NCBI GenBank assembly: GCA_015478665.1
Contig: JADMII010000002.1
Location: forward strand, 124,001-188,000
Length of the DNA stretch: 64,000 nucleotides
Source: Dehalococcoidia bacterium
Lineage (GTDB): Bacteria; Chloroflexota; Dehalococcoidia; DSTF01; JACRBR01
Direction: 5' to 3'
Shown: positions 1-64,000 of the stretch, one piece after another
How positions within the stretch are numbered: position 1 is the first letter of the stretch
Layout of the letters: the number at the start of each line of letters is the position of its first letter
The notes under the pieces: generated by a model
Told to the model about the DNA's origin: nothing
The model's input: only the letters and a program-made list of their open reading frames with translations
Database searches by the model: none
Position numbers and translations under genes: made by a program

Positions 1-11
1 ACCGCACCCGC

Positions 12-1268
12 ATGATCCTCGTCGACACGCTCCGCACGGCCGTGCGCGCGCTCGGCACGAACAAGCTCCGCACCAGCCTGACGATGCTCGGCATCGTCAT
101 CGGCGTCGGCGCCGTCATCGCGCTGATCGCCGCCGGCCGGGGCGCGCAGAAGGGCGTGACGGACAAGGTGCGCGGCCTCGGCAGCAACCTCATCTTCGTC
201 CGCCCCGCGCAGACCTCGCAGGCTGGCGTGCAGAACGTGCTCGCCACGTCGCTCACGTCCGCCGATGGCGATGCCCTGAACAACCCGCAACAGTTCCCGC
301 AGATCGTCGGCGTTACGTCGCAGTCCGCCGCGGCGACGCAGGCCATCGCCAACGGAGTCAACGTCAGCACGACGCTCACCGCCGCCGACCCCAACTACCC
401 GGCCGTGCGCAACTTCCTGCCCGCCGTCGGGCGCTTCGTCGACTATCAGGACGGCTCGACCAACGCCCTCGTCACCGTGCTCGGCGCGACCGTCGCCACG
501 GAGCTCTTCGGCGACGCCCAGAGCGCCATGGGACAGACCGTGCGACTCGCGTTCGCGGGTGGTGAGATCGGCTTCAACTTCCGGGTGGTCGGCGTCATGC
601 AGACGCTCGGGTCGTCGAGCAGCACCAACCAGGACGATCAGGTCTTCGTGCCGCTGACGACGCTCCAGTCGCGCATCCGCTTCCTCCGCAACCCGCTCGG
701 CCAGACGAACGTGCAGCAGATCACGATCAAGGTCAACAAGAGCAGCCAGCTCGGCTCGACCAAGACCGCAGTCACGCAACTCCTCCTCCAGCGTCACAAC
801 GGCGCCCAGGACTTCACCGTCCAGACGCAGGACGATCTGCTCTCCGCCGCCAACGACGTCAGCCGCACCCTGACGCTGCTGCTCGCCGCCATCGCCGGCA
901 TCTCCCTCGTCGTCGGCGGCATCGGCATCATGAACATCATGCTCGTCTCCGTCACCGAGCGCACGCGCGAGATCGGCATCCGCAAGGCCGTCGGCGCCCG
1001 CCGCGGCGACATCCTCCTCCAGTTCGTCGTCGAAGCCCTGATCGTCACCGTGGCCGGCGGCGTCATCGGCATCGTCACCGGCATCCTCGCCGCGCGCCTC
1101 GCCAGCGGCCAGAACTTCGGCGGCAGCACGCCGGTCCAGACCGTCGTCACGCCGGTCAGCATCGTCGCCGCATTCGGCGTCTCCGCCGCGATCGGCCTCT
1201 TCTTCGGCATCTATCCGGCCTTCCGCGCCTCCCGCCTCGACCCCATCGAGGCGCTCCGCACCGAATAG
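12..1268 (+). CDS. MacB/FtsX-type ABC transporter permease
   Basis: This 418-residue inner-membrane protein is the permease of a MacB-like ABC system, a class that drives export or periplasmic mechanotransmission rather than classical channel transport. An N-terminal transmembrane segment with the motif TMLGIVIGVGAVI lies at about residues 25-45. A large extracytoplasmic MacB_PCD-type domain follows (about 45-270). The C-terminal FtsX domain has three membrane segments and the signature EIGIRKAVGARRGDIL at about 320-335. Four segments in total matches the family topology. The ATG overlaps a TGA in another frame (ATGA), so an upstream gene, probably the ATPase, likely ends just inside the left edge. 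The substrate cannot be told from sequence. Confidence 0.9.
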   Translation: MILVDTLRTAVRALGTNKLRTSLTMLGIVIGVGAVIALIAAGRGAQKGVTDKVRGLGSNLIFVRPAQTSQAGVQNVLATSLTSADGDALNNPQQFPQIVGVTSQSAAATQAIANGVNVSTTLTAADPNYPAVRNFLPAVGRFVDYQDGSTNALVTVLGATVATELFGDAQSAMGQTVRLAFAGGEIGFNFRVVGVMQTLGSSSSTNQDDQVFVPLTTLQSRIRFLRNPLGQTNVQQITIKVNKSSQLGSTKTAVTQLLLQRHNGAQDFTVQTQDDLLSAANDVSRTLTLLLAAIAGISLVVGGIGIMNIMLVSVTERTREIGIRKAVGARRGDILLQFVVEALIVTVAGGVIGIVTGILAARLASGQNFGGSTPVQTVVTPVSIVAAFGVSAAIGLFFGIYPAFRASRLDPIEALRTE

Positions 1269-1369
1269 CGCCCGCCGCGCCGGCCCCGGCTCTGCCGGCG
1301 CGAACCGCACACCGGCCGGCCCGGATCCGCGCGCCGAACGACGGATGGCGCCGCCTCACGCACCGCGGG

Positions 1370-2686
1370 ATGCTACGGATGATGACGGCGCAGCGACGAC
1401 CCACCACGCAGCAGCACGTCCCTTCGCCGCCGCGCCGGGTGCCGCGCGACCATTGGCCCGACGCCACGCTCGCGCTCGTGCGCACCGGCTATCCGTTCAT
1501 CCAGCGGCGCTGTCGCAGCTTCGGCAGCGACGTCTTCTCGACGCGCCTGCTGCTGCAGCCGGCGATCTGCCTCACCGGAGCGGATGCCGCCCGTCTCTTC
1601 TACGACCGCGAGCTCTTCCAGCGCGCCGGCGCCGCGCCCGCGCGGATGACGCGCACGCTGACCGGTGCCGGCGGCGTCCAGGGCCTCGACGGCGCCCGCC
1701 ACGCCGCCCGAAAGGCGATGCTCCTGTCGCTGATGACGCCCGCGCGCATCGACGCGCTCGCCGAAGCGACGGCTCGTCTCTGGGAGTCGTGCGGCGAGCG
1801 CTGGCAGCGCGCGGAGGCGATCGTCCTGCTCGACGAAGCGCGCCTGCTGCTCGCCCGCGCCGTCTGCGACTGGGCGGGCGTGCCGCTGCCGGCGGCCGAC
1901 GCCGCCGCGCGCACCGGCGACCTCGGCGAGCTCATCGAGTCCGGCGCCGCGCTCGGCCTCCGCCACTGGCGCGGCGTGCTGGCGCGCCGGCGGGCCGAGC
2001 GCTGGGCCGGCGCGGCCATCGCCGCCGCGCGCGATGGCCGCCTGCAGCCCGCGGCCGACCAGGCCCTCGCCGTCATCGCCCGCCACCGCGAGCCCGATGG
2101 CCGGCCGCTCGACGAGCGCGTCGCCGCCATCGACCTGCTGAACATCCTGCGGCCGACGGTCGCCGTCGCGCGCTTCATCACCGATGCCGCGCTGGCCCTC
2201 CACACGCACCCGCGCTGCCGCGACGAGCTGCGGCGCAGCGACGACGACGTCCGCTGCTTCGTGCAGGAGGTGCGGCGGTATTACCCGTTCTTCCCGTTCG
2301 TCGTCGCCCGCGTGCGACGCGACTTCGTCTGGCGCGGCTACCGCTTCCCGCAGCGGACCCGCGTGCTCCTCGACCTCTACGGCACGAACCGCGACCCGCG
2401 CTCCTGGCAGCACCCGGACGAGTTTCAGCCCCGGCGCTTCCGCGACTGGCCGGGCGACCCCTTCACGTTCATCCCGCAGGGCGGCGACGGCTTCGAAGAG
2501 GGCCACCGCTGCGCCGGCGAATGGCTCACCATCGCGCTGATGGAGATCGCCGTCCGCGCCCTCACGTCGACTCTCACGTACGACGTGCCGCCGCAGGACC
2601 TGCGCGTCGACCTGCGCCGTATTCCCGCCGGGCCGGCGAGCGGCTTCATCATGCGGCGCGTGCGGGTGCGTCAGGCCGGCGAGTAG
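1370..2686 (+). CDS. CYP152-type cytochrome P450 (fatty-acid peroxygenase family)
   Basis: Predicted soluble heme-thiolate enzyme of 438 residues. The heme loop reads FIPQGGDGFEEGHRCAGEW, with the Cys ligand near residue 383, and it has the CYP152 (P450 BS-beta/SP-alpha) pattern rather than the usual FxxGxRxC. Other family features are the LRPTVAVARFI helix (the Arg that binds the fatty-acid carboxylate in CYP152), the EVRRYYPFFPF stretch and the N-terminal GGVQGLDGARHAARKAML block. Known members use hydrogen peroxide to hydroxylate or decarboxylate fatty acids without a redox partner, and no reductase gene is adjacent. The start is uncertain among ATGs at 1370, 1379 and 1382; no strong Shine-Dalgarno is visible. 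Exact chemistry is not predictable. Confidence 0.88.
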   Translation: MLRMMTAQRRPTTQQHVPSPPRRVPRDHWPDATLALVRTGYPFIQRRCRSFGSDVFSTRLLLQPAICLTGADAARLFYDRELFQRAGAAPARMTRTLTGAGGVQGLDGARHAARKAMLLSLMTPARIDALAEATARLWESCGERWQRAEAIVLLDEARLLLARAVCDWAGVPLPAADAAARTGDLGELIESGAALGLRHWRGVLARRRAERWAGAAIAAARDGRLQPAADQALAVIARHREPDGRPLDERVAAIDLLNILRPTVAVARFITDAALALHTHPRCRDELRRSDDDVRCFVQEVRRYYPFFPFVVARVRRDFVWRGYRFPQRTRVLLDLYGTNRDPRSWQHPDEFQPRRFRDWPGDPFTFIPQGGDGFEEGHRCAGEWLTIALMEIAVRALTSTLTYDVPPQDLRVDLRRIPAGPASGFIMRRVRVRQAGE

Positions 2687-2716
2687 CAGCGACCGCCACG
2701 CCGGCGCCGGCCGCGG

Positions 2717-5700
2717 TCAGCCCTCGTCGCCTTCCCAGCCGTCGCGCGCCAAGGGCAGCGTGAACGACGCCTCGGTGCCGCCCTCCGGCAGCGCCGTCAT
2801 CCAGATGCGCCCGCCCTGCGCTTCCACCAGCCGCTTGCAGACCGCCAGGCCGATGCCCATCCCCTGCACGTGCGCCGAGCTCCGGCCGCTGCGAAAGAAC
2901 GGCGTGAACAACGCCTCCGCATCCTCCGGCGCGATGCCGATACCGCGGTCGCGCACGCTCACCGTCGCCTCGTCGCTGCCGCGCCGCACGCGAACGTCGA
3001 TCGCCTCGCCCGGCGGGCTGTACTTATCGGCGTTCGAAAGGAGGTTCGTCAGCACCTGCTCGAAATACCCCGGCTCGGCGACGAGCATCGTCTGCCCCTC
3101 GCCCTCGAAGCGCACGGCGCGCTCCGGCCGCTGCTTCCCGTACTCCGCGAGCACCCGCGGGATCTCGCGCTCGGCGAACAGCGGCTCCTCGTCCGGCCGC
3201 TCGCCCCGGTCGAGCCGCGCCAGTAGCAGCAGGTTGGCGATGATCCGGTTCAGCCGTACCGCCTCCGTCTCGATGTCCCGCAGCGAACCCGCCCGCGCAT
3301 CGTCGTCGAGGTACGCCGCACGCAGCCGCAGGACCTGGGCGTTGCCGAGGATCGTCGTGATCGGCGTCCGCAGCTCGTGCGACACCATGCTCAGGAAGTC
3401 GTCCTTCGCCTCGTTCGCCCGCCGCAGCTCGTCCTCCATCTCCCTGCGCTCGCGCAGATCCCGGCCGATCATCGCCAGGTTCATCTCGCCCGAAGGGTCG
3501 GTCGCCAGGAAGACGATCTGGTCCATCGCGATGAACTCGCCCGTCCGGAAGTTCCGCAGCTCGATCTCGCCATGCCAGGAGCCGTCCGCGAGCACGGTCG
3601 GGATCGCCTCGTCGCGGATGCAGTCCCACGACGCCGGCGAGACGTACGCCTCGATCGTCGGCGGCAGCGGCTCGTCGGGGCCCAGCCCGACGAGCCGGCG
3701 CGCCGCCGCGTTGAGATAGAACACCTCCGGCAGGTCGACCCGCGCCATGCCGATGTAGTCAGTACTGGTCTCCACGAGCGTGGTGAAGCGCTGGAGGTCC
3801 GCCTGCTGCCGTTCGAGGATGTCGTTGAGCGCCTGCTGCTCCGTCAGCGACCGCTCGATCGCCTGCCGCGCGAGCACCTGCGCCGTGACGTCGGAGCCGA
3901 CGACGATGATGCCGCTGGCAGCGGCCTCCCCGGCGCGAAGCGGCGAGCAGATCAGGTCGAAGTAGAGGTCCCTCGGCCCGTCGACGCCTTCGACATGGGT
4001 CGGCACCTCGCGGGCGATCTGCTGCTCGCCGCTCTGCATGACGCCACGCACCATGCCGGCGAGTCGCTCCCCGTCCTCGCCCGGCATCACATCCAGGATC
4101 GAGCGTCCAACCACCGCGTGCCAGCCGGTCGTGGCGCAGAGGGCGTCGTTCGCCAGCTCGAACACCACGTCCTCGCCCCGCATCACCGCCATCGGGATCG
4201 GCGCCTGCATGATGAAGTCGTACAGCTCCTCGCGCTGGCGCTGCAGCGCCGCCCTCCTCTCGCCGCTCACCCGTGCGATCTCCAGCCGGGCGGCAACGCG
4301 GGCGACGAGCTCCGTCGCCGCGAAGGGCTTCACCAGGTAGTCATCGGCGCCGCGTGCCAACCCCTCAACGCGCGCCTCCTCGCCGGCGCGCGCCGATAGC
4401 ACGATCACCGGCAGGTCCCGCGTCGCCGGGTCCGCCCGCAGCTCGGCGACCAGCTGGAAGCCGTCCAGCCCCGGCATCATCACGTCGGTCAGCACGAGGT
4501 CAGGCCGCCGGGCGCGCACCGCGTCGAGCGCCTCCGCGCCATCGGCGACCGTCTCCACCGCCCAGTGCGCGCCGAGGATGCGGCGCAGATAGTCCCGCAT
4601 GTCCTCGTTGTCGTCGGCGACGAGCACGCGCACCGGCGCCACCCCGCCCGGCAGCGGCGACGGCAGGCCCTCGGCCGCGGCGGCTGTCGCATGGCCGCTG
4701 GCATCCGTCGCGTCCGGCAACCAGCGCAGCGCCTCCTCGACGTACGTGCGCGGCGCCGACGCCGTCGACTGCAGCGAGCGCGGGGCGGCAATGCGGCCGG
4801 CCGGCAGGTGCGCCGACCCGAGCGGCACGCTCACCGTGAACGTCGTGCCCTCCCCCTCGGTGCTCTCCACCCGCACGGAGCCGCCGTGCAGCCGCACGAG
4901 CTCCTGCACCAGCGAGAGCCCGATGCCGCTCCCCTCGTGCGTGCGCGACCGCATTCCCGGCACGCGATGGAAGCGCTCGAACAGCCGCGGCAGCTCCGGC
5001 GCCGGGATGCCGACGCCCGTATCGCGCACGACGAGCTCCGCGTTCGGGCCCGCGGCGCGCACGCTGACGGTGACGCCGCCCTGGAACGTGAACTTGAGGG
5101 CGTTCGAGAGCAGGTTCAGCACCACCTTCTCCCACATCTCCCGGTCGATGTACACCGGCTGCGGCAGCGGCGGGCAATCCACCCGCAGCTCGATGCCCGC
5201 GCGCTCGAACGCCGCGCGAAACATGCTCGTCAGGTCGCCGCTCTCGGCGGAGAGGTCCGTCGCCTCGTACGAGGCTTCGACGCGGCCGGCTTCGACGCGC
5301 GAGAAGTCCAGCAGATTGTTCACGAGACGCAGCAGCCGCTCCGCGTTCCGCTGCGCCACCTCCAGCCGCTCGCGCTGCACGACGTCGTCCGTGGCCGTCG
5401 CCTGCCCAAGCGCATCGCCGAGCGGCCCGAGGAGCAGCGTCAGCGGCGTGCGAAACTCGTGGCTGACGTTGCTGAAGAACGCCGTCTTCGCCCGGTCGAT
5501 CTCCGCCAGCGCCTCCGCCCTCTCGCGCTCCTCCGCGTAGGCGCGCGCGCTCGCGATCGCCGCCGCGACATGGAGTGCGGCGAGCGAGAAGAAGCTGAGA
5601 TACGAGTCGTCGAGCGCGCGGCGCGGGTTGACGCCGGCGACCACGAAGCCGGTCAGCTCGTTGTAGGCCGACGCGATCAGCGGCAGCACCAGCGCCTCGG

Positions 5701-6544
5701 AAGGCGATTCCGGCCAGGGGCCGCCGGGCAGCGTGCCGAAGCGAGCGCCATCGAGCCGGACCGTCACCGGCTCCGTGCGGTGCGTCGCCAGATGCAACGG
5801 CCAGACGGCGTCCGCACCGTCGTCGAGTGCGATCCGCGCCGGCGCTGCCGGGTGCCCCCGCGGCACGCCAGACACAGCGACCAGCTCGGCGACGCTTCGG
5901 TCGCGGTCGAACAGGTAGATCAGCGCGAACGGCACGTCCTCCGCGTTCTCTCGTAGGGTCGCCGCCGCGCGCTCGCATGCTTCGTCCGGCGAATCGACGT
6001 CCAGCACGCGCGCGGCCAAGTCGCGCAGGGTACGCATGCGCCGCTCGGCGAGCACGCGGCCGGTCGTCTCCTGCACGGCGCAGAAGATGCCGTCGACGGC
6101 GCCCGCCTCGCCCGGGATGGGGCTGTAGGAGAAGGTGAAATACGCCTCCTCCGGGTCCACGGCGCGCTTCATCATCAGCTGCAGGTCCTCCGACCAGGTT
6201 GCGGCGCCCGTGTCGAAGACGCCGTCGATCATCGGGCCGATCGTGTCCCAGATGTCGCTCCAGCACTCGTTGAACGAGCGGCCAAGCCACTGCGGGTGCC
6301 GGTAGGGGCCGAGGATTGGGATGTAGGCGTCGTTGTAGAACATCGTCGCCTGCTCGCGCCCCCAGCACGTGAAGATCGGGAACCGAGAGGCAAGACAGAT
6401 GTCGACGGCCGTCCGCAGGCGCTCCGGCCACGTCTCGACCGGCCCGACGGCCGTCGTCGACCAGTCGAGCGCGTTCATCCGGCGCGCCATCTCGCCGGCG
6501 CCGGCGAATGGGCGCACCTTCGTCGACGGGATGGACTCACTCAT
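2717..6544 (-). CDS. Hybrid sensor histidine kinase with two kinase modules and an internal receiver
   Basis: A 1275-residue cytoplasmic signalling protein with no obvious membrane segment. Order: N-terminal PAS-like domain (about 30-160), GAF-like domain (about 165-335), first HisKA/HATPase with phospho-His in SHEFRTP near residue 361, a receiver domain with acidic pair ADDNED and phospho-Asp in VLTDVMMPG near 687, two PAS-like domains (about 790-1030), and a second HisKA/HATPase with SHELRTP near 1053. Both ATPase modules keep N-box and G-box motifs (NLLSNALKF, DTGVGI; NLLSNADKY, DRGIGI). Tandem kinases around one receiver suggest an intramolecular relay or integration of two signals. No cognate output regulator is adjacent. 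The ATG at 6544 is the only sensible start. Confidence 0.9.
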   Translation of the reverse strand: MSESIPSTKVRPFAGAGEMARRMNALDWSTTAVGPVETWPERLRTAVDICLASRFPIFTCWGREQATMFYNDAYIPILGPYRHPQWLGRSFNECWSDIWDTIGPMIDGVFDTGAATWSEDLQLMMKRAVDPEEAYFTFSYSPIPGEAGAVDGIFCAVQETTGRVLAERRMRTLRDLAARVLDVDSPDEACERAAATLRENAEDVPFALIYLFDRDRSVAELVAVSGVPRGHPAAPARIALDDGADAVWPLHLATHRTEPVTVRLDGARFGTLPGGPWPESPSEALVLPLIASAYNELTGFVVAGVNPRRALDDSYLSFFSLAALHVAAAIASARAYAEERERAEALAEIDRAKTAFFSNVSHEFRTPLTLLLGPLGDALGQATATDDVVQRERLEVAQRNAERLLRLVNNLLDFSRVEAGRVEASYEATDLSAESGDLTSMFRAAFERAGIELRVDCPPLPQPVYIDREMWEKVVLNLLSNALKFTFQGGVTVSVRAAGPNAELVVRDTGVGIPAPELPRLFERFHRVPGMRSRTHEGSGIGLSLVQELVRLHGGSVRVESTEGEGTTFTVSVPLGSAHLPAGRIAAPRSLQSTASAPRTYVEEALRWLPDATDASGHATAAAAEGLPSPLPGGVAPVRVLVADDNEDMRDYLRRILGAHWAVETVADGAEALDAVRARRPDLVLTDVMMPGLDGFQLVAELRADPATRDLPVIVLSARAGEEARVEGLARGADDYLVKPFAATELVARVAARLEIARVSGERRAALQRQREELYDFIMQAPIPMAVMRGEDVVFELANDALCATTGWHAVVGRSILDVMPGEDGERLAGMVRGVMQSGEQQIAREVPTHVEGVDGPRDLYFDLICSPLRAGEAAASGIIVVGSDVTAQVLARQAIERSLTEQQALNDILERQQADLQRFTTLVETSTDYIGMARVDLPEVFYLNAAARRLVGLGPDEPLPPTIEAYVSPASWDCIRDEAIPTVLADGSWHGEIELRNFRTGEFIAMDQIVFLATDPSGEMNLAMIGRDLRERREMEDELRRANEAKDDFLSMVSHELRTPITTILGNAQVLRLRAAYLDDDARAGSLRDIETEAVRLNRIIANLLLLARLDRGERPDEEPLFAEREIPRVLAEYGKQRPERAVRFEGEGQTMLVAEPGYFEQVLTNLLSNADKYSPPGEAIDVRVRRGSDEATVSVRDRGIGIAPEDAEALFTPFFRSGRSSAHVQGMGIGLAVCKRLVEAQGGRIWMTALPEGGTEASFTLPLARDGWEGDEG

Positions 6545-7011
6545 GTCGGATCAGTCCGCTGGCGCTTCCCCGAGAAGCCGCTTGAGGCGCAGCGAGAAGG
6601 CGCTCACTCGTCCCGGATCGTCAGTCCGCTCGCCGCCGGCCACCCGTCGCGACCCGCATCGCACCGTACGGCGTCACCGCCCGCGTCACAGCGGACGACG
6701 CCGCCTCATCACGGCGGTCCCGCGTATGGCATCTCGTGCTGTATCCGCACGTCCGCGAAGCGCCCGGTCACGGCGGCAACTCCGGCCGGCGGATGCTCCT
6801 CTATGGCGGCTCCCGACGGCGAGCGCGCGCCAAGCACGCAGCCTATTCTACGGGGCGCTCCGTCAGCGTCCGTAAAGATCAGTACGAAAGGCATTGCGCG
6901 AACGTATCACGGGCCGAATGTCCAACGCCGCGCGCCCGGACGACGCTCCCACCTGCATGCCTGCACCCTCCAGCGCCCGGCCTCCAGCGCCCCAGCCGCC
7001 CGGCAATGCAA
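6545..7011. other. Gene-poor stretch between the hybrid kinase and the ferredoxin terminator
   Basis: About 470 bases without a convincing gene. A minus-strand frame at 6709-6894 could encode 61 residues beginning MPFVLIFTDADGAPRR, but it has no Shine-Dalgarno, uses rare AGA/ATA codons unlike its neighbours, and I recognise no family. I see no RNA gene or clear promoter here. Confidence 0.3.
6709..6894 (-). CDS. Possible small hypothetical protein (61 aa), doubtful
   Basis: The frame runs from ATG to TGA with a reasonably protein-like composition, but there is no ribosome binding site, codon use is less GC3-biased than nearby genes, and it sits downstream of the ferredoxin terminator. No domain is recognised. 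It is listed because the interval would otherwise be empty. Confidence 0.2.
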   Translation of the reverse strand: MPFVLIFTDADGAPRRIGCVLGARSPSGAAIEEHPPAGVAAVTGRFADVRIQHEMPYAGPP

Positions 7012-7036
7012 AGGCCTCGCGCCAGCCGCGAGGCCT
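7012..7036 (-). terminator. Intrinsic-type hairpin after ferredoxin gene
   Basis: Inverted arms 7012-7020 and 7028-7036 (AGGCCTCGC/GCGAGGCCT, 9 bp) enclose a 7-nt loop. On the minus strand the hairpin begins 27 nt beyond the ferredoxin stop codon. The following U-tract is very short (TTTGC), so termination may be weak or factor-assisted. Confidence 0.6.
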
Positions 7037-7063
7037 CTTCCTGCATGCAGTGCTGGGCCGCGA

Positions 7064-7348
7064 CTATGGCGCGATCGCCTCGACCTTCGCCCGCGCGCCG
7101 GCCTTGTCCTTGTACCAGAGCGCGTTGATCTCCGTGAACGGCTTCGCCGCGTCCGGCACGTCGTCCTCGGCGAAGATCGCGGTCACCGGGCAGGCCGGCT
7201 CGCAGGCGCCGCAGTCGATGCACTCGTCCGGGTCGATGTACAGCATCTTGTCGTCGTCGCCCTCATCGTGGATGCAGTCGACCGGGCAGACGTCGACGCA
7301 GGAGCGATCTTTGGTGCCGATGCAGGGGTCCGTGATCACATAGGTCAT
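7064..7348 (-). CDS. fdxA: 7Fe ferredoxin ([3Fe-4S][4Fe-4S])
   Basis: A 94-residue electron carrier of the actinobacterial/Chloroflexota FdxA/FdxC type. Cluster ligands are visible as C-x7-C-x3-CP near the N-terminus ([19 protein letters not shown]) and C-x2-C-x2-C-x3-CP ([12 protein letters not shown]). The longer first spacing is that of a 3Fe-4S site. The C-terminal tail ([15 protein letters not shown]) resembles family members. The ATG at 7348 is supported by the Shine-Dalgarno GAGGAG about 10 nt upstream. A hairpin terminator lies just downstream, so it is probably monocistronic. Its redox partners are not evident here, but the P450 and acyl-CoA enzymes in the window are possible consumers. 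Confidence 0.93.
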
Positions 7349-7396
7349 GGGCTCTTCGTCTCCTCGTCGGTGGGTGCATTCGTGATGTTCGACGCA

Positions 7397-7402
7397 ATTG
7401 TA
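7397..7402 (-). promoter_or_regulatory. -10 element (TACAAT) of the ferredoxin promoter
   Basis: On the minus strand TACAAT lies about 50 nt upstream of the ferredoxin ATG. The -35 position at 17-bp spacing reads TTCCCC, a poor match, so only the -10 hexamer is supported. Confidence 0.45.
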
Positions 7403-7541
7403 GGCAGCAGACGCGGCAAGGGGAAGCAGTTTTCCTCAGTGTTTAGCTGCCAAATCACCGTTCGCCTCTCCGGCCCCGGCGCACCGCCACCAGTTGCGAC
7501 TGCCACCCGCCAACCGCCACCGCCCGAAGGCGCCCTCACCA

Positions 7542-9152
<1,611 letters not shown>

Positions 9153-9346
9153 TCGGGGTACTCCTGCGTCTCGCCGCCCGGGGCGGGCGGCGGCCATCCG
9201 GGCGGCTAGCGCGCGCTACCGCGGCGAATGGCGCCCCGCCGTGATGAGCGGCGGGCCAGATGCACCTCAGGAGTGGGGAATCGCCTCATGACGCGCCCAT
9301 CGTAGCACACGCATCCACCGCCGACGGCCGACGGCGCCCGGCCCGG

Positions 9347-10870
9347 TCACCCGCCCAGCGCCCGCAGATACGCCAGCGCGGCATCGAGCTGCGGGTCGCG
9401 GCCGGCGGCGATGTCGGCGTTCGTCCGCCCGACCGCCTCGTCCGGCGCCACGCCCACGCCGTTCAGGGGCGCGCCCGTCAGCGGCCCCAGGTTGACGTTC
9501 GTCGTCACGGCGAGCGACGAGCCGTCGCCGAGCGGGCTGACGTCCGTGTAGCCGACGCAGCCGTTCGTGCGCGCGCCGATGAGATACGCAGCCCGGTACT
9601 CCTTCAGCGCCGCGGCGAAGATCTCCGCCACCGAGCCGGTGCCGTTGTCGGTGAGCAGCACCGTCGGACGCAGGACGGGCAGTGTCTTGCCGCTCGCCGA
9701 TTGCTGCTCCGGCGCGCCGCTGCGACCGGTATCGCGGACGATCACGCCCTGCCTGACGAAGAGGCTGATCGCGTCGACGTCCAGCCGGCCGCCGGGGTTC
9801 CCGCGCATGTCGATGATCCACTTCCGCACGCCCTGCGCCTCGAACTGCATCAGCGCCGCCTGCAACGGCCCGGCGATGCCGCCGTCGATGAACTCCCTCA
9901 CCCGCACGTAGCCGATGCCCGTCGCGCCGAGCAGCCGCGGCTCGACGTTCGGCGGCACCACGCGCGCGCGCAGCATCGAGACGGTAATCACCCCCGGCGC
10001 ACCGGAGCGCCGCAGCGCCAGCCGCACGGATGTGCCCTCGCTGCCGTTGATCAGGTCGAACGCCGACGCCGGCCCGAACGACGACGCATCCGTGCCGTCG
10101 ATCGCCGTGATGCGGTCGCCGATGAGCACGCCGGCGCGGTCGGCCGGGCCGCCGGGGATCACCTCCGTCACCAGCGGCGGCACGCTCGCCAGCTCGATGC
10201 CGACGCCGACGGAACCCTTGCCCGCGCGCTGGTCGACGAGCGTGTCGCTGGCGACCGGGTTGAGGAAGAACGTGTGGCAGTCGTTGACGCTCGTCGCCAT
10301 CGCGCCGATCGCCGCGAAGCGCACCGCCTTCGCGTCGGCGACGCCCGCCGTCATCGCGACGTACCCGTCGCCAAAGGCGGCGAAGTCCGTGCTGCGGTCG
10401 CCGCGGAACGGCGGCTCGCGCGGCACCCTGGCGCCGAGCGCCGAGGCCGTAGCCGCGGCGGCCCTCCAGGCGACGTCGAGCAGGCGGGCGTCGTCGAGTG
10501 GGCGGATGTACTCGTCGAGCATCCGGTTGTACGCCGCTTCGATGATCGCGATGCCGCCGTCCTGCAGGAGCACGGCCGGGTCGGGCGTCGGCGTCGCCGG
10601 TGGCGCGTACGGCGTCGCCGTGGTGGGCGGCCGCGTGCTCGTCGCCGGCGCCGTGCGCAGCGACGCGCCACCGCCGCCGCCGGCACAGGCCGCGGCGAAC
10701 AGCGCAACAACGGCGAGCGGCCAGAACAACCTGGCGCGCGCGCCCGCAAACCTCGGCCCCGATGCCAGCCGGCGCGGCCAGTGCCCGCCAATGCAGGGCC
10801 GCGGACTGGTCGAGTCGGGCGCGAGCGGTCGGCTGCGCCCGGGCCTGCCTGCGGGCGGGTCGTGGAGCAT
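9347..10870 (-). CDS. S41-family peptidase, predicted lipoprotein (CtpA/tricorn-like)
   Basis: Probably a periplasm-side or surface-anchored processing protease. The hydrophobic segment WPLAVVALFAAAC ends in a lipobox-like AAAC followed by Gly-rich and Thr/Pro-rich linker. A PDZ domain (about residues 200-290) precedes the S41 catalytic domain. The nucleophile Ser lies in NGTGSVAEIF. The usual general-base Lys 25 residues later is replaced by Cys (RTNGCVGY), while a DCHTFF motif earlier in the protein resembles the catalytic His region of tricorn-type S41 enzymes. The start is uncertain: the frame is open up to 11203, and I chose ATG 10870, which still leaves a long n-region before the lipobox. 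Confidence 0.8.
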   Translation of the reverse strand: MLHDPPAGRPGRSRPLAPDSTSPRPCIGGHWPRRLASGPRFAGARARLFWPLAVVALFAAACAGGGGGASLRTAPATSTRPPTTATPYAPPATPTPDPAVLLQDGGIAIIEAAYNRMLDEYIRPLDDARLLDVAWRAAAATASALGARVPREPPFRGDRSTDFAAFGDGYVAMTAGVADAKAVRFAAIGAMATSVNDCHTFFLNPVASDTLVDQRAGKGSVGVGIELASVPPLVTEVIPGGPADRAGVLIGDRITAIDGTDASSFGPASAFDLINGSEGTSVRLALRRSGAPGVITVSMLRARVVPPNVEPRLLGATGIGYVRVREFIDGGIAGPLQAALMQFEAQGVRKWIIDMRGNPGGRLDVDAISLFVRQGVIVRDTGRSGAPEQQSASGKTLPVLRPTVLLTDNGTGSVAEIFAAALKEYRAAYLIGARTNGCVGYTDVSPLGDGSSLAVTTNVNLGPLTGAPLNGVGVAPDEAVGRTNADIAAGRDPQLDAALAYLRALGG

Positions 10871-11283
10871 GAAGGCGGAATCCCCAGCGTACAGCGTGAC
10901 GGCGCAGTCTATCGCAGCGCCGGCCCGCCGGCGATGCCCCGGCCGCCCGCCACGGCGACCTGCCGTGTCCGGCCGCCCGGTCACTTGAACCGGTATGTAC
11001 GCGCCAGTCGGACGGCGGAGGGATCGGCTCTGCCACCCATGGGACGTGCGATGCCGGAATTCGAGCACGCCGGCCGGCCGCGCGATCCCCTGGCCAGCGG
11101 ATGCTGCTCGAGGATACGACCGGAGCTTCCGTCGCCGGCCGCGTCGCCATCGCATGAGCGTCGCCCTCTCGTCCGAGGGCGGGCGTGCCGGCGGCTGGCG
11201 CAACGCCGCAGCGTCGCCGCTGCCGCTGCAGGCGCTGGCGCTCGCCCGCCTCTACGCCGCGGCGCGTGAAGCTTCGTAACGGG

Positions 11284-11313
11284 TTGACACGAGACGAACG
11301 CACGTTCTACAAT
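11284..11313 (+). promoter_or_regulatory. Strong sigma70-type promoter for rplI operon
   Basis: A perfect -35 TTGACA (11284-11289), 18-bp spacer and -10 TACAAT (11308-11313) read directly from sequence. Transcription would start near 11320, giving a leader of about 200 nt to the rplI start at 11523. Confidence 0.8.
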
Positions 11314-11321
11314 CACGCAGA

Positions 11322-11393
11322 CGTGGGCTCCCCGGCTTCCCACCTACCGAAGCGCAAAGCCCACGGCGCGGGGAAGATTTCGTGGCCCATCTT
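11322..11393 (+). ncRNA. Structured leader RNA or small RNA upstream of rplI (unclassified)
   Basis: Immediately after the predicted start site an outer stem CGTGGGC/GCCCACG (11322-11328 with 11359-11365) encloses an inner stem GCTTC/GAAGC (11335-11339 with 11349-11353). A second hairpin AAGAT/ATCTT (11374-11378 with 11389-11393) follows. I cannot assign it to a known RNA family. It may be an autoregulatory leader for ribosomal protein L9 or a separate small RNA. Confidence 0.35.
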
Positions 11394-11522
11394 GACCTGT
11401 TATAACTGTTCCGGCCCCAGGCCCAGCGTAGTATGCAGCAGTGAGGTCGCCCGCCTGTGCCGCTGTTGCGGCAGCCATACCAGGCGCACATCCGGGCGGC
11501 CTCGTCTCATCAGGAGCAACCC

Positions 11523-12128
11523 GTGAAAGTCGTATTTCTCGAAGACGTGCCCGGCACCGCGAAGATCGGTGACATCAAGGACGTGAAGCCCGGCTTCGCC
11601 CGCAACTACCTGCTGCCGCGGCGCATCGCCATGGCTGCGACGCCCGCTGTCGTGAAGTCAGCTGAGGCCCGGGCCGTGCGCGAGGCGCGCCTCCAGGAAG
11701 CGCGCGACAACGAGGCCCGTGGCGTCGCCGAGAAGATCGAGGCCGCCGCCGTCCGCATCACCGCCCGCGCCGGCAGCACCGGCAAGCTCTTCGGCTCCGT
11801 CGGCGCACCGGACATCTCCGCGCAGGTGGCCACGATCATCGGCCAGGAGTTCGACCGCCGCGACGTCGTCCTCGGCGAGCCGCTCAAGGAACTCGGCGAC
11901 TACGAAGTGTCCGTCCGCCTCACGAGGAACGTCACCGCCACGGTCCACGTCAGCGTCGTCGGCGAGGACGGCACGACGGCCGCCGACATCCGCGCCCGGG
12001 CGCAGGCTGCCGAAGGCGGCGCTGCCGACGACGAGCGCGCGGAGGCGGCGCCGCTGCCCGCCGACGAGGAAGCCGGCTCCGATGCCTACGCCGTCGACGA
12101 GGCGGTCGAGAAGGCCGAAGAGGAGTAG
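11523..12128 (+). CDS. rplI: 50S ribosomal protein L9 with acidic C-terminal extension
   Basis: Structural protein of the large ribosomal subunit. The L9 N-domain signature VKVVFLEDVPGTAKIGDIKDV, with GFARNYLLPR a little later, is clear, as is the C-domain (about 70-148) linked by the long helix. The start is GTG 11523, chosen because the protein must begin at KVVFLEDV and AGGAG lies 7 nt upstream. At 201 residues it exceeds the usual about 150: the last 45 residues are Glu/Asp/Ala-rich and low complexity. It is first in a plus-strand block with dnaB, as often seen for rplI-dnaB. Confidence 0.95.
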   Translation: MKVVFLEDVPGTAKIGDIKDVKPGFARNYLLPRRIAMAATPAVVKSAEARAVREARLQEARDNEARGVAEKIEAAAVRITARAGSTGKLFGSVGAPDISAQVATIIGQEFDRRDVVLGEPLKELGDYEVSVRLTRNVTATVHVSVVGEDGTTAADIRARAQAAEGGAADDERAEAAPLPADEEAGSDAYAVDEAVEKAEEE

Positions 12129-12368
12129 CCCGGCCGGCCCTCGGGCAGCCGGTCGCACGAGGCGGCCCGGCAAGGCCAACCCGCGACGGTCCCAGTCGGT
12201 GATACGACCAACAACGTGGGGAAACGACATGGCCACTCGAATCTGAATCCGGCCGACGCGGAACCGGCCCGGACGGGCAGATCGGGCGAGCGCTCGTTTC
12301 GGAATCGCCGGCGAACAGGCGTCGGGCACCCGGCCCGAAGCCATATCGAGCAGCAGGGAGGCCAGCAT

Positions 12369-12563
12369 ATGCCCGTCGCCGTCGACTACGACCTGACCAT
12401 CCGCGAGGCCGAGAAGGCGCTGCGCGCCGCGACGACCGCCGACGACGTCCGCAACGCCTGGAAGAAGTACATCGGCTCGCTCGGGCATCGCGCGCTGGGC
12501 AGGCTGCTGCTCGGGCGGTCGGCGGCCGAGATCATCGCCAAGCGCGACCCGAACGGCGAATAG
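12369..12563 (+). CDS. Small helical hypothetical protein between rplI and dnaB (64 aa)
   Basis: ATG 12369 is preceded by a good Shine-Dalgarno (GGGAGG at about 12357-12362) and the reading frame ends 4 nt before the dnaB GTG. The sequence MPVAVDYDLTIREAEKALR is followed by a predicted two-helix body ending RSAAEIIAKRDPNGE. No family recognised. Position in the operon suggests co-expression with the replication genes. An upstream in-frame extension to 12216 is unlikely because it reads through non-coding-like sequence. Confidence 0.7.
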   Translation: MPVAVDYDLTIREAEKALRAATTADDVRNAWKKYIGSLGHRALGRLLLGRSAAEIIAKRDPNGE

Positions 12564-12567
12564 GCCC

Positions 12568-13947
12568 GTGGTCAGCGCCGCCGAAAAAGCGCCTCCGTTC
12601 GATGTCGAAGCGGAAGAAGCGGTGATCGCATCGATCCTCGTCGACGGCGAGGCGATCGGCCGCGTCGAGGGCATCGTCCAGCCCGAAGACTTCTACCGCG
12701 ACCAGAACCGGTGGGCCTACGACGCCTGCCTGGCGCTCTGGAGCCGCAATGAGCCGATCAACCAGGTGACACTCGGCCACGAGCTCTCGCGCCGCGAGAA
12801 GCTCGACGACGTCGGCGGCTTGCCGTACCTCTCGCGCCTGACGCTCGAGCTGGCGACCCCCGTCGGCGTCGAGCACTACGCGCGCATCGTCAAGCGCGAC
12901 GCCACCTATCGCTCGATGATCAGCGTCGGCTCGCAGATCGTGCAGACGGCGTACCAGGGCGGGCCGGACCTCGACGGCGCCATCGCGCGCGCCGAGAACC
13001 TGGTGATGACGCTGCGCGAGGGCCAGCGGCTGGGCGACCTGATCGCCCTGCGTCATCTGCTCGACGACTTCTGGGAGAAGCCGGGCATCGACTCGGTGCT
13101 CGCCGGCTCGATCGGCGCCATCCGTTCCGGCTTCATGGACCTCGATACGCTGCTCGGCGGATTTCAGCGCTCGGACCTCGTCGTCGTCGCCGCGCGGCCC
13201 GGTGTGGGCAAGTCCGCGCTGCTCGTCAACTTCGCCCGCAACGCCGCCGTCGCCCAGAACGCCCGCGTCGCCATCTTCACCATCGAGATGGCGTCCGACC
13301 AGCTCGTCCACCGCCTGCTTGCCGCGGAGTCCGGCATCGACGTCGGCCGCATCCGCCTCGGCCAGCGTACCGAGAACGAAGAGCGCCGGCTGATGACGGC
13401 GACCGGCGAGTTGCACCCGCTCGAGATCTACATCGACGACTCGTCGGTCGTGACGATCAGCCAGCTGCAGGCGAAGCTGCGGCGGCTGGCGCAGGCGGTC
13501 GGCGGCCTCGACCTCGTGATCATCGACTACCTGCAGCTGATGCACGGCAGCGGCCGCTATCGCGACAACCGCGTCCAGGAGGTGAGCGAGATCTCCCGTG
13601 GCCTGAAGATGCTCGCGCGCGACCTCGACGTGCCGATCGTCGCCGCGGCGCAGCTCTCCCGCGCGGCGGAGATGCGCCAGACGCACGTGCCCATGCTCAG
13701 CGACCTGCGCGAGTCGGGCAGCATCGAGCAGGACGCGGACGTCGTGATGTTCCTCTACCGCGAGGACATGTACGTCAACCGCGACGAATGGGAGTCCCGC
13801 GAGCCGGACGCCATCTACCCGGCGGGCCTGACGAAGCTGATCGTCGCCAAGCACCGCAACGGGCCGACCGGCCAGGTCGCGCTGCACTTCCGCAGCCACC
13901 TCTCGCGCTTCGAAGACCTGATGCCGGTCGAAGAGGAGACGGCGTGA
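12568..13947 (+). CDS. dnaB: Replicative DNA helicase DnaB
   Basis: Hexameric 5'-3' replicative helicase of the fork. The N-terminal domain (PPFDVEAEEAVIASILVDGEAI) is followed by the RecA-type domain with Walker A ARPGVGKSAL near residue 213, Walker B LVIIDYLQLMH near 315, and the C-terminal motifs QLSRAAE and DLRESGSIEQDADVVMF. 459 residues is normal length and no intein is present. The start is GTG 12568. The stop codon overlaps the GTG of the DnaD-like gene (GTGA), so translation is probably coupled to the downstream primosome-like genes. Confidence 0.97.
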   Translation: MVSAAEKAPPFDVEAEEAVIASILVDGEAIGRVEGIVQPEDFYRDQNRWAYDACLALWSRNEPINQVTLGHELSRREKLDDVGGLPYLSRLTLELATPVGVEHYARIVKRDATYRSMISVGSQIVQTAYQGGPDLDGAIARAENLVMTLREGQRLGDLIALRHLLDDFWEKPGIDSVLAGSIGAIRSGFMDLDTLLGGFQRSDLVVVAARPGVGKSALLVNFARNAAVAQNARVAIFTIEMASDQLVHRLLAAESGIDVGRIRLGQRTENEERRLMTATGELHPLEIYIDDSSVVTISQLQAKLRRLAQAVGGLDLVIIDYLQLMHGSGRYRDNRVQEVSEISRGLKMLARDLDVPIVAAAQLSRAAEMRQTHVPMLSDLRESGSIEQDADVVMFLYREDMYVNRDEWESREPDAIYPAGLTKLIVAKHRNGPTGQVALHFRSHLSRFEDLMPVEEETA

Positions 13948-14717
13948 GCGCGGCCGCCCGGGGCACGCCGGCGCCGGCGCCCTTCGCCGGATTCCCTGCC
14001 CGCGCCCAGGCGACGGCGATCCCAAACGTCTTCTTCAGCGATGTGCTCCCGCGCCTCGCCGACCCCGCGCAGGTCGCCGTCGTGCTGTATGCGTTCGTCC
14101 TGCTCGGCGCCCAGCGCGGCACGCCGCGATGCATCACCAGCGACGCGCTCGCCCGGCATGCGCCGCTCGTCGAGCACCTGACGCGCATCGCGACCGCAGA
14201 CGGCGGACGCCGCTGCACGGGACCAGCCGACATTGCCACCGCGATCGATGCGGCCGTCGTCGCCGTCGTGCGCGCCGGCGTCCTGCTGACGCTGTCCGTG
14301 CGGGCCGGCGACACCAGCCGCGAGCTGCTATTCCTCAATACGCCGGCGGACCGGCGCGCGGTCGAGAGCATCCACCGCGGCGAGATCAGCGTCGGCGCGC
14401 CCGTCGAAGAGCCGCCGTCGCGGCCCGAGCGGCGCAGCATCTACGTCCTGTATGAGTCGCTGATCGGCACGCTCGGCCCCGGCATGGCGGAAGAGCTCGC
14501 GGAGGCGGAGCGGCTGTACCCGGCGCAGTGGCTCGCGGACGCCTTCCGGGAGGCGACGGCGCAGAACGCCCGCAGCTGGCGCTACATCACACGCATCCTG
14601 GAACGCTGGGCGAGCGAAGGACGAGGCGATGCAAAAGCTCACGGAGATCCTGCGGACGACAGTCGTTACTTCGCCGGCAAGTACGGGCGTATCCTCAAAC
14701 AACGGCTCGACCGCTGA
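13944..14717 (+). CDS. DnaD-domain primosomal protein
   Basis: A 257-residue protein whose C-terminal region (about 170-230) is a DnaD/DnaB-II type domain: YESLIGTLGPGMAEEL, then the YITRILERW motif matching the YxxxIxxxW signature. The N-terminal half looks like the winged-helix part that drives oligomerisation. Known DnaD proteins remodel origin DNA and help load the helicase. Start GTG 13944 overlaps the dnaB stop by 4 nt, and the 3' end overlaps the next gene by 89 nt, so dnaB, this protein and the AAA+ loader look like a translationally coupled helicase-loading module. Confidence 0.82.
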   Translation: MSAAARGTPAPAPFAGFPARAQATAIPNVFFSDVLPRLADPAQVAVVLYAFVLLGAQRGTPRCITSDALARHAPLVEHLTRIATADGGRRCTGPADIATAIDAAVVAVVRAGVLLTLSVRAGDTSRELLFLNTPADRRAVESIHRGEISVGAPVEEPPSRPERRSIYVLYESLIGTLGPGMAEELAEAERLYPAQWLADAFREATAQNARSWRYITRILERWASEGRGDAKAHGDPADDSRYFAGKYGRILKQRLDR

Positions 14718-16017
14718 GGGCGAGCGCGCCTGCCCGCGCTGCCGCGGCGCCCGCTTCCTGCGCGCCAACGTCGGCGTCGAGCACCCGGAGTTCGGGCAGG
14801 CCGCCCCCTGCTCCTGCGCGCTCGACGAACACGCCCGCAGCCGCGGCGACCGCCTCGAACGCTACTCGAACATCGGCGCGCTCTCGCGGCTGACCTTCCG
14901 CACGCTGATCGCGCGTGGGCGGAGCGCCGCCGCCCGCGACCAGGAGCGCTATCAGCGCTGCGTATCGGACGCCAGCGGCTTCGCCCAGGCGCCGGAGGGC
15001 TGGATCGTGCTCTGTGGCGCCAGCGGCTGCGGCAAGACGCACATCGCCGCCGCCGTCGTCAACGCGCTGCTCGAGCGCGGCGAGCCGGCGCTCTTCGTGG
15101 TCGTGCCGGATCTGCTCGACCATCTGCGCGCCGCCTACCAGCCCGATGCCGAGGTGCGCTACGACGCGCTGTTCGAGCGCGTCCGCAACGCGCGCGTGCT
15201 TGTGCTCGATGACCTGGGGACGCAGGCGCCGACGCCGTGGGCGCAGGAGAAGCTCTTCCAGCTGGTCAACCATCGCTTCAACGCCCGTCTGCCGACGATC
15301 GTCACGACAAATCAGCTCCCGGAGCAGATGGACGAGCGCCTGCGCACGCGGCTCACCGACGCGGGGCTCGCGCGCGTCTACGTGCTCGAAGCGCGGCGCC
15401 GGCCCTCAGACATGCGTGTGCTCGACGTGCTCGATCACCCGCTGATCCGCGAGATGACGCTCGAGCGCTTCGACGCGCGGCAGGTGCACCTGGCCGGCGA
15501 TGACCGGCGCCGCATCGAGAACGCGTATCGCCAGGCGCTCGCCTTCGCCGAGGCGCCCGACGGCTGGCTGTTGTTCATGGGCCCGCACAGCGCCGGCAAG
15601 ACGCACCTCGCCGCGGCGATCGCGAACTACCGCCGGCAGCGCGGCGAAGCGCCGCTGTTCGTCGTCGTGCCGGACCTGCTTGACTACCTGCGCCGCGGAT
15701 TCTCGGCCGAGGAGCCGCGCGGCACCTTCGAGACGTTCGACGAGATGAAGACGGCGCCGCTGCTGATCCTCGATGACCTCGATGCGCAGACGGGCATCGC
15801 ATGGGTGCGCGACCGCCTCTTCCAGCTGCTGAACTATCGCTATACCGCGCGGCTGCCGACCGTCATCACCACCGCACTCACGCTCGACGAGCTCGGCGAC
15901 CGGCTGGCGTCGCGGCTCGTCGATCACGCCGTCTGCACGGCGATCGTGCTCGGCGAGCCGCAGCGGGCGGAGGCGCCGCGGCGGCCGCCACGGGGCCGCG
16001 GCGGCAGGCGGACGTGA
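14629..16017 (+). CDS. Tandem DnaC/DnaI-like AAA+ ATPase (two loader modules in one chain)
   Basis: 462 residues. The N-terminus MQKLTEILRT and a short Cys cluster (CPRC about 35 residues in, then CSC) resemble DnaI/DnaC-type loaders. AAA+ module 1 (about 100-270) has Walker A GASGCGKTH and Walker B VLVLDDLGTQ. Module 2 (about 275-440) has GPHSAGKTH and LLILDDLDAQ. The two share extended blocks such as LFVVVPDLLD and TARLPTVITT/NARLPTIVTT, so the second arose by internal duplication. A basic Pro/Arg-rich tail ends the protein. The position after dnaB and a DnaD-like gene supports helicase loading. Typical loaders have one such module. Confidence 0.85.
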   Translation: MQKLTEILRTTVVTSPASTGVSSNNGSTAEGERACPRCRGARFLRANVGVEHPEFGQAAPCSCALDEHARSRGDRLERYSNIGALSRLTFRTLIARGRSAAARDQERYQRCVSDASGFAQAPEGWIVLCGASGCGKTHIAAAVVNALLERGEPALFVVVPDLLDHLRAAYQPDAEVRYDALFERVRNARVLVLDDLGTQAPTPWAQEKLFQLVNHRFNARLPTIVTTNQLPEQMDERLRTRLTDAGLARVYVLEARRRPSDMRVLDVLDHPLIREMTLERFDARQVHLAGDDRRRIENAYRQALAFAEAPDGWLLFMGPHSAGKTHLAAAIANYRRQRGEAPLFVVVPDLLDYLRRGFSAEEPRGTFETFDEMKTAPLLILDDLDAQTGIAWVRDRLFQLLNYRYTARLPTVITTALTLDELGDRLASRLVDHAVCTAIVLGEPQRAEAPRRPPRGRGGRRT

Positions 16018-16029
16018 GCCAGGCCGGTG

Positions 16030-16226
16030 CCGGGCGGCAGGCGCGGGAGGGCTTGCGTCCGCAAGGAGCGCAGGCAGCTCCTGCCCGGTGATGTGGTTGC
16101 GCGTGTACTCGGCCAGCCGCAACTCGATCTCCAGCACCGGTCGCGGAGCGGCGACGCCTCACGCAGGTCGAGATCCCATGCTGCCGCTTCCAGCCACTCA
16201 AGAGCGCGTCCGCTAGACTGCTCGCC
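16030..16226 (-). pseudogene. Possible frameshifted gene remnant on the minus strand
   Basis: Between about 16210 and 16060 two minus-strand frames read like protein: RALEWLEAAAWDLDLREASP followed, after a one-base shift near 16143, by VLEIELRLAEYTRNHITGQE and LPALLADAS. Joined, they would make a helical polypeptide, but it has no clean start or stop and no recognised family. This is a weak inference from composition only. Confidence 0.2.
16214..16219 (+). promoter_or_regulatory. -10 element TAGACT 7 nt before an ATG (leaderless-type)
   Basis: TAGACT ends at 16219 and the ATG of the next gene is at 16227, leaving 7 nt, so transcription would begin at or next to the start codon. There is no Shine-Dalgarno. 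Confidence 0.5.
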
Positions 16227-16850
16227 ATGACGTGTACGACTGTCGCATCATCCGGCCTCTGCGCGAAGACGCACGACGCGCTCGCCACGATCATGCGCTG
16301 CATCGTCCCGGCGATGTTCAAGGCGCAGCAGCCGTGGGCGATCATCGGCAGCACGTCGTCCGTGCTGCAGGGGCTGCCGGGCTACCAGCCACCCGACATC
16401 GACCTGGCGACGACGATGGAGGGCGCCTACATCATGGAGGGCTGCATCGCGCCGATGGGCGCGGTCGTACGGCCCGTCGGCTACAGCGTGGCGGCGCCGT
16501 ACTCCAGCTACTTCGGCATCTTCGAGGTCGGCGGCGTCAAGGTCGAGGTGATGGGCGCGATGATCATTCGCTGCGCCGATGGCGTGATCGACCTCGCCGA
16601 CCACTGGGCGCGCTGGAGCGACAAGGTGCGCGTCCGCCGGGTCGACGGCATGCACCTGCCGCTCGTGCCGCTCGAGTGGCAGCTCGTCGCCAACGCGATG
16701 CTCGGGCGGGAGGAGCGCATCGGGCCGATCTCCCGCTATCTGCTCGACAACGGCTACGACCAGCGGCTGCTGGCCGTGCTGCTCGCCGACGAGCGCAACG
16801 GCGCCCGCACGATCGCGCGCGTCCGCGAGGTGCTGCGCATTGAAGACTGA
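16227..16850 (+). CDS. Nucleotidyltransferase-superfamily protein, uncharacterised
   Basis: 207 residues. WAIIGSTSSVLQGLPGYQPPD and the following IDLATT have the G-S/T ... D-x-D pattern of polymerase-beta-type nucleotidyltransferases (Gly-Ser/Thr loop, then DID as metal-binding pair). A third acidic residue may be Glu in GGVKVEVMG. This is close to the minimal or MNT-like group, but no HEPN partner gene is adjacent, so I do not call a toxin-antitoxin pair. The substrate is unknown. The gene overlaps the next methyltransferase frame by a few bases if that one starts at TTG 16840. Confidence 0.6.
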   Translation: MTCTTVASSGLCAKTHDALATIMRCIVPAMFKAQQPWAIIGSTSSVLQGLPGYQPPDIDLATTMEGAYIMEGCIAPMGAVVRPVGYSVAAPYSSYFGIFEVGGVKVEVMGAMIIRCADGVIDLADHWARWSDKVRVRRVDGMHLPLVPLEWQLVANAMLGREERIGPISRYLLDNGYDQRLLAVLLADERNGARTIARVREVLRIED

Positions 16851-17874
16851 GCGAGAGGAGGCGCGCCCGGGCCGTGCGCCACTGGACGCGGCGAGGCGCG
16901 GCGCGGCGTCGGAGGCGTTCGCAGATGGCGGCGTCACCGCATGCGACGGCCTCGCCTCAGGGACCGCGCTCGGCGCGGCCCGCCAGCGGACGCCGCCAGC
17001 ACCGGCGCGTGTGGAGCCGGATGTCTACACCGGTGAGTACTACCTCACCCACTGTCATGGCCACGAGGACTTCCTCTCCAGCCGCGGCCGGAAGGTCGGC
17101 CCGCGCTTCATCAAGGCGCTCTCACTTGCCGGCGAGCTGCGCGGCCGTCGCGTGCTCGATGTCGGCTGCGGGCGCGGCGAGCTGGTGCTGCAGTCGGCGC
17201 TGCGCGGCGCCGACGCCTGGGGGGTCGACTACGCCTCTGCCGCGATCGAGATCGCCCAGCGCGCCGTCGCCGCGGCCGGCGACGATCTTCCGCGCGAGCG
17301 CCTGCACCTCGCGCAGACGGACGTACAGGCGCTGGCCTTCGCGGATGCGTCGTTCGACGTCGTCTTCATGATGGACATCGTCGAGCACCTGCACGCGCGA
17401 GAACTCGCGGCCGCGCTCCGCGAGGCGCGCCGGGTGCTGCGACCGGGCGGCGCGTTGATCGTCCACACCTCGCCGAATCGCGTCGTCCGCGACTGGGTGT
17501 ATCCGTACTGGGTGCGGCACGTGAACAAGGCCGCGCTCGCCTTCTGCGAGTGGCTCGGCTACCGCGACGCGCTGTTCAACCGGCTGATGTTGCCGACCGG
17601 CCGCGACTTCCCGGAGGACGACTTCGAGCGCGCGATGCACGTCAACGAGCAGACCGCCCCGGCGCTGCGCCGCCAGCTCACGGCCGCCGGCTTGCGCATC
17701 CGCTCGCAGGAGTTCTGGGAACCGCCGATGCGTGGCGAGTACTTCCCGACGCCGCGCCTCAACGGCGAGCTGCGCATCCTCGACTTCGTGCGCTTCCTGC
17801 GTCCGCTCAGCCTCTATCCGCCGCTGAACCGCTACTTCTGCCATCACATCTGGATGACGGCGGAGCGCGCATGA
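16840..17874 (+). CDS. Class I SAM-dependent methyltransferase
   Basis: Methyltransferase with motif I VLDVGCGRGELVL, motif II region WGVDYASAAIEIA, and motif IV-like FDVVFMMDIVEHLH followed by RRVLRPGGALIVHTSPN. The C-terminal half (YPYWVRHVNKAALAFCEWLG) carries a hydrophobic stretch seen in lipid- or sugar-modifying methyltransferases. The start is uncertain: TTG 16840 overlaps the preceding stop and has no Shine-Dalgarno, while GTG 17011 begins right before DVYTGEYYLTH, where homology should start. I suspect the shorter form. The stop overlaps the SDR-like start (ATGA), indicating a two-gene unit. Substrate unknown. Confidence 0.82.
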   Translation: MKTEREEARPGRAPLDAARRGAASEAFADGGVTACDGLASGTALGAARQRTPPAPARVEPDVYTGEYYLTHCHGHEDFLSSRGRKVGPRFIKALSLAGELRGRRVLDVGCGRGELVLQSALRGADAWGVDYASAAIEIAQRAVAAAGDDLPRERLHLAQTDVQALAFADASFDVVFMMDIVEHLHARELAAALREARRVLRPGGALIVHTSPNRVVRDWVYPYWVRHVNKAALAFCEWLGYRDALFNRLMLPTGRDFPEDDFERAMHVNEQTAPALRRQLTAAGLRIRSQEFWEPPMRGEYFPTPRLNGELRILDFVRFLRPLSLYPPLNRYFCHHIWMTAERA

Positions 17875-18464
17875 GCGGGCAGCCGCTTGCCGGCCGTGCC
17901 GCCCTCGTGCTCGGCGTCGAGCGCCCCGACGGCCGGCGCGCCGCCGTCGCACTGGCGGAGGCCGGCGCCGATGTCGCCGTCGTCACGCTCAGCGAAGCGA
18001 CGGCGGCGGAGTTCGCCGCGAACAGCGCCGCCAACGAGTTCTGGGCGCTCGGCCGCAAGGGCATCGCGCTGACCTCCGATGGCGGCGAGACGACGGTGCG
18101 CGAGGCCGTCGCCGATGCGACCGCCGGGATCGGCCCCATCGGCATCCTCATCTACCACGCGGCGGCGCCGCTGCCGCCGGCGACGTTCGACGGCCTGCGT
18201 TCCGACCCGGCGATCGTCGTACTGATGGGCGACGACGACGGCAGCGACGAGGCGCGCACGCTGCTGAGCTGGACGCGCGAGCTGGCCGACCGCGGCCTGC
18301 GCGCGAACGCGCTCCTCGCCACGCGCCGCATCGCCGACGCCGCCGGCCCCGTGTTGAAAGAGCACCACGTCTCCGAACCGCTCGCGCTCGCGCCGGCGGT
18401 CGTCTATCTCACGTCGGACGCGAGCGCCGCGGTCGAGGGGACGATGATGGTCGCCGGTGGCTGA
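17871..18464 (+). CDS. Degenerate short-chain dehydrogenase/reductase-like protein
   Basis: 197 residues with a Rossmann-like beginning (GRAALVLGVERPDGRRAAVA) in place of the TGxxxGIG nucleotide loop. The C-terminal block AVVYLTSDASAAVEGTMMVAGG is typical of SDR enzymes. The catalytic YxxxK pair, the catalytic Ser and the NNAG motif (here YHAA) are all missing, so it is probably non-catalytic, or a shortened paralogue. It is translationally coupled to the methyltransferase upstream (ATGA overlap). Confidence 0.65.
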   Translation: MSGQPLAGRAALVLGVERPDGRRAAVALAEAGADVAVVTLSEATAAEFAANSAANEFWALGRKGIALTSDGGETTVREAVADATAGIGPIGILIYHAAAPLPPATFDGLRSDPAIVVLMGDDDGSDEARTLLSWTRELADRGLRANALLATRRIADAAGPVLKEHHVSEPLALAPAVVYLTSDASAAVEGTMMVAGG

Positions 18465-18527
18465 GCGGCGCCGGAAGGTCGCAGCGTGATGTGTTGCGCC
18501 AGCTGATACGCTGCATCGGACGGCCCC

Positions 18528-19178
18528 ATGCGCCGAAACCGCGCGATGCGCGTCAACGGCACGCAGGCGTCCGGAGGCATGATCGGGATGTTCCACGACG
18601 GCAGCCGCGAGCTGCAGGATCGCTTCGATACGCGCCGGCTGGCTGACCGCCTCGACGAGCGCACCGTGCACGACGTGATCGACGAAGACGACCGCGCCTT
18701 CATCGAGCGGATGGACATGTTCTTCCTGGCGACGGCCGATGCGGAAGGCCGCCCGAACTGCTCGTACAAGGGCGGCGATCCGGGCTTCGTGCTCGTCGTC
18801 GACGAACACACGATCGCCTTCCCGAACTACGATGGCAACGGCATGTACCTCTCGATGGGGAACGTGCTGGCGAACGCGCACGTCGGGCTGCTGTTCATCG
18901 ACTTCGAGCACCAGTGGCGGATGCGGCTCAACGGCGAAGCGACGATCGACGAGCGCGACCCGCTGATGGCGGAGTTTCCCGGAGCGCAGTTCATCGTGCG
19001 TGTCCGCGCGCGTGAGGTGTTCCCGAACTGCCCACGCTACATCCATCACTACACGCTCGTCGAGCGCTCGCGCTTCGTACCGAAGAGCGCCTGCGCGACG
19101 CCGGTGCCGGATTGGAAGCGTGGCGACTGGGTTGCCGACGTGCTCCCCGCGGGCGACCCGGCGCGGGAGCAGCCCTGA
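18528..19178 (+). CDS. Pyridoxamine 5'-phosphate oxidase-like FMN-binding split-barrel protein
   Basis: 216 residues of the PPOX-class flavin split-barrel family. Evidence is the core FLATADAEGRPNCSYKGGDPG, the central FPNYDGNGMYLSMGNVLANA, then VGLLFIDFEHQWRMRLNGEA and a C-terminal VRVRAREVFPNCPRYIHHY that matches the widespread PPOX-related group (not PdxH itself). Such proteins bind FMN, F420 or heme and reduce small substrates; the substrate here is unknown. There are ATGs at 18528, 18546 and 18579, and the start is not decided by a clear ribosome binding site. Confidence 0.85.
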   Translation: MRRNRAMRVNGTQASGGMIGMFHDGSRELQDRFDTRRLADRLDERTVHDVIDEDDRAFIERMDMFFLATADAEGRPNCSYKGGDPGFVLVVDEHTIAFPNYDGNGMYLSMGNVLANAHVGLLFIDFEHQWRMRLNGEATIDERDPLMAEFPGAQFIVRVRAREVFPNCPRYIHHYTLVERSRFVPKSACATPVPDWKRGDWVADVLPAGDPAREQP

Positions 19179-19576
19179 CGCACGGCTGGCGGTAACCCGG
19201 CGCAGGTCGCCGGCACGCACCTCGTCGTTTCCCGCGCCAACGCGGCAGGATGACTGGACTTCGCTCGAGCGGCCGGGGCTCTCCGCGCAGGCCAGCGGGC
19301 GACGCGTCGCATCAGTGGCGCGCGATCTCGCCTGCTGCCGTGGCGTCGCCGCACACGCCGCCCTCGCTGGGGATCACGAGGTCGCCGCTGGACGGGATCG
19401 TGTCCGGCAGGCCTGCCGGGCGGCGTTCAGGGCTATGGGGAGCTACGGATCTGATATTGATCACGCGCTCCGTGTGGTACGGGCGACTCCCCGCCGCCGC
19501 TAGGCTGGAAGTGAGCGGTGCTTCGTGGCGGGACGGCTCCCCCTCCCGCTGCGGACGCCGCCGCTGAGGTCGAGCA
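19179..19576. other. Gene-poor stretch
   Basis: No reading frame on either strand looks coding. A TAGGCT hexamer at 19501-19506 could be a -10 element for the small frame that follows, but no -35 is visible. Confidence 0.4.
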
Positions 19577-19807
19577 GTGAGCCTGATGCATCGTTTCAGC
19601 CGACATCGAGACACGAGCCCCGCCGCGGTGCAGGAGATGCGCGCGGAGATGTTCCACAGGATCCAGGAGTTGTTGACCTACGACAGCGTGTTGCCGGAGC
19701 CGACGATGCGCGGTCTTCGGCGCGCGGCCTTCACACTCTACCTGGATTCGCAGGCGCCGCCCGAACTCGACGTCGACACGATGCGTGTGCTGGAACACAC
19801 GCAGTGA
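19577..19807 (+). CDS. Small hypothetical protein (73-76 aa)
   Basis: GTG 19577 or ATG 19586 opens a frame ending TAG at about 19807. The product (RDTSPAAVQEMRAEMFHRIQ, LDSQAPPELDVDTMRVLEHT) is Glu/Arg-rich and amphipathic, looks protein-like, and uses codons like neighbouring genes. No family is recognised. It sits alone in a gene-poor region. Confidence 0.4.
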   Translation: MSLMHRFSRHRDTSPAAVQEMRAEMFHRIQELLTYDSVLPEPTMRGLRRAAFTLYLDSQAPPELDVDTMRVLEHTQ

Positions 19808-20239
19808 CGCCGATGCCGTCGTCGGCGCGGTGACCGGACGATCCCGCTGCGCCGTCGGCGAGTTGTGGTCGTGAATGTGCGCTTCGCTCGCACTTGCCCC
19901 CCGGCGCACGCTCTACTACTCCGTCGCCGGCGTCTGAACGAGTCGCGTCAGCGACGCCTGGCGCTACGAGTGGTCCTGCTGTTCGATGCCCGTCCCGGAG
20001 TCGTGGCTGTGCATCAGTTGGGCGCGATTGTGCGAATCGGTGTGCCACGCCGTCTCGTGTCGCCACTCGCGCGTGATGCCGCCGACGTGCCGATGTGACA
20101 GGTGGTAGTGGTCGTGCACAACACGCGCGGTTCATGCGTGTGCGCCGACTGATCTCCCTCGCCCTCGACCCGCTGTTCCGCGACCATGCTCACCTCCCGC
20201 TGGCAGATCTCCTGCACGAACGATCGATGATGTGGAGGG
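19808..20239. other. Gene-poor stretch upstream of the VOC remnant
   Basis: No supportable gene, RNA or repeat. Together with 19179-19576 it forms the least coding part of the window and looks like decayed sequence. Confidence 0.4.
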
Positions 20240-20310
20240 GCGCCGGCGGCCCGACGATCGCCGCCATCACCGACCCCGAGGGCAACCGGCTCGTCCTCGT
20301 CCAGCAATAG
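20240..20310 (+). pseudogene. C-terminal remnant of a glyoxalase/VOC-family protein
   Basis: The last residues of a plus-strand frame read GPTIAAITDPEGNRLVLVQQ and end in TAG. This is the typical terminal beta strand of vicinal-oxygen-chelate (glyoxalase/bleomycin-resistance) proteins, where DPxGN is conserved. The preceding sequence in the same or other frames shows nothing of the upstream VOC modules, so it appears to be a truncated relic. Confidence 0.5.
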
Positions 20311-20367
20311 CGCCTGCTTCGACGCCCCTGAGTTCCGGGCCGCTGATCGGCGGCCCTCTCGAAGCGC

Positions 20368-21117
20368 CTACATGTACTGGCCGCCGTTGGGGTTGAACTG
20401 CTGGCCGGTGATCCAGTCGCCCTCGGTGCAGAGGAAGCGCACGAAGGAGGCGACCTCTGCCGGACGGCCGAAGCGGCCGAGCGGGATCTGCTTCAGCAGC
20501 GCCGCCTTCACATCGTCGCTCAGCGCCATCACCATGTCCGTCTCGACGAATCCCGGGCACATCGCGTTGACAGTGATGTTGTTGCGCGCGAGCTCTTTGG
20601 CCGCCGACTTGGCGAAGGCGATGAGGCCGGCCTTCGCGGCGGCGTAGTTCGCCTGGCCGATGTTCCCCATCTGGCCGATGATGCTCGACATAAGGACAAT
20701 GCGCCCGTAGTTCCGCTCGATCATATGCGGCAGGGCGGCGCTCGTCGTGTAGAAGGTGCTGTTGAGGTCCGTGTTGATGACCTCGTTCCACTCCTCGATC
20801 GACATGCGCTTCAGCACGCGGTCGCGGTTGACGCCGGCGTTGTTGACAAGAATATCGATCTGACCGTATGTCTCCACGGCCGTGTCGATGAGCGCCTGGC
20901 AGTCGTCCGGGTGGCCGACGCCGGCGCGCACGGCGATGGCGCGGCCGTCGTTCGACACGATCTCGCCCACGAGCGCATCGGCCGCCTCCTGATTCGTAAA
21001 GTAGTTGACGACCACGGCCGCGCCCTCGCGGGCGAGTTCCTCGGCGCAGGCGCGGCCGATGCCGCGCGATGCGCCGGTCACCACGGCCACCTGCCCGGCC
21101 AGTCGTTGCTGCGTCAT
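20368..21117 (-). CDS. fabG: 3-oxoacyl-ACP / acetoacetyl-CoA reductase (SDR)
   Basis: NAD(P)H-dependent reductase of 249 residues, the length of FabG/PhaB. Visible motifs are TGASRGIGRACAE (cofactor loop), NNAGVNRD, catalytic Ser in LMSSIIGQMGN, and YAAAKAG (catalytic Tyr and Lys). The C-terminus WITGQQFNPNGGQYM is of the FabG/PhaB type. The ATG at 21117 has a strong Shine-Dalgarno (GGAGGA). It acts either in fatty-acid elongation or in hydroxyacyl-CoA metabolism; lack of other fab genes nearby leaves this open. Confidence 0.88.
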   Translation of the reverse strand: MTQQRLAGQVAVVTGASRGIGRACAEELAREGAAVVVNYFTNQEAADALVGEIVSNDGRAIAVRAGVGHPDDCQALIDTAVETYGQIDILVNNAGVNRDRVLKRMSIEEWNEVINTDLNSTFYTTSAALPHMIERNYGRIVLMSSIIGQMGNIGQANYAAAKAGLIAFAKSAAKELARNNITVNAMCPGFVETDMVMALSDDVKAALLKQIPLGRFGRPAEVASFVRFLCTEGDWITGQQFNPNGGQYM

Positions 21118-21202
21118 GTCTCCTCCCGTCTTGCACAGGGTGCTAACGGCGGAGACTGTATCGGATTGGGAATCTACTCACTAGCGGCGGCATGGTGGCG
21201 CG

Positions 21203-21820
21203 TCAATCAGCGTGGACGGCCTCGAGGAGCTCCTCGACGGAAAACGGCTTGAGCAGCACGAGGCAGCCGTGCTGGGTGAGGAACTCCGCCCGCCGTGCGA
21301 CGAGGTCGTGGGCGCCCGTCGTCACGACGAGCGGCAGGTCGCGGGTCCGGTGGTCGGCGCGGAGGCGCTCGACGCAGTCGAAGCCGTGCACGCCTTCGTA
21401 CATGAAGAGATCGACGAACACGGCATCGCATGCCGTGTCGGCGATCACGCGCACCGCCTCCGCGAGGTCGAACGTCGTCACGGGCTCGACGGCGATGCCG
21501 GCCGTCCCGAGCGCCCGCTCCACGAAGCGGATGAAGACGATGTCGTCGTCCATCACGCCAAGCCGTCTGACCGAGCGCAGGGCACGCCGGGTGCCTTCGT
21601 CTGCGGGCGGGAGCACGGCGAAGGGGTGCATCGCAACGCCGCTGCGGTTCGGCTGATCATGCAGCCGTACCTGCGTCGTGCTCGCCGCAGGCTCGGGCGC
21701 GAGGCGCGATGGCGGCGCGGCGCCGACCAGGCGTTCGCCGGCCGCCGACGCTGTCCACGCCAGCGCGAGGGCCGGCCTGAGGGGCGGCACGTGCTGCAGG
21801 AGGTCACGAAGTCGCGCCAC
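21203..21820 (-). CDS. Single-domain response regulator with N-terminal extension
   Basis: 205 residues. A receiver domain occupies the C-terminal 120 residues: acidic cluster VMDDDIVF, phospho-acceptor Asp in DAVFVDLFMYEG, switch Thr in VVTTGAHD and Lys in LVLLKPFS, all canonical. The N-terminal 85 residues (RLRDLLQHVPPLRPALALAW...) have no recognised domain and no DNA-binding output follows. Start GTG 21820 is preferred because GGGGAGGAA lies just upstream, although the frame extends to 21904. It is divergent from the OmpR-type regulator at 22033, so the two may share a regulatory gap. Confidence 0.75.
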   Translation of the reverse strand: MARLRDLLQHVPPLRPALALAWTASAAGERLVGAAPPSRLAPEPAASTTQVRLHDQPNRSGVAMHPFAVLPPADEGTRRALRSVRRLGVMDDDIVFIRFVERALGTAGIAVEPVTTFDLAEAVRVIADTACDAVFVDLFMYEGVHGFDCVERLRADHRTRDLPLVVTTGAHDLVARRAEFLTQHGCLVLLKPFSVEELLEAVHAD

Positions 21821-22032
21821 TGTTCCTCCCCTGATGTGCCGACGATCGTTGTCCACGATACCGGCCGGCCATGCTCGCCCGGCGACAGGCGAACAGCTCC
21901 GCATAACGAAGGCGTAGCAAGCCGATCGGGCGCGATGTCGCGCCTGCGGCGAGTTGTGGGTACGGACCCCACTGTCCCGCGCGACGCTGCTACACTCGTG
22001 GAAAGGACATCGCGCTGGAGGGACACACCGGC

Positions 22033-22773
22033 ATGCGGACCAAGCCCCTCGTGATCGCCGTCGACGACGAACCCGGGATCCTTCGCCTGCTGAAGATCGA
22101 GCTCGTCAGCCAGGGCATCGACGTGATGGCGTGCGCTTCCGGCGACGAAGCGCTGCGCCTGATCGAGCAGGAGTCGCCGGATCTCGTCGTGCTCGACGTC
22201 GTCATGCCGCACATGAACGGGCTCGAGGTCCTGCGGCAGATCCGCGAGCGCTTCCACACGCGCGTCGTGTTGCTGACGGCGCAGGGCAGCGACGCCCACA
22301 AGGTTGAGGGGCTCGACCTCGGCGCCGACGACTACATGGCGAAGCCCTTCAACCCGGAAGAACTCACCGCCCGCATCCAGGCGATCCTGCGACGCCAGCC
22401 GTCGGCGAGCTCCCACAACGTGCTGCATGTGTGCGATGGCCTGACGATCGACCTCGACCATCGCCTCGTGAGGCGCGGGCCGGAGATCATCGCCTTCACG
22501 CGCACGGAGTGGCTCCTGCTCGAAGCGCTCGCCGAGCACGCGGACCAGCTCGTGCCGCACCAGCGGCTCATCGCCCGCATCGACCGCGATGATTCACCGG
22601 TGGACCAGCAGTCGCTCCGCATGTGGATCTCGCGCCTGCGCCGCAAGCTCTCCGGCGGCGCCGCGAACTCGTGCATCCGCACCGTCACCGGCGTCGGCTA
22701 CGTGCTTGATACGGACGACCACGCGGCGCATCCGTCCGAAGACGCCGACGCGGCGCCGACGAGCGCCTGGTAG
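22033..22773 (+). CDS. OmpR-family response regulator
   Basis: 246 residues: receiver domain (acidic pair VDDEPG, phospho-Asp in VVLDVVMPHMNG, Lys in YMAKPFNP) followed by a winged-helix DNA-binding domain (about 130-230) with LDHRLVRRGPEIIAFTRTEW and the recognition-helix region SLRMWISRLRRKLSGG, ending TVTGVGYVLD. All receiver residues are intact, so it should be phosphorylatable. Start ATG 22033 has GGAGGG upstream. No histidine kinase is adjacent; the nearest are the hybrid kinase at 2717-6544 and the soluble kinase at 50374. Confidence 0.9.
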   Translation: MRTKPLVIAVDDEPGILRLLKIELVSQGIDVMACASGDEALRLIEQESPDLVVLDVVMPHMNGLEVLRQIRERFHTRVVLLTAQGSDAHKVEGLDLGADDYMAKPFNPEELTARIQAILRRQPSASSHNVLHVCDGLTIDLDHRLVRRGPEIIAFTRTEWLLLEALAEHADQLVPHQRLIARIDRDDSPVDQQSLRMWISRLRRKLSGGAANSCIRTVTGVGYVLDTDDHAAHPSEDADAAPTSAW

Positions 22774-22940
22774 CGGACGTCTGCTGCGCATCGGGCCATC
22801 CGCGAGCTGAGTCTGCTGATGCACGATGCAGGCGTCATCCTCCGCGAGCGGCGGACGCGGCGCGAGCGGCGGCCGCGGCGCGATCCGCGCGCCAGCACCG
22901 GCATCACGTGCGCATCTCGGACGTGGCGGTAGCGATCCGC

Positions 22941-24623
22941 TCAGACGACGGTCGGCGGCCGGTACTCGCCCCAGACCCCGCGCAACTCGCCGCAGATCTC
23001 GCCCAGCGTCGCGTACGCCCGCACCGCATCGAGGAGCGCCGGCATCAGATTTTCGTCGCTGCGCGCCGCCCCGTTCAGCCGCCGCAGCGCCGCCTGCGCC
23101 GGCGCGTCGTCGCGCCCGGCGCGCACGCGGCGCAGGCGTTCGACCTGCGCGCCGGCGATCTCCGTGTTCACGCGGAAGATCGTCGGCTCCGGCTCCTCGC
23201 CGCTGCGGAAGCGGTTGACGCCGACGACGACCCGCTCGCCGGATTCGATCGCCCGCTGCTGTGCGACCGCCGCCTCCTGGATCTCCGCCTGCACGTAGCC
23301 CGTTTCGATCGCGGCGACGGCGCCCCCCATGTCTTCGACGCGGTCGATGTACTCCTGCGCCTTCATCTCGATCTCATCCGTCAGCGCCTCGACGTAGTAC
23401 GAGCCGCCGAAGGGGTCGACGGTGTCCGTGACGCCGCTCTCGTGGGCGATGATCTGTTGTGTCCGCAGGGCGATACGCTGGGCCTCTTCGGTCGGGATGG
23501 CGAGTGCTTCGTCGTAGCAGGAGAGCGCCATCGACTGGACGCCGCCGAGCACGGACGCCAGCGCCTGCAGCGAGGCGCGGACGATGTTGTTCTCCGGCTG
23601 CTGCGCGGTCAGGGTGGCGCCACCAGTCTGGACGTGCGTCCGCAGCTTCCAGGAGTTCGCGTCCTGCGCGTGGAAGCGCTCGCGCAGCAGCTTCGCCCAC
23701 ATGCGGCGCAGGGCGCGGTACTTGGCGACCTCCTCGAAGAAGTTGTTGTGGGTGTTGAAGATCCACGAGATGCGCGCCGCCACGTCATCGATGCCGACGC
23801 CCGACCGCACGCACGCCTCGATGTAGGCGATGGCATTCGCGAAGGCGAAGCCAATTTCCTGCGCCGCTGTCGCGCCGGCATCGCGGATGTGATAGCCGCT
23901 GACGCTGATGCTGTTGAACTTCGGCGCGTAGCGGGCGCAGTAGGTGATGAGGTCGGCGGCGAGCCGCAGCGATGGGCGTGGCGGGTAGATGTACGTCCCG
24001 CGCGCGACGTACTCCTTCAGCACGTCGTTCTGCGCCGTCCCCATAATTTCACCGGAGGGGACGCCCTGCTTCTCGGCGACGACCATGTACATCGCCACCA
24101 GCACGGCGGCCGGCGCGTTGATCGTCATCGACGTCGACACACGGTCGAGCGGGATGCCGTCGAACATTTCCTCCATGTCGGCCAGCGAGTCGATCGCGAC
24201 GCCCACCTGGCCGATCTCCGCCTCGGCGTTCGGGTCGTCGGAGTCCATGCCGATCTGGGTCGGCAGGTCGAAGGCGACCGAGAGCCCCGTCTGGCCCTGA
24301 CCGAGCAGAAACTTGAAGCGCGCGTTCGAGTCCTTCGCCGTCCCGAAGCCCGCGTACTGGCGCATGGTCCACAGGCGCCCGCGATACATCGTCTCCTGCA
24401 CGCCGCGCGTGTATGGGTACGCGCCCGGGAGGCCGATGTCGCCGTCGTAGGCATCGTCCGCGGTGTCGAGCGACGTATAGAGCCGGCGTGTCTCCGTGGA
24501 CGTCGTCGAGAAGGTCGGCTGCCGCTCGCCGCCACGCTTCAGCGCCTTCTCGAGCGTCGACGTCTGCCAGCGCTCGAACTCCTGCGCGAGCTCGCCGTGC
24601 GTGTGTCCGTTCGTCGTGCTCAT
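22941..24623 (-). CDS. mutA: Methylmalonyl-CoA mutase, large (catalytic) subunit
   Basis: 560-residue TIM-barrel subunit without the C-terminal B12-binding domain, so a separate small subunit must exist elsewhere. It interconverts methylmalonyl-CoA and succinyl-CoA in propionate metabolism. Signature stretches include RGVQETMYRGRLWTMRQYAG, GLSVAFDLPTQIGMDSDDP and FNSISVSGYHIRDAGATAAQE. The Tyr in ETMYRG and the Arg in KEYVARGTYIYPP, positions which contact the substrate carboxylate in methylmalonyl-CoA mutase and are Phe/Gln in isobutyryl-CoA mutase, are both retained. This favours methylmalonyl specificity. The carboxylase beta subunit at 60557 could supply its substrate. Confidence 0.88.
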   Translation of the reverse strand: MSTTNGHTHGELAQEFERWQTSTLEKALKRGGERQPTFSTTSTETRRLYTSLDTADDAYDGDIGLPGAYPYTRGVQETMYRGRLWTMRQYAGFGTAKDSNARFKFLLGQGQTGLSVAFDLPTQIGMDSDDPNAEAEIGQVGVAIDSLADMEEMFDGIPLDRVSTSMTINAPAAVLVAMYMVVAEKQGVPSGEIMGTAQNDVLKEYVARGTYIYPPRPSLRLAADLITYCARYAPKFNSISVSGYHIRDAGATAAQEIGFAFANAIAYIEACVRSGVGIDDVAARISWIFNTHNNFFEEVAKYRALRRMWAKLLRERFHAQDANSWKLRTHVQTGGATLTAQQPENNIVRASLQALASVLGGVQSMALSCYDEALAIPTEEAQRIALRTQQIIAHESGVTDTVDPFGGSYYVEALTDEIEMKAQEYIDRVEDMGGAVAAIETGYVQAEIQEAAVAQQRAIESGERVVVGVNRFRSGEEPEPTIFRVNTEIAGAQVERLRRVRAGRDDAPAQAALRRLNGAARSDENLMPALLDAVRAYATLGEICGELRGVWGEYRPPTVV

Positions 24624-24632
24624 GATGCTGGA

Positions 24633-24638
24633 ATCGTA
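24633..24638 (-). promoter_or_regulatory. -10 element TACGAT 9 nt before the mutase ATG
   Basis: On the minus strand TACGAT is followed by 9 nt and then ATG 24623, so any leader would be only 2-3 nt. No Shine-Dalgarno is present. Slightly longer spacing than the other leaderless-type starts. Confidence 0.4.
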
Positions 24639-24743
24639 ACGCGCCCGGACGGCGTCCGAAACCCGCCACCCTCGTCCGAAGGCGATCCGGGGACGCCGTC
24701 GTGCGCCGCCCTGTCCGGCGGCCGGCAGCTGCTGCGCTGGTCG

Positions 24744-26456
24744 TCACGAGCTCGCGGCGGCGTCCTGCTTCTCGCGTCGCGCCCGGTCCGCCGGCGTTTC
24801 GAGCCACTGCCTGTAGTTGTACTGGGCGAAGCTCCCGACGAGCTGCGCGCCGCGGCCCTGCACGTCCTCCCACGTCGCGGTGTAGCCGGCGTTCGTGAAC
24901 AGCTGCAGCATCGCCCGCGAGGCGAGCATCTGGCGCTGCGCGTCGAGCAGCGTCGCCCGCCGCAGCGAGCGCCGCGACTCCCCCCAAGACCGCTCGACGA
25001 GCGCGTCGATGTTGGCGTCGCGCAGCGCGAACATGTTGCCTGTGCCATCGATGCCGCGGGAGTGGAAGAAGCGCGTCGGGATGTCCGGCGACTCGTACGG
25101 CTCGTGGGGGATGAGCGTCATCTGGAATGCGCCCTTGCGGAAGTTGACGAACCAGGCGAGCGGCTCCAGCTCGTCGATCCGCACGTCCAGGCCGGCGCTG
25201 CGCAGTTGCTCCCGGACGGCGGTCGCTACATCGATCATGCGCGGGGTGTTGACGGTCTGCAGCGCCAACGACGGGGCGGGCGCGCCGGCGGCGGCGAGCA
25301 GCGCCCGCGCCCGCGCCACCCGCTCGTCCGGCTGGCGCGAGCCGCCGAAGGCCGCGCGCACGTCGGCTTCGGGCAGCGACCAGTAGCCGCCCGCAAGGTG
25401 CGGGTTCACCGGGCCGAGCACGACGCCTCCGGCCGGCGCGATGCCGCGGATCAGCGCGTCGCGGTCCAGCGCAAGGTCGATCGCCTCGCGCACGCGTGGG
25501 TCGGCGAGCGGCGCCGCATCGAGGCGCAGGCCGAGCGAGAGCCACGCGAGGCTCGGCTTCGCGTCGACGAGCACGCCCGCGACCTGGGCGGACTGCGCCT
25601 CGGCAGCGTCGCGCGCGTCCATCACCTCGAACTCACGCCGCCCGAACGCCGCGGCCTTCGACGCGTCGTCGGCGAAGACGCGCCACTGCATCGCGTCGAC
25701 GTACGGGCGGCTCCCGAAGTACGCCGCATTGCGCACGATCCGCCAGATGCCGGCGGCCGCGTCCGCCTTGTCGAGCGCGAAGGGGCCGCTGCCCGCGCTC
25801 GCGGCGCGCAGATCCGCATGCGAGTCGATCGCCTCCTTCGGCAGGATTGCGCCGGCGGCGATGTCGCCCAGCACCTGCAGCGAATACGCGTACGGGCGCT
25901 TCGTCACGACGCGCACGGTGTACGCATCCGGTGCGTCGATGCGGTCGAGCACGGTCAGATGCCAGAGCTTGTTCACGGCCAGCGGATGATCCCGGTAGCG
26001 CAGCACCGAGGCGACGACGTCCGCCGCGGCGACGCTGCGGCCGTTCGTCGGCGCGACGTCCTGGAAGCGCACGTCGGGACGCAGGCGCAGCAGCAGCGTC
26101 GCGGCGTCCGCCTGTTCGACGCGCGCCGCGTGGTCGAGCACGAGCGCGTCATCGCGCTGGGGGTCGACGTGATGAAGATAGCCGTACAGCCTGGGGAAGA
26201 TCTCGAGGCCAGTCCCCCGCTCCGCCTGCGGGTCGAGCCCGTACGAGACCGGCAGGGCCGTGGCGAAGCGCAGCGCGCCGCCGGCTGGCGGACCGGCGCG
26301 TCGGCGCGCCGCGGGGCCGCCCGAAGGGGCGCAGCCGACGGCTGCCGCTGCCGCGACGGCCCCCGCGCCGGCGAGGCCGCTCTTCAGCACACGGCGGCGC
26401 GAGGCACGCCCCTGCGCGAGCTTCGGCCAGTACGTCCCCGCCTGTTCCATATGCAT
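24744..26456 (-). CDS. Family-5 extracellular solute-binding protein (peptide/dipeptide ABC), Tat lipoprotein
   Basis: About 570 residues. The N-terminus has the twin-arginine motif ASRRRVLKSG, an Ala-rich hydrophobic stretch and a lipobox ending AAVGC, so it is likely exported folded and lipid-anchored. The mature part is SBP_bac_5-like (LYGYLHHVDPQRDD, DVVASVLRYRDHPLA, ADPRVREAIDLALDRD), the binding protein of oligopeptide, nickel or opine transporters. No permease or ATPase genes are adjacent, so it is an orphan binding protein. ATG 26456 or 26450 is chosen because the Tat motif then lies about 20 residues in; the frame itself opens at 26537. Confidence 0.85.
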   Translation of the reverse strand: MHMEQAGTYWPKLAQGRASRRRVLKSGLAGAGAVAAAAAVGCAPSGGPAARRRAGPPAGGALRFATALPVSYGLDPQAERGTGLEIFPRLYGYLHHVDPQRDDALVLDHAARVEQADAATLLLRLRPDVRFQDVAPTNGRSVAAADVVASVLRYRDHPLAVNKLWHLTVLDRIDAPDAYTVRVVTKRPYAYSLQVLGDIAAGAILPKEAIDSHADLRAASAGSGPFALDKADAAAGIWRIVRNAAYFGSRPYVDAMQWRVFADDASKAAAFGRREFEVMDARDAAEAQSAQVAGVLVDAKPSLAWLSLGLRLDAAPLADPRVREAIDLALDRDALIRGIAPAGGVVLGPVNPHLAGGYWSLPEADVRAAFGGSRQPDERVARARALLAAAGAPAPSLALQTVNTPRMIDVATAVREQLRSAGLDVRIDELEPLAWFVNFRKGAFQMTLIPHEPYESPDIPTRFFHSRGIDGTGNMFALRDANIDALVERSWGESRRSLRRATLLDAQRQMLASRAMLQLFTNAGYTATWEDVQGRGAQLVGSFAQYNYRQWLETPADRARREKQDAAASS

Positions 26457-26846
26457 GCAGCCTCGGCGCACCCCGCTGGGCGTGGGAGCGCCGAAGGAGG
26501 AGCGCCCCATTGAGCCGGATCGGCGCCTCGCGGTCAAGCCGAAGCGCGGCGCGTGTAGCTGGCCAGTGATTCTGTCCCGGCCTGGTCTGTCATCCCGTCA
26601 CCCATCAGGGAGACAGCGATCTTGAGCATCAAGGAACAACAGCGGGCCGGGTGCGCGCGTGGGCGCTGACCGTCGGGTCAGCGGCAGGGAGGGAGCAGAG
26701 CCACGGGCCTGGCGACCGCCACCTCGTGCGGGTGAAGGCGGCGTCTCAGCGCAGACGGGGCAGGGGTGCCGGCGCACCGCTACCGCGCCCGCAGGCCTGC
26801 GGCGCATACGCCCCCCGCGAGAGCGCCATGCGCTCCAAACCGGCGC
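26457..26846. other. Divergent intergenic region between the binding protein and the Lrp regulator
   Basis: About 390 bases with no supportable gene. A 7-bp inverted repeat GCTGACC/GGTCAGC with a 4-nt loop lies at 26665-26682. I looked for riboswitch or T-box motifs and saw none that are convincing. Confidence 0.4.
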
Positions 26847-26875
26847 TTGACACTGCCTCGGGCGCGTGCTTATCT
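26847..26875 (+). promoter_or_regulatory. Candidate promoter of the Lrp/AsnC gene
   Basis: A perfect -35 TTGACA (26847-26852), 17-bp spacer and -10 TTATCT (26870-26875). The start site near 26882 would give a 5' leader of about 30 nt to TTG 26912. Confidence 0.6.
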
Positions 26876-26911
26876 GCCTCATCCCGAAGTCTCAGCGAAG
26901 GGACGAACTCA

Positions 26912-27418
26912 TTGCCGTTTCAGAAGCCCGATGCCATCGATCAGCACATAATCAGCATCCTCGAAGACAACGGGCGCGCCACGAACCGCGAGGTAGCGGA
27001 GGCCGTCGGCGTCTCCGAAGGCACCGTGCGCAACCGCATCGAGCGCCTGATCCGCGATGACGTGCTGCGCATCGTCGGCGTCACCAATCCCGCGAAGCTC
27101 GGGCTCAACACCGCCGTCGTGATCAGCCTTTCCGCGCAGCTGGCGCAAATCACCGAAATCGCCGAGGCGATCGCGGCGGTCGAGTCGGTGGTGTATGTCG
27201 GTTACACCACGGGCAACGCCGATATCATCGCGCTGGCCTTCTTCCCGAGCAACGACGAACTGACGGACTTCATGACGAAGACGCTCGCGGCGATCCCCGG
27301 TATCGTGAAGGCAGAGACGAACATCATCCTCAAGCCCGTGCGCAGCCTGTTCCCGGGCGCGACGGTGAACCTCGTCGCCCGCCGCAACCCGCCGGTCGCC
27401 CTCGCATCGAGTCAGTAG
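26912..27418 (+). CDS. Lrp/AsnC-family transcriptional regulator
   Basis: 168 residues. A winged helix-turn-helix (AIDQHIISILEDNGRATNRE, with AVGVSEGTVRNRIERL as recognition part) is joined to an AsnC/RAM ligand-binding domain (LGLNTAVVISLSAQ, VVYVGYTTGNADIIALAFFP, IPGIVKAETNIILKPVRS). Such proteins form octamers and respond to amino acids. The frame is open to 26651, but TTG 26912 is chosen: it has AAGGGAC upstream, lies 30 nt after a good promoter and starts directly before the HTH. It is divergent from the peptide-binding protein, a plausible target, and followed by a cupin gene. Confidence 0.85.
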   Translation: MPFQKPDAIDQHIISILEDNGRATNREVAEAVGVSEGTVRNRIERLIRDDVLRIVGVTNPAKLGLNTAVVISLSAQLAQITEIAEAIAAVESVVYVGYTTGNADIIALAFFPSNDELTDFMTKTLAAIPGIVKAETNIILKPVRSLFPGATVNLVARRNPPVALASSQ

Positions 27419-27450
27419 GGCGCGGCGCAGAAGCATCTCGGAGCGCGCGC

Positions 27451-27876
27451 GTGGAGGCGATCGGCACGGAAGCGGCGAAGAAGGTCCCGACGTACGACGC
27501 CGCGGGCAACGAGAACGGCTACCTCATCGAGCTCTACAAGGACGGCGACAGGACGCTCGCCTACCTCACGGCGGCGAAGCCGGGGGCGTTCAAGGGCTAC
27601 CACCTGCACCGCGTCCGCGCCGCCCGCTACGTCTGCGTGCGGGGCCGTATGCGGATCATCCTCTACGCGCAGGGTCAGCGGCGGGAGTACGTGCTCGATG
27701 CGGCAACACCGCAGCGCCTCACCATCCCGCCGAACGTCGCGACGGGCCTGGAGAACCTCGGCGACGAAGAGGCGTGGCTGATCAACTACCCCGACCCGCC
27801 GTACGACCCGTCGTTGCAGGACGAGCAGGTCGAGTACACGGAGGCCGAGCTCGAAGCCGGCGTGCTCAAGGCTTGA
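27451..27876 (+). CDS. Cupin-fold protein (WxcM/FdtA-like)
   Basis: 141 residues, probably cytoplasmic. The pattern YHLHRVRAARYVCVRGRMRI and TIPPNVATGLENLGDEEAWL matches a single cupin domain of the dTDP-4-dehydrorhamnose epimerase/WxcM-like group. Key His residues in GYHLH are present. The GTG start at 27451 follows the Lrp stop by 30 nt. It lies immediately before the polysaccharide locus, so it may be a sugar isomerase/epimerase contributing a nucleotide sugar, but that is inference. Confidence 0.65.
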   Translation: MEAIGTEAAKKVPTYDAAGNENGYLIELYKDGDRTLAYLTAAKPGAFKGYHLHRVRAARYVCVRGRMRIILYAQGQRREYVLDAATPQRLTIPPNVATGLENLGDEEAWLINYPDPPYDPSLQDEQVEYTEAELEAGVLKA

Positions 27877-27992
27877 GGCCGGAGGCTGGCGCTCCCGCTC
27901 CGTCGGCCCGTCCCCGCTGCGGTGGAGGAGGACGTGCGCGACGAGTGGATTTCCGACGCAGATAGCTGGGCCTCGGACCGCCGCCTGCACGC

Positions 27993-28607
27993 CTATCTGT
28001 GGCCATCCGTGTGTGGATCGCCAGGCGTCTCAGCGGCGGCCGTCGCCTGCGACACGACGCGCGCGGGCACGCCGACGACGGTGGCTCCCGGCGGCACGTC
28101 GCTGATCACGACGGCGTTGGCGCCGATGCGCGCGCCGTCGCCGACCGTGATCGGCCCGAGCACCTTCGCCCCCGTGCCGATGTGCACGTCGTCGCCGATC
28201 GTCGGGCCGAGCATGCTGAACCCCAGCTTCCTGCTGTTCGACAGCCCGACCGTTACCCAGGGGTTGATCTGGCAGCGACGGCCGACCGTCGTCTGCCCGT
28301 CGATGACGACGTGACCGTGCGTGAGCGTGAGCCCCGGGCCGATGCGCACCGCCGTGCCGATCTGCACCTGGAACAACGCCCGCGAGACGACGTCGAGCAG
28401 GCCCGGCAGCAGCGGCGCGTGTGCGCGCGCCAGCCGCAGCTTCGCGCGGTAGAGCCAGACGGCGAGCCAGCTCTCGGCGAAGGCGATGGTGAGCCAGCGC
28501 GCCACCCGCGCCTGGCGGTTCGCCAACCACGGCCCGTCCGGGATCCGGGCAAACGTGAAGAAGACGTGCGCGTCGAAGTCCTGCGTCAGCCCGCCGTCGT
28601 CTGGCAC
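27993..28607 (-). CDS. Left-handed beta-helix acetyltransferase (serine acetyltransferase-like)
   Basis: 204 residues. The C-terminal half is a hexapeptide-repeat left-handed beta helix (IGPGLTLTHGHVVIDGQTTV, IGDDVHIGTGAKVLGPITVG, then GAVVIS-type and PPGATVVGVPARVV). The His in THGHVV fits the catalytic position of serine/sugar O-acetyltransferases. Start GTG 28607 lies 22 nt inside the preceding gene with GGAAGCAGG just upstream, and the N-terminal part is about 80 helical residues. Last gene of the five-gene export operon, so it probably O- or N-acetylates a polysaccharide unit rather than serine. Confidence 0.78.
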   Translation of the reverse strand: MPDDGGLTQDFDAHVFFTFARIPDGPWLANRQARVARWLTIAFAESWLAVWLYRAKLRLARAHAPLLPGLLDVVSRALFQVQIGTAVRIGPGLTLTHGHVVIDGQTTVGRRCQINPWVTVGLSNSRKLGFSMLGPTIGDDVHIGTGAKVLGPITVGDGARIGANAVVISDVPPGATVVGVPARVVSQATAAAETPGDPHTDGHR

Positions 28608-29392
28608 GTGCCTGCTTCCGTCCTGCGCCACGTCGAGATGATCATGTCTGCGTGTTGAGGCCGCGATCGCGCCGCCCGGTCGAGCGCGCGCCATAGGGCG
28701 CCGGCCGCGCGTTCCGGCAGCGCGTCGAGCAGCCCTGAGTATGGGCCGAAGAGCCAGAACATCGACATGCCGACGCAGCGCTCCAGCACCAGCGCGTCGC
28801 CGCCGAGCGACCGCACGAACGGCAGGTCGCCGCGCACGTTGTGGTCCTCCGGCGTCTCCCAGTACAGGCGCCATGGCGGGCGCGGCCGCTGCAGACGGCG
28901 CTTCGTCGCGTCGACCAGGCGGCCCAGCCGGCAGGAGAGCCCCTCGAAGTTCGCCAGCGCGATGACGAGGCGACCATCGGGCGTGAGCACGCGCGCCGCC
29001 TCGCGCATGAAGGCGTGCGGGTCGGCGAAGTGGTCGAGCGAACCCTGGCAGATCACGCGCTCGAACGATCCGTCGGCGAACGGCAGTGACTCGGCGAGGC
29101 TGCGCAGCATGCGGGCCTCGCTCTGCGGCTGCAGCCAGCGCCCGACGCCGATCATCTCCGCCGACGCCTCGATGCCGACCGCGGTGCAGCCACGCGCGGC
29201 GATACGCATCGCCTGCTTGCCGGTGCCGCAGGCGACATCGAGCACGCGCGCGCCGGGCACGCCTGTCGCCAACTCCACCATCGCGTCTTCGAGCGCGCGA
29301 TACAGATACTGCGAATCGCGCCGCTCGCTCGGCACGAAGTCATCGATCGAATAGTCGAGGTCGAACGCGGGCTTCGTCGTCGCCGTGGTCAT
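28586..29392 (-). CDS. Class I SAM-dependent methyltransferase
   Basis: 268 residues with motif I VLDVACGTGKQAMRI, motif II VGIEASAEMI, acidic motif LPFADGSFERVICQGSLDHF and EAARVLTPDGRLVIALANFE. It resembles UbiE-like and sugar/lipid methyltransferases. It lies in an operon with a Wzt/Wzm-type export pair, a second methyltransferase-like protein and an acetyltransferase, each overlapping its neighbour by a few bases. This suggests modification, or end-capping, of an exported glycan. Confidence 0.85.
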   Translation of the reverse strand: MTTATTKPAFDLDYSIDDFVPSERRDSQYLYRALEDAMVELATGVPGARVLDVACGTGKQAMRIAARGCTAVGIEASAEMIGVGRWLQPQSEARMLRSLAESLPFADGSFERVICQGSLDHFADPHAFMREAARVLTPDGRLVIALANFEGLSCRLGRLVDATKRRLQRPRPPWRLYWETPEDHNVRGDLPFVRSLGGDALVLERCVGMSMFWLFGPYSGLLDALPERAAGALWRALDRAARSRPQHADMIISTWRRTEAGTCQTTAG

Positions 29393-30183
29393 CAGGCGTC
29401 CGTCCCGCCGCCCGACGTGCCGGAGACGAACGGCCGCTGCGGCAGCGATGACCCGGTCGGTCCTTCAGACGGAGGCAGTTCGGGCGCGAGGTCGTCGGGC
29501 GCCGGCTCGACGTTCGCCGCTTCGTGGGCGATGTCGCTCGTGACGTGCAGCGTCGATGGGTCGGCGGCGCCGGCCGGACGCACGCGCCCCATCGTCGCCG
29601 AAGGCCGCACCTGTGGCTTGACGGCCGCCAGCACGACACTGAACTCCTCGAAGCCGCCGAAGAGCGCCGCAAACCAGCGCTCGAAACGGTACTGGGAGCC
29701 GCGGCTGCCGTTCGCCAGCTTCTCGATGAAGCGCGCCAGCGGCCCGCGTGCCAGCGCGAGCCCGCTGTCGTCGCCGCGCGCGCCGGCGAGATGCAGACGT
29801 GCGCGCTCGACCGAGAACGTCGTCGCGAGCGGCGCGTCCCTCCGGCGGAAGTTTGGGTCGTAGTAGTTGAAGGTGCCGAGGGTGAACATCGGCCGGGCGC
29901 GGGGGTCGCGCGTCACGGCGAGCACGGAAGACGCATGCGGCAGCCGCAGGTGGATGAGCGCGCCGGGCCGGCTGACCCGCCACAGCTCGTCGAGCGTGGC
30001 CGCGATATCATCGCGCGCCGCGATCGCCCGGTCGACGAACAACTCGTCGATGCTCCCATCCTTGAACGGGAGGCGCGGCCCGCACTCCGCGATGATGGCG
30101 ACGCCGGGCTCGCGTCGAGGTCGCACGCGCAGCGCCCGCGCCGCCGTGCTCGCCCTCCCGCCGAAGTCCAGACGGACCATCAT
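29392..30183 (-). CDS. Methyltransferase-like protein with degenerate SAM motif I
   Basis: 263 residues. The part LPFKDGSIDELFVDRAIA followed by LDELWRVSRPGALIHLRLPH fits motifs IV-VI of glycan-associated methyltransferases, but the N-terminal SAM loop (normally LGCGxxP) reads LDFGGRASTAARA and keeps only part of the glycines. The C-terminal 60 residues are Pro/Glu/Ser-rich and probably disordered. It may not bind SAM. Start and stop overlap its neighbours by ATGA junctions. Confidence 0.65.
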   Translation of the reverse strand: MMVRLDFGGRASTAARALRVRPRREPGVAIIAECGPRLPFKDGSIDELFVDRAIAARDDIAATLDELWRVSRPGALIHLRLPHASSVLAVTRDPRARPMFTLGTFNYYDPNFRRRDAPLATTFSVERARLHLAGARGDDSGLALARGPLARFIEKLANGSRGSQYRFERWFAALFGGFEEFSVVLAAVKPQVRPSATMGRVRPAGAADPSTLHVTSDIAHEAANVEPAPDDLAPELPPSEGPTGSSLPQRPFVSGTSGGGTDA

Positions 30184-31082
30184 GGCGCTGCCTGTGCCAG
30201 ACGCAACTGCTCGCGCTCCTCCTCGTGCAGCGAGAGCAGCCGCTCGACGCGCGAGAGGTAGTTGTGCACGACCTGCTGCGGCGACCCTTCATCGGTGATC
30301 TTGCCGCGTTCGATGAGGATGCCGCGATCGCAGAACTTGGGCAAGTTCAGCATGTCGTGCGTCACCAGCACCAGCGTGGCGCCCTTTCGCCGCAGGCCGT
30401 GGATGTGGTCCATGCACTTCTTCTGGAACTCCGCATCGCCCACGGCGAGCACTTCATCGAGCAGCAGGATCTCCGGCTGCACGTGCACGGCGACCGAAAA
30501 GCCCAGCCGGAAGAACATGCCCGACGAGTACGTCCGCATCGGCTGGTCGATGAACTCGCCCAGTTCGGAGAAGGCGATGATCTCCGGCAGCACGGCGCGC
30601 GCTTCGCTCAGCGTCAGGCCGAGCAGAACCGCGTTGAGGATCGCGTTCTCGCGGCCGGTGATCTGCGGATGAAAGCCCGAGCCGAGCTCGAGCAGCGCGG
30701 AGACGCGCCCGTGCACCATCAGCGTGCCCGACGTCGGCGGCGTGATCCGCGCCATCACCCGCAGGGTCGTGCTCTTCCCCGAGCCGTTCGGCCCGATGAT
30801 GCCGAGGCTTTCGCCGCGCCGGACCTGCAGCGTCACATCGTCGAGCGCGACGAACGGCCGCCGCGCGTTCGAAATAAAGCGTGGCAGGTGTAGCAGCATC
30901 GACTTGAAGTCCGTCGCCTGCTTCTGGAGCGACAGCGAGTAGTGCTTCGAGACGCGGTCGAAGGCGATGGCGATGCCGGCGTCTGTCTTGCCGCCGCCGA
31001 CGAGCGACGTCAGACGCTCGCTGCCGTCGGTCGCGGCGCCGGCGTCGCCTCGATGGCGGAGGGTACGCTGCCTAGAGGGCAT
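30180..31082 (-). CDS. Polysaccharide ABC export ATPase (Wzt/TagH type)
   Basis: 300-residue nucleotide-binding subunit of a two-component polysaccharide or teichoic-acid exporter. Walker A GPNGSGKST, Q-loop SALLELGSGFHPQITGREN (the classical Wzt/TagH block), signature YSSGMFFRLGFSVA, Walker B ILLLDEVLAVGD and H-switch VTHD are all intact. The C-terminal stretch is too short for a full Wzt carbohydrate-binding domain. It overlaps the permease gene by 11 bp and the methyltransferase-like gene by 4 nt, so the complex and its modifying enzymes are co-translated. Confidence 0.93.
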   Translation of the reverse strand: MPSRQRTLRHRGDAGAATDGSERLTSLVGGGKTDAGIAIAFDRVSKHYSLSLQKQATDFKSMLLHLPRFISNARRPFVALDDVTLQVRRGESLGIIGPNGSGKSTTLRVMARITPPTSGTLMVHGRVSALLELGSGFHPQITGRENAILNAVLLGLTLSEARAVLPEIIAFSELGEFIDQPMRTYSSGMFFRLGFSVAVHVQPEILLLDEVLAVGDAEFQKKCMDHIHGLRRKGATLVLVTHDMLNLPKFCDRGILIERGKITDEGSPQQVVHNYLSRVERLLSLHEEEREQLRLAQAAP

Positions 31083-31848
31083 CGGCGAAGCCGCCTTCCA
31101 TCGTCTTGAAGGAGAGCGCGCCGATGGCGGCGATCACGGCGGTGAAGACGAGCGCAGGCCAGAGGTCGGCGCCCGGCAGCTGGTTGCGCAGGAAGACCGC
31201 CCGCCAGCCCTCGACGAGCGACGCCATCGGATTGAGCAGCACGAGCGTATGATACTTCGCCGGGACAAGCGACAGCGGGTAGATGACGGGCGTCAGATAG
31301 AACCAGATGAGGCCGACGAAGACATCGGTCAGGTGCTCGAGGTCGCGGAAGTAGACGTCGAGCGACGCCAGGAGCAGCACCACGCCCATGATCAGCAGCA
31401 TCTCGACGGCCAGCAGGTACGGGATGCCGATGAGCCACGTCCAGTTCGGCACGTAGCCGCGCGTGACCAGCAAGATCACCAGCACCGGGATCGAGAGTGC
31501 GTACTGGACGCCGTTGTTCATCACGGTCGCCAGCGGCAGCACGAAGCGCGGGAAGTAAACCTTCTTGATCAAGGGCCCGTTCCCGGCGAACGACGACACG
31601 GCGATCACCAGCGACGTCTGGAACCACGTCCACGGGAACAGCGCTGCGAGCAGCACCAGGTCGTAGTCCTGCACGTCGATGCGGATGAACTTCCGCAGCA
31701 CGACGAACAGCACGGCGCCCTGCAGCAGCGGCCGGATCAGCGACCAGAGAAAGCCGAAGAAGGTATCCTGGTACCGGAGCTTGAGCTCCCGGAACGTGAG
31801 GAGATAGAGCAGTTCCCACGCGCGGAGCGCCTGCCGCTTGATACGCCC
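31072..31848 (-). CDS. Polysaccharide ABC export permease (Wzm/TagG type), start codon disrupted
   Basis: About 258 residues with six predicted membrane segments (for example YDLVLLAALFPWTWFQTSLV and the DLTDVFVGLIWFYLTPVIYP region). The family N-terminus RELKLRYQDTFFGFLWSLIRP is fully encoded, but in this frame there is no ATG, GTG or TTG between the stop at 31849-31851 and GTG 31713, which lies inside the first membrane segment. A GTG at 31850-31852 is in a neighbouring frame. Removing one G from GTGAGGGCG would give a perfect start (MRRIKRQALRAWELL). Either a one-base frameshift, a sequencing error, or a non-standard start. Confidence 0.85.
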   Translation of the reverse strand, partial: GRIKRQALRAWELLYLLTFRELKLRYQDTFFGFLWSLIRPLLQGAVLFVVLRKFIRIDVQDYDLVLLAALFPWTWFQTSLVIAVSSFAGNGPLIKKVYFPRFVLPLATVMNNGVQYALSIPVLVILLVTRGYVPNWTWLIGIPYLLAVEMLLIMGVVLLLASLDVYFRDLEHLTDVFVGLIWFYLTPVIYPLSLVPAKYHTLVLLNPMASLVEGWRAVFLRNQLPGADLWPALVFTAVIAAIGALSFKTMEGGFADAL

Positions 31849-32124
31849 TCACCCCCGTACGTGCCGCGTCAGCGCCGGCGCCGCACGCCCTGAGCCGCCG
31901 ACTCTGCGTCGCTGCCAGTTTGGCGTAGCGTAGCACATCCGCGCCGCAGGCACGGCCGCCCGATTCGCCCGCTCGCGATCCGATGCGCACCGTCTCCTCC
32001 GCTCCTCCGCGTCGTCCCTTGGCTCGCGGCGTTCTCGACGAGCGGGCGGGGACTGCTCCACCACGCGTCAACCTACCGGCTGTAATCTGGCGGGTAGCGC
32101 GCACACCGGGCACGCAGAGGGCAC

Positions 32125-32922
32125 ATGCACACATCCACGGAGGCGATCCGACGCCTCGCACGTCCGCGCCGGCGCTTCGGCCCGCTTCGAGCCGCGGCCG
32201 AGCGGCTGGTGCTCGCCGCCCGGCGCCACCCGCCGGACCGCCGTCCGCGCATCCTCTGCTACCACTCCGTGGGTACGCCCGCCTGGAGGATGAATGACGT
32301 CTCGCCCCCGCGCTTCCGTCGGCAGATCGAAGGCGCGCTTCGGTCTGGCTACAGCTTCGTGCCGGCGAGCCGCATCGCCGGCGGGGCAGGACTCCCGGGC
32401 GAGCTTGCGATCACCTTCGACGACGGGCTCGCCAGCGTCGCCACGCACGCCGCGCCGTTCCTGGCCGCGATGCGCATCCCGTGGTCGCTGTTTGTCGTTT
32501 CGGGTTGGCTCGACGGCAACGCGCCGTTTCCGCGCGAGATCTTCCTCGACTGGACATCCGTCGACCGGCTCGCCGCACAGGGCGTCGAGATCGGCAGCCA
32601 CTCGGTGAGCCATGAGAATTTCTCGCGGATCGAGCCGGCACGCATCGCAGCGGAGCTGGCGGACTCGCGCCGGCGGATTGAAGCGCGGCTGGGCGTCGCG
32701 CCGCGCTCGTTTGCCATCCCCAACGGCCGTCGCCGCGATTGGCCGGCCGGCGCGGCGGACGCGGCGCGGGCCGCCGGGTACGACACGGTGTACGCTGCCT
32801 GCGAGGACCGCCGGCCGGCGGGCACGGTGGGCCGGACGATGATCACTGCCTGGGATGGCGACCGCCTCTTCGGCGCCGCCCTCGAAGGCGCGTACGATGG
32901 GTGGGAAGAATGGATCCCCTGA
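32125..32922 (+). CDS. Polysaccharide deacetylase (NodB homology domain)
   Basis: 265 residues, carbohydrate esterase family 4. Motif 1 LAITFDDGLAS (catalytic base and metal-binding Asp) and motif 2 GSHSVSHENFS (metal-binding His pair) are clear. The arginine-rich N-terminus has no convincing signal peptide, so the site of action may be cytoplasmic or membrane-associated. ATG 32125 follows GAGGG. It overlaps the downstream glycosyltransferase by 13 bp and is divergent from the ABC export operon, so it likely trims N- or O-acetyl groups of the glycan made here. Confidence 0.88.
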   Translation: MHTSTEAIRRLARPRRRFGPLRAAAERLVLAARRHPPDRRPRILCYHSVGTPAWRMNDVSPPRFRRQIEGALRSGYSFVPASRIAGGAGLPGELAITFDDGLASVATHAAPFLAAMRIPWSLFVVSGWLDGNAPFPREIFLDWTSVDRLAAQGVEIGSHSVSHENFSRIEPARIAAELADSRRRIEARLGVAPRSFAIPNGRRRDWPAGAADAARAAGYDTVYAACEDRRPAGTVGRTMITAWDGDRLFGAALEGAYDGWEEWIP

Positions 32923-33905
32923 CCGTGCCCCTCGCGCCCACCGAGCCGGCCGGCTCCATCGCGGGCGGCGCGGCAGCGCCGACGGTCTCCGTCGTCATCC
33001 CGACGCGCAACCGCGCCGCCTATCTGCGCGATGCGCTCGACGGCCTGCTCGCCGGCGCCTGGCAGGACTTCGAGGTACTGGTGATGGATCAGAGCGACGG
33101 CGAGGAGACGCGCGACCTCGTCGCCGGCCTCGATCCCCGCATCGCCTACCATCGGCTCACACGGCGCGGCGCCTGTCCCGCCCGGAACGCCGGCGCCGCC
33201 CTCGCACGCTCTGAGCTCGTCGCCTTTACCGATGACGACTGCGTGCCACGGCCCGACTGGCTCGCGCGCATCGTCGCGGCGTTCGAAGCTGACCCGGAGC
33301 TCGATTTCGTCTTCGGGCAGCTCAAGGCGCCGCCGCACGACGGCGCCGACGGCTGGTTCCCCGAGACGCTTTTCTCCGACGCCGCGATGCTGCGGCGCCG
33401 CCCGTGGCGGATCGCGGCGATCGGCGCCGGCGCCAACATGAGTTGCCGCAAGCACTTCCTCCGCCGCGTCGGCGGCTTCGACGACATCCTGGGCGAGCAT
33501 GACGCGCGCGTGATGAACGCCGACACGTCGATGGCGTACAAGGCGTTTCGCGCGGGCCGCTGGATCGCGTCGCCGGAGATCGAGGTGGAGCATCGCCACG
33601 GCTACCGTCCGAACGCCGAGCTACGCCGCCTCTATGCGAGCTACTCGTTCGAGCTTGGCGCGAACTTCGCGCGCTTCCTGCGCCGCGGCGACCTCCTAGC
33701 CGGGCAGATCTTCGTCCGCGAGCAGCTCGCGGTCCTCGTGCCGGCGATCGTCAACATCGCCCGCTTGCGCCGCCCGCGACGCCTGGGATCGTTACTTCCC
33801 TACGCACACGGATTCGTCGCCGGCCTGCGCGTCAGCCCGCGGCGCGGCCTCGTCGACGGGCCGGCGATGCGACGCCTCGAGGCGGCGGCGCGCGTCCGGG
33901 CCTAG
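32910..33905 (+). CDS. Family 2 glycosyltransferase
   Basis: 331 residues, GT-A fold. PTVSVVIPTRNRAAYLRDAL begins the nucleotide-sugar-binding half, FTDDDCVPRPDWL carries the DxD-type metal site, and GAGANMSCRKHFLRRVGGFD with NADTSMAYKAFRAG fits the acceptor side. ATG 32910 overlaps the deacetylase stop and has GGTGGGAAG upstream. No membrane segments. The sugar transferred cannot be read from sequence. It is the last gene of this short plus-strand unit, converging on the glycosyltransferase at 33927. Confidence 0.9.
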   Translation: MDPLTVPLAPTEPAGSIAGGAAAPTVSVVIPTRNRAAYLRDALDGLLAGAWQDFEVLVMDQSDGEETRDLVAGLDPRIAYHRLTRRGACPARNAGAALARSELVAFTDDDCVPRPDWLARIVAAFEADPELDFVFGQLKAPPHDGADGWFPETLFSDAAMLRRRPWRIAAIGAGANMSCRKHFLRRVGGFDDILGEHDARVMNADTSMAYKAFRAGRWIASPEIEVEHRHGYRPNAELRRLYASYSFELGANFARFLRRGDLLAGQIFVREQLAVLVPAIVNIARLRRPRRLGSLLPYAHGFVAGLRVSPRRGLVDGPAMRRLEAAARVRA

Positions 33906-33926
33906 CCCGGCCAGCGCCGGCTCCGC

Positions 33927-35204
33927 TCACGCCCGCAGAACCGCGTCGCCTTCGACGTCGCGCGCGCACCGCGCAGCCGCATCGCCGGGCCGGGGGTCCG
34001 GCGGGGCATCCGCGCGCACATGCGCCGGCAGGCGGCGGCGCCGGGCAGCGGCGTAGACGGCCAGCACGTCGTCGGCGACGCGGGCCATCGAGAAGTGTTC
34101 CTGCACATGCTGACGCGCGGCGACGCCGAGCCGCTCGCGCAGCGCGGCATCCCCGACCAGGCGGCGCAGCACGACGGCGAGGCCGGCGGGATCCGAAGGC
34201 GGCGCGCCAAGCCCCGTCTCGCCGTCGATCACCGCCTCCTCCGGGCCGCAAAACGTGATGACGGGCGGCACGCCGCGCGCCATCGCCTCGAGCAGCGCGA
34301 TCGACATCGAACCCGCCGGCACTGCCAGCGCGAAGATGTCCATCGCATCGAGGAAGCGCGCGACGTCCGAGCGCTCTCCGGCGAAGCGCGCCGGCGCGCC
34401 CAGCCTGTCGGCGAGCGCCGCGAGCTGCGGGCGCAGCGGCCCATCGCCGACGAGGAGGAGCTCGCACGGACGCGACGGTCGGAGCATCGCGTAGGCCTCG
34501 ATGAGGTCGGGCAGTCCCTTGCCATCGGCCAGGCGCACGACGGAGCCGATCACGATCGCGTCGTCGGCGATCCCCAGTTCGGCGCGGACGGCCGCCCGAT
34601 GCTCCCGGCGCTCCGCCCCATTCAGGTCGGGCAGCGGTACGCCGTTGAGGATCGCCGCGAAGGTCGAGCGGCGCGGTGACGAGCGTGCGGCGCGCAGTGC
34701 GGCGTTTCGGCGTGACACGGCGATCGTCGCGTGCACCGCCCGGTCCGTCGCGAATTGCACCAGCCGCCGAAGCCAGCCGGGATGCGCCGGCGGCACGTCG
34801 TGCTCCGTCACGACCACCGTGGCGCGCGTCGCGAGGCGCGCCATCGCCGCCAGCACGATGCCGCCGTTGCCGCCGGGCGTGTGCACGTGCACAACGTGCG
34901 GATCGATCGAGCGCAGCAGCCGCGCGAGCGCCGGCAGGCGCCGGGCCTGGGCGGCCCGCCCGCCGCCGGTCGTATCCATCCGCACGACAGCCGCGCCTGC
35001 CTCGCCGAAGCGTTGGGCCACAGCGTCGAGCTCGCTCAGCGGCGGCACGATCGCCGTGACGCTGATCCCGCGACGGGCGTACTCGCCGGCGAGGTCGATG
35101 CAATAGGTCTCCATGCCGCCGGCGGCGACCGAGTGCAGCGCCAGCACGACCCGCCGGCGCGCGCCGGCGCCGCTGGCGGCCGCGGCGCCGCCGCTGGCCC
35201 TCAT
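33927..35204 (-). CDS. Family 4 glycosyltransferase
   Basis: 425 residues, GT-B fold. The N-terminal acceptor domain has HSVAAGGMETYCIDLA and VVHVHTPGGNGG; the C-terminal donor domain contains IGSVVRLADGKGLPDLIEAY, ELLLVGDGPLRPQL and the EAMARGVPPVITFCGPEEAV block with the conserved Glu pair (ExxxxxxE-like). It is the last gene of the long minus-strand assembly operon, starting by an ATGA overlap with the aminotransferase at 35201. Sugar unknown. Confidence 0.9.
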   Translation of the reverse strand: MRASGGAAAASGAGARRRVVLALHSVAAGGMETYCIDLAGEYARRGISVTAIVPPLSELDAVAQRFGEAGAAVVRMDTTGGGRAAQARRLPALARLLRSIDPHVVHVHTPGGNGGIVLAAMARLATRATVVVTEHDVPPAHPGWLRRLVQFATDRAVHATIAVSRRNAALRAARSSPRRSTFAAILNGVPLPDLNGAERREHRAAVRAELGIADDAIVIGSVVRLADGKGLPDLIEAYAMLRPSRPCELLLVGDGPLRPQLAALADRLGAPARFAGERSDVARFLDAMDIFALAVPAGSMSIALLEAMARGVPPVITFCGPEEAVIDGETGLGAPPSDPAGLAVVLRRLVGDAALRERLGVAARQHVQEHFSMARVADDVLAVYAAARRRRLPAHVRADAPPDPRPGDAAARCARDVEGDAVLRA

Positions 35205-36355
35205 CGCAGGATGCCGCGGACGTGCTCGATGACGTACTGCTGCTCGGCGGGCGTCATCGACGGGTAGAGCGGAATGGCGATGCTGCGCGCCGCCAGCCGC
35301 TCGGAGACGGGCAGCCGCGCGAGCCCGAAGCGCTTCACGAAGAACGGCTCGAGGTGCACCGCACCACAGCCGCGCCGGGTCGTGATCCCCGCGCCCTTCA
35401 GCCGGCGCATGGCATCTTGCCGGTTGAGCGGCGAGTCGTCCGTCAGCACGATGCAGTAGCTCTGGTAGGTGTGCAGAAAGCCTGGCGGCGGCTGGACGAC
35501 TTCGACAGCGTCCAGGTGCGCGAAGGCGCGGTCGTACGCGGCCGCGAGCTCGCGCCGCCGCTCGATGAGGCCGTCGAGCCGGTCCATCTGCGCCAGCCCG
35601 ATCGCCGCGTGCACGTCGCTCATGCGGAAGTTGAATCCGGGCTCGTCATACGTCTCGATGATCACGTCGTCTGTGGCCGCATGCCGCGCCAGGTCCGACA
35701 CGGACGCCCCGTGCGACCGGAGCTCGCGCATGTGGGCTGCGAGCTTGTCGTCGTCGGTCAGCACCATGCCGCCCTCCGCGCTGGTGATCGTCTTGCGCGG
35801 GTGGAAGCTGAAGCACGTCATCTCGCTGATGCTGCCGAGGCGCGCGCCGCCGATCGCCGCGCCCAGCGACGGAGCCGCGTCCTCGACGACGCGCAGATGG
35901 TGGCGCGAGGCGAGCTCGTGGACCGCGTGCAGGTCTGCCGCGAGCCCGAACTGGTCGACGGGCATGATCGCCTTCGTGTTGCGGTTGATCGCCGCCTCGA
36001 CCGACTTCGGATCGATGTTCCAGGTGCCCGCCTCGACATCGACCATGCGCGGCGTCGCGCCGGCGTGCAGGATCGCGTTGACCGACGCGACGAAGGTGAA
36101 GCTCGGGACGATCACTTCGTCGCCGCGCTGCAGGCCGAGCTGTTCGAGCGCCAGTTGCAGCGCCGTGGTGCAGTTCGTCGTCGCCACCGCGTGCCGGGCG
36201 CCGCAGTATGCCGCGACGCGCTCCTCGAACGCCGCGACGCGCGCGCCCTGGACGAGCCAGCCCGAGCGCAGCACCTCTGCGATGGCGCGCTCCTCCTCGT
36301 CGCCGAGAGTGATGGCCGTCAGGGGGATCTGCATGGTTGTTGTCGACATCGTCAT
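35201..36355 (-). CDS. DegT/DnrJ/EryC1-family aminotransferase
   Basis: 384-residue PLP enzyme of the sugar 3- or 4-aminotransferase family. The PLP Lys lies in CFSFHPRKTITSAEGG, the aspartate contacting the pyridine nitrogen in VVEDAAPSLGA, and HAVATTNCTTALQLAL forms the phosphate-binding region. It makes amino sugars on nucleotide carriers. It differs from the second DegT member at 39676 (about a third of residues look alike by eye), so two distinct amino sugars may be built. ATG 36355 has GAGGAAGG upstream. Confidence 0.9.
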   Translation of the reverse strand: MTMSTTTMQIPLTAITLGDEEERAIAEVLRSGWLVQGARVAAFEERVAAYCGARHAVATTNCTTALQLALEQLGLQRGDEVIVPSFTFVASVNAILHAGATPRMVDVEAGTWNIDPKSVEAAINRNTKAIMPVDQFGLAADLHAVHELASRHHLRVVEDAAPSLGAAIGGARLGSISEMTCFSFHPRKTITSAEGGMVLTDDDKLAAHMRELRSHGASVSDLARHAATDDVIIETYDEPGFNFRMSDVHAAIGLAQMDRLDGLIERRRELAAAYDRAFAHLDAVEVVQPPPGFLHTYQSYCIVLTDDSPLNRQDAMRRLKGAGITTRRGCGAVHLEPFFVKRFGLARLPVSERLAARSIAIPLYPSMTPAEQQYVIEHVRGILR

Positions 36356-36373
36356 GCCCTTCCTCGTGCCGTG

Positions 36374-37552
36374 CTACTGGCGGCGGACCGCGTCCGTCAC
36401 GCTGTCCGGCGCCTGGCCCGCCACCGGCGGCTGGCTTGCCCGCCGGTGTCCATTGCGCGCGATCCCGGCGAGCACAATATCGACGATGCGACGGTCATTC
36501 CGGCCGCAGTCGAAGCGCTCCCTGGCGACCTCGCGTGCCCGCTGCCCCATCGCCGGCAGCGCGCGGCGGTTGACGAGCGCCCGTTCGAGCGCCTCCGCGA
36601 TCGCACCGGCGTACGGCTGGACGAGCCATCCGGTCTCGCCTTCATCGACGATCTCGCGCGCGGCACCGGCGTCGCCCATGATCACCGGCAGGCCGCTGGC
36701 CATCGCCTCTACCGTGGCGATGCCGAAGCACTCGGCCTTCGTCGGTAGCACGAAGATGTCCGCCTGTGCGTAGAGAGCGCGCAACTCCAGCGAGTTCGGC
36801 TTCGCCCGGTGCACCCGTATGCCGGGCGATTCGGCGAGCGCGCCATGCGTCACGAGGTCCAGCTCGCAGCGGCCGGCGAAGCGTCCGCGCACCACCTCCG
36901 CGAGCACGTCGCCGCCCTTGCGCTCGAGGTCGCCACCGACGAAGAGCAGACGCAGCGGACGCTGGTCGGACGCCGCGGACGGCGTACGTTCGGTCGCCCA
37001 GCTTGCGACGTTGATGCTGAACGGGATCACATGCACGCGGTCCGCCGCGATGCCGGCGGCCATTATCGGCGCCGCCGCCCAGTTCGATCGGGCGATGATC
37101 GCCGATGCGCGCCGCCAGGCGAATCGCTCGTGCCAGGCATCGATGGCTCGGTGCAACCCGCGCCGCGGCGGCCTGCCGTAGTACTCGGGCGCCCACGCCT
37201 CGCGCTGCTCGGATGTCGAATCGGTATCGAGCACGAGCGGCCGGTGCAGCGGACCGATCTGCGCCCAGAGGTAGGGAGTGATCGGCACGCTCGCGGCGAA
37301 CCAGATCGCGTCGGGTCGTGGGATCTGCGCCATCGCCATCCCCTCGCACAGGGCGCGCAGGCGGTAGCGAAGGCTGGACGGCGCGAATCCAAGGCGCTCG
37401 ATGAGGCCGCCCTCGCGGTAGCCGCTCACCAGTGCGAATACCGGCTCGATGCGATCGTCGTGCTCGACATACTCCCGCATGTTGAGGAACTCCGTCATGT
37501 TGCCGGCGAAGCCGGAGCCCACGAACAGGATCCGGGGGCGTGTCCTGCTCAC
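36374..37552 (-). CDS. Family 4 glycosyltransferase
   Basis: 392 residues. The start is GTG 37552, overlapping the preceding stop by 4 nt (GTGA) and placing RTRPRILFVGSGFAGNMTEF at the N-terminus. Donor-domain blocks LRLLFVGGDLERKGGDVL, DIFVLPTKAECFGIATVEAM and VIMGDAGAAREIVDEGETG are typical GT4, with the E-x7-E pair in ECFGIATVE. The frame remains open far upstream, but that portion is antisense-like to the GT2 gene. The preferred sugar is not evident. Confidence 0.9.
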   Translation of the reverse strand: MSRTRPRILFVGSGFAGNMTEFLNMREYVEHDDRIEPVFALVSGYREGGLIERLGFAPSSLRYRLRALCEGMAMAQIPRPDAIWFAASVPITPYLWAQIGPLHRPLVLDTDSTSEQREAWAPEYYGRPPRRGLHRAIDAWHERFAWRRASAIIARSNWAAAPIMAAGIAADRVHVIPFSINVASWATERTPSAASDQRPLRLLFVGGDLERKGGDVLAEVVRGRFAGRCELDLVTHGALAESPGIRVHRAKPNSLELRALYAQADIFVLPTKAECFGIATVEAMASGLPVIMGDAGAAREIVDEGETGWLVQPYAGAIAEALERALVNRRALPAMGQRAREVARERFDCGRNDRRIVDIVLAGIARNGHRRASQPPVAGQAPDSVTDAVRRQ

Positions 37553-38643
37553 TTCGCCGCCTCCGCCGCGGACAGCGCTCTCGTCGCGCGGGATGTTCGC
37601 ACCGCATCCCAGAACGCCACGCGTCCGCCGAACTCCTCGCAGAATGCATGCCAGTAGAGCAGGTTGAAGAGCGCGCCACACCCGGCGAGCGCGACGCGCC
37701 GGAGCCGCAGCGCATCGGCGCCGCCGATCGCCAGGGGCGCCAGGCGCCGCACCGCCGCACTCCGGCGCCGGTGGCCGACGGTCAGCCGCGCCACCGCCTG
37801 CAGCGCCGGGTGGCGCGCCTCGACGAACTCTTCGGCCAGGATGTCGAGCGTCCAGCGCCTGCCCCCCTGCCTGGAGAGCAGCACGTCGTACTGCCCGTAC
37901 TGGCCGGCCATCGCCATCCAGTTGGAGAAGCTGCGCGGGGTGTCGTGCAGCACGCAGGCGTCGGGCAGGAAGACGAACGTCGCGCCGCCCTCTTCGAGCC
38001 GGTAGGCGAGCTCGACGTCCTCCGCGCGCCGGTAGCGCACGTCGAACATGCCCGCCCGCTCGAGGTCCGCGCGCCGTACGGATGCGTTGGCCGTGTAGAA
38101 CTGGCGTGGCGTCGGCTCGAAGATGCCGCCGACCATCTGTGCGTACTGCCGCTCGAGCGTCCGCAACTCCCACTCCGCCCAGAACGGCTGACGGCCGAGC
38201 GGCGGCGCCATGCGGCCGATGACGACGCGCCCGGGCTCGGCGTGCGCCTGCAGGTGGCGTGCAACGAGATCCGGGGCCGGCACGACGTCGTCGTCGATGA
38301 AGAGGATGATCTCCGCCCGCGCGAGCGCGATGCCGGCGTTGCGGGCCGCGGCTGGCCCCTGGTTCGTCTGTCGCACGGACCGCAGCGCCAAGGGCCACGC
38401 CCGAGCGAGTACCGCCGCCGTGTCGTCGCTGGATCCGTCGTCGACCACAATCACCTCGAACGCGCTCGCTGCCAGCGTCTGCTCGCGCAGGGCATCGAGC
38501 GCGCGCGCGAGGTACGGCGCGCGGTTGAACGTTGGGATGATCACCGAAACGCGCGGCGGGTCGGGCGCCGGTCGGCTGCCCGTCGCTGGCTCCGTCGTCG
38601 CCGGAGCGTCCGTCACGACACGCAAAGCGAAGCCTTGCGCCAT
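37549..38643 (-). CDS. Family 2 glycosyltransferase
   Basis: 364 residues. VSVIIPTFNRAPYLARALDA, VIVVDDGSSDDTAAVL and ILFIDDDVVPAPDLV (DxD region) define the GT-A domain; RAEDVELAYRLEEGG supplies the ED motif. A moderately hydrophobic C-terminal region (LRRVALAGCGALFNLLYWHAF) could dip into the membrane. The 5' end overlaps the epimerase gene by 31 bp and the 3' end overlaps the GT4 start, so it is tightly coupled. Confidence 0.9.
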   Translation of the reverse strand: MAQGFALRVVTDAPATTEPATGSRPAPDPPRVSVIIPTFNRAPYLARALDALREQTLAASAFEVIVVDDGSSDDTAAVLARAWPLALRSVRQTNQGPAAARNAGIALARAEIILFIDDDVVPAPDLVARHLQAHAEPGRVVIGRMAPPLGRQPFWAEWELRTLERQYAQMVGGIFEPTPRQFYTANASVRRADLERAGMFDVRYRRAEDVELAYRLEEGGATFVFLPDACVLHDTPRSFSNWMAMAGQYGQYDVLLSRQGGRRWTLDILAEEFVEARHPALQAVARLTVGHRRRSAAVRRLAPLAIGGADALRLRRVALAGCGALFNLLYWHAFCEEFGGRVAFWDAVRTSRATRALSAAEAAK

Positions 38644-39581
38644 TCGATCACCGCCTGCAGCCCCTCCCGGAGTGTCGTCTTCGGTTCGTACCCAAGCTTC
38701 GCGCGGATGCGGTCGATCGATGACAGGCGGCGGCGGACCGGGTTCACCTTCCGTTCGGGCTCGTGCAGCGGCGCGAGGTCCGCGTGTCCGGTGAGGTCGA
38801 GCAGCAGCTCGCAGAGCTGACGCAGCGTCGTCTCGGTCGCGCTGCCGACGTTGAAGACGTCGTCCGTGACGTCGCTCTGCGCCGCGAGGATATTTGCGCG
38901 TGCGATGTCGCCGACGTAGACCATGTCCATCGACTGCTGTCCGTCGCCGAAGATCACCGGCGCTTCGCCGCGGTCGAGCCGGTCGAGCCAGCGCGCGATC
39001 ACCTCTGTGTAGACGCCGTAGATGTCCATACGCGGGCCGTAGGCGTTGAAGTAGCGCAGCATCACGTAGTCCATGCCGTACATCTCGTTGTACGAACGCA
39101 GGATCTGCTCGTTGGCGACCTTCGCGGCGCCGTAGAGCGTGCGGTTATTGAAGGGGTGCGCTTCGTCGATCGGGAAGTAGCTCGGCTCGCCGTACACCGA
39201 CGCACTCGATGCGGCGATGACGCGCGAGACCTTGTGCCGCACGGCCGCTTCGATGACCGTCTGCGTGCCGTTGATCATCACCTGAACCGCCCGCAGCGGC
39301 TGCTCCGCGCATTGCGTGATCCGCAGGGCCGCCTGGTGGAACACGATGTCGCGCCCCTCGGTCAGCCCGTCGATCAGTGCGGCGTCGCAGATGTCGCCTT
39401 CGAGCATCTCGACGCGTCCGGTCGCCCGAGCGCCGGCGAGGTTCTCCGGCCGCCCGCGCACGAAGTCATCGACGACCGCGACGTGGGCGGCGCCTGCCTC
39501 CAGCGCCTGATCGACGATGTACGAGCCGATGAACCCGGCGCCGCCGGTGACGAGGATGCGCGCTCCGTTCAGGTCCGTCAT
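38613..39581 (-). CDS. NAD-dependent nucleotide-sugar epimerase (UDP-glucose 4-epimerase-like)
   Basis: 322-residue extended SDR. The NAD loop is ILVTGGAGFIGSYIVDQAL, the catalytic Ser region is IAASSASVYGEP and the Tyr/Lys pair lies in TLYGAAKVANEQI. RYFNAYGPRMDIYG and FGDGQQSMDMVYVGDIA match UDP-hexose epimerases and UDP-GlcNAc/GlcNAcA epimerases. Start ATG 39581 has GGACGGAGA upstream; an open frame extends to 39641. In context it most likely provides a C4-epimerised nucleotide sugar; precise substrate is uncertain. Confidence 0.88.
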   Translation of the reverse strand: MTDLNGARILVTGGAGFIGSYIVDQALEAGAAHVAVVDDFVRGRPENLAGARATGRVEMLEGDICDAALIDGLTEGRDIVFHQAALRITQCAEQPLRAVQVMINGTQTVIEAAVRHKVSRVIAASSASVYGEPSYFPIDEAHPFNNRTLYGAAKVANEQILRSYNEMYGMDYVMLRYFNAYGPRMDIYGVYTEVIARWLDRLDRGEAPVIFGDGQQSMDMVYVGDIARANILAAQSDVTDDVFNVGSATETTLRQLCELLLDLTGHADLAPLHEPERKVNPVRRRLSSIDRIRAKLGYEPKTTLREGLQAVIEWRKASLCVS

Positions 39582-39675
39582 TCGGTATCTCCGTCCCGCA
39601 ATCGCTCCCAGGATGCTGCCTGCCGCCCGCATCAAATCCAACGCCCGATGCCCGGCACGCGTTACGTCGGGCCGT

Positions 39676-40806
39676 TCAGGCGCTGCCCGCTGGTACCGCT
39701 TCGAGCGCCCGCGCCACGCACGACGCCACGTCGTCGACCTGCGCGCGCGTCATCTCGGCGTACATCGGGAGCGAGAGCAGCCGCGCCGCCGCCGCCGAGG
39801 TCACCGGCAGGTCCGCCGCCGTCAGCCCCAGCGATGCGTAGGCGGGCTGTTCGTGGACCGGCACCGGATAGTGCACGCCCGTGCCAATGCCGGCTTCCGC
39901 CAGCTGCGCGCGCAGCCGATCGCGCCCGTCCGCCTGCACGACGTACAGGTGGTACACGTGCTCGCGTTGCGCCGGCGCGACGGGGAGATGCAGCGGCAGG
40001 CCCGCCAGCGCTTCGCCGTACCAGTGCGCGACCCGCCGCCGTCCGGCGTTCCACGACACCAGGTGGCGGAGCTGGACGCGCGTCGCCGCCGCCTGGACCT
40101 CGCCCAGCCGCAGGTTCCACCCCGGCTCGCTGTGGTGGTACCGCTCTGTCTCGCCGTGGCTGCGCAGCGAGCGCATGCGCGCCGCCAGCGCGGCATCGCG
40201 CGTGACCACCATGCCGCCCTCGCCGATCGTCCCGAGGTTTTTCGCCGGATAGAAGCTGAAGCACGCGGCGTCGGCGAACGAGCCGGCGACGCGGCCGCCG
40301 AACGTCGCCCCGTGCGCCTGGCAGGCGTCCTCGACGACGCGGATGCCGCGCCGGCGGGCGATCGCGCTGATCGCCGGCATGTCGCACATGAGGCCGTAGA
40401 GGTGGACGGGGATGACGGCGCGTGTGCGTGACGTGACCGCCGCTTCAAAGCGCGCGGGGTCCATCAGGTACGTCGCCGGGTCGACGTCGACGAGCACCGG
40501 CGTCGCGCCGACGGCGCTGATCGCCTCGACGGTCGCGATGAACGTGTTGGCGACGGTGATCACCTCGTCGCCCGGGCCGACGCCGAGCGCCAGCAGCGCG
40601 ACCTGCAGCGCTGCCGTGCCGTTCGATACGGCGACCCCGTGCTCGACGCCGCAGAACCGCGAGAATTCCTCTTCGAGCGCCGCGGCCTCCGGGCCCATCA
40701 CGAAGGCGCCACTGTCCAGCACGCGGGCGCAGGCGGCGAGGATCTCGTCGCGCAGCGGCGCCAGTCGGGCCTGCATGTCGACGAAGGGTACGCGGATCTC
40801 AGTCAT
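39676..40806 (-). CDS. DegT/DnrJ/EryC1-family aminotransferase (WbpE-like context)
   Basis: 376 residues. PLP Lys in FSFYPAKNLGTIGEGG, cofactor Asp in VVEDACQAHGA, phosphate loop SNGTAALQVALLA. The N-terminus IRVPFVDMQARLAPLRDEI is common in 3-keto-sugar aminotransferases. It starts at ATG 40806, overlapping the end of the Gfo/Idh/MocA oxidoreductase. That pairing (oxidase then aminotransferase) resembles WbpB-WbpE/WlbA-WlbC, which make 3-amino UDP-hexuronic acids. The inference rests on context and family only. Confidence 0.9.
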   Translation of the reverse strand: MTEIRVPFVDMQARLAPLRDEILAACARVLDSGAFVMGPEAAALEEEFSRFCGVEHGVAVSNGTAALQVALLALGVGPGDEVITVANTFIATVEAISAVGATPVLVDVDPATYLMDPARFEAAVTSRTRAVIPVHLYGLMCDMPAISAIARRRGIRVVEDACQAHGATFGGRVAGSFADAACFSFYPAKNLGTIGEGGMVVTRDAALAARMRSLRSHGETERYHHSEPGWNLRLGEVQAAATRVQLRHLVSWNAGRRRVAHWYGEALAGLPLHLPVAPAQREHVYHLYVVQADGRDRLRAQLAEAGIGTGVHYPVPVHEQPAYASLGLTAADLPVTSAAAARLLSLPMYAEMTRAQVDDVASCVARALEAVPAGSA

Positions 40807-41863
40807 CGAGCGGCACCAGCGCGCCGTGCTCAGCGATTGAGCGCTCGGCGGCGGCCAGCATGCGCACCGTGCGCGCGCCCGCATGACCATCGGTCGCCGG
40901 CGTCTCGCCGCTGCGCATACAGTCGATGAAGTGCGCGCACTCGTTGCGCAGCGCCTCGGTCTGGTCGAGCACCGGCGCGAACATGTCGCCGAGCCGGTAG
41001 GCGACGAGGGCGTCGCGTCGCGCCTCCAGCGGGTCGTCGTTCCAGCGCACGCCGCGGTCGTACACCTTCACCTTCTCGGTCGACTCGATGTCGTCGTACA
41101 GGGCCATGCGACGGTCACCGCTGATGAGCACCTGCCGCACCTTCACGGGCGACAACCAGTTGACGTGGAAGTGCGCGATCATCGCGTCGGCGAAGCGCAC
41201 CGTCAGGTACGCGACGTCTGCCATGCCGCCGGGGAAGTGCGTCGATGCCACGGCGCTGATCCCCGTCGGCCGCTGGGCGATCAGGTAATCCATGATCGCC
41301 AGGTCGTGCGCGGCCAGGTCCCAGATGACGCTGACATCGTGCTGGATTAAGCCGAGGTTGATGCGCACGGAGTCGTAGTAGTACAGATTTCCCAGTTCGC
41401 CCGTGTCGATCATCTGCTTGATGCGCCGGACCGCGCCGGTGTACACAAATGTGTGATCCACCATCAGCGTCAGTCCGGAGGCGTCCGCCAGCGCCACGAG
41501 CGCCTCCGCTTCGGCGACTGTCGCCGTCATCGGCTTCTCGACGAGCACGTGCTTGCCCGCCTCCAGCGCGCGCATCGCCAGCTGCGCATGTGTGTTCACC
41601 GGCGTGGCGATGGCGACCGCATCGATCGTCGGGTCGCGCAGCACGTCATCGACGGACGTGAGCGCCGCCAGACTCGGATGGCGCCGGCTGATCGCTTCGA
41701 GGCGCGTCTCCGACAGATCGCAGGCGGCGACGACGTGGCAACCCGGAGTATCGAAAAAGTTCCGGATGAGGTTCGGGCCCCAGTACCCGCATCCGATCAC
41801 GGCGACGCCCACGGAGTGGTCGCCTGCGACGGCTTGACGTTCCCGGGAGACGAGGGTGGTCAA
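40799..41863 (-). CDS. Gfo/Idh/MocA-family sugar dehydrogenase
   Basis: About 354 residues. Rossmann loop VAVIGCGYWGPNLIRNF, then the EKP motif in HVLVEKPMTATVAEAE (catalytic Lys), and the mixed beta-sheet domain with WDLAAHDLAIMDYL (His-containing catalytic region). It probably oxidises a nucleotide sugar at C3 ahead of the adjacent aminotransferase. I chose TTG 41863 because GGAAGGAG lies 7 nt upstream; a GTG at 41890 without Shine-Dalgarno would add nine residues. First gene of the seven-gene minus-strand assembly operon, behind a direct-repeat promoter. Confidence 0.88.
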   Translation of the reverse strand: MTTLVSRERQAVAGDHSVGVAVIGCGYWGPNLIRNFFDTPGCHVVAACDLSETRLEAISRRHPSLAALTSVDDVLRDPTIDAVAIATPVNTHAQLAMRALEAGKHVLVEKPMTATVAEAEALVALADASGLTLMVDHTFVYTGAVRRIKQMIDTGELGNLYYYDSVRINLGLIQHDVSVIWDLAAHDLAIMDYLIAQRPTGISAVASTHFPGGMADVAYLTVRFADAMIAHFHVNWLSPVKVRQVLISGDRRMALYDDIESTEKVKVYDRGVRWNDDPLEARRDALVAYRLGDMFAPVLDQTEALRNECAHFIDCMRSGETPATDGHAGARTVRMLAAAERSIAEHGALVPLDD

Positions 41864-41905
41864 GGTGGTGCTCCTTCCGGCGGAGGTCACGGCGTTACGT
41901 AACGA

Positions 41906-41938
41906 AGCCTAGTCGCCGGCTGTTGAGCGTCAGTTGAG
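41906..41938 (-). promoter_or_regulatory. 11-bp-period direct repeat plus -10 (site a)
   Basis: Minus strand: CTCAAC-TGACG-CTCAAC (41938 to 41922), then 10 nt, then TAGGCT (41911 to 41906) as -10. It lies just upstream of the oxidoreductase gene. A separate 12-bp direct repeat AGTCGCCGGCTG flanks it (41911-41922 and 41937-41948). Confidence 0.6.
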
Positions 41939-41976
41939 TCGCCGGCTGCGGCGCGTCGAGAACGGCCGCAGCGCCG

Positions 41977-43464
41977 CTACGTGGCCGGCGCGCCGTCGCC
42001 CTCCGCCGCGGCGATGTGCCCGAGCGCGGCGATGCCGCCGAGCGCCAGGGCGAACAGCGTCAGGGTGCGCGGCGTGATCATTCCCAGGTCCACCCACGAA
42101 TACATGATGAACATGAAGATGATCGCTCCGAACGCGAAGGCATACGGCTTCATCGGCGTCGAGATCGCCCGCAGCACCTGCATCGAGCGGCAGATCGAAG
42201 CGGCGAAGAGCATCGTCAGCGCGCCGAATCCCAGGATCCCGGCGTCCATCCAGATCCAGAGCACCGAGTTGTGCGGTACCGAATCCCAGAGCGGCCAGTT
42301 CGCGCTCAGATCTGCCACAGGCACGTAGAACCTGTACGGCCGCCCCATCCCGAGCCCGATCACCGGATCGCCCTGGATATTCAGCCGGATGTTCAGCTCT
42401 TCCCGCTTGCGGTACGAGTTCGACGACGCGTCGCGGGCGGAGACCTGACCGCTGCCGACCGCGGAGCGATAGGAGCGCGCCAGCTCGCCGGTGCTGCCGG
42501 TGTTGTTCCACGTCACCGCGATCACCAGGCCCATCGCCAGCAGGCCGAGCGGCACGAGGACGAGGAAGGTGCGCAGCTTCTCGCGAATCAGCACGAGGCA
42601 CAGCACGATGATGCCGCCATCGAGTGCCACGAGGCCGGCGCGCCGGCGCATCACCAGCATCGCCGCCAGCGGCAGCAGCATCAGCGCGATGCACTTCCAC
42701 TCGCGCATGATGTTGCGCGACCACACCAGGCGGGCAGTGAGCAGGACGATCGCAGCGGCGTACAACAGCGAGTCTTCGTGCGCGAAGGCCAGCGCCAGCG
42801 AGACCTTGAGGCTGTACGACGTCGTCGCCACGTCGCCGTAGTACCGGTAGATGTTCTCCACGGAAGCGATGTTCGCGAACGCGACGAACACCCACATCAG
42901 CCGCATCCACTGCTCCCGCCGCGTGAGCAGGTTCGTCAGGAGCAGGTAGAGGACCGGCACGTAGACCAGCCCGCGCAGCTCCTGCCGGAGCGTCGCCATG
43001 TTCGCGCCGCGGGAGATGCCGACGACGGAGGCCAAGGCGATGGCGGCGACGAAGAGCGCGATCGGAAGCAGCAGCGAGCCGGCGCGAAAGCGCACCTCAT
43101 CGTCGTAGATAAGGCGGATCGCCAGTCCCAGGAGCGCCGCGAAGAGGACCAGCTCCACCGGCGTCAGGCTGATGCCGACGGGCGCCAGGGATTTGTACAG
43201 ACGCGCGCCGGCGGCGTAGTTCGGGTCGTTGATGTGGAAGTCGCCGAGAAGCGCCGCGATCATCACCGCGTAGACGCCGCTGATCGGCTTCACCACCGCC
43301 AGCGCGAGGACGACGATGCCCGCGCACACGAGCAGCGCGAGGGCGCCGCCCGCCGTGACGAGCAACAGCGCCAAGGCGACCGCCGCGACGAGCGCGACGG
43401 CGAGCAGGGGCAGGCGGTTGTCCCGCCCGGAGATCGGCCGGGCGACGGCTGCGTATGCGCTCAT
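41977..43464 (-). CDS. O-antigen ligase/polymerase-like membrane protein (Wzy/WaaL superfamily)
   Basis: 495 residues with about 12 predicted membrane segments (LLAVALVAAVALALLLVTAGG, LLLPIALFVAAIALASVVGI and others). A large loop NIQGDPVIGLGMGRPYRFYV and the following PLWDSVPHNSVLWIWMDAG match the O-antigen ligase family, where the loop HNSxL is conserved. It polymerises or transfers lipid-linked glycan on the outer face of the membrane. ATG 43464 overlaps the stop of a small upstream gene (ATGA). It belongs to the Wzz - BY-kinase-like - small protein - ligase unit. Confidence 0.88.
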   Translation of the reverse strand: MSAYAAVARPISGRDNRLPLLAVALVAAVALALLLVTAGGALALLVCAGIVVLALAVVKPISGVYAVMIAALLGDFHINDPNYAAGARLYKSLAPVGISLTPVELVLFAALLGLAIRLIYDDEVRFRAGSLLLPIALFVAAIALASVVGISRGANMATLRQELRGLVYVPVLYLLLTNLLTRREQWMRLMWVFVAFANIASVENIYRYYGDVATTSYSLKVSLALAFAHEDSLLYAAAIVLLTARLVWSRNIMREWKCIALMLLPLAAMLVMRRRAGLVALDGGIIVLCLVLIREKLRTFLVLVPLGLLAMGLVIAVTWNNTGSTGELARSYRSAVGSGQVSARDASSNSYRKREELNIRLNIQGDPVIGLGMGRPYRFYVPVADLSANWPLWDSVPHNSVLWIWMDAGILGFGALTMLFAASICRSMQVLRAISTPMKPYAFAFGAIIFMFIMYSWVDLGMITPRTLTLFALALGGIAALGHIAAAEGDGAPAT

Positions 43465-43607
43465 GACCACGCCGTGGTGCTGACGATGTAGAGCCCGGCC
43501 AGGGAGATCGTCGCGCCGGCGATCAGCAGGTATCCCCAGCCGCCGATGCGACGGGTACACAGCCCGAGCGCGAGGAACACGAGCAGGAACGCCAGGTACA
43601 GCTTCAA
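43461..43607 (-). CDS. 48-residue two-helix membrane protein (previously uncalled)
   Basis: TTG 43607 begins 4 nt after the stop of the BY-kinase-like gene and the frame ends in a TGA that overlaps the ligase ATG. The product begins LKLYLAFLLVFLALGLCT and contains a second hydrophobic segment (YLLIAGATISLAGLYIV), with a charged TRR turn between. Gap-filling position, ATGA coupling and clean hydrophobic profile argue that it is real. No Shine-Dalgarno is obvious, so it is probably translated by coupling. Function unknown; it may be an accessory of the ligase or kinase. Confidence 0.65.
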   Translation of the reverse strand: MKLYLAFLLVFLALGLCTRRIGGWGYLLIAGATISLAGLYIVSTTAWS

Positions 43608-43611
43608 GGCG

Positions 43612-44373
43612 TTACTCGATCGCGAACCGCGACACGCCCAGCAGGCCCGCGATCCAACGCGGGATCCATTCGCGCGTGCCGTTCAGCACGACGCCGCGCA
43701 CGGGCACGTCGCCGGCAGCCTTCAGCGCCTGCGCGGCGTCCTGAATGTGCGTGTGCCCCGCGCGGGCGACCAGCACGAGGCTTTCCGCCTGGTTCGCGAT
43801 CACCGCCGCGTGCGGCGATGTCAGCATCGGCGGCGCGTCGATGATGATCGTCGGGTAGACGCCGTGCAGCGTCTTCATCAGGTCCTGGAACTTCTGGGAG
43901 CGAAGCAGCGGTCCCGGGTTCGCGCACGGGCGGCCGGCCGGCAGCAGCCAGACGTTCTGCATGCGGGTGGCCTGGATGATCGGCTCCAGCTCGACCTCCG
44001 ACGCCAGGTACTCGGCCAGCCCGAAGCTGGCGTCGAGGCGGAAGTCGGCGGCGAGCGTCGGCCGCCGGAGGTCCGTCTCCAGCAGCAGCACGTCGGACCC
44101 CAGGTTACGGGCGGCCGCCGCGGCAATGCCGATCGAAACGGCGCTCTTGCCTTCACCCGTCGTCGCGCTGGAGATCGCCACCGACTGGCTGCCCGCCGCG
44201 CTGGAGATGTCGAGGCAGCGCGCGGCGATCTGGCGGAAGCGCTGTTCGATGACGCCGAAGACCGGCGCCGTCAGGGCCATGTCGTCGATCTGGGCGATCA
44301 GCGGTGTCCACTTCTGCGCCCACACTTCCTCGTCGCGCGCGCTCTCCCACTGCCGGGTCTGCTCCATAGCCAT
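43612..44373 (-). CDS. CpsD/CapB-like BY-kinase-family ATPase
   Basis: 253 residues. Walker A SATTGEGKSAVS, Walker A' DVLLLETDLRRP and Walker B TIIIDAPPMLTS are those of bacterial tyrosine kinases that partner Wzz-type proteins. The tyrosine-rich C-terminal cluster normally autophosphorylated is absent: the protein ends GLLGVSRFAIE. It may act only as an ATPase partner or phosphorylate other proteins. Start ATG 44373 has GGACAGGAC upstream; the preceding Wzz gene ends 29 nt before. Confidence 0.85.
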   Translation of the reverse strand: MAMEQTRQWESARDEEVWAQKWTPLIAQIDDMALTAPVFGVIEQRFRQIAARCLDISSAAGSQSVAISSATTGEGKSAVSIGIAAAAARNLGSDVLLLETDLRRPTLAADFRLDASFGLAEYLASEVELEPIIQATRMQNVWLLPAGRPCANPGPLLRSQKFQDLMKTLHGVYPTIIIDAPPMLTSPHAAVIANQAESLVLVARAGHTHIQDAAQALKAAGDVPVRGVVLNGTREWIPRWIAGLLGVSRFAIE

Positions 44374-44402
44374 GTCCTGTCCGCCCCCTGCTTCGCTGCC
44401 GC

Positions 44403-45386
44403 TTATCGCTGCAATGTGCTGCCGAGCGCCGTGACGGCCAGCCGGTAGAAGTGCTTCGGCCAGCCGCGCTTCTTCAACTTGCTGACATCCGGTACGGAGC
44501 CCAGGAGCAGCAGCCCGGGCAGCGCCTGCAGGTCCTCCGCGACGCGGATGCTGTTGTCGGTGCGCAGCAGCAGCCCGTACAGCCCGGCGCTGAGGCTGAC
44601 CGCCAACAGCAGGCCAGCGACCGGGAAGAGCAGCAGCGACGTCTTCTTGCGGGCATCCGGCCCCGTCGGCTGGCTCGGCGCATCGCGCACCTCGACCGTC
44701 TGGGTACCGGGAGAGCTGACGAGCGCGTTGGAGTCGCGCAGGCTCTTGGTTGCGTCGTTGAGCGCCGTCTGCGCCGTCTGGACGTTCGACGTCAGCGTCG
44801 TCAACTGCGGGTCGAGGCTGCTGCTCGCACGGTAAGACTGAAGCGCCGACTGCGCTGAGTCGAGCTGCTTCTGCGCGCTCTGCTGCTGCTTCGTGTAGAA
44901 GGCGATCGCCTGCTGCAGATCGATGCTCGTGCGGGCCTTCACCTCGGCCGTGAAGCCGGCGACCAGCGCATCGTTGATCGTCTTCGCCTCCGTCGCCGTC
45001 GCCGCCCTGTGGCTGATGTCCACGAGGTGAGGGCCTTCCGCGAGCACCACCGTGCCGTTGCGGACGGCGAACAGCGCGGCGCTCTTCTGCGGCAGCGTAT
45101 CGGTGGGCAAGCCCGCGCGGCGCGCGACATCGAGCGCGAACGAATCGGTCGCGAGGAATTCGGTCAGGTCGCTCGCCCGGTTCTGGGCGGCCGTCTGGTA
45201 CTGGTTGTCGGACGTCGGCAGCGTCGGCACCAGCGGCGACTGCTCGACCCAGACCTTCGACAGCGATGTGTACGTCTGCTTCTGCGTGAAGACTGCCAGC
45301 GCGGCGGCGATCGGCAGGATCACGATGAAGGGCACGAGCAGGAGGTACTTGTATCGCGCTGCGACAATCAGTGGCTTCATCGTCAT
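44403..45386 (-). CDS. Wzz/polysaccharide co-polymerase (chain-length determinant)
   Basis: 327 residues. An N-terminal membrane segment (YLLLVPFIVILPIAAALAV), a long periplasmic region with coiled-coil character (QQQSAQKQLDSAQSALQSYR), and a C-terminal membrane segment preceded by a Pro-rich stretch (RDAPSQPTGPDARKK, then LLLFPVAGLLLAVSLSAG) match the PCP family. It sets polymer length with the ligase/polymerase and works with the ATPase encoded next. ATG 45386 has GGGAGAG upstream. A direct-repeat promoter lies about 60 nt ahead. Confidence 0.88.
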   Translation of the reverse strand: MTMKPLIVAARYKYLLLVPFIVILPIAAALAVFTQKQTYTSLSKVWVEQSPLVPTLPTSDNQYQTAAQNRASDLTEFLATDSFALDVARRAGLPTDTLPQKSAALFAVRNGTVVLAEGPHLVDISHRAATATEAKTINDALVAGFTAEVKARTSIDLQQAIAFYTKQQQSAQKQLDSAQSALQSYRASSSLDPQLTTLTSNVQTAQTALNDATKSLRDSNALVSSPGTQTVEVRDAPSQPTGPDARKKTSLLLFPVAGLLLAVSLSAGLYGLLLRTDNSIRVAEDLQALPGLLLLGSVPDVSKLKKRGWPKHFYRLAVTALGSTLQR

Positions 45387-45446
45387 GAAAGACTCTCCCG
45401 CGATGCCGCAGCAGACGCCGCCCGTCGCTCGTCCGAAGCTGCATTC

Positions 45447-45480
45447 ATCCTAACGGCGCGCGCATTGAGCGCCGGTCAAC
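45447..45480 (-). promoter_or_regulatory. 11-bp-period direct repeat plus -10 (site b)
   Basis: Minus strand: GTTGAC-CGGCG-CTCAAT (45480 to 45464), 11 nt, then TAGGAT (45452 to 45447). Located upstream of the Wzz-type gene. Confidence 0.55.
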
Positions 45481-45518
45481 GCCTCGTCCAGATCGCGTCG
45501 AGCTTGACGTCGCGACAC

Positions 45519-46202
45519 TCAGTACGCTCCGCGTGTCGAGATCACCGCAGGCAGCGTCTTGAGGAGGATCACGAGGTCGCGCATCAGCGTCCAGTCCTCG
45601 ATGTAGCTGATGTCAAGGGCGACCATCTCGTCGAACGGCAGCGTGCTCCGCCCGCTCACCTGCCAGAGGCCGGTGAGGCCGGGGCGCGTCAGCAGCCGCC
45701 GCAGTTGATGCCGGCTGTAGTTCTGCACCTCGTGCGGCAGCGGCGGACGCGGCCCGACCAGGCTCATGTCGCCGCGCACGACGTTGATCAGCTGCGGCAC
45801 CTCGTCGACGCTTAGCTTGCGCAGCCAGCGCCCGACCCGCGTCATCCGCGGGTCGTTCCGCATCTTGAAGATCGGTCCCGCTTGCTCGTTGAACGCCGTC
45901 AGCTCGGCGATGCGCGCGTGCGCGTCCTCGCACATCGTCCGGAACTTGTACATGCGGAAAATGCGCCCGTTCTTGCCGACGCGTGGCTGCGTGATCAGCG
46001 GGGCGCCGCGCGAGTCGAGCCGGATCAGCGCCGCGACGACTGCTGCCGGCAGGCAGAGCAGCGCCAGCAGCACCATGCCGCCCGCGACGTCGAGGGCGCG
46101 CTTGCCGAGGCGCTGGATGCGCTTCTCGGCGTCCGCCGCCGTCGCCAGCGATGTTTCGTCCAGCGCGCGATGCGCTTCGAGTTCCTGCGGTAGCGTAGCC
46201 AA
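45519..46202 (-). CDS. Polyprenyl-phosphate sugar-1-phosphate transferase (priming glycosyltransferase)
   Basis: 227 residues, the minimal catalytic form with a single N-terminal hydrophobic segment (VAGGMVLLALLCLPAAVVAAL). Signature blocks are PRVGKNGRIFRMYKFRTM, RVGRWLRKLSVDEVPQLINV and GDMSLVGPRPPLPHEV, which include the DE and PRP residues of the family. It starts glycan assembly by loading the first sugar phosphate onto undecaprenyl phosphate. Start TTG 46202 is chosen for GGGAG upstream and because the region before it is non-coding. It is preceded by the clearest direct-repeat promoter. Confidence 0.9.
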   Translation of the reverse strand: MATLPQELEAHRALDETSLATAADAEKRIQRLGKRALDVAGGMVLLALLCLPAAVVAALIRLDSRGAPLITQPRVGKNGRIFRMYKFRTMCEDAHARIAELTAFNEQAGPIFKMRNDPRMTRVGRWLRKLSVDEVPQLINVVRGDMSLVGPRPPLPHEVQNYSRHQLRRLLTRPGLTGLWQVSGRSTLPFDEMVALDISYIEDWTLMRDLVILLKTLPAVISTRGAY

Positions 46203-46247
46203 GGGCGAATCTCCCGGCCGACAGCCTGAATCGGAGGTTTCCCTTGT

Positions 46248-46280
46248 GTTGTATGAGAGCCGAGTTGAGTGAGGGTTGAG
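46248..46280 (-). promoter_or_regulatory. 11-bp-period direct repeat plus -10 (site c)
   Basis: Minus strand: CTCAAC-CCTCA-CTCAAC (46280 to 46264), 10 nt, then TACAAC (46253 to 46248). About 46 nt before TTG 46202 of the priming transferase. The best conserved copy. Confidence 0.65.
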
Positions 46281-46287
46281 TGCGCGT

Positions 46288-47010
46288 CTAAGACGCGTTC
46301 GATCGGGCGCCACCACTGACGGCGAGCGGCGGCTCCGCCTCCTCGTCGCCGCGGAGGATGTAGCCGACGTTCGGCACGGCGGTGATCGAAAGCTCGATGC
46401 CGTTCGCGGCGAGCTTCTGGCGGATGTGCGAGAGGTGCGTCTTCAGCACGTTGCTGTCGCCGCCCTCATCGGACCAGACGTAGCGCAGGAGGCGGTCGGT
46501 CGGCGTCACGCGCCCGAAGTGCGATGCCAGGCAGTAGAGGATGCGGAACTCGATCCGGGTCAGGTTCAGCAGCCCGTCCTCGTAGGTGACGCTCCAGGTA
46601 TCGGGATTGATCCGCAGGCCGCCGAGCACCAGCTCGCTCGAGGCGACGTGCGACGCGACGCGGCGCGCGACGGCGTTCACCCGCAGCACGAGCTGACGGA
46701 ACGAGAACGGCTTCACGACATAATCATCGGCGCCGGCGGAGAACGCTTCGACCATGGCGGCCTCATCGCCGCGTCCCGTCACGACGATCACCGGCGTGTC
46801 GGCGTACTCTCGGATCTTGCGGAGCACGTCGATGCCGTTCGGCTCGGGCAGCGCCAAGTCGAGCAGGACGACGTCCGGGCGCTCGTCCTTGTGGTGCTGC
46901 AGCGCCTGTGCGCCGGAAAATGCGAGGATCACCGAGAAGCCCTGCCGCCGCAGCGCGAACGCCGTCACGTCGCTGAGGTCCACGTCGTCTTCGGTCAGGA
47001 GGATCTTCAT
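46288..47010 (-). CDS. OmpR-family response regulator (first of two)
   Basis: 240 residues. Receiver with TEDDVDLS, phospho-Asp in VVLLDLALPEPNG, Thr in VVTGRG and Lys in YVVKPFSF; winged-helix output with LLNLTRIEFRILYCLASH and SNVLKTHLSHIRQKL, ending TAVPNVGYILRG. Intact, so likely phosphorylated. Located directly upstream of the polysaccharide genes and a candidate to bind the 11-bp repeats. Its own gap carries a weaker repeat. Confidence 0.92.
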   Translation of the reverse strand: MKILLTEDDVDLSDVTAFALRRQGFSVILAFSGAQALQHHKDERPDVVLLDLALPEPNGIDVLRKIREYADTPVIVVTGRGDEAAMVEAFSAGADDYVVKPFSFRQLVLRVNAVARRVASHVASSELVLGGLRINPDTWSVTYEDGLLNLTRIEFRILYCLASHFGRVTPTDRLLRYVWSDEGGDSNVLKTHLSHIRQKLAANGIELSITAVPNVGYILRGDEEAEPPLAVSGGARSNAS

Positions 47011-47069
47011 GTCAATCCCTGCATCGGCGGTTGCTACCTGCCACCGTCGCCGCTCCGGGTGAAACGAGA

Positions 47070-47086
47070 GTTGAAGCGCCGTCGAG
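47070..47086 (-). promoter_or_regulatory. Weaker 11-bp-period repeat (site d)
   Basis: Minus strand: CTCGAC-GGCGC-TTCAAC (47086 to 47070), 60 nt upstream of the response regulator start. No convincing -10 follows at the usual distance. Confidence 0.35.
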
Positions 47087-47124
47087 AAGCGGCGGGGAAA
47101 CGCCGCACGATGTGATGCCGGTGG

Positions 47125-47844
47125 TCAAGCGGAATGCTTCTCGGGGACCGCGTGCGCGGCGCCCCTCGCCGTGAGCCGGTAACCCAGCCCGGCGATCGTG
47201 TGGATGTAGAGTGGCGCGCCGGCGTCCGGCTCGATCTTCCGGCGCAGGTTGCGGATATGGCTCTTGGCCATCGATGCGCTCTCGACGTCCTGCAGGCCCC
47301 AGATGCGCCGCGTGAGCTCCTGATGCGTAACGACTTCGCCCTCGTGCAGCGCCAGCTCGTAGAGCAGCCGGAACTCGATCTTCGTCAGGCGCACGGCGCG
47401 CTCGCGGACGCTGACGGAATGGAGGCCGACGTCGAGGCGGATATCGCCGAGCTCGAGGGCGCGGCTGCGGACGGTGCCGGTCTGGGGCGCGGCGCGACGC
47501 ATCACGGCTTCGACGCGGGCGACGAGTTGCGTGGGGCTGAATGGCTTCGTGACATAATCATCGGCGCCGAGGCGCAGGCCGCGGACGACGTCTTCATCGC
47601 TGCTGCAGCCGGTGAGCATGATCACCGGCATCGCCGTGGAGGTGCGGATCTGGTGCAACACCTGCCAGCCGTCGACGTGCGGCAGCGTGACGTCGAGGAT
47701 CACGAGGCTTGGGGCGCGGGACTTGAGCAGGCGCAGCGCGGCCATCCCGTCGTACGCCGTAATCACGTCGTACCCGCTGCGCCGCAGCGTGTAGCCGACG
47801 ATGTCGGCCAGATCCTGTTCGTCTTCGACGAGGAGAATTGCCAT
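47125..47844 (-). CDS. OmpR-family response regulator (second)
   Basis: 239 residues. Receiver with VEDEQDLA, phospho-Asp in LVILDVTLPHVDG, Thr in MLTGCS and Lys in YVTKPFSP; DNA-binding domain with RAVRLTKIEFRLLYELA and SMAKSHIRNLRRKIEP. Intact. Its ATG follows the stop codon of the LuxR-type gene with no gap (TAGATG), so the two are co-translated. Similar in plan to the regulator at 46288 but clearly not a recent copy. Confidence 0.92.
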   Translation of the reverse strand: MAILLVEDEQDLADIVGYTLRRSGYDVITAYDGMAALRLLKSRAPSLVILDVTLPHVDGWQVLHQIRTSTAMPVIMLTGCSSDEDVVRGLRLGADDYVTKPFSPTQLVARVEAVMRRAAPQTGTVRSRALELGDIRLDVGLHSVSVRERAVRLTKIEFRLLYELALHEGEVVTHQELTRRIWGLQDVESASMAKSHIRNLRRKIEPDAGAPLYIHTIAGLGYRLTARGAAHAVPEKHSA

Positions 47845-48561
47845 CTAGCCTGCCACCCCCGCAGTGCCGCCGGCGTGTCCGCCGGCCGCCCGCCTCGACT
47901 CGACGAGCCCATGCTCGAACGCGTACGTCGCCGCCTGTACCCGGTTCTGCACATGCAGCTTCTGCATCAAACTGCGCACGTGCGCGCGCACAGTGTGGAC
48001 CGAGATGTACATCCGCTCGGCGATGATGCGGTTCGATTCGCCGCGCGCCAGCCCCGAAAGTACATCCCGCTCGCGCTCGCTCAACTCGCTGCCCCGCGGC
48101 TCCCGGAGCCGAAGGTCTCGCGGCCGCTCGCCGGAGGACGAAGCGACATACTCCACAACGAGCCGGCTCGCCAAACGTTTCGAGATGACGGTCTCGCCGT
48201 TGAGGACCTCGTGCAGGGCGTCGAGCAGGTGCGTCGCGTCGGCGTTCTTGTCGATGATGCCGCGGATCCCGAGCGAGAGCGCTTCGAGCAGGCGTTCGTC
48301 GTCGTCCGCGAGGTTCAGCAGCACGACGGGGATCGGCTGCAGCTGTTCGTACACGGCGCGCATCTGGGGCGAGGTCGCTCGCTCGGCGCTATCGACGGTG
48401 ACCAGCACGATGTCCGCCCCGAGCGCGACGGCGTCTTCCGGAATGCGCGCCTGGAGTGCAGTCTCGCCCGCCACGTCGATGCCTGGCTGGCGGCGGAGCA
48501 GGGCGCCCAAGGCGTGGCGCACCAGACCATGGTCACACGCGAGCAACACGTTGAGAGGCAC
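47845..48561 (-). CDS. NarL/LuxR-type regulator with degenerate receiver
   Basis: About 238 residues. The C-terminal LuxR helix-turn-helix is intact (ELSERERDVLSGLARGESNR, then ISVHTVRAHVRSLMQKLHV). The receiver has lost key residues: the acidic pair reads CDHG, and the phospho-acceptor Asp is Thr (DIVLVTVDS), while Lys in GIIDKN is kept. It therefore probably does not use classical phosphorylation. Start GTG 48561 is preferred for GGGGGAG seven nt upstream; ATG 48582 would add seven residues. Confidence 0.82.
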   Translation of the reverse strand: MPLNVLLACDHGLVRHALGALLRRQPGIDVAGETALQARIPEDAVALGADIVLVTVDSAERATSPQMRAVYEQLQPIPVVLLNLADDDERLLEALSLGIRGIIDKNADATHLLDALHEVLNGETVISKRLASRLVVEYVASSSGERPRDLRLREPRGSELSERERDVLSGLARGESNRIIAERMYISVHTVRAHVRSLMQKLHVQNRVQAATYAFEHGLVESRRAAGGHAGGTAGVAG

Positions 48562-48813
48562 GATCGGACTCCCCCAAAACATTCACTCCGGAGCGACCAC
48601 CCGTGTGGACGCCGATGCGGTGGCATCATGAGCGACGCATGCAGCGCCGCTCAAAGGGACTCGGACGACATCCGGTTGCCGAGTCACCCCCTGAATTCCT
48701 GCCAGAGGACATCCTTGCGTACCGACGGGAGTTGGCGGATCCAGCGACCAAGGCACACGCGATCGCTGTTGATTTGTAGTTACCATAGGCACATAACACT
48801 GTCAACAACTCAC

Positions 48814-48830
48814 GTTGAGCGCCTGTCAAG
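48814..48830 (-). promoter_or_regulatory. 11-bp-period repeat (site e)
   Basis: Minus strand: CTTGAC-AGGCG-CTCAAC (48830 to 48814), upstream of the LuxR-type gene. A TTGACA follows at 48805-48800 but without a good -10 at 17 bp. Confidence 0.45.
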
Positions 48831-48947
48831 AACGCGGACGATCCATGCACTCGCAGATCGTTCGGAATTCGACCTATCCGACACAACAACTATTGGGTAA
48901 CTCGAATCTGAACCGCCCGGCGATTCCGTCCGGTTGTTATCTGGAAC

Positions 48948-48973
48948 CGCCGATCGGCCTAGGCCGATCGGCG
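48948..48973. repeat. 26-bp perfect palindrome with extra flanking inverted pentamers
   Basis: Arms CGCCGATCGGCCT and AGGCCGATCGGCG meet at 48960/48961 with no loop. GAACC (48944-48948) and GGTTC (48976-48980) extend the symmetry outside the core. There is no U-tract, so operator or other protein-binding function is more likely than a terminator. Confidence 0.7.
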
Positions 48974-49190
48974 CTGGTTCACGCTGATCGGACGCGCCCG
49001 AATGGATACGCGAAGCGTCGATTCCTCGCGGATCATCGCAGCAGGAAATGTCCGGATGGCCGATCGCCGCATCGCAACGAGTGTGATGCGACCGCGACTC
49101 TCGCGTTCTAGGATCGTTGAGAGCTGGTTGGGATCCCGCCGGTCGCGGTTGAGCGAGCGTGCCGGAGACGGCCGCCGGGAAGCGCCCGCG

Positions 49191-49547
49191 ATGCGAACGT
49201 TACGAGCGGTCATCCTCCACAGGCATGCGCTGTTTCGCGACCTGATGGCGACCGCGCTGCACGACCTCGGTCCGATCGACGTCGTCGCGGCCACCGCGGA
49301 TCCGGAAGAGGCGCTCGATCTGGTGCTGGCCGAGCGGCCGGACACCTTGCTCATCGAGTGCTACGACGGATTCGTCGACAGGAGGAAGATGCTGGAGTTG
49401 TTCTGCCGCGCTGCCGTCGACCTGCCGGAGTTCCTGCTCATCGCGGCCGACCTCTCCACGTCCCGCATCGAGCTCGTGCACGACAGCATCGCCGAGCGTG
49501 ACCACCTCGGCGGGCTGCAGACGCTGCTCCAGCATGGGGTTTCCTGA
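49191..49547 (+). CDS. Pseudo-receiver domain protein
   Basis: 118 residues with a CheY-like fold pattern (RAVILHRHALFRDLMATALH, similar to NarL receivers), but the acidic pair is HRH and the phospho-acceptor Asp is Glu (DTLLIECYDG), which may mimic the phosphorylated state. The switch Lys is not evident. No output domain. ATG 49191 is used because the upstream frame lacks coding character. Its TGA overlaps the next gene's ATG (TGATG), so it is first of a five-gene plus-strand operon with glycosyltransferase, kinase and UDP-sugar enzymes. Confidence 0.7.
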   Translation: MRTLRAVILHRHALFRDLMATALHDLGPIDVVAATADPEEALDLVLAERPDTLLIECYDGFVDRRKMLELFCRAAVDLPEFLLIAADLSTSRIELVHDSIAERDHLGGLQTLLQHGVS

Positions 49548-50377
49548 TGGTGGTATCGACGATGGCATCGCGATCGCCGACGATCGGCGAGTCCCCGAAA
49601 CACCGACAGCGCGTCGAGATCCTCGGCATGCAGATCGATCGCCTGACATACGCCGAGACGGAGCAATCTCTCGCGCGCTTCATCGCGCGCGGCGGCGCTC
49701 ACCAGGTCGCCACCGTGAACATCGACTTCCTCAGCATCGGCAGCCGCGACCCGGCGTTCCGGGCGCTCGTGAACGAGGCGGACCTCGTCACTGCCGATGG
49801 CACGCCGGTCCGCTGGGCCGCGCGCTACCTCGGGTCGTCGCTGCCGGCGCGCGTCACCGGGCCGGACCTGATCGACATGGCGGTCCGCCACTCCGCGGCG
49901 CACGGCTCCAGCATCTTCTTCCTCGGGGCGGCGCCGGGCGTCGCCGCCGCGGCAGCCGATGCGCTTGCGGTGAAGCACGGCGCCTTCCACGTCGCCGGCA
50001 TCTACGCGCCGCCGATGGGCCGGCTCGATGGCCCGGAGGACGTCCATATCCGGCGGCTGCTCGGCGACGCGCGACCCGATGTGCTCTTCGTCGCATTCGG
50101 TTGCCCGAAGCAGGACTTCTGGATCCGCGACCATCGCGATCTCGGCGTCCCGGTGTCCGCCGGCATCGGTGGTTCATTCGACTACCTCTCCGGGCGCATC
50201 CGTCGCGCGCCGCGCTGGGCACAGCGGTCAGGCCTGGAATGGGCCTTCCGGCTCGCGCGGGAGCCGCGCCGGCTCGCGAAACGCTACCTGGTCGATGACG
50301 TTCAGGTTCTTGGAAGGATCGGCATTTCACGGTTCACGAGGAAGCAGGAGGCATCCTCACAAGGGGAGCGACCATGA
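49547..50377 (+). CDS. WecG/TagA/CpsF-family glycosyltransferase
   Basis: 276 residues, family GT26. Blocks: TVNIDFLSIGSRDPAFRALV, then VTADGTPVRWAARYLG (catalytic Asp/Thr region), VLFVAFGCPKQDFWI and the C-terminal GLEWAFRLAREPRRLAKRYL that tethers TagA-type enzymes to the membrane. It adds ManNAc(A)-type residues onto lipid-linked primer in known systems. It probably elongates the primed lipid made by the transferase at 45519. Coupled to both neighbours (TGATG before, ATGA after). Confidence 0.92.
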   Translation: MVVSTMASRSPTIGESPKHRQRVEILGMQIDRLTYAETEQSLARFIARGGAHQVATVNIDFLSIGSRDPAFRALVNEADLVTADGTPVRWAARYLGSSLPARVTGPDLIDMAVRHSAAHGSSIFFLGAAPGVAAAAADALAVKHGAFHVAGIYAPPMGRLDGPEDVHIRRLLGDARPDVLFVAFGCPKQDFWIRDHRDLGVPVSAGIGGSFDYLSGRIRRAPRWAQRSGLEWAFRLAREPRRLAKRYLVDDVQVLGRIGISRFTRKQEASSQGERP

Positions 50378-51114
50378 CAGTACAGACGGCGCATCTTCAT
50401 GATGACGCTGTCCTCGGGATGGAAGAGGTCGACGGTGGGGGTTCCGTCATCGAGATGCTGTCAAGCATCGCGCACGAGTTGCGTGCGCCGCTCTCGTCGC
50501 TGTCGGCGGCGGCGGAGATGATCCAGGAGGGTGACGCGGCGGAGCAGCAGCGCTTCGCGTGCATCATTCGCCGCCAGGCGCACCGGTTGAACGCCATCAT
50601 CGATGGCCTGCTCGAGGCGTACGGAGCGGCCAGCCGCCAGCAGCGCGCCGAATCCGGCGCGGTCGACCTCACGCAACTCCTCGAGGAGGCGTGCGAGGAG
50701 CAGCGCCTGCAGTTCCCGGGGCATCGCTTCGAGCTGCGCACGGAGCGCGACGACCAGATCATCGTCGACCGGCGCATGCTCTCGATCGTCGTGTCGAACC
50801 TGCTCTCCAATGCCGCCAAGTACTCGCCGGCGGGCTCCGTCGTCCACCTCTCCTCGCATCACTACGAGGACGCCGTCCGCATCGAGGTCGAGGACGAGGG
50901 CGACGGCGTCCCCGTCGCCGAACGGCAGCGCATCTTCGAGGCAGGCTTCCGCGGCAGGCAGCAGCGAGGCGCGGGCGTCGGGCTCGGCCTCTATGTCACG
51001 CGCACACTCTGCGACGCGATGCGCGCGCGGCTCATCGTCGAATCGTCGGAAGAGACTGGCGGAGCACGCTTCGCCGTCGAGGTCCCGCTGGGAGGCGTGC
51101 ATGACTACGAGTAA
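50374..51114 (+). CDS. Soluble histidine kinase without recognised sensor domain
   Basis: 246 residues. Phospho-His in SIAHELRAPLSSLSA near residue 34, then N-box VVSNLLSNAAKYSP, G1 DEGDGVP and G2 GVGLGLYV. No membrane segment or PAS domain; the first 28 residues are all that precede the H-box. It is embedded between a glycosyltransferase and UDP-glucose dehydrogenase, so it may sense polysaccharide metabolism through partners and phosphorylate the OmpR-type regulators across the divergent region. That pairing is inferred from location. Confidence 0.88.
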   Translation: MTVQTAHLHDDAVLGMEEVDGGGSVIEMLSSIAHELRAPLSSLSAAAEMIQEGDAAEQQRFACIIRRQAHRLNAIIDGLLEAYGAASRQQRAESGAVDLTQLLEEACEEQRLQFPGHRFELRTERDDQIIVDRRMLSIVVSNLLSNAAKYSPAGSVVHLSSHHYEDAVRIEVEDEGDGVPVAERQRIFEAGFRGRQQRGAGVGLGLYVTRTLCDAMRARLIVESSEETGGARFAVEVPLGGVHDYE

Positions 51115-52492
51115 GCGACTGAGCATCATCGGCACAGGCTACGTCGGCCTCGTGTATGCCGTCTGCATGGCGGAGCTCGGCCACGACATCGTCGCCATCG
51201 ATGTCGATGCCGCGAAGATCGCCCGGCTGGCTGCCGGCTCGAGCACGATCTACGAGCCCGGCCTCGAGGATCTGCTCCGCAGGAACCTCGATGCCGGCCG
51301 CCTGCGCTTCACGACCGAGTATGACGTCGCCGGCGCGGACTTCGTCTTCCTCGCCGTCAGCACGCCGTCGACGCTCGAGGGCGCCGCGGACCTGCGCCAC
51401 GTCCGCGACGCGGTTCAGAAGATCGGTGAGAACACGCACGGCGCCCATCCGATCATCGTGAACAAGAGCACCGCGCCGGTCGGCACAAGCGACACGCTCG
51501 ATTACCTGCTGGCCCGGCAGAACGGCGTCGGCGGCCACGAGTTCGAGATCGTCGCGAACCCCGAGTTCCTGCGCGAGGGCTCCGCCGTCCGCGACTTCTT
51601 CCACCCGGACCGCATCGTCCTCGGCTCCCACGACGAGGCGGCCGCGCGCGCCGTCGCGGCGCTCTACGCGCCGCTCGATGCGCAGGTCGTCTTCACCGAC
51701 CCGAAGACGGCGGAGATGATCAAGTACGCGTCGAACGCCTTCCTGGCGACGAAGATCTCGTTCATCAACGAGATCGCTTCGATCTGCGAGGGCGTCGGCG
51801 CCGACATCGGCGACGTCGCCCACGCGATGGGACTCGACCCGCGCATCGGCTCGCGGTTCCTCAACCCGGGCCTGGGCTTCGGCGGCAGCTGCCTGCCGAA
51901 GGACGTGCGTGCCCTGACCTACCTCGGCGCCGTGCACGGCGCGCACCCGCAGCTCCTGAACGCCGTCCTGCAGATCAACGCCGACCAGCGACGCCGCGCG
52001 ATCCGCATGCTGCGCGACGCCCTCGGCTCGCTCGAATCGCGCGTCATCACGCTGCTCGGCGTCGCCTTCAAGCCCGGCACCGACGACATCCGCGAGGCGC
52101 CCGCCGTCGACCTCGCGCGCCTGCTGATGAACGAGGGCGCCATCGTCCACGCCTACGACCCCTTCGCGATGGAGCCGTTCAGCGCCCTCTTCCCGCAGGT
52201 CGAGATGTTCGAAGACGCCTACGCCGCCGCATCGCAGGCCGACGCGCTCGTCATCGCAACGGAGTGGCCGGAGTTCAGCGCGCTCGACCTCGACCGCCTG
52301 CACCGGCTCATGCAGACGCCGCTCGTCGCCGACTGCCGGAACGCGCTCGACCGCGAGCAGGTGCTCGCCGCCGGCTTCGCCTGCTTCGGCGTCGGCACGG
52401 GCATCGCCGGCCTCGGCGCCATCAAGCAGCGGCCGGCGCGCCGGTCGCGGGCGGCCCACGCGTCGCCGGCGACGGGAGTCGCGGCGTCGTGA
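51101..52492 (+). CDS. UDP-glucose/GDP-mannose dehydrogenase family (UDP-glucose 6-dehydrogenase)
   Basis: 463 residues. N-terminal NAD loop LSIIGTGYVGLVYAVCMAEL, catalytic Cys in NPGLGFGGSCLPKD near residue 264, and C-terminal VITLLGVAFKPGTDDIREAP. Oxidises UDP-glucose to UDP-glucuronate with two NAD+. UDP-glucose is the likely substrate since a UDP-glucuronate decarboxylase-type gene follows by a 4-nt overlap. The ATG at 51101 lies inside the kinase gene (14-bp overlap). Confidence 0.93.
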   Translation: MTTSKRLSIIGTGYVGLVYAVCMAELGHDIVAIDVDAAKIARLAAGSSTIYEPGLEDLLRRNLDAGRLRFTTEYDVAGADFVFLAVSTPSTLEGAADLRHVRDAVQKIGENTHGAHPIIVNKSTAPVGTSDTLDYLLARQNGVGGHEFEIVANPEFLREGSAVRDFFHPDRIVLGSHDEAAARAVAALYAPLDAQVVFTDPKTAEMIKYASNAFLATKISFINEIASICEGVGADIGDVAHAMGLDPRIGSRFLNPGLGFGGSCLPKDVRALTYLGAVHGAHPQLLNAVLQINADQRRRAIRMLRDALGSLESRVITLLGVAFKPGTDDIREAPAVDLARLLMNEGAIVHAYDPFAMEPFSALFPQVEMFEDAYAAASQADALVIATEWPEFSALDLDRLHRLMQTPLVADCRNALDREQVLAAGFACFGVGTGIAGLGAIKQRPARRSRAAHASPATGVAAS

Positions 52493-53487
52493 GGGCGTTG
52501 ATCACCGGCGGCGCCGGCTTCATCGGCTCGCATCTCGCCGATGCGCTGATCGGCCGCGGCTGGAGCGTCGTCGCGGTCGACAACTTCATCACCGGCAAGC
52601 GCGCGAACGTCGAGCACCTGGCCGGCGACGAGCGGTTCACCCTCATCGAGTGCGACCTCGAGTCGGCGCCGCGCATCGCCTGCGATGCGGTGTTCCACCT
52701 CGCCAGCCCGGCAAGCCCCGTCGGCTACGGCCGCCATCCGCTTGAGACCCTGCGTGTCAACTCCCAGGGCACGTGGGCGGCGCTGGAGATCGCGCGCGAG
52801 AATCAGGCGCCGTTCCTGCTCGCCTCCACCTCCGAGGTGTACGGCGACCCGCTGCAGCACCCGCAAGATGAGTCGTACTTCGGAAACGTCGACCCTGTCG
52901 GCCCGCGCGCCTGCTACGACGAGGGCAAGCGCTTCGCGGAGGCGTTGACCATGTCCTACGTCACGACGCATGGCGTCGACGCGCGGATCGTGCGCATCTT
53001 CAACTGCTACGGGCCGCGCAACGACCTCGACGACGGCCGCATGGTGCCGACGTTCGCCGGCCAGGCGCTGCGCGGCGAGCCGATCACCGTGCACGGCGAC
53101 GGCTCGCAGACGCGCAGCCTCTGCTACATCGACGATCTCGTGGAGGGCCTGCTCGCGGCGATGTTCAGCGAAGGCACGTCGGCTCGCGTCTACAACCTCG
53201 GCCAGCCGCGCGAGCACTCGGTGCTCGAGTTCGCGCAGATGATCGTCCGCCTGGCCGGCTCTTCTTCGCAGACCGTCCATCTGGCGCCCCGCCCGGCCGA
53301 CATCGAGCGCCGAAAGCCGGACGCGCGCCGGGCCGAGGCCGAGCTCGGGTGGAGGGCCCAGCGGACGCTGGAGTACGGCCTCGAACGCACGATCGCCTGG
53401 TACCGGGAGCAGCTCGCCGCCACGCCGGAGCAGCTTCGCGTCGGGCACCCGGCGGGCGCCGGCGAGGCGTTCGCCCGCCTGAGCTAG
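52489..53487 (+). CDS. UDP-glucuronate decarboxylase (UDP-xylose synthase type)
   Basis: 332-residue extended SDR. Cofactor loop ALITGGAGFIGSHLADALIG; then STSEVYGDPLQHPQDESYFG and VDPVGPRACYDEGKRFAE, blocks distinctive of UXS enzymes and containing catalytic Tyr and Lys; RIFNCYGPRNDLDDGRMVP follows. Converts UDP-glucuronate to UDP-xylose with the dehydrogenase encoded upstream. Start GTG 52489 gives the usual beginning of the Rossmann fold and overlaps the previous stop (GTGA). Last gene of the operon, directly followed by a palindromic terminator-like element. Confidence 0.9.
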   Translation: MRALITGGAGFIGSHLADALIGRGWSVVAVDNFITGKRANVEHLAGDERFTLIECDLESAPRIACDAVFHLASPASPVGYGRHPLETLRVNSQGTWAALEIARENQAPFLLASTSEVYGDPLQHPQDESYFGNVDPVGPRACYDEGKRFAEALTMSYVTTHGVDARIVRIFNCYGPRNDLDDGRMVPTFAGQALRGEPITVHGDGSQTRSLCYIDDLVEGLLAAMFSEGTSARVYNLGQPREHSVLEFAQMIVRLAGSSSQTVHLAPRPADIERRKPDARRAEAELGWRAQRTLEYGLERTIAWYREQLAATPEQLRVGHPAGAGEAFARLS

Positions 53488-53514
53488 CGCCGCTGCGCGG
53501 CCGCGCAGCGGCGC
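53487..53514 (+). terminator. 28-bp GC-rich palindrome right after the operon
   Basis: Perfect 14-nt arms (GCGCCGCTGCGCGG and its complement) begin at the last base of the TAG stop codon. No U-run follows, so it may act as a 3' stabiliser or a factor-dependent terminator for the plus-strand operon. Confidence 0.55.
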
Positions 53515-53664
53515 CGGGTTCAGGCCGCGCTGCCGGGCGATCGTGGCGTTCAGGCTGCTCGCCTGCCACATCGAGCATCCCGCTTCCGATGATCGCCCTG
53601 CCGGACCAGGGCGCCCTGGGACCGGACTCGCCTCCTCTGGTGGAGCAGCGCCGGGTGGGGCGTG

Positions 53665-54837
53665 CTACGACTCCGCCAGCGCGCGCTTCGCCGCGGCGTC
53701 GAGCGCGACGTCGTCGAGCGGCGGGTGGATCAGCCCGGAGCGCACATCGCGGAAGCAGCGTTCGAGCGGCTGTGAAGCCGACAGGCCGACGCCGCCGGCG
53801 ATGCGCAGAGCCAGGTCGGTCACGCGCACGGCGTTGTTGGTGGCGTGGTACTTCACGAGCCCGATCTGCGGCGCCAGCCAGCCCCGGTCGGCGCCGTCCA
53901 CCCAGTCGCGCGCCGTGTCGAAGATCAGCCGTCGCGAGACCAGGAGGAGCGCATCGATCTCGCCGAGCTTCGCGCGCACGCCGGGGATCTCGCCGATCGT
54001 CTTGCCCAGGTTCGTCGGCTTGCGCGTCGCGGCGAAGCGCGCCACCCAATCGCGCGCGGCGACGGCGACGCCGGTGTACGTGGCGGAGATCGTGAGCCCG
54101 TGCCAAGGCGCGACTTCGACCGATGGCACGAACGCCTCCCCCGCCGGGCTGATGCGGATCACGTCCTCGTCCGGCACGAACACGTCGTCGAAGACGACAT
54201 CGTGGCTCGCCGACTCGCGCATCGCCAGCGCGTCCCACGTCGGGTCGATGCCGACGCCGGGCGTGGCGTGCGCGACGAGGAACTGCCCGAGGTGCTGCGG
54301 CATGTCAGGGGCGCATACCGTCGCGCTCACCGCGAAGTGCGTGAGGAAGCGGCTGCCGGTCGACCACTGCTTGCGACCGCTGATCCGCCAGCCGCCCTCG
54401 ACGCGCGTGGCCTGCGTCGCCGGCAGCCCGCCGCGCGCCGGGCTGCCCATCTCCGCCTCCGCCTGGCAGTTGTTGATCATGTAGCCCCGTTCGATGACGC
54501 CGCGGAGGAAGCGGTCGAGCATCGGCCGCTGCCACAGCCCCGAGGCCTGCGATTGCGCGACGTAGCTGATGTGCATGTTCGCGGCCAGCCCGGCCGAGCC
54601 GAGCGCCCGCGCCACCCGCTCCTGGCCGACGCAGGCATCGAGGACGGTGCCGCCGAGCCCGCCGAGCTCAGCCGGCACGGTGAGCGTCAGGTAGCGCGTC
54701 GCCCGCAGGTCGTCGATGCAGGCGCCGAGCAGGTCTTCGCCCGCGGCGCCGGCCGCGACCCGGCGTTCGATGCGGCCAGCGGCGTCGTGCGCAACCTCGA
54801 ACACCCGGGGCTGCGCGAGACGCTCGAATCCGTCCAT
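53665..54837 (-). CDS. Acyl-CoA dehydrogenase-family flavoprotein
   Basis: 390 residues. The N-terminal helical domain, middle beta domain (MINNCQAEAEMGSPARG, VEGGWRISGRKQWSTGS) and C-terminal bundle (GLVKYHATNNAVRVTDLALRIA, then GGVGLSASQPLERCFRDVRS) are those of acyl-CoA dehydrogenases and related flavin hydroxylases. The catalytic Glu typical of straight-chain enzymes is not clearly present, so a DszC/hydroxylase-like or other reaction is possible. ATG 54837 sits 6 nt after a TACGCT -10, suggesting a leaderless mRNA. Confidence 0.85.
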   Translation of the reverse strand: MDGFERLAQPRVFEVAHDAAGRIERRVAAGAAGEDLLGACIDDLRATRYLTLTVPAELGGLGGTVLDACVGQERVARALGSAGLAANMHISYVAQSQASGLWQRPMLDRFLRGVIERGYMINNCQAEAEMGSPARGGLPATQATRVEGGWRISGRKQWSTGSRFLTHFAVSATVCAPDMPQHLGQFLVAHATPGVGIDPTWDALAMRESASHDVVFDDVFVPDEDVIRISPAGEAFVPSVEVAPWHGLTISATYTGVAVAARDWVARFAATRKPTNLGKTIGEIPGVRAKLGEIDALLLVSRRLIFDTARDWVDGADRGWLAPQIGLVKYHATNNAVRVTDLALRIAGGVGLSASQPLERCFRDVRSGLIHPPLDDVALDAAAKRALAES

Positions 54838-54843
54838 GCCTGT

Positions 54844-54849
54844 AGCGTA
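54844..54849 (-). promoter_or_regulatory. -10 element TACGCT 6 nt before ATG (leaderless)
   Basis: On the minus strand TACGCT, six bases, then ATG of the acyl-CoA dehydrogenase-like gene. No Shine-Dalgarno is present. Confidence 0.55.
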
Positions 54850-55032
54850 GCAATCAGCACGTCGTGCCGCGGTTACCCGCCGAGTCTTTGCCGGCTCACC
54901 GCCGGCTCCTGCCACTCGACCACGCGAGGTGTGTCCCCCTGTTACGGGCGGCGGCATGCGACGCTCAGGCGCGGGAGGGATTCATCTCGCCCCGGGGATG
55001 GGCCGCGGCGCGGCACCGGCAGCACGTTCCGG

Positions 55033-55419
55033 TCAGGGCACGAGCGGATTCTCGGCGAAGCGATACTCAGCGACCGGTACACCGCCGATCAGGTGCTCCT
55101 GGATGATCCGTTCGAGGACGTCGGGATCCGCCGAGCGATACCACGTCCCCTCCGGGTAGACGAGCGCGATCGGCCCGTCGACGCAGATCCGCAGGCAGTT
55201 GGCCTTCGTCCGGTATACCACGTGCACGCCGGTCGTGAGTCCCAGCTCGCCGAGCCGGCGCTTCAGGTACTCCCACGCGCGCAGCGTCCGCTCGCGCGGC
55301 GCGCACTTCGGCTCCGTCTGATCCGCGCAGAGGAAGATGTGCCGCTGTATGCGCCCGACGCCGTACGCGGCGACGTTCTGCAGCAGTTCGTCGTCGGGCG
55401 CCCGCTCGTCAGGCATCAT
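55033..55419 (-). CDS. Thioredoxin-like [2Fe-2S] ferredoxin
   Basis: 128 residues. Four cysteines are arranged as C-x7-C (IFLCADQTEPKCAPRE) and C-x3-C (NCLRICVDGPIALVYPEG), with GTWY following, which is the pattern of thioredoxin-fold 2Fe-2S proteins related to NuoE C-domains and Shethna-type ferredoxins. Likely a cytoplasmic electron carrier. Starts at ATG 55419 or 55416. The intergenic distance to the acyl-CoA dehydrogenase gene suggests independent transcription. Confidence 0.82.
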   Translation of the reverse strand: MMPDERAPDDELLQNVAAYGVGRIQRHIFLCADQTEPKCAPRERTLRAWEYLKRRLGELGLTTGVHVVYRTKANCLRICVDGPIALVYPEGTWYRSADPDVLERIIQEHLIGGVPVAEYRFAENPLVP

Positions 55420-55525
55420 CCCATCGTCGCAAGCAGCCCTGCCGGACGCAAGGCCGGAGGCGACGCGACGGAGTGCTTTCGGGCAGCCGACCCTCCGGGT
55501 CGGCCGCGAGGCTGGGCCGGCGGCG

Positions 55526-56488
55526 TCAGGTCGAGTGCTGGAGCACGTCGGCGATCACTCGCTGCTTGACGTCCTTCGCGTTGTCGAGCGTCGTGTGATT
55601 CACCTGGGCCAGCGGTCCGCCCTTGTCACCGTTCTTCGGCGCCTGGATGCCGCTCGCGTTCCAGTTCTCGGCGTTCGGGGAGTTGTACGGCGCCCCGTTC
55701 AGCACCCCGCTGTTCGATTCGTAGATGTTGAACACGTGCACCTGCGTCGGGCGCGACTTCGTGTCGCCGGTGTACAACACCGTCGACCGGTCGATGTCGA
55801 CCACCTCGATGATCCGCCTGGCGTACTGCGCCTCGAGCTTCGCCGCCGCGACGTCGGCCGTCACGGCGCCGTTGCTGTGGCCGATGAGGAGCGCGCGCAT
55901 GCACGGGTACTGGTTCAGGTAGACCTCAATGGCGTGGGTCACCCACTGCTCCATGCCGCCGTTCAGGTTCGCCGCACCGAGCAGCTGCGGCCCGGCGATG
56001 ATCGGAATCGTCTGCACGCCTCGGTCGCGGTATGCGGACAGCAGCCCATCGACGATGCTGCGCACGCCGGCGGCGTCGCCGGAGTCCTTGACGTTCACGA
56101 CGCCGCCGCCGATGCCGACGACCAGCACCGGTTGCTTGCCAGTGGCGCACGAGACGTCGGCCGGCTTGAAGTAGCCGCGCGCGACCTCGTACTCCGGCGC
56201 GTTACCGCCGGTGCTGCGGCATGCGCTCGTGTCGCGCTGCGGGTTGAGTTGAATGTTGAGGCCGTAGAGGAAGGCCGCGTCCTGGGCGTCGCGCTTCCGG
56301 TCGCCGTCGAAATCGGGCAGCTTCGAAGGGTCGACGGCGTCCTGTGCGTTGAGGACGTTATCGCCATTCGTATTGAGGCAGCTGATCTGGGCGAAGGTCG
56401 CCCTGGGCGCGTTCGAGAGTCCGCTCTGGTTGCATGCCAGGAGGACGACGGCAAACAGGACGGAGAGGCAGATCACGAAGTGTTTCAT
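55526..56488 (-). CDS. Lipoprotein with dockerin-like calcium repeats and alpha/beta-hydrolase domain
   Basis: 320 residues. Signal peptide and lipobox: VLFAVVLLACNQS. Two EF-hand-like loops (NTNGDNVLNAQD and DFDGDRKRDAQD, about residues 39-70) have the D-x-D-x-D...D spacing of dockerin type I repeats. The remaining 230 residues look like an alpha/beta hydrolase with nucleophile elbow LIGHSNGAVTAD, a candidate Asp in VVDIDRS and His in QVNHTT. Likely a surface esterase or lipase. Its ATG overlaps the stop codon of rlmN by 4 nt, although the two functions seem unrelated. Confidence 0.75.
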   Translation of the reverse strand: MKHFVICLSVLFAVVLLACNQSGLSNAPRATFAQISCLNTNGDNVLNAQDAVDPSKLPDFDGDRKRDAQDAAFLYGLNIQLNPQRDTSACRSTGGNAPEYEVARGYFKPADVSCATGKQPVLVVGIGGGVVNVKDSGDAAGVRSIVDGLLSAYRDRGVQTIPIIAGPQLLGAANLNGGMEQWVTHAIEVYLNQYPCMRALLIGHSNGAVTADVAAAKLEAQYARRIIEVVDIDRSTVLYTGDTKSRPTQVHVFNIYESNSGVLNGAPYNSPNAENWNASGIQAPKNGDKGGPLAQVNHTTLDNAKDVKQRVIADVLQHST

Positions 56489-57636
56489 GGCTGTATTAAC
56501 GGCGAAGGACGCATCGCGGGGAGATCGCCGACGCGCGGTTGCGTTGCAGTCTCATCGCGTGGAGCGGCGTCAAGAAGCGCCCGTGGCGCCGCTTCGACGC
56601 GCAATTGACCGCACGCCGCGCTGATCTCGACGCCCTTCTCCACGCGCACGGTGCAGGCGACGCGTCGCGCCGCCAGCTCGCGCTGGAACGCCAGCGTCCG
56701 CGACCGGGGCGGCCGGCCGATGCGGCCGTCGGGCGTCGGGTTCACGGGGATCAGGTTCACATGGCAGAGCATGCCTTCGAGCAGCGCGGCGAGCCCCCGC
56801 GCCTGCTGCAGGCCGTCGTTGACGCCGTCCATCAGGCAGTACTCGAACGTCACGCGCCGTCCCGTCTTCGCCACGTAGTCCCGGCACGCGTCGATGATCG
56901 CCGGCAGCGGATAGCGATGCGCCGTCGGGATCAGCCGCTCGCGCAGCGCCTCGTCGGGCGCGTGCAGCGACACTGCGAGGCCGACCTGCAGCGGCTCATC
57001 GGCGAGCCGCCGGATGCCCTGGATCAGGCCGACGGTCGAGATCGTGATGTGCCGCGCCGCCATGCCGACGGCGTCGGGAGCGTTCAGCGTCTGGACGGCG
57101 GGCCAGACAGCCGGCAGATTCGCGAGCGGCTCGCCCATGCCCATGAAGACGACGTTCGTCAGCGGCTGCGCGCCCGCATCGAGCTGCGCGCGAGCGACCG
57201 CCGTCACCTGGGCGATGATCTCGCCCGTGCTGAGGTTGCGTTCGAAGCCGGCCTGTCCCGTCGCGCAGAAGACGCAGCCCATGGCGCAGCCCGCCTGGCT
57301 GGAAACGCAGACCGTCGCCCGGCCGCGCGCGTCGCCGCGCGGGTCGTACAGCATCAGCACCGCCTCGACGAGCTGTCCGTCTTCGAGCCGAAACAGCCGC
57401 TTGCGGGTCAGCCCGTCGTCCGACTTCACCTCGCGCAGCGTCGTCAGGCGCGGGAACGGCAACCCTTCGGCGAGCCGCGCCTGGAGCCCCGCCGGCACGT
57501 TCGTCATCTCGTCGTACGAACGCGCGAAGCGTCGATACGCCCACTCGCGCACCTGCCGCGCGCGATACGCCGGCTCGCCCCACGCTTCGATGCGCGCCGC
57601 GAGCTCGCCGCCGCCAACGTCATACAGCGTCTGCAT
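56485..57636 (-). CDS. rlmN: Dual-specificity RNA methyltransferase RlmN
   Basis: 383-residue radical-SAM enzyme that makes 2-methyladenosine in 23S rRNA (A2503) and some tRNAs. The radical-SAM cluster motif is CAMGCVFCATG, followed by SAM-binding GMGEPLANLPAV. The C-terminal Cys needed for methyl transfer is in VEISAACGQLR. The normal N-terminal helical domain (EAWGEPAYRARQVREWAYRR) is present. ATG 57636 lies 6 nt after TAGACT on the minus strand, so it appears to be leaderless. Confidence 0.95.
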   Translation of the reverse strand: MQTLYDVGGGELAARIEAWGEPAYRARQVREWAYRRFARSYDEMTNVPAGLQARLAEGLPFPRLTTLREVKSDDGLTRKRLFRLEDGQLVEAVLMLYDPRGDARGRATVCVSSQAGCAMGCVFCATGQAGFERNLSTGEIIAQVTAVARAQLDAGAQPLTNVVFMGMGEPLANLPAVWPAVQTLNAPDAVGMAARHITISTVGLIQGIRRLADEPLQVGLAVSLHAPDEALRERLIPTAHRYPLPAIIDACRDYVAKTGRRVTFEYCLMDGVNDGLQQARGLAALLEGMLCHVNLIPVNPTPDGRIGRPPRSRTLAFQRELAARRVACTVRVEKGVEISAACGQLRVEAAPRALLDAAPRDETATQPRVGDLPAMRPSPLIQP

Positions 57637-57642
57637 GGATCC

Positions 57643-57648
57643 AGTCTA
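57643..57648 (-). promoter_or_regulatory. -10 element TAGACT 6 nt before rlmN ATG (leaderless)
   Basis: TAGACT, then GGATCC, then ATG. The start site predicted 7 nt downstream of the -10 coincides with the first base of the codon. Confidence 0.6.
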
Positions 57649-57775
57649 ACAACGCGCGATTCGCCCAGGCGCCGCGCGCAGGAGAGGCCGCCGCCGCCAA
57701 CCGCCCGCCCGCCCGCTCACCAACCCCCACGCACCACTCACCAGCTCCCCACCAGTCGCCAGCCCGCCGGTCCGC

Positions 57776-57781
57776 TACACT
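57776..57781 (+). promoter_or_regulatory. -10 element TACACT 6 nt before ATG (leaderless)
   Basis: TACACT, then CCTGCC, then ATG 57788 of the MaoC-like gene. The same spacing as on the divergent rlmN promoter 130 bp away. Confidence 0.6.
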
Positions 57782-57787
57782 CCTGCC

Positions 57788-58681
57788 ATGACGACGCCTG
57801 CGGATGAGATCCACGTCGGACGCGACTTCGGGCGCCACGATATCGTCATCGACGCGGAAGAGGTCGCGAAGTACTGCGACGCCGTCGACGACCACAATGC
57901 GATGTACACGGGCACGTCGCCGTTCGGCGGGCCCGTCGCGCCGGCGCTCGTGCGCCACTCCGAGGTCTACGCCTATCGGGAGCACGGGAAGGCGCCGGCC
58001 CCCGCGTGGTACCTGCCGAACCTCTTCGGCAACCTCCACGCGCGCCAGCAGTTCGAGCTCTTCGCGCCGGTCATGGTCGGCGACGTGATCTCCACGCGCT
58101 CGCTGATCGCCGAGCGCTACACGAAGCGCGGCCGCGACTACGTCGTGAACGAAGTGCTGTACCACGGCGCCGAGGGCGCCCTTGTCGCCCGCGGGCGCAC
58201 GCACCAGAGCTTTCTGCGCGAGACGACGGGCGAAGGTATCGTCATCGACGAGAAGCGCGAGAAGGCGCCGGCGCGTCGATTCGAGGTCGACACGTCGTCC
58301 GCGGTCGAAGAGATCCCGTCGCTGCAGAAGCAGGCGACGCTGGACATGTGCTGGAAGTTCAGCGGCCCCAACCGCAACTATCACAACGACAAAGAGGCGG
58401 CGATCAAGTGGGGCTTCCCGGACATCGTCGTGCAGGGAATGATGTCCGTCTGCTTCCTCTCCGAGATGATGACGAATCGATACGGCGCCGGATGGATCGC
58501 CGGCGGCAAGATCGATGTCAACCTGGTGAACATCGTCTGGCAGAGCGATGCGCTGAGCTGCCGCGGCTTCGTGCGAGAGCTGACGCCGGAGGGCCCCCGC
58601 CAGCGCGCCCACCTCGACGTCTGGGTGGAGAAGGCGGACGGCACGAAGGCGACGGTCGGCAGAGCCAGCGCCCTCGTGTGA
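57788..58681 (+). CDS. MaoC-like double-hotdog dehydratase/hydratase
   Basis: 297 residues containing two hotdog modules. The first half begins DEIHVGRDFGRHDIVIDAEE, with HNAMYTGTSPFGGPVAPALV; the second half has NRNYHNDKEAAIKWGFPDIV and VQGMMSVCFLSEMM, matching the hydratase-type motif with Asp/His positions (Y-H-ND...A...GFP). Family members hydrate enoyl-CoAs or act on related thioesters; the substrate is unknown. Possibly works with the acyl-CoA enzymes nearby. Confidence 0.85.
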   Translation: MTTPADEIHVGRDFGRHDIVIDAEEVAKYCDAVDDHNAMYTGTSPFGGPVAPALVRHSEVYAYREHGKAPAPAWYLPNLFGNLHARQQFELFAPVMVGDVISTRSLIAERYTKRGRDYVVNEVLYHGAEGALVARGRTHQSFLRETTGEGIVIDEKREKAPARRFEVDTSSAVEEIPSLQKQATLDMCWKFSGPNRNYHNDKEAAIKWGFPDIVVQGMMSVCFLSEMMTNRYGAGWIAGGKIDVNLVNIVWQSDALSCRGFVRELTPEGPRQRAHLDVWVEKADGTKATVGRASALV

Positions 58682-58834
58682 TGGCGGCGGGCGCCGCTAC
58701 CAGGAATCGCCTCGTTGTTGTGCGCGTCGGCTTCGCGCGCGTGTGACTGCGCGGTGGACGGCTCGCGTTCGAGATGCGCCGCCTGCTCCAGGCGTGTTTG
58801 CGCCGCGCGCGCACGTGTATCGCCCGATGGTTAA

Positions 58835-59821
58835 CTACCCGCGCGCCACCAGCAGCACGACGCCGGCAGTCACCACCCAGCCGGCGATGCAGAGGATGAT
58901 CGGCACATCCTTCAGCAGCACGTCTTCGGGGCTGCCGCCTTCCTTCTTGACGTTGACGAGGTAGAGGTACCGGAAGATCCCGTACAGCACGAACGGGATC
59001 GTCAGCATCATCGAATGATCCTTCGGCAGCCCCTCCGCCGTAAAGGTATACAGCCCGTACGCCATCAGCGTCGCCGCGGTGACGGTCGATGCCATCTGGT
59101 CGAGGAGCTCGACGGAGTACTCATCGAGGATCTTGCGATGCGTCCCGGCGCCATCCTGCAGCAGGTCGATCTCGGCCCGCCGCTTGTTGATCCCCAGGAA
59201 CAGCGCCCCCAGCGCCGTCACGACATAGAGCCACGGCGAGATGGGAACATCGACCGCCAGCGCACCGGCCATCGCGCGCAGCACGAAGCCGGCGGCGATC
59301 ACCATCAGGTCGATGAGCACCATGTGCTTGAGGCTGTAGGAGTAGGCGACCATCAGCACCGTGTACGCGAAGACGACGAGCCCGACGCGCCAGTTCAGCG
59401 CGAACGCAGCCGCGTTGCCGAGCGCGGCCAGCGCGACCGCCGCCGCCCACGCCGTCGGCACCGGCAGCAGGCCCGCGGCGATCGGCCGCTTCGACTTCCG
59501 CGGGTGCATGCGGTCCTGGTCGATGTCGCGGATGTCGTTGACGAGGTAGTCGGCGCTCGAGACCAGGGCGAACGCCGCGAAGGCGACCAGCGCTTCGAGC
59601 AGCTTGGGGAAGACGGTCGAGGTGTCGGTCAGCTGGTACTGCTGGCCGACCGAGAAGATCAGCGCCAGGAAGACGATACCGTTCTTCGTCCACTGGCGCG
59701 GCCGCATCGAGCGGAGCAGGTAGCGAAGCTGGGGCAGGCCGCCCGCAACCGGGCGTTCCAGCGCGGCCGTCTCGGCGAGCGTCGGCGGGGCGGCCGCGAG
59801 GGCGACCTCATCGTTCGCCAT
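58835..59821 (-). CDS. UbiA-family prenyltransferase (decaprenyl-phosphate phosphoribosyltransferase-like)
   Basis: 328 residues with about eight membrane segments. Motifs: RPRQWTKNGIVFLALI, the first Asp-rich motif NDIRDIDQDRMHPRKSKRPI and the second region LGALFLGINKRRAEIDLL with KILDEYS, a combination characteristic of 5-phospho-ribosyl transfer to decaprenyl phosphate (Rv3806c-like) rather than quinone biosynthesis. In actinobacteria this makes the arabinose donor precursor for cell-wall glycan; here it could supply a lipid-linked pentose. ATG 59821 is 8 nt after TATGAT. Confidence 0.88.
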   Translation of the reverse strand: MANDEVALAAAPPTLAETAALERPVAGGLPQLRYLLRSMRPRQWTKNGIVFLALIFSVGQQYQLTDTSTVFPKLLEALVAFAAFALVSSADYLVNDIRDIDQDRMHPRKSKRPIAAGLLPVPTAWAAAVALAALGNAAAFALNWRVGLVVFAYTVLMVAYSYSLKHMVLIDLMVIAAGFVLRAMAGALAVDVPISPWLYVVTALGALFLGINKRRAEIDLLQDGAGTHRKILDEYSVELLDQMASTVTAATLMAYGLYTFTAEGLPKDHSMMLTIPFVLYGIFRYLYLVNVKKEGGSPEDVLLKDVPIILCIAGWVVTAGVVLLVARG

Positions 59822-59829
59822 GATGCCGC

Positions 59830-59835
59830 ATCATA
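59830..59835 (-). promoter_or_regulatory. -10 element TATGAT 8 nt before the UbiA-like ATG
   Basis: TATGAT followed by 8 nt and ATG 59821 on the minus strand; the leader would be 0-2 nt. Confidence 0.5.
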
Positions 59836-59908
59836 TCGCAGGCCGGCGAGGGGCGAAAATCCGCAAGATCGCCGGCTCCGCGCCGATAGATCACGGAGGG
59901 GGATGGAG

Positions 59909-60436
59909 ATGGAGCGCGCCCAGGCGTATCAGACGCTGAACCTGCACCCGAGCGCCGACGGGACGATGGTCGCCGACGCCTACTGGCGCCTCGTGCGCAC
60001 GGCGCAGGCCGGCGAAGACAGCTTCGAAGCGCGCGCCACGATCGAGCGCCTGAACGACGCCTACACGACACTGAACCCCAAGGTGGCGCCGCAGCGGCCG
60101 GGTGGGAACGTAGGTCCGCCGCACGCGCAGGCGTCCGCCGGCTCCGGCCTGTGGGTGCTCGACGTCGCCGCGGACTGGGTCGTCGAGGAGGCGCGACGCA
60201 CGCGGTTGCGTTGGCCGGGCCGCAACCTCGAAGTGGGCATGCTCGGCGGCGCGGCGTTCGTGCTGCTGCTGCTTGCGCTCGGCAACGGCGCTTCGCTGCT
60301 GCTGACGTTCGCGGCGGCGGTCGTCGCACTGGTCGCCGTCTGGTGCCCCTGGCGCCGGGTCGATGGCATCGAAACGAGCCCCGACGGGCATTCGTCCGCC
60401 GACGGCCGCCTGCGACCTCCGGCTTCCGACGCCTGA
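59909..60436 (+). CDS. J-domain-like protein without HPD motif, C-terminal membrane anchor
   Basis: 175 residues. The N-terminus AYQTLNLHPSADGTMVADAY, then EARATIERLNDAYTTLNP looks like a J-domain of four helices, but the HPD needed to stimulate DnaK reads HPS. A Gly/Pro linker is followed by two membrane segments (LGGAAFVLLLLALGNGASLL, FAAAVVALVAVW). ATG 59909 is preferred over 59903 by spacing from GGAGG. Function unknown; might be a non-canonical cochaperone or a scaffold. Confidence 0.6.
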   Translation: MERAQAYQTLNLHPSADGTMVADAYWRLVRTAQAGEDSFEARATIERLNDAYTTLNPKVAPQRPGGNVGPPHAQASAGSGLWVLDVAADWVVEEARRTRLRWPGRNLEVGMLGGAAFVLLLLALGNGASLLLTFAAAVVALVAVWCPWRRVDGIETSPDGHSSADGRLRPPASDA

Positions 60437-60556
60437 CGCCCGCTCGTGGCCGCGACAGCGGCAGATTCCCGAACGGATATTATCCACGATGCCGCGGCAT
60501 ATCGAGAACGCGGCGCTACACGCATATTTCTGCGGGAGTATGCCAGCTCCTGGCCG

Positions 60557-62107
60557 CTACAGCGGCAGATTGTTGTGCTTCTTCGCCGGCGTGTCGTCGG
60601 TCTTCGCCCGCAGCATCTCGAGCGCGGTGATCACCTTCCAGCGGGTGTCGCGCGGGTCGATGACGTCGTCGACGTAGCCGCGGGCGGCGGCGACGTACGG
60701 GTTGGCGAAGCGGTTGGTGTAGTCCGCCACGAGCTTCGCGCGCTCCGCCGCCGGGTCTTCGGCGTCCTGCAGGCGCTGGCGGTAGAGGATGTTCACCGCC
60801 GGCTCCGGCCCGACGACGGCGATCTCGCCCTGCGGCCAGGAGAAGTTCATGTCCGCGCGCAGGTGCTTCGAGCCCATGGCGTCGTAGGCGCCGCCGTAGG
60901 CCTTCCGCATGATCACAGTGACCTTCGGCACCGTCGCCTCGGCATAGGCGAACACGAGCTTGGCGCCGTGGGTGATGATGCCGCCGTACTCCTGTGCGAC
61001 GCCGGGCAGGAAGCCCGGCACGTCGACCAGCGTCAGCACCGGGATGTTGAAGGCGTCGCAGAAGCGCACGAAGCGCGCCGCTTTCCGTGACGAGTCGATA
61101 TCGAGCACGCCTGCCAGGTAGAGCGGCTGATTGGCGACGACGCCGACGGTGCGGCCGGCCATCCGGCAGAAGCCGACGACGATGTTCTGCGCGAACTGCG
61201 CGTGCACCTCCATGAAGTCGCCGGCGTCGACGATCTCGTGGATCACCTCGCGCACGTCGTAGCCCTTCGTCGCGTCGTCGGGGACGATGTCGACGAGCCG
61301 CTCCGAGCGACGGTGGACGTCGTCGCCGGTCTCCATCAGCGGCGGGTCTTCCATGTTGTTCAGAGGCAGGAACGAGAGCAGGCGCCGGATCTCGAGCAGC
61401 GTGTCCTCTTCGTTGTCGATCGCGAAGTGGGCGACGCCGCTGCGGCTGGCGTGCGCCATGGCGCCGCCGAGCTCCTCGTGCGTGACGTCCTCGAAGGTCA
61501 CCGACTTGATCACGTCGGGCCCGGTGAGGAACATCTGAGACGTGCCCTGCGTCATGAAGATGAAGTCCGTGAGGGCCGGCGAGTAGACGGCGCCGCCCGC
61601 GCACGGCCCCATGATCGCCGAGATCTGCGGGATGACGCCGGACGCCAGCGTATTGCGCAAGAAGACGTCGCCGAAGCCCGCGAGGCTGGCGACGCCCTCC
61701 TGGATGCGGGCGCCGCCACCGTCGTTGAGGCCGATCACCGGCGCGCCGGTCTTCATCGCCAGATCCATGATCTTCGACATCTTCTCGCCCATCGCCTCTG
61801 ACAGCGAGCCGCCAAAGACCGTGAAGTCCTGCGAGAAGACGAAGACGCCGCGTCCATCGATCTTGCCGTAGCCGGTGACGACGGCGTCACCGAGGTAGTG
61901 CTGTTTGTCGATGCCGAACTCGGTGGCGCGGTGGACCATCAGCTGGTCGAGCTCTTCGAAGCTGCCGGGATCCAGCAGCACGTCGAGCCGCTCGCGCGCG
62001 GTCATCTTGCCGCGCTCGTGTTGGGCGTCGACGCGCCGGGCGCCGCCGCCGAGGCGCGCCTGATCCTTCATCTGCAGGAGTCTCTTGAGGCGTTCTTCGC
62101 TCGACAT
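60557..62107 (-). CDS. Acyl-CoA carboxylase, carboxyltransferase beta subunit (propionyl-CoA carboxylase-like)
   Basis: 516 residues with two crotonase-like carboxyltransferase halves. [19 protein letters not shown] and [20 protein letters not shown] form the first oxyanion site; [20 protein letters not shown] and [18 protein letters not shown] the second. Typical of PccB and methylmalonyl-CoA decarboxylase alpha. Biotin carboxylase/BCCP partners are not in the window. With the mutase at 22941 it fits a propionyl-CoA to succinyl-CoA route. ATG 62107 follows TAGGAT by 6 nt. Confidence 0.92.
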
Positions 62108-62113
62108 GCCGCG

Positions 62114-62119
62114 ATCCTA
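62114..62119 (-). promoter_or_regulatory. -10 element TAGGAT 6 nt before the carboxylase ATG (leaderless)
   Basis: Minus strand TAGGAT, CGCGGC, ATG. No Shine-Dalgarno. Confidence 0.6.
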
Positions 62120-62310
62120 GCAGAGCGTCGCCGCTCACGAAAACGGTCCGAATGACCCATCGCCGCCTCAACGTCCACCTGAGGGCGAGCGAAGGCAGGC
62201 CCGCTGACATCGAGCCGTCGACGACCCAGTCGGCACGACGCACGGCCGGCGGCTGCCGCGGCATCGGACCGCGAAGCGCGGCGTCCGGCGCGGCCCGGGC
62301 TTTCGCCACC

Positions 62311-64000
62311 TCAGCAGCCGCCCGCGAATGCCCTTCCGGGCGCCCACATGTTCCAGCGCGCCGTCTTCGCCCACGTCTCCGATGCGCGCGCCCAGCTGTC
62401 GTAGATCACGTTCCCGCTGCCCGAGCCCGAAGCGCGCGCGAGGCCGACGAAGACCATCACGATCGACATGTTGTAGTCGTTGCCGTCGGCGCCGCGCCAC
62501 AGCGGCGCCGCGAGGGTGCGGCCGCTGCCATCGATGCGGTTGACGTCGTAGCGCAGGTACACCGTGCGCCCCGGCGGCAGGAAGATGTACTGCAGCGCTG
62601 CCCTCGCCCAATCGGCGCCGCACTGGTTGCCGAGCGGCGTGTCCATCTGCAGCAGGCGAATCGTACGGCCGTCCGTGCAGGTGAAGGACTCCCCGTCGAT
62701 CACGCTCTGCACCGTGCAGGCGTCGCCGGGAGGTCGGTTCGCCTGCACGGCCTGGAGCGCCGCGAACATGTTGAGGCGACCCTGTCCCGCCCAGCCGGGT
62801 GTCGTGCCGGGCGGCAGCGCCGTGGCGCTCTCGTCGATGATGGCGGTCAGCTGCGCCGGCGAGAGGCTCGGGTTCAGCGAGAGCATCAGCGCCGCCAGCC
62901 CGGACGCCTGGGGCGCCGAGAACGACGTCCCGCTGCCGCGCGCGTAGTCGCCGGCGGGCAGGCACGGCAGGAACGTCAGGCACGTCGCGTGCGGCACGGT
63001 GCCGATGATGTCCTGACCGACGGCGACCACGTCGACGTCCGGCCCGTAGTCCGAGAAGAACGCGCGCGTGCTCGTATTGCCGGACGCGGCGGCGCCGACG
63101 GCGAGCACTTCCGGCAGGCGCGCCGGGAAGTCGATCACGGGGGAGTTGTCGTTGCCCGCGGCGGCGACGACGAGCACGCCGCGCGCGGTGGCCTCGGCGA
63201 CGGCGTCCCGGATCACCTGGGAGTCCTGGAGCCCGCCGAGGCTGAGGTTGATGACGCGGGCGCCGTTGCGGGCCGCGTAGGTGATGCCCCGGGCGGTGGC
63301 GACGGAATCGCCGCTGCCGAAGCAATCGAGCACCTTCACCGGCATGATCCGCACGTTTCGCGCCACGCCGACGATGCCGGTGCGGTTGGCGGCGGCGCCG
63401 ATGATGCCGGCGACGAACGTGCCGTGGCCGATGTCGTCGTTGACGAAGCCGTTCGTCACGTTCTGGCAACCGGGCGAGCTGTCGCTGACGAACGAGCAGC
63501 CGTTGACGTCGTCGACGCAGCCGTTGCCGTCGTCGTCGATGCCGTTGTTCGGGATCTCGCGCGGGTTCTGCCAGATGTTGGGTTCCAGGTTCGGATGCCG
63601 GATATCGACGCCGGTATCGACGACTGCGACGACGATGCCGGGGTTTCCGGTCGAAATGTTCCACGCCGCCGGCGCGTTGACCGCGGACAGGTACGACGAC
63701 TGCTCGCCGAAGAGCGGGTCCGGCGGCAGCTCGCGCGCCACCACCGGCACGACCGGCTCGGCGTAGGCGACGCCGGCCATCCCGGCGAGCAGGCGCGTGG
63801 CGGTCGCGGCGTCGGCGCCGGGCAGGCGCGCCTCGATGCCGCGCAGGTCGTCGATGCGGCCGGTCACCGTGCCGCCGCGCGCCGCGATGCTGCGCGCGAC
63901 GGCGTCGGTGTCGGCGCCCGGAGCAAGTTGCACGAAGAACAGCCCGGACGCCGGGCGCGAGGGTGCAACCCCGCGCGCGACGAGCGCAACGATCACGCAC
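62311..64000 (-). CDS. Subtilisin-family serine protease fused to a staphylococcal-nuclease-like domain (5' end off the window)
   Basis: At least 561 residues; the frame stays open to the right edge, and a GTG at 63996 is not a convincing start, so the signal peptide is probably outside. An inhibitor_I9-like propeptide segment (about 20-85) precedes the S8 domain: Asp in VAVVDTGVDIRHP, a Ca-loop DDDGNGCVDDVNG, His in GHGTFVAGII, Asn in AAAGNDNS and Ser in GTSFSAPQASG, all intact. After a linker, residues about 428-550 match thermonuclease: VIDGESFTCTDGRTIRLLQM, DTP, then GSGRTLA and WARASETWAK. The general-base Glu after DTP is replaced by Leu. Probably secreted. Confidence 0.85.
   Translation of the reverse strand, partial: CVIVALVARGVAPSRPASGLFFVQLAPGADTDAVARSIAARGGTVTGRIDDLRGIEARLPGADAATATRLLAGMAGVAYAEPVVPVVARELPPDPLFGEQSSYLSAVNAPAAWNISTGNPGIVVAVVDTGVDIRHPNLEPNIWQNPREIPNNGIDDDGNGCVDDVNGCSFVSDSSPGCQNVTNGFVNDDIGHGTFVAGIIGAAANRTGIVGVARNVRIMPVKVLDCFGSGDSVATARGITYAARNGARVINLSLGGLQDSQVIRDAVAEATARGVLVVAAAGNDNSPVIDFPARLPEVLAVGAAASGNTSTRAFFSDYGPDVDVVAVGQDIIGTVPHATCLTFLPCLPAGDYARGSGTSFSAPQASGLAALMLSLNPSLSPAQLTAIIDESATALPPGTTPGWAGQGRLNMFAALQAVQANRPPGDACTVQSVIDGESFTCTDGRTIRLLQMDTPLGNQCGADWARAALQYIFLPPGRTVYLRYDVNRIDGSGRTLAAPLWRGADGNDYNMSIVMVFVGLARASGSGSGNVIYDSWARASETWAKTARWNMWAPGRAFAGGC

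Follow-up and report, generated by a model that had tools for sequence, protein, structure and literature searches.

A 48-residue membrane protein encoded between a BY-kinase-like ATPase and a Wzy polymerase is probably an undescribed small part of the machine building long surface sugars

Introduction

Small helices supporting polytopic glycan-handling enzymes are known from several systems, such as Ost4 of the oligosaccharyltransferase and the FtsQLB regulators of the SEDS polymerase, and small membrane proteins often regulate the stability of larger ones. In Gram-positive bacteria, CapB-type kinases are anchored or activated by the tail of the co-polymerase. The assembly of Wzy polymerases and the control of chain length remain open questions. 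According to excerpts of two publications, Wzy and Wzz form complexes (PMC12004945, PMC10030265), with TM2 of Wzz being implicated in the contact with Wzy (PMC12004945). A word search of the former, a 2025 review on Wzy, gave no hit for ‘small protein’, ‘accessory’, ‘subunit’ or ‘RmpD’. RmpD of Klebsiella pneumoniae is a small membrane protein of 49–58 aa which, as described in excerpts of PMC10294653, binds Wzc and leads to longer and more uniform capsule chains; it is optional, located on mobile elements and, in the same excerpts, reported only from K. pneumoniae.

Here, we describe a small gene in a 64 000 nt stretch of DNA from a Dehalococcoidia bacterium (assembly GCA_015478665.1, contig JADMII010000002.1, positions 124 001 to 188 000), referred to as the window. 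Its predicted product resembles RmpD, as far as the latter is described in the same excerpts (PMC10294653), in size, inner-membrane location, a conserved basic cytoplasmic segment and its setting in a Wzy-dependent pathway with a co-polymerase/BY-kinase. However, RmpD combines a single helix at its N-terminus with a basic cytoplasmic domain at its C-terminus, whereas the protein described here is built of two helices joined by a basic turn; the RmpD gene belongs to the rmpADC operon, whereas the small gene is located between a BY-kinase-like ATPase gene and a Wzy polymerase gene; and RmpD is optional, while the small protein belongs to the core cassette of three phyla. By architecture, i.e. 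set apart by description and not by sequence, it is not a member of the RmpD family. Regardless, it is tempting to speculate that it works somewhat like RmpD, which by analogy would be its nearest working analogue.

As a two-helix membrane protein in a Wzy setting, it also recalls the Wzz/PCP-2b co-polymerases. These, however, carry a large extracytoplasmic domain between their helices, whereas the small protein has a short turn on the opposite, presumably cytoplasmic side, and the cassette has a PCP gene of its own in addition to the small gene. The likeness to Ost4 and FtsQLB, i.e. small membrane helices aiding a polytopic glycan enzyme, is meant as an analogy only and not as a relation in sequence or fold.

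Results

The small frame and its neighbours

The frame is located on the minus strand at positions 43461..43607 of the window, with a TTG start at 43607 and a TGA stop, and encodes a 48-aa protein with two hydrophobic stretches flanking CTRRIGGW (MKLYLAFLLVFLALGLCTRRIGGWGYLLIAGATISLAGLYIVSTTAWS); its assignment as a two-helix membrane protein is based on homologues, selection and topology. The TAA of the ATPase gene (43614–43612) is followed by 4 nt and then by the TTG of the small frame, the TGA of which (43463–43461) forms an ATGA overlap with the ATG of the polymerase gene (43464–43462). The geometry given in a first-pass annotation, i.e. TTG start, 48 aa, two hydrophobic helices, 4 nt gap and ATGA overlap, proved exact throughout; that annotation named no strand. 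No clear ribosome-binding site was seen by eye before the TTG, and the genome harbours one copy of the small protein.

Directly upstream lies the gene of a BY-kinase-like P-loop ATPase (43612..44367, minus strand), which matched AAA_31 (Pfam) and exceeded the cut-off of TIGR01007 eps_fam (115.8 bits; cut-off 108.05), its match to TIGR03018 being below the cut-off. It keeps the Walker A lysine (GEGKS) and ends with LLGVSRFAIE, without a tyrosine-rich tail. Further upstream on the same strand are a Wzz/PCP-like polysaccharide co-polymerase (44403..45386; TIGR03007, 1.5e-17, below cut-off), for which Pfam gave nothing useful, and a polyprenyl glycosylphosphotransferase, i.e. the initiating sugar transferase (45519..46316; Bac_transf, 8.2e-61, and NCBIfam). 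Glycosyltransferases, aminotransferases, an oxidoreductase and an epimerase surround the cassette. A tandem pair of OmpR-type response regulators adjoins it (46288–47844), with a LuxR-like frame, recognized by eye, alongside; a dedicated control of the polysaccharide is possible.

The downstream gene (41977..43464, minus strand) encodes a 495-aa polymerase/ligase with a match to Pfam Wzy_C above the cut-off (37.1 bits; cut-off 31.7). The label ‘O-antigen ligase’ used in the first-pass annotation follows the Pfam name, while the best full-length NCBIfam match is the exopolysaccharide repeat-unit polymerase (Wzy_EPS, 2.2e-22, below cut-off), a label that suits the cassette better. A predicted model of the polymerase (pTM 0.75) had the ligase WaaL as its first match (7tpg, E 2.9e-5, TM 0.51/0.61), followed by an FtsW complex and a RodA-type synthase entry, matches that can be set beside the analogy to SEDS regulators.

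Conservation in Chloroflexota

Both genomes of the same genus (G001 and G002) harbour an ATG-started 47-aa homologue exactly between the ATPase and the polymerase genes, with 32 % identity to the window protein over the alignment and 44 % over the matched part, and a more distant genome of the same class (G041) has a 48-aa small frame between the same two genes. In a single-sequence search with the 48-aa protein against 60 genomes, its own included, the only real matches were the 73-codon frames of G001 and G002, recognized as such by position; most matches were false ones to membrane proteins.

Searching 400 Chloroflexota genomes with a polymerase profile yielded 69 polymerase places in 67 genomes, and each of these places was read. 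A two-helix frame of 41–50 aa, called by length and hydropathy and hence independently of any small-protein profile, was present in the cassette at 64 of these 69 places, i.e. 64 of the 67 readable ones, the other two (L068 of G221 and L091 of G266) being cut by contig ends. Presence at L084 was completed by L229, the place in G283 was read separately, and for the seven places on the same contigs as L034, L036, L037, L038, L040, L041 and the window the earlier frame reading was used. At the three places without a small frame (G286, G094 and G378), matches to the co-polymerase and the ATPase were also absent from the 7–8 kb read. Among 17 named loci obtained by polymerase profile search of genome contigs, 12 (L032–L043, i.e. 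nine Chloroflexota, one Acidimicrobiales, one Ilumatobacteraceae and one Chthonomonadales) contained a two-helix frame of 44–50 aa upstream of the polymerase, separated from it in L043 by one acyltransferase-like gene; in L034, L036, L040 and L041 the open frame extends into the gene before it, and the small protein was identified by reading the frames. No small frame was found in the remaining five (L044–L048, from Polyangiaceae, Myxococcales, Sorangium and Deltaproteobacteria).

The first-pass annotation had proposed to look for a short frame at the same position in related loci, which was found in the two genomes of the same genus as well as throughout the phylum; the lack of conservation, with stop codons or frameshifts in close relatives, that it had named as speaking against the gene was checked for, and the frame is conserved. 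This conservation settles that the 48-residue frame is a real gene. The suggestion in the first-pass annotation that a TTG start hides the gene holds for this copy and one other only, as the 69 aligned members start with ATG (56), GTG (11) or TTG (2). The 67 members with ATG or GTG may well be picked up by standard gene prediction and appear as hypothetical proteins.

Architecture, selection and family libraries

The 69 aligned members are 41–50 aa long (median 47). All possess two hydrophobic stretches, the best 14-aa windows of which have mean hydropathies no lower than 1.97 and 1.49, and a basic segment between them, and in 59 a glycine closes helix 1. Lysine and arginine residues average 2.70 in the turn versus 0.42 and 0.45 at the ends, the turn exceeding both ends summed in 64 members and equalling them in five. 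By the positive-inside rule, this charge pattern indicates a predicted hairpin with both ends outside and the basic turn in the cytoplasm. An AlphaFold model placed helices at residues 2–18 and 25–47 with low confidence (pLDDT 70, pTM 0.35). The summed pN/pS was 0.25 over 45 close pairs in eight groups, pairs within a group not being independent, and single dN/dS values of close pairs ranged from 0 to 0.56 where computable; judged by these ratios, the members show purifying selection at the amino-acid level.

No family in Pfam, NCBIfam or PHROGs covers the 69 members, with only isolated matches of one or two of them (best E values 0.0019, 0.0033 and 0.00033, respectively, the PHROGs entry being unnamed). 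Among solved structures there was no convincing match, the best being a receptor transmembrane segment (E 0.013). In the loci inspected by eye, no fusion to the polymerase or the ATPase was seen, and the open-licence PMC literature searched gave no account of a protein of this kind. The members form an undescribed family of 41–52 aa inner-membrane hairpins, arranged as TM1, glycine, basic turn, TM2 and an aromatic end.

Distribution in Chloroflexota and other phyla

A profile was built from the 69 members (window, L030, L032–L043 and 55 more). Among the matches listed in the 400 Chloroflexota genomes, all with E ≤1.1e-5 fall in polymerase-bearing genomes when compared by eye, a test that is partly circular because most matching members were in the profile. 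Three places were found by the profile only (G224:C62, G221:C396 and G283:C100), each directly behind an ATPase gene. A match in G444 (E 1.2e-5) was rejected since it sits inside a frame of more than 1000 codons encoding a long membrane protein, and weaker listed matches were, known members excepted, mostly located in long frames. The small frame of L154 was missed by the profile and found by eye and with the hydropathy caller.

In Actinobacteriota, the phylum of the L039 genome, nine of 246 genomes had a match in the polymerase search. All three strong matches, one of which is the seed genome, have the small frame; among the six weak ones, none was found in the five that could be oriented, the sixth being L162. 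In Armatimonadota, the phylum of the L043 genome, the polymerase was present at 34 places in 32 of 201 genomes. Within up to 1.5 kb upstream, nine of 30 loci showed the frame, three of the 30 stretches beginning at the polymerase itself; hits in L177 and L190 were unlike the family and left out of this count. When 16 loci, a non-random sample partly chosen for an already visible frame, were read further upstream, 13 had a frame of normal length, two (L222 and L224) a longer one and one (L226) none. By eye, the order in this phylum is co-polymerase, ATPase, GT2, small gene, often a glycosidase-like or acyltransferase-like gene, and polymerase, so that another gene often separates the small gene from the polymerase gene. 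The frames of L222 (around 1915–2190) and L224 (reverse strand, same gap) are about twice the usual length, with extra hydrophobic sequence after the hairpin, possibly an extension or duplication.

In Myxococcota, the phylum of the L048 genome (146 genomes, 76 with a match), no small frame was found in the 20 loci read; caller hits in L193 and L204 look like co-polymerase tails and not like small genes. In L194 and L210 the co-polymerase is located directly upstream of the polymerase, yet the small protein is absent, and hence not every such machine needs it. Searching plasmids by tblastn with one member (E limit 10) and with one polymerase gave no match to either. The presence of the family in scattered Actinobacteriota and many Armatimonadota (L039, L042 and L043) suggests common descent or transfer of the cassette.

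Gene order, co-variation and ATPase decay

The general order of the cassette is sugar transferase, co-polymerase, BY-kinase-like ATPase, optionally a GT2 or glycosidase gene, small gene, optionally a glycosidase or acyltransferase gene, and Wzy polymerase. The small gene starts no more than 60 nt from the ATPase stop codon in 58 of 69 members, overlapping in six of these. Rearranged orders include ATPase–PCP–small–polymerase (L087), PCP–small–polymerase (L041), ATPase–small–glycosidase–polymerase (L229/L084) and ATPase–glycosidase–small–polymerase (L233/L070); throughout such rearrangements (L041, L087, L229, L233, L043 and Armatimonadota), the small gene stays inside the cassette. In L229, L233, L084 and L091 (Chloroflexota) and L222–L228 (Armatimonadota), the gene of a large glycoside hydrolase-like protein, recognized by eye, is inserted between those of the ATPase and the polymerase, either before or after the small frame.

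Distances between small proteins track those of the polymerase somewhat better than those of the ATPase (partial r 0.39 versus 0.17; for nearer pairs, distance correlation 0.78 versus 0.16), with a bootstrapped difference between the two correlations of 0.05–0.39 (5–95 %). With equal numbers of columns (208), the values were 0.35 for the polymerase versus 0.22 for the ATPase, and single quarters of the polymerase correlate no better than the whole ATPase. After these controls, the co-evolution signal between small protein and polymerase appears weak.

Among 57 ATPases from cassettes with the small protein, 31 no longer carry the Walker A lysine but valine (23), arginine (5), threonine, serine or alanine (one each), mostly as GEGVT/S; as this set was chosen for the presence of the small protein, the count shows only that the latter does not vanish when the kinase decays. 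A C-terminal tyrosine cluster, the site of autophosphorylation in BY-kinases, was absent from all 58 ATPases inspected, the last 30 residues containing no tyrosine in 45 and one in 13. Since the small protein is retained where the neighbouring ‘kinase’ has lost the Walker A lysine, it is unlikely to serve kinase catalysis; the absence of tyrosine clusters points the same way. Relatives of the ATPase, e.g. in L035, L037, L038 and L052–L067, point to a widespread pseudokinase inside Wzy cassettes.

Discussion

We consider it rather probable, if far from assured, that the small protein represents an undescribed hairpin family which belongs to the core of one type of Wzy-dependent exopolysaccharide cassette and acts by packing against the polymerase. 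Most likely, it serves, in a structural or regulatory role, as a subunit of the complex of Wzy polymerase and co-polymerase, its presumed partner. Within the membrane it would lie against the polymerase, either in or next to the ring of the co-polymerase, while its basic cytoplasmic turn might touch the ATPase or the co-polymerase tail; in this way it could help to assemble or hold the complex and thereby influence chain length. The choice of partner and the influence on chain length are what we infer. In favour of this reading are the conservation of the frame within the cassette, also when the gene order changes, its joint absence with co-polymerase and ATPase at three places, purifying selection, the charge pattern, the frequent loss of the Walker A lysine and the somewhat closer correlation with polymerase distances. 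Against it stand the weakness of the co-evolution signal, the genes that often separate small gene and polymerase in Armatimonadota, the Myxococcota loci L194 and L210 and the Armatimonadota locus L226, which lack the small protein, the low confidence of its AlphaFold model and the want of a clear ribosome-binding site in the window. The first-pass annotation had suggested an accessory subunit of the glycan polymerization machinery, of which the real gene and its place in the cassette are borne out by conservation, while binding to the polymerase is a presumption. A bolder version, somewhat doubtful in our view, would make an approximately 45-residue hairpin the obligatory third subunit of the Wzy machines of Chloroflexota, Armatimonadota and some Actinobacteriota, replacing kinase-based control: in cassettes whose BY-kinase has decayed into a pseudokinase, hairpin and co-polymerase would together keep the polymerase in place and determine chain length with no need for phosphorylation.

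A chance open frame in a GC-rich gap, without any gene, can practically be dismissed. Of 5000 dinucleotide-preserving shuffles of the 154 nt stretch, 96.9 % contained an open frame of at least 38 codons, counted without requiring a start codon, and therefore the open frame at this locus is on its own no evidence. However, an open frame with a mean hydropathy of at least 0.9 occurred in only 0.54 %, so that hydrophobicity is some evidence for a gene; the real evidence is conservation, and a small frame at 64 of 67 readable Chloroflexota places, under apparent selection, already refutes chance. It is also very improbable that translation of the frame is merely a coupling device by which ribosomes pass from the ATPase gene on to that of the polymerase, with a product of little importance: the tight spacing and the ATGA overlap in the window would fit, but amino-acid-level purifying selection, constant topology and charge, and profile-level conservation across phyla argue against it, as do the other genes between small gene and polymerase in several loci.

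The small protein might instead anchor the soluble BY-kinase-like ATPase to the membrane or activate it, touching the polymerase only indirectly. The short distance to the ATPase stop codon (≤60 nt in 58 of 69, six overlapping) and a basic turn facing the cytoplasm, where the ATPase is located, are in favour of this, and Wzc, to which the known small partner RmpD binds according to the excerpts, is a kinase (PMC10294653). We nevertheless regard it as unlikely, considering that the Walker A lysine is gone in 31 of 57 ATPases, that L041, L233 and L043 possess the small protein without an adjacent ATPase, and that the Armatimonadota small gene stands behind GT2. Less probable still is an assembly or quality-control factor, e.g. 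one shielding the polymerase from a membrane protease, in place of a lasting subunit, a reading for which the general role of small membrane proteins in the stability of larger ones can be cited and which the present observations would fit as well as they fit a subunit.

Under the preferred reading of a polymerase/co-polymerase subunit, a tiny component conserved in three phyla, and kept even in cassettes whose kinase no longer has the catalytic lysine, would give direct access to the assembly of the polymerase/co-polymerase complex and be a reminder that small frames within core operons continue to be missed. Within the open-licence PMC literature searched, the protein is an undescribed, new small component of a known machine and, conserved in three bacterial groups inside the gene set for long surface sugars, it is probably an undescribed part of the machine that builds them.
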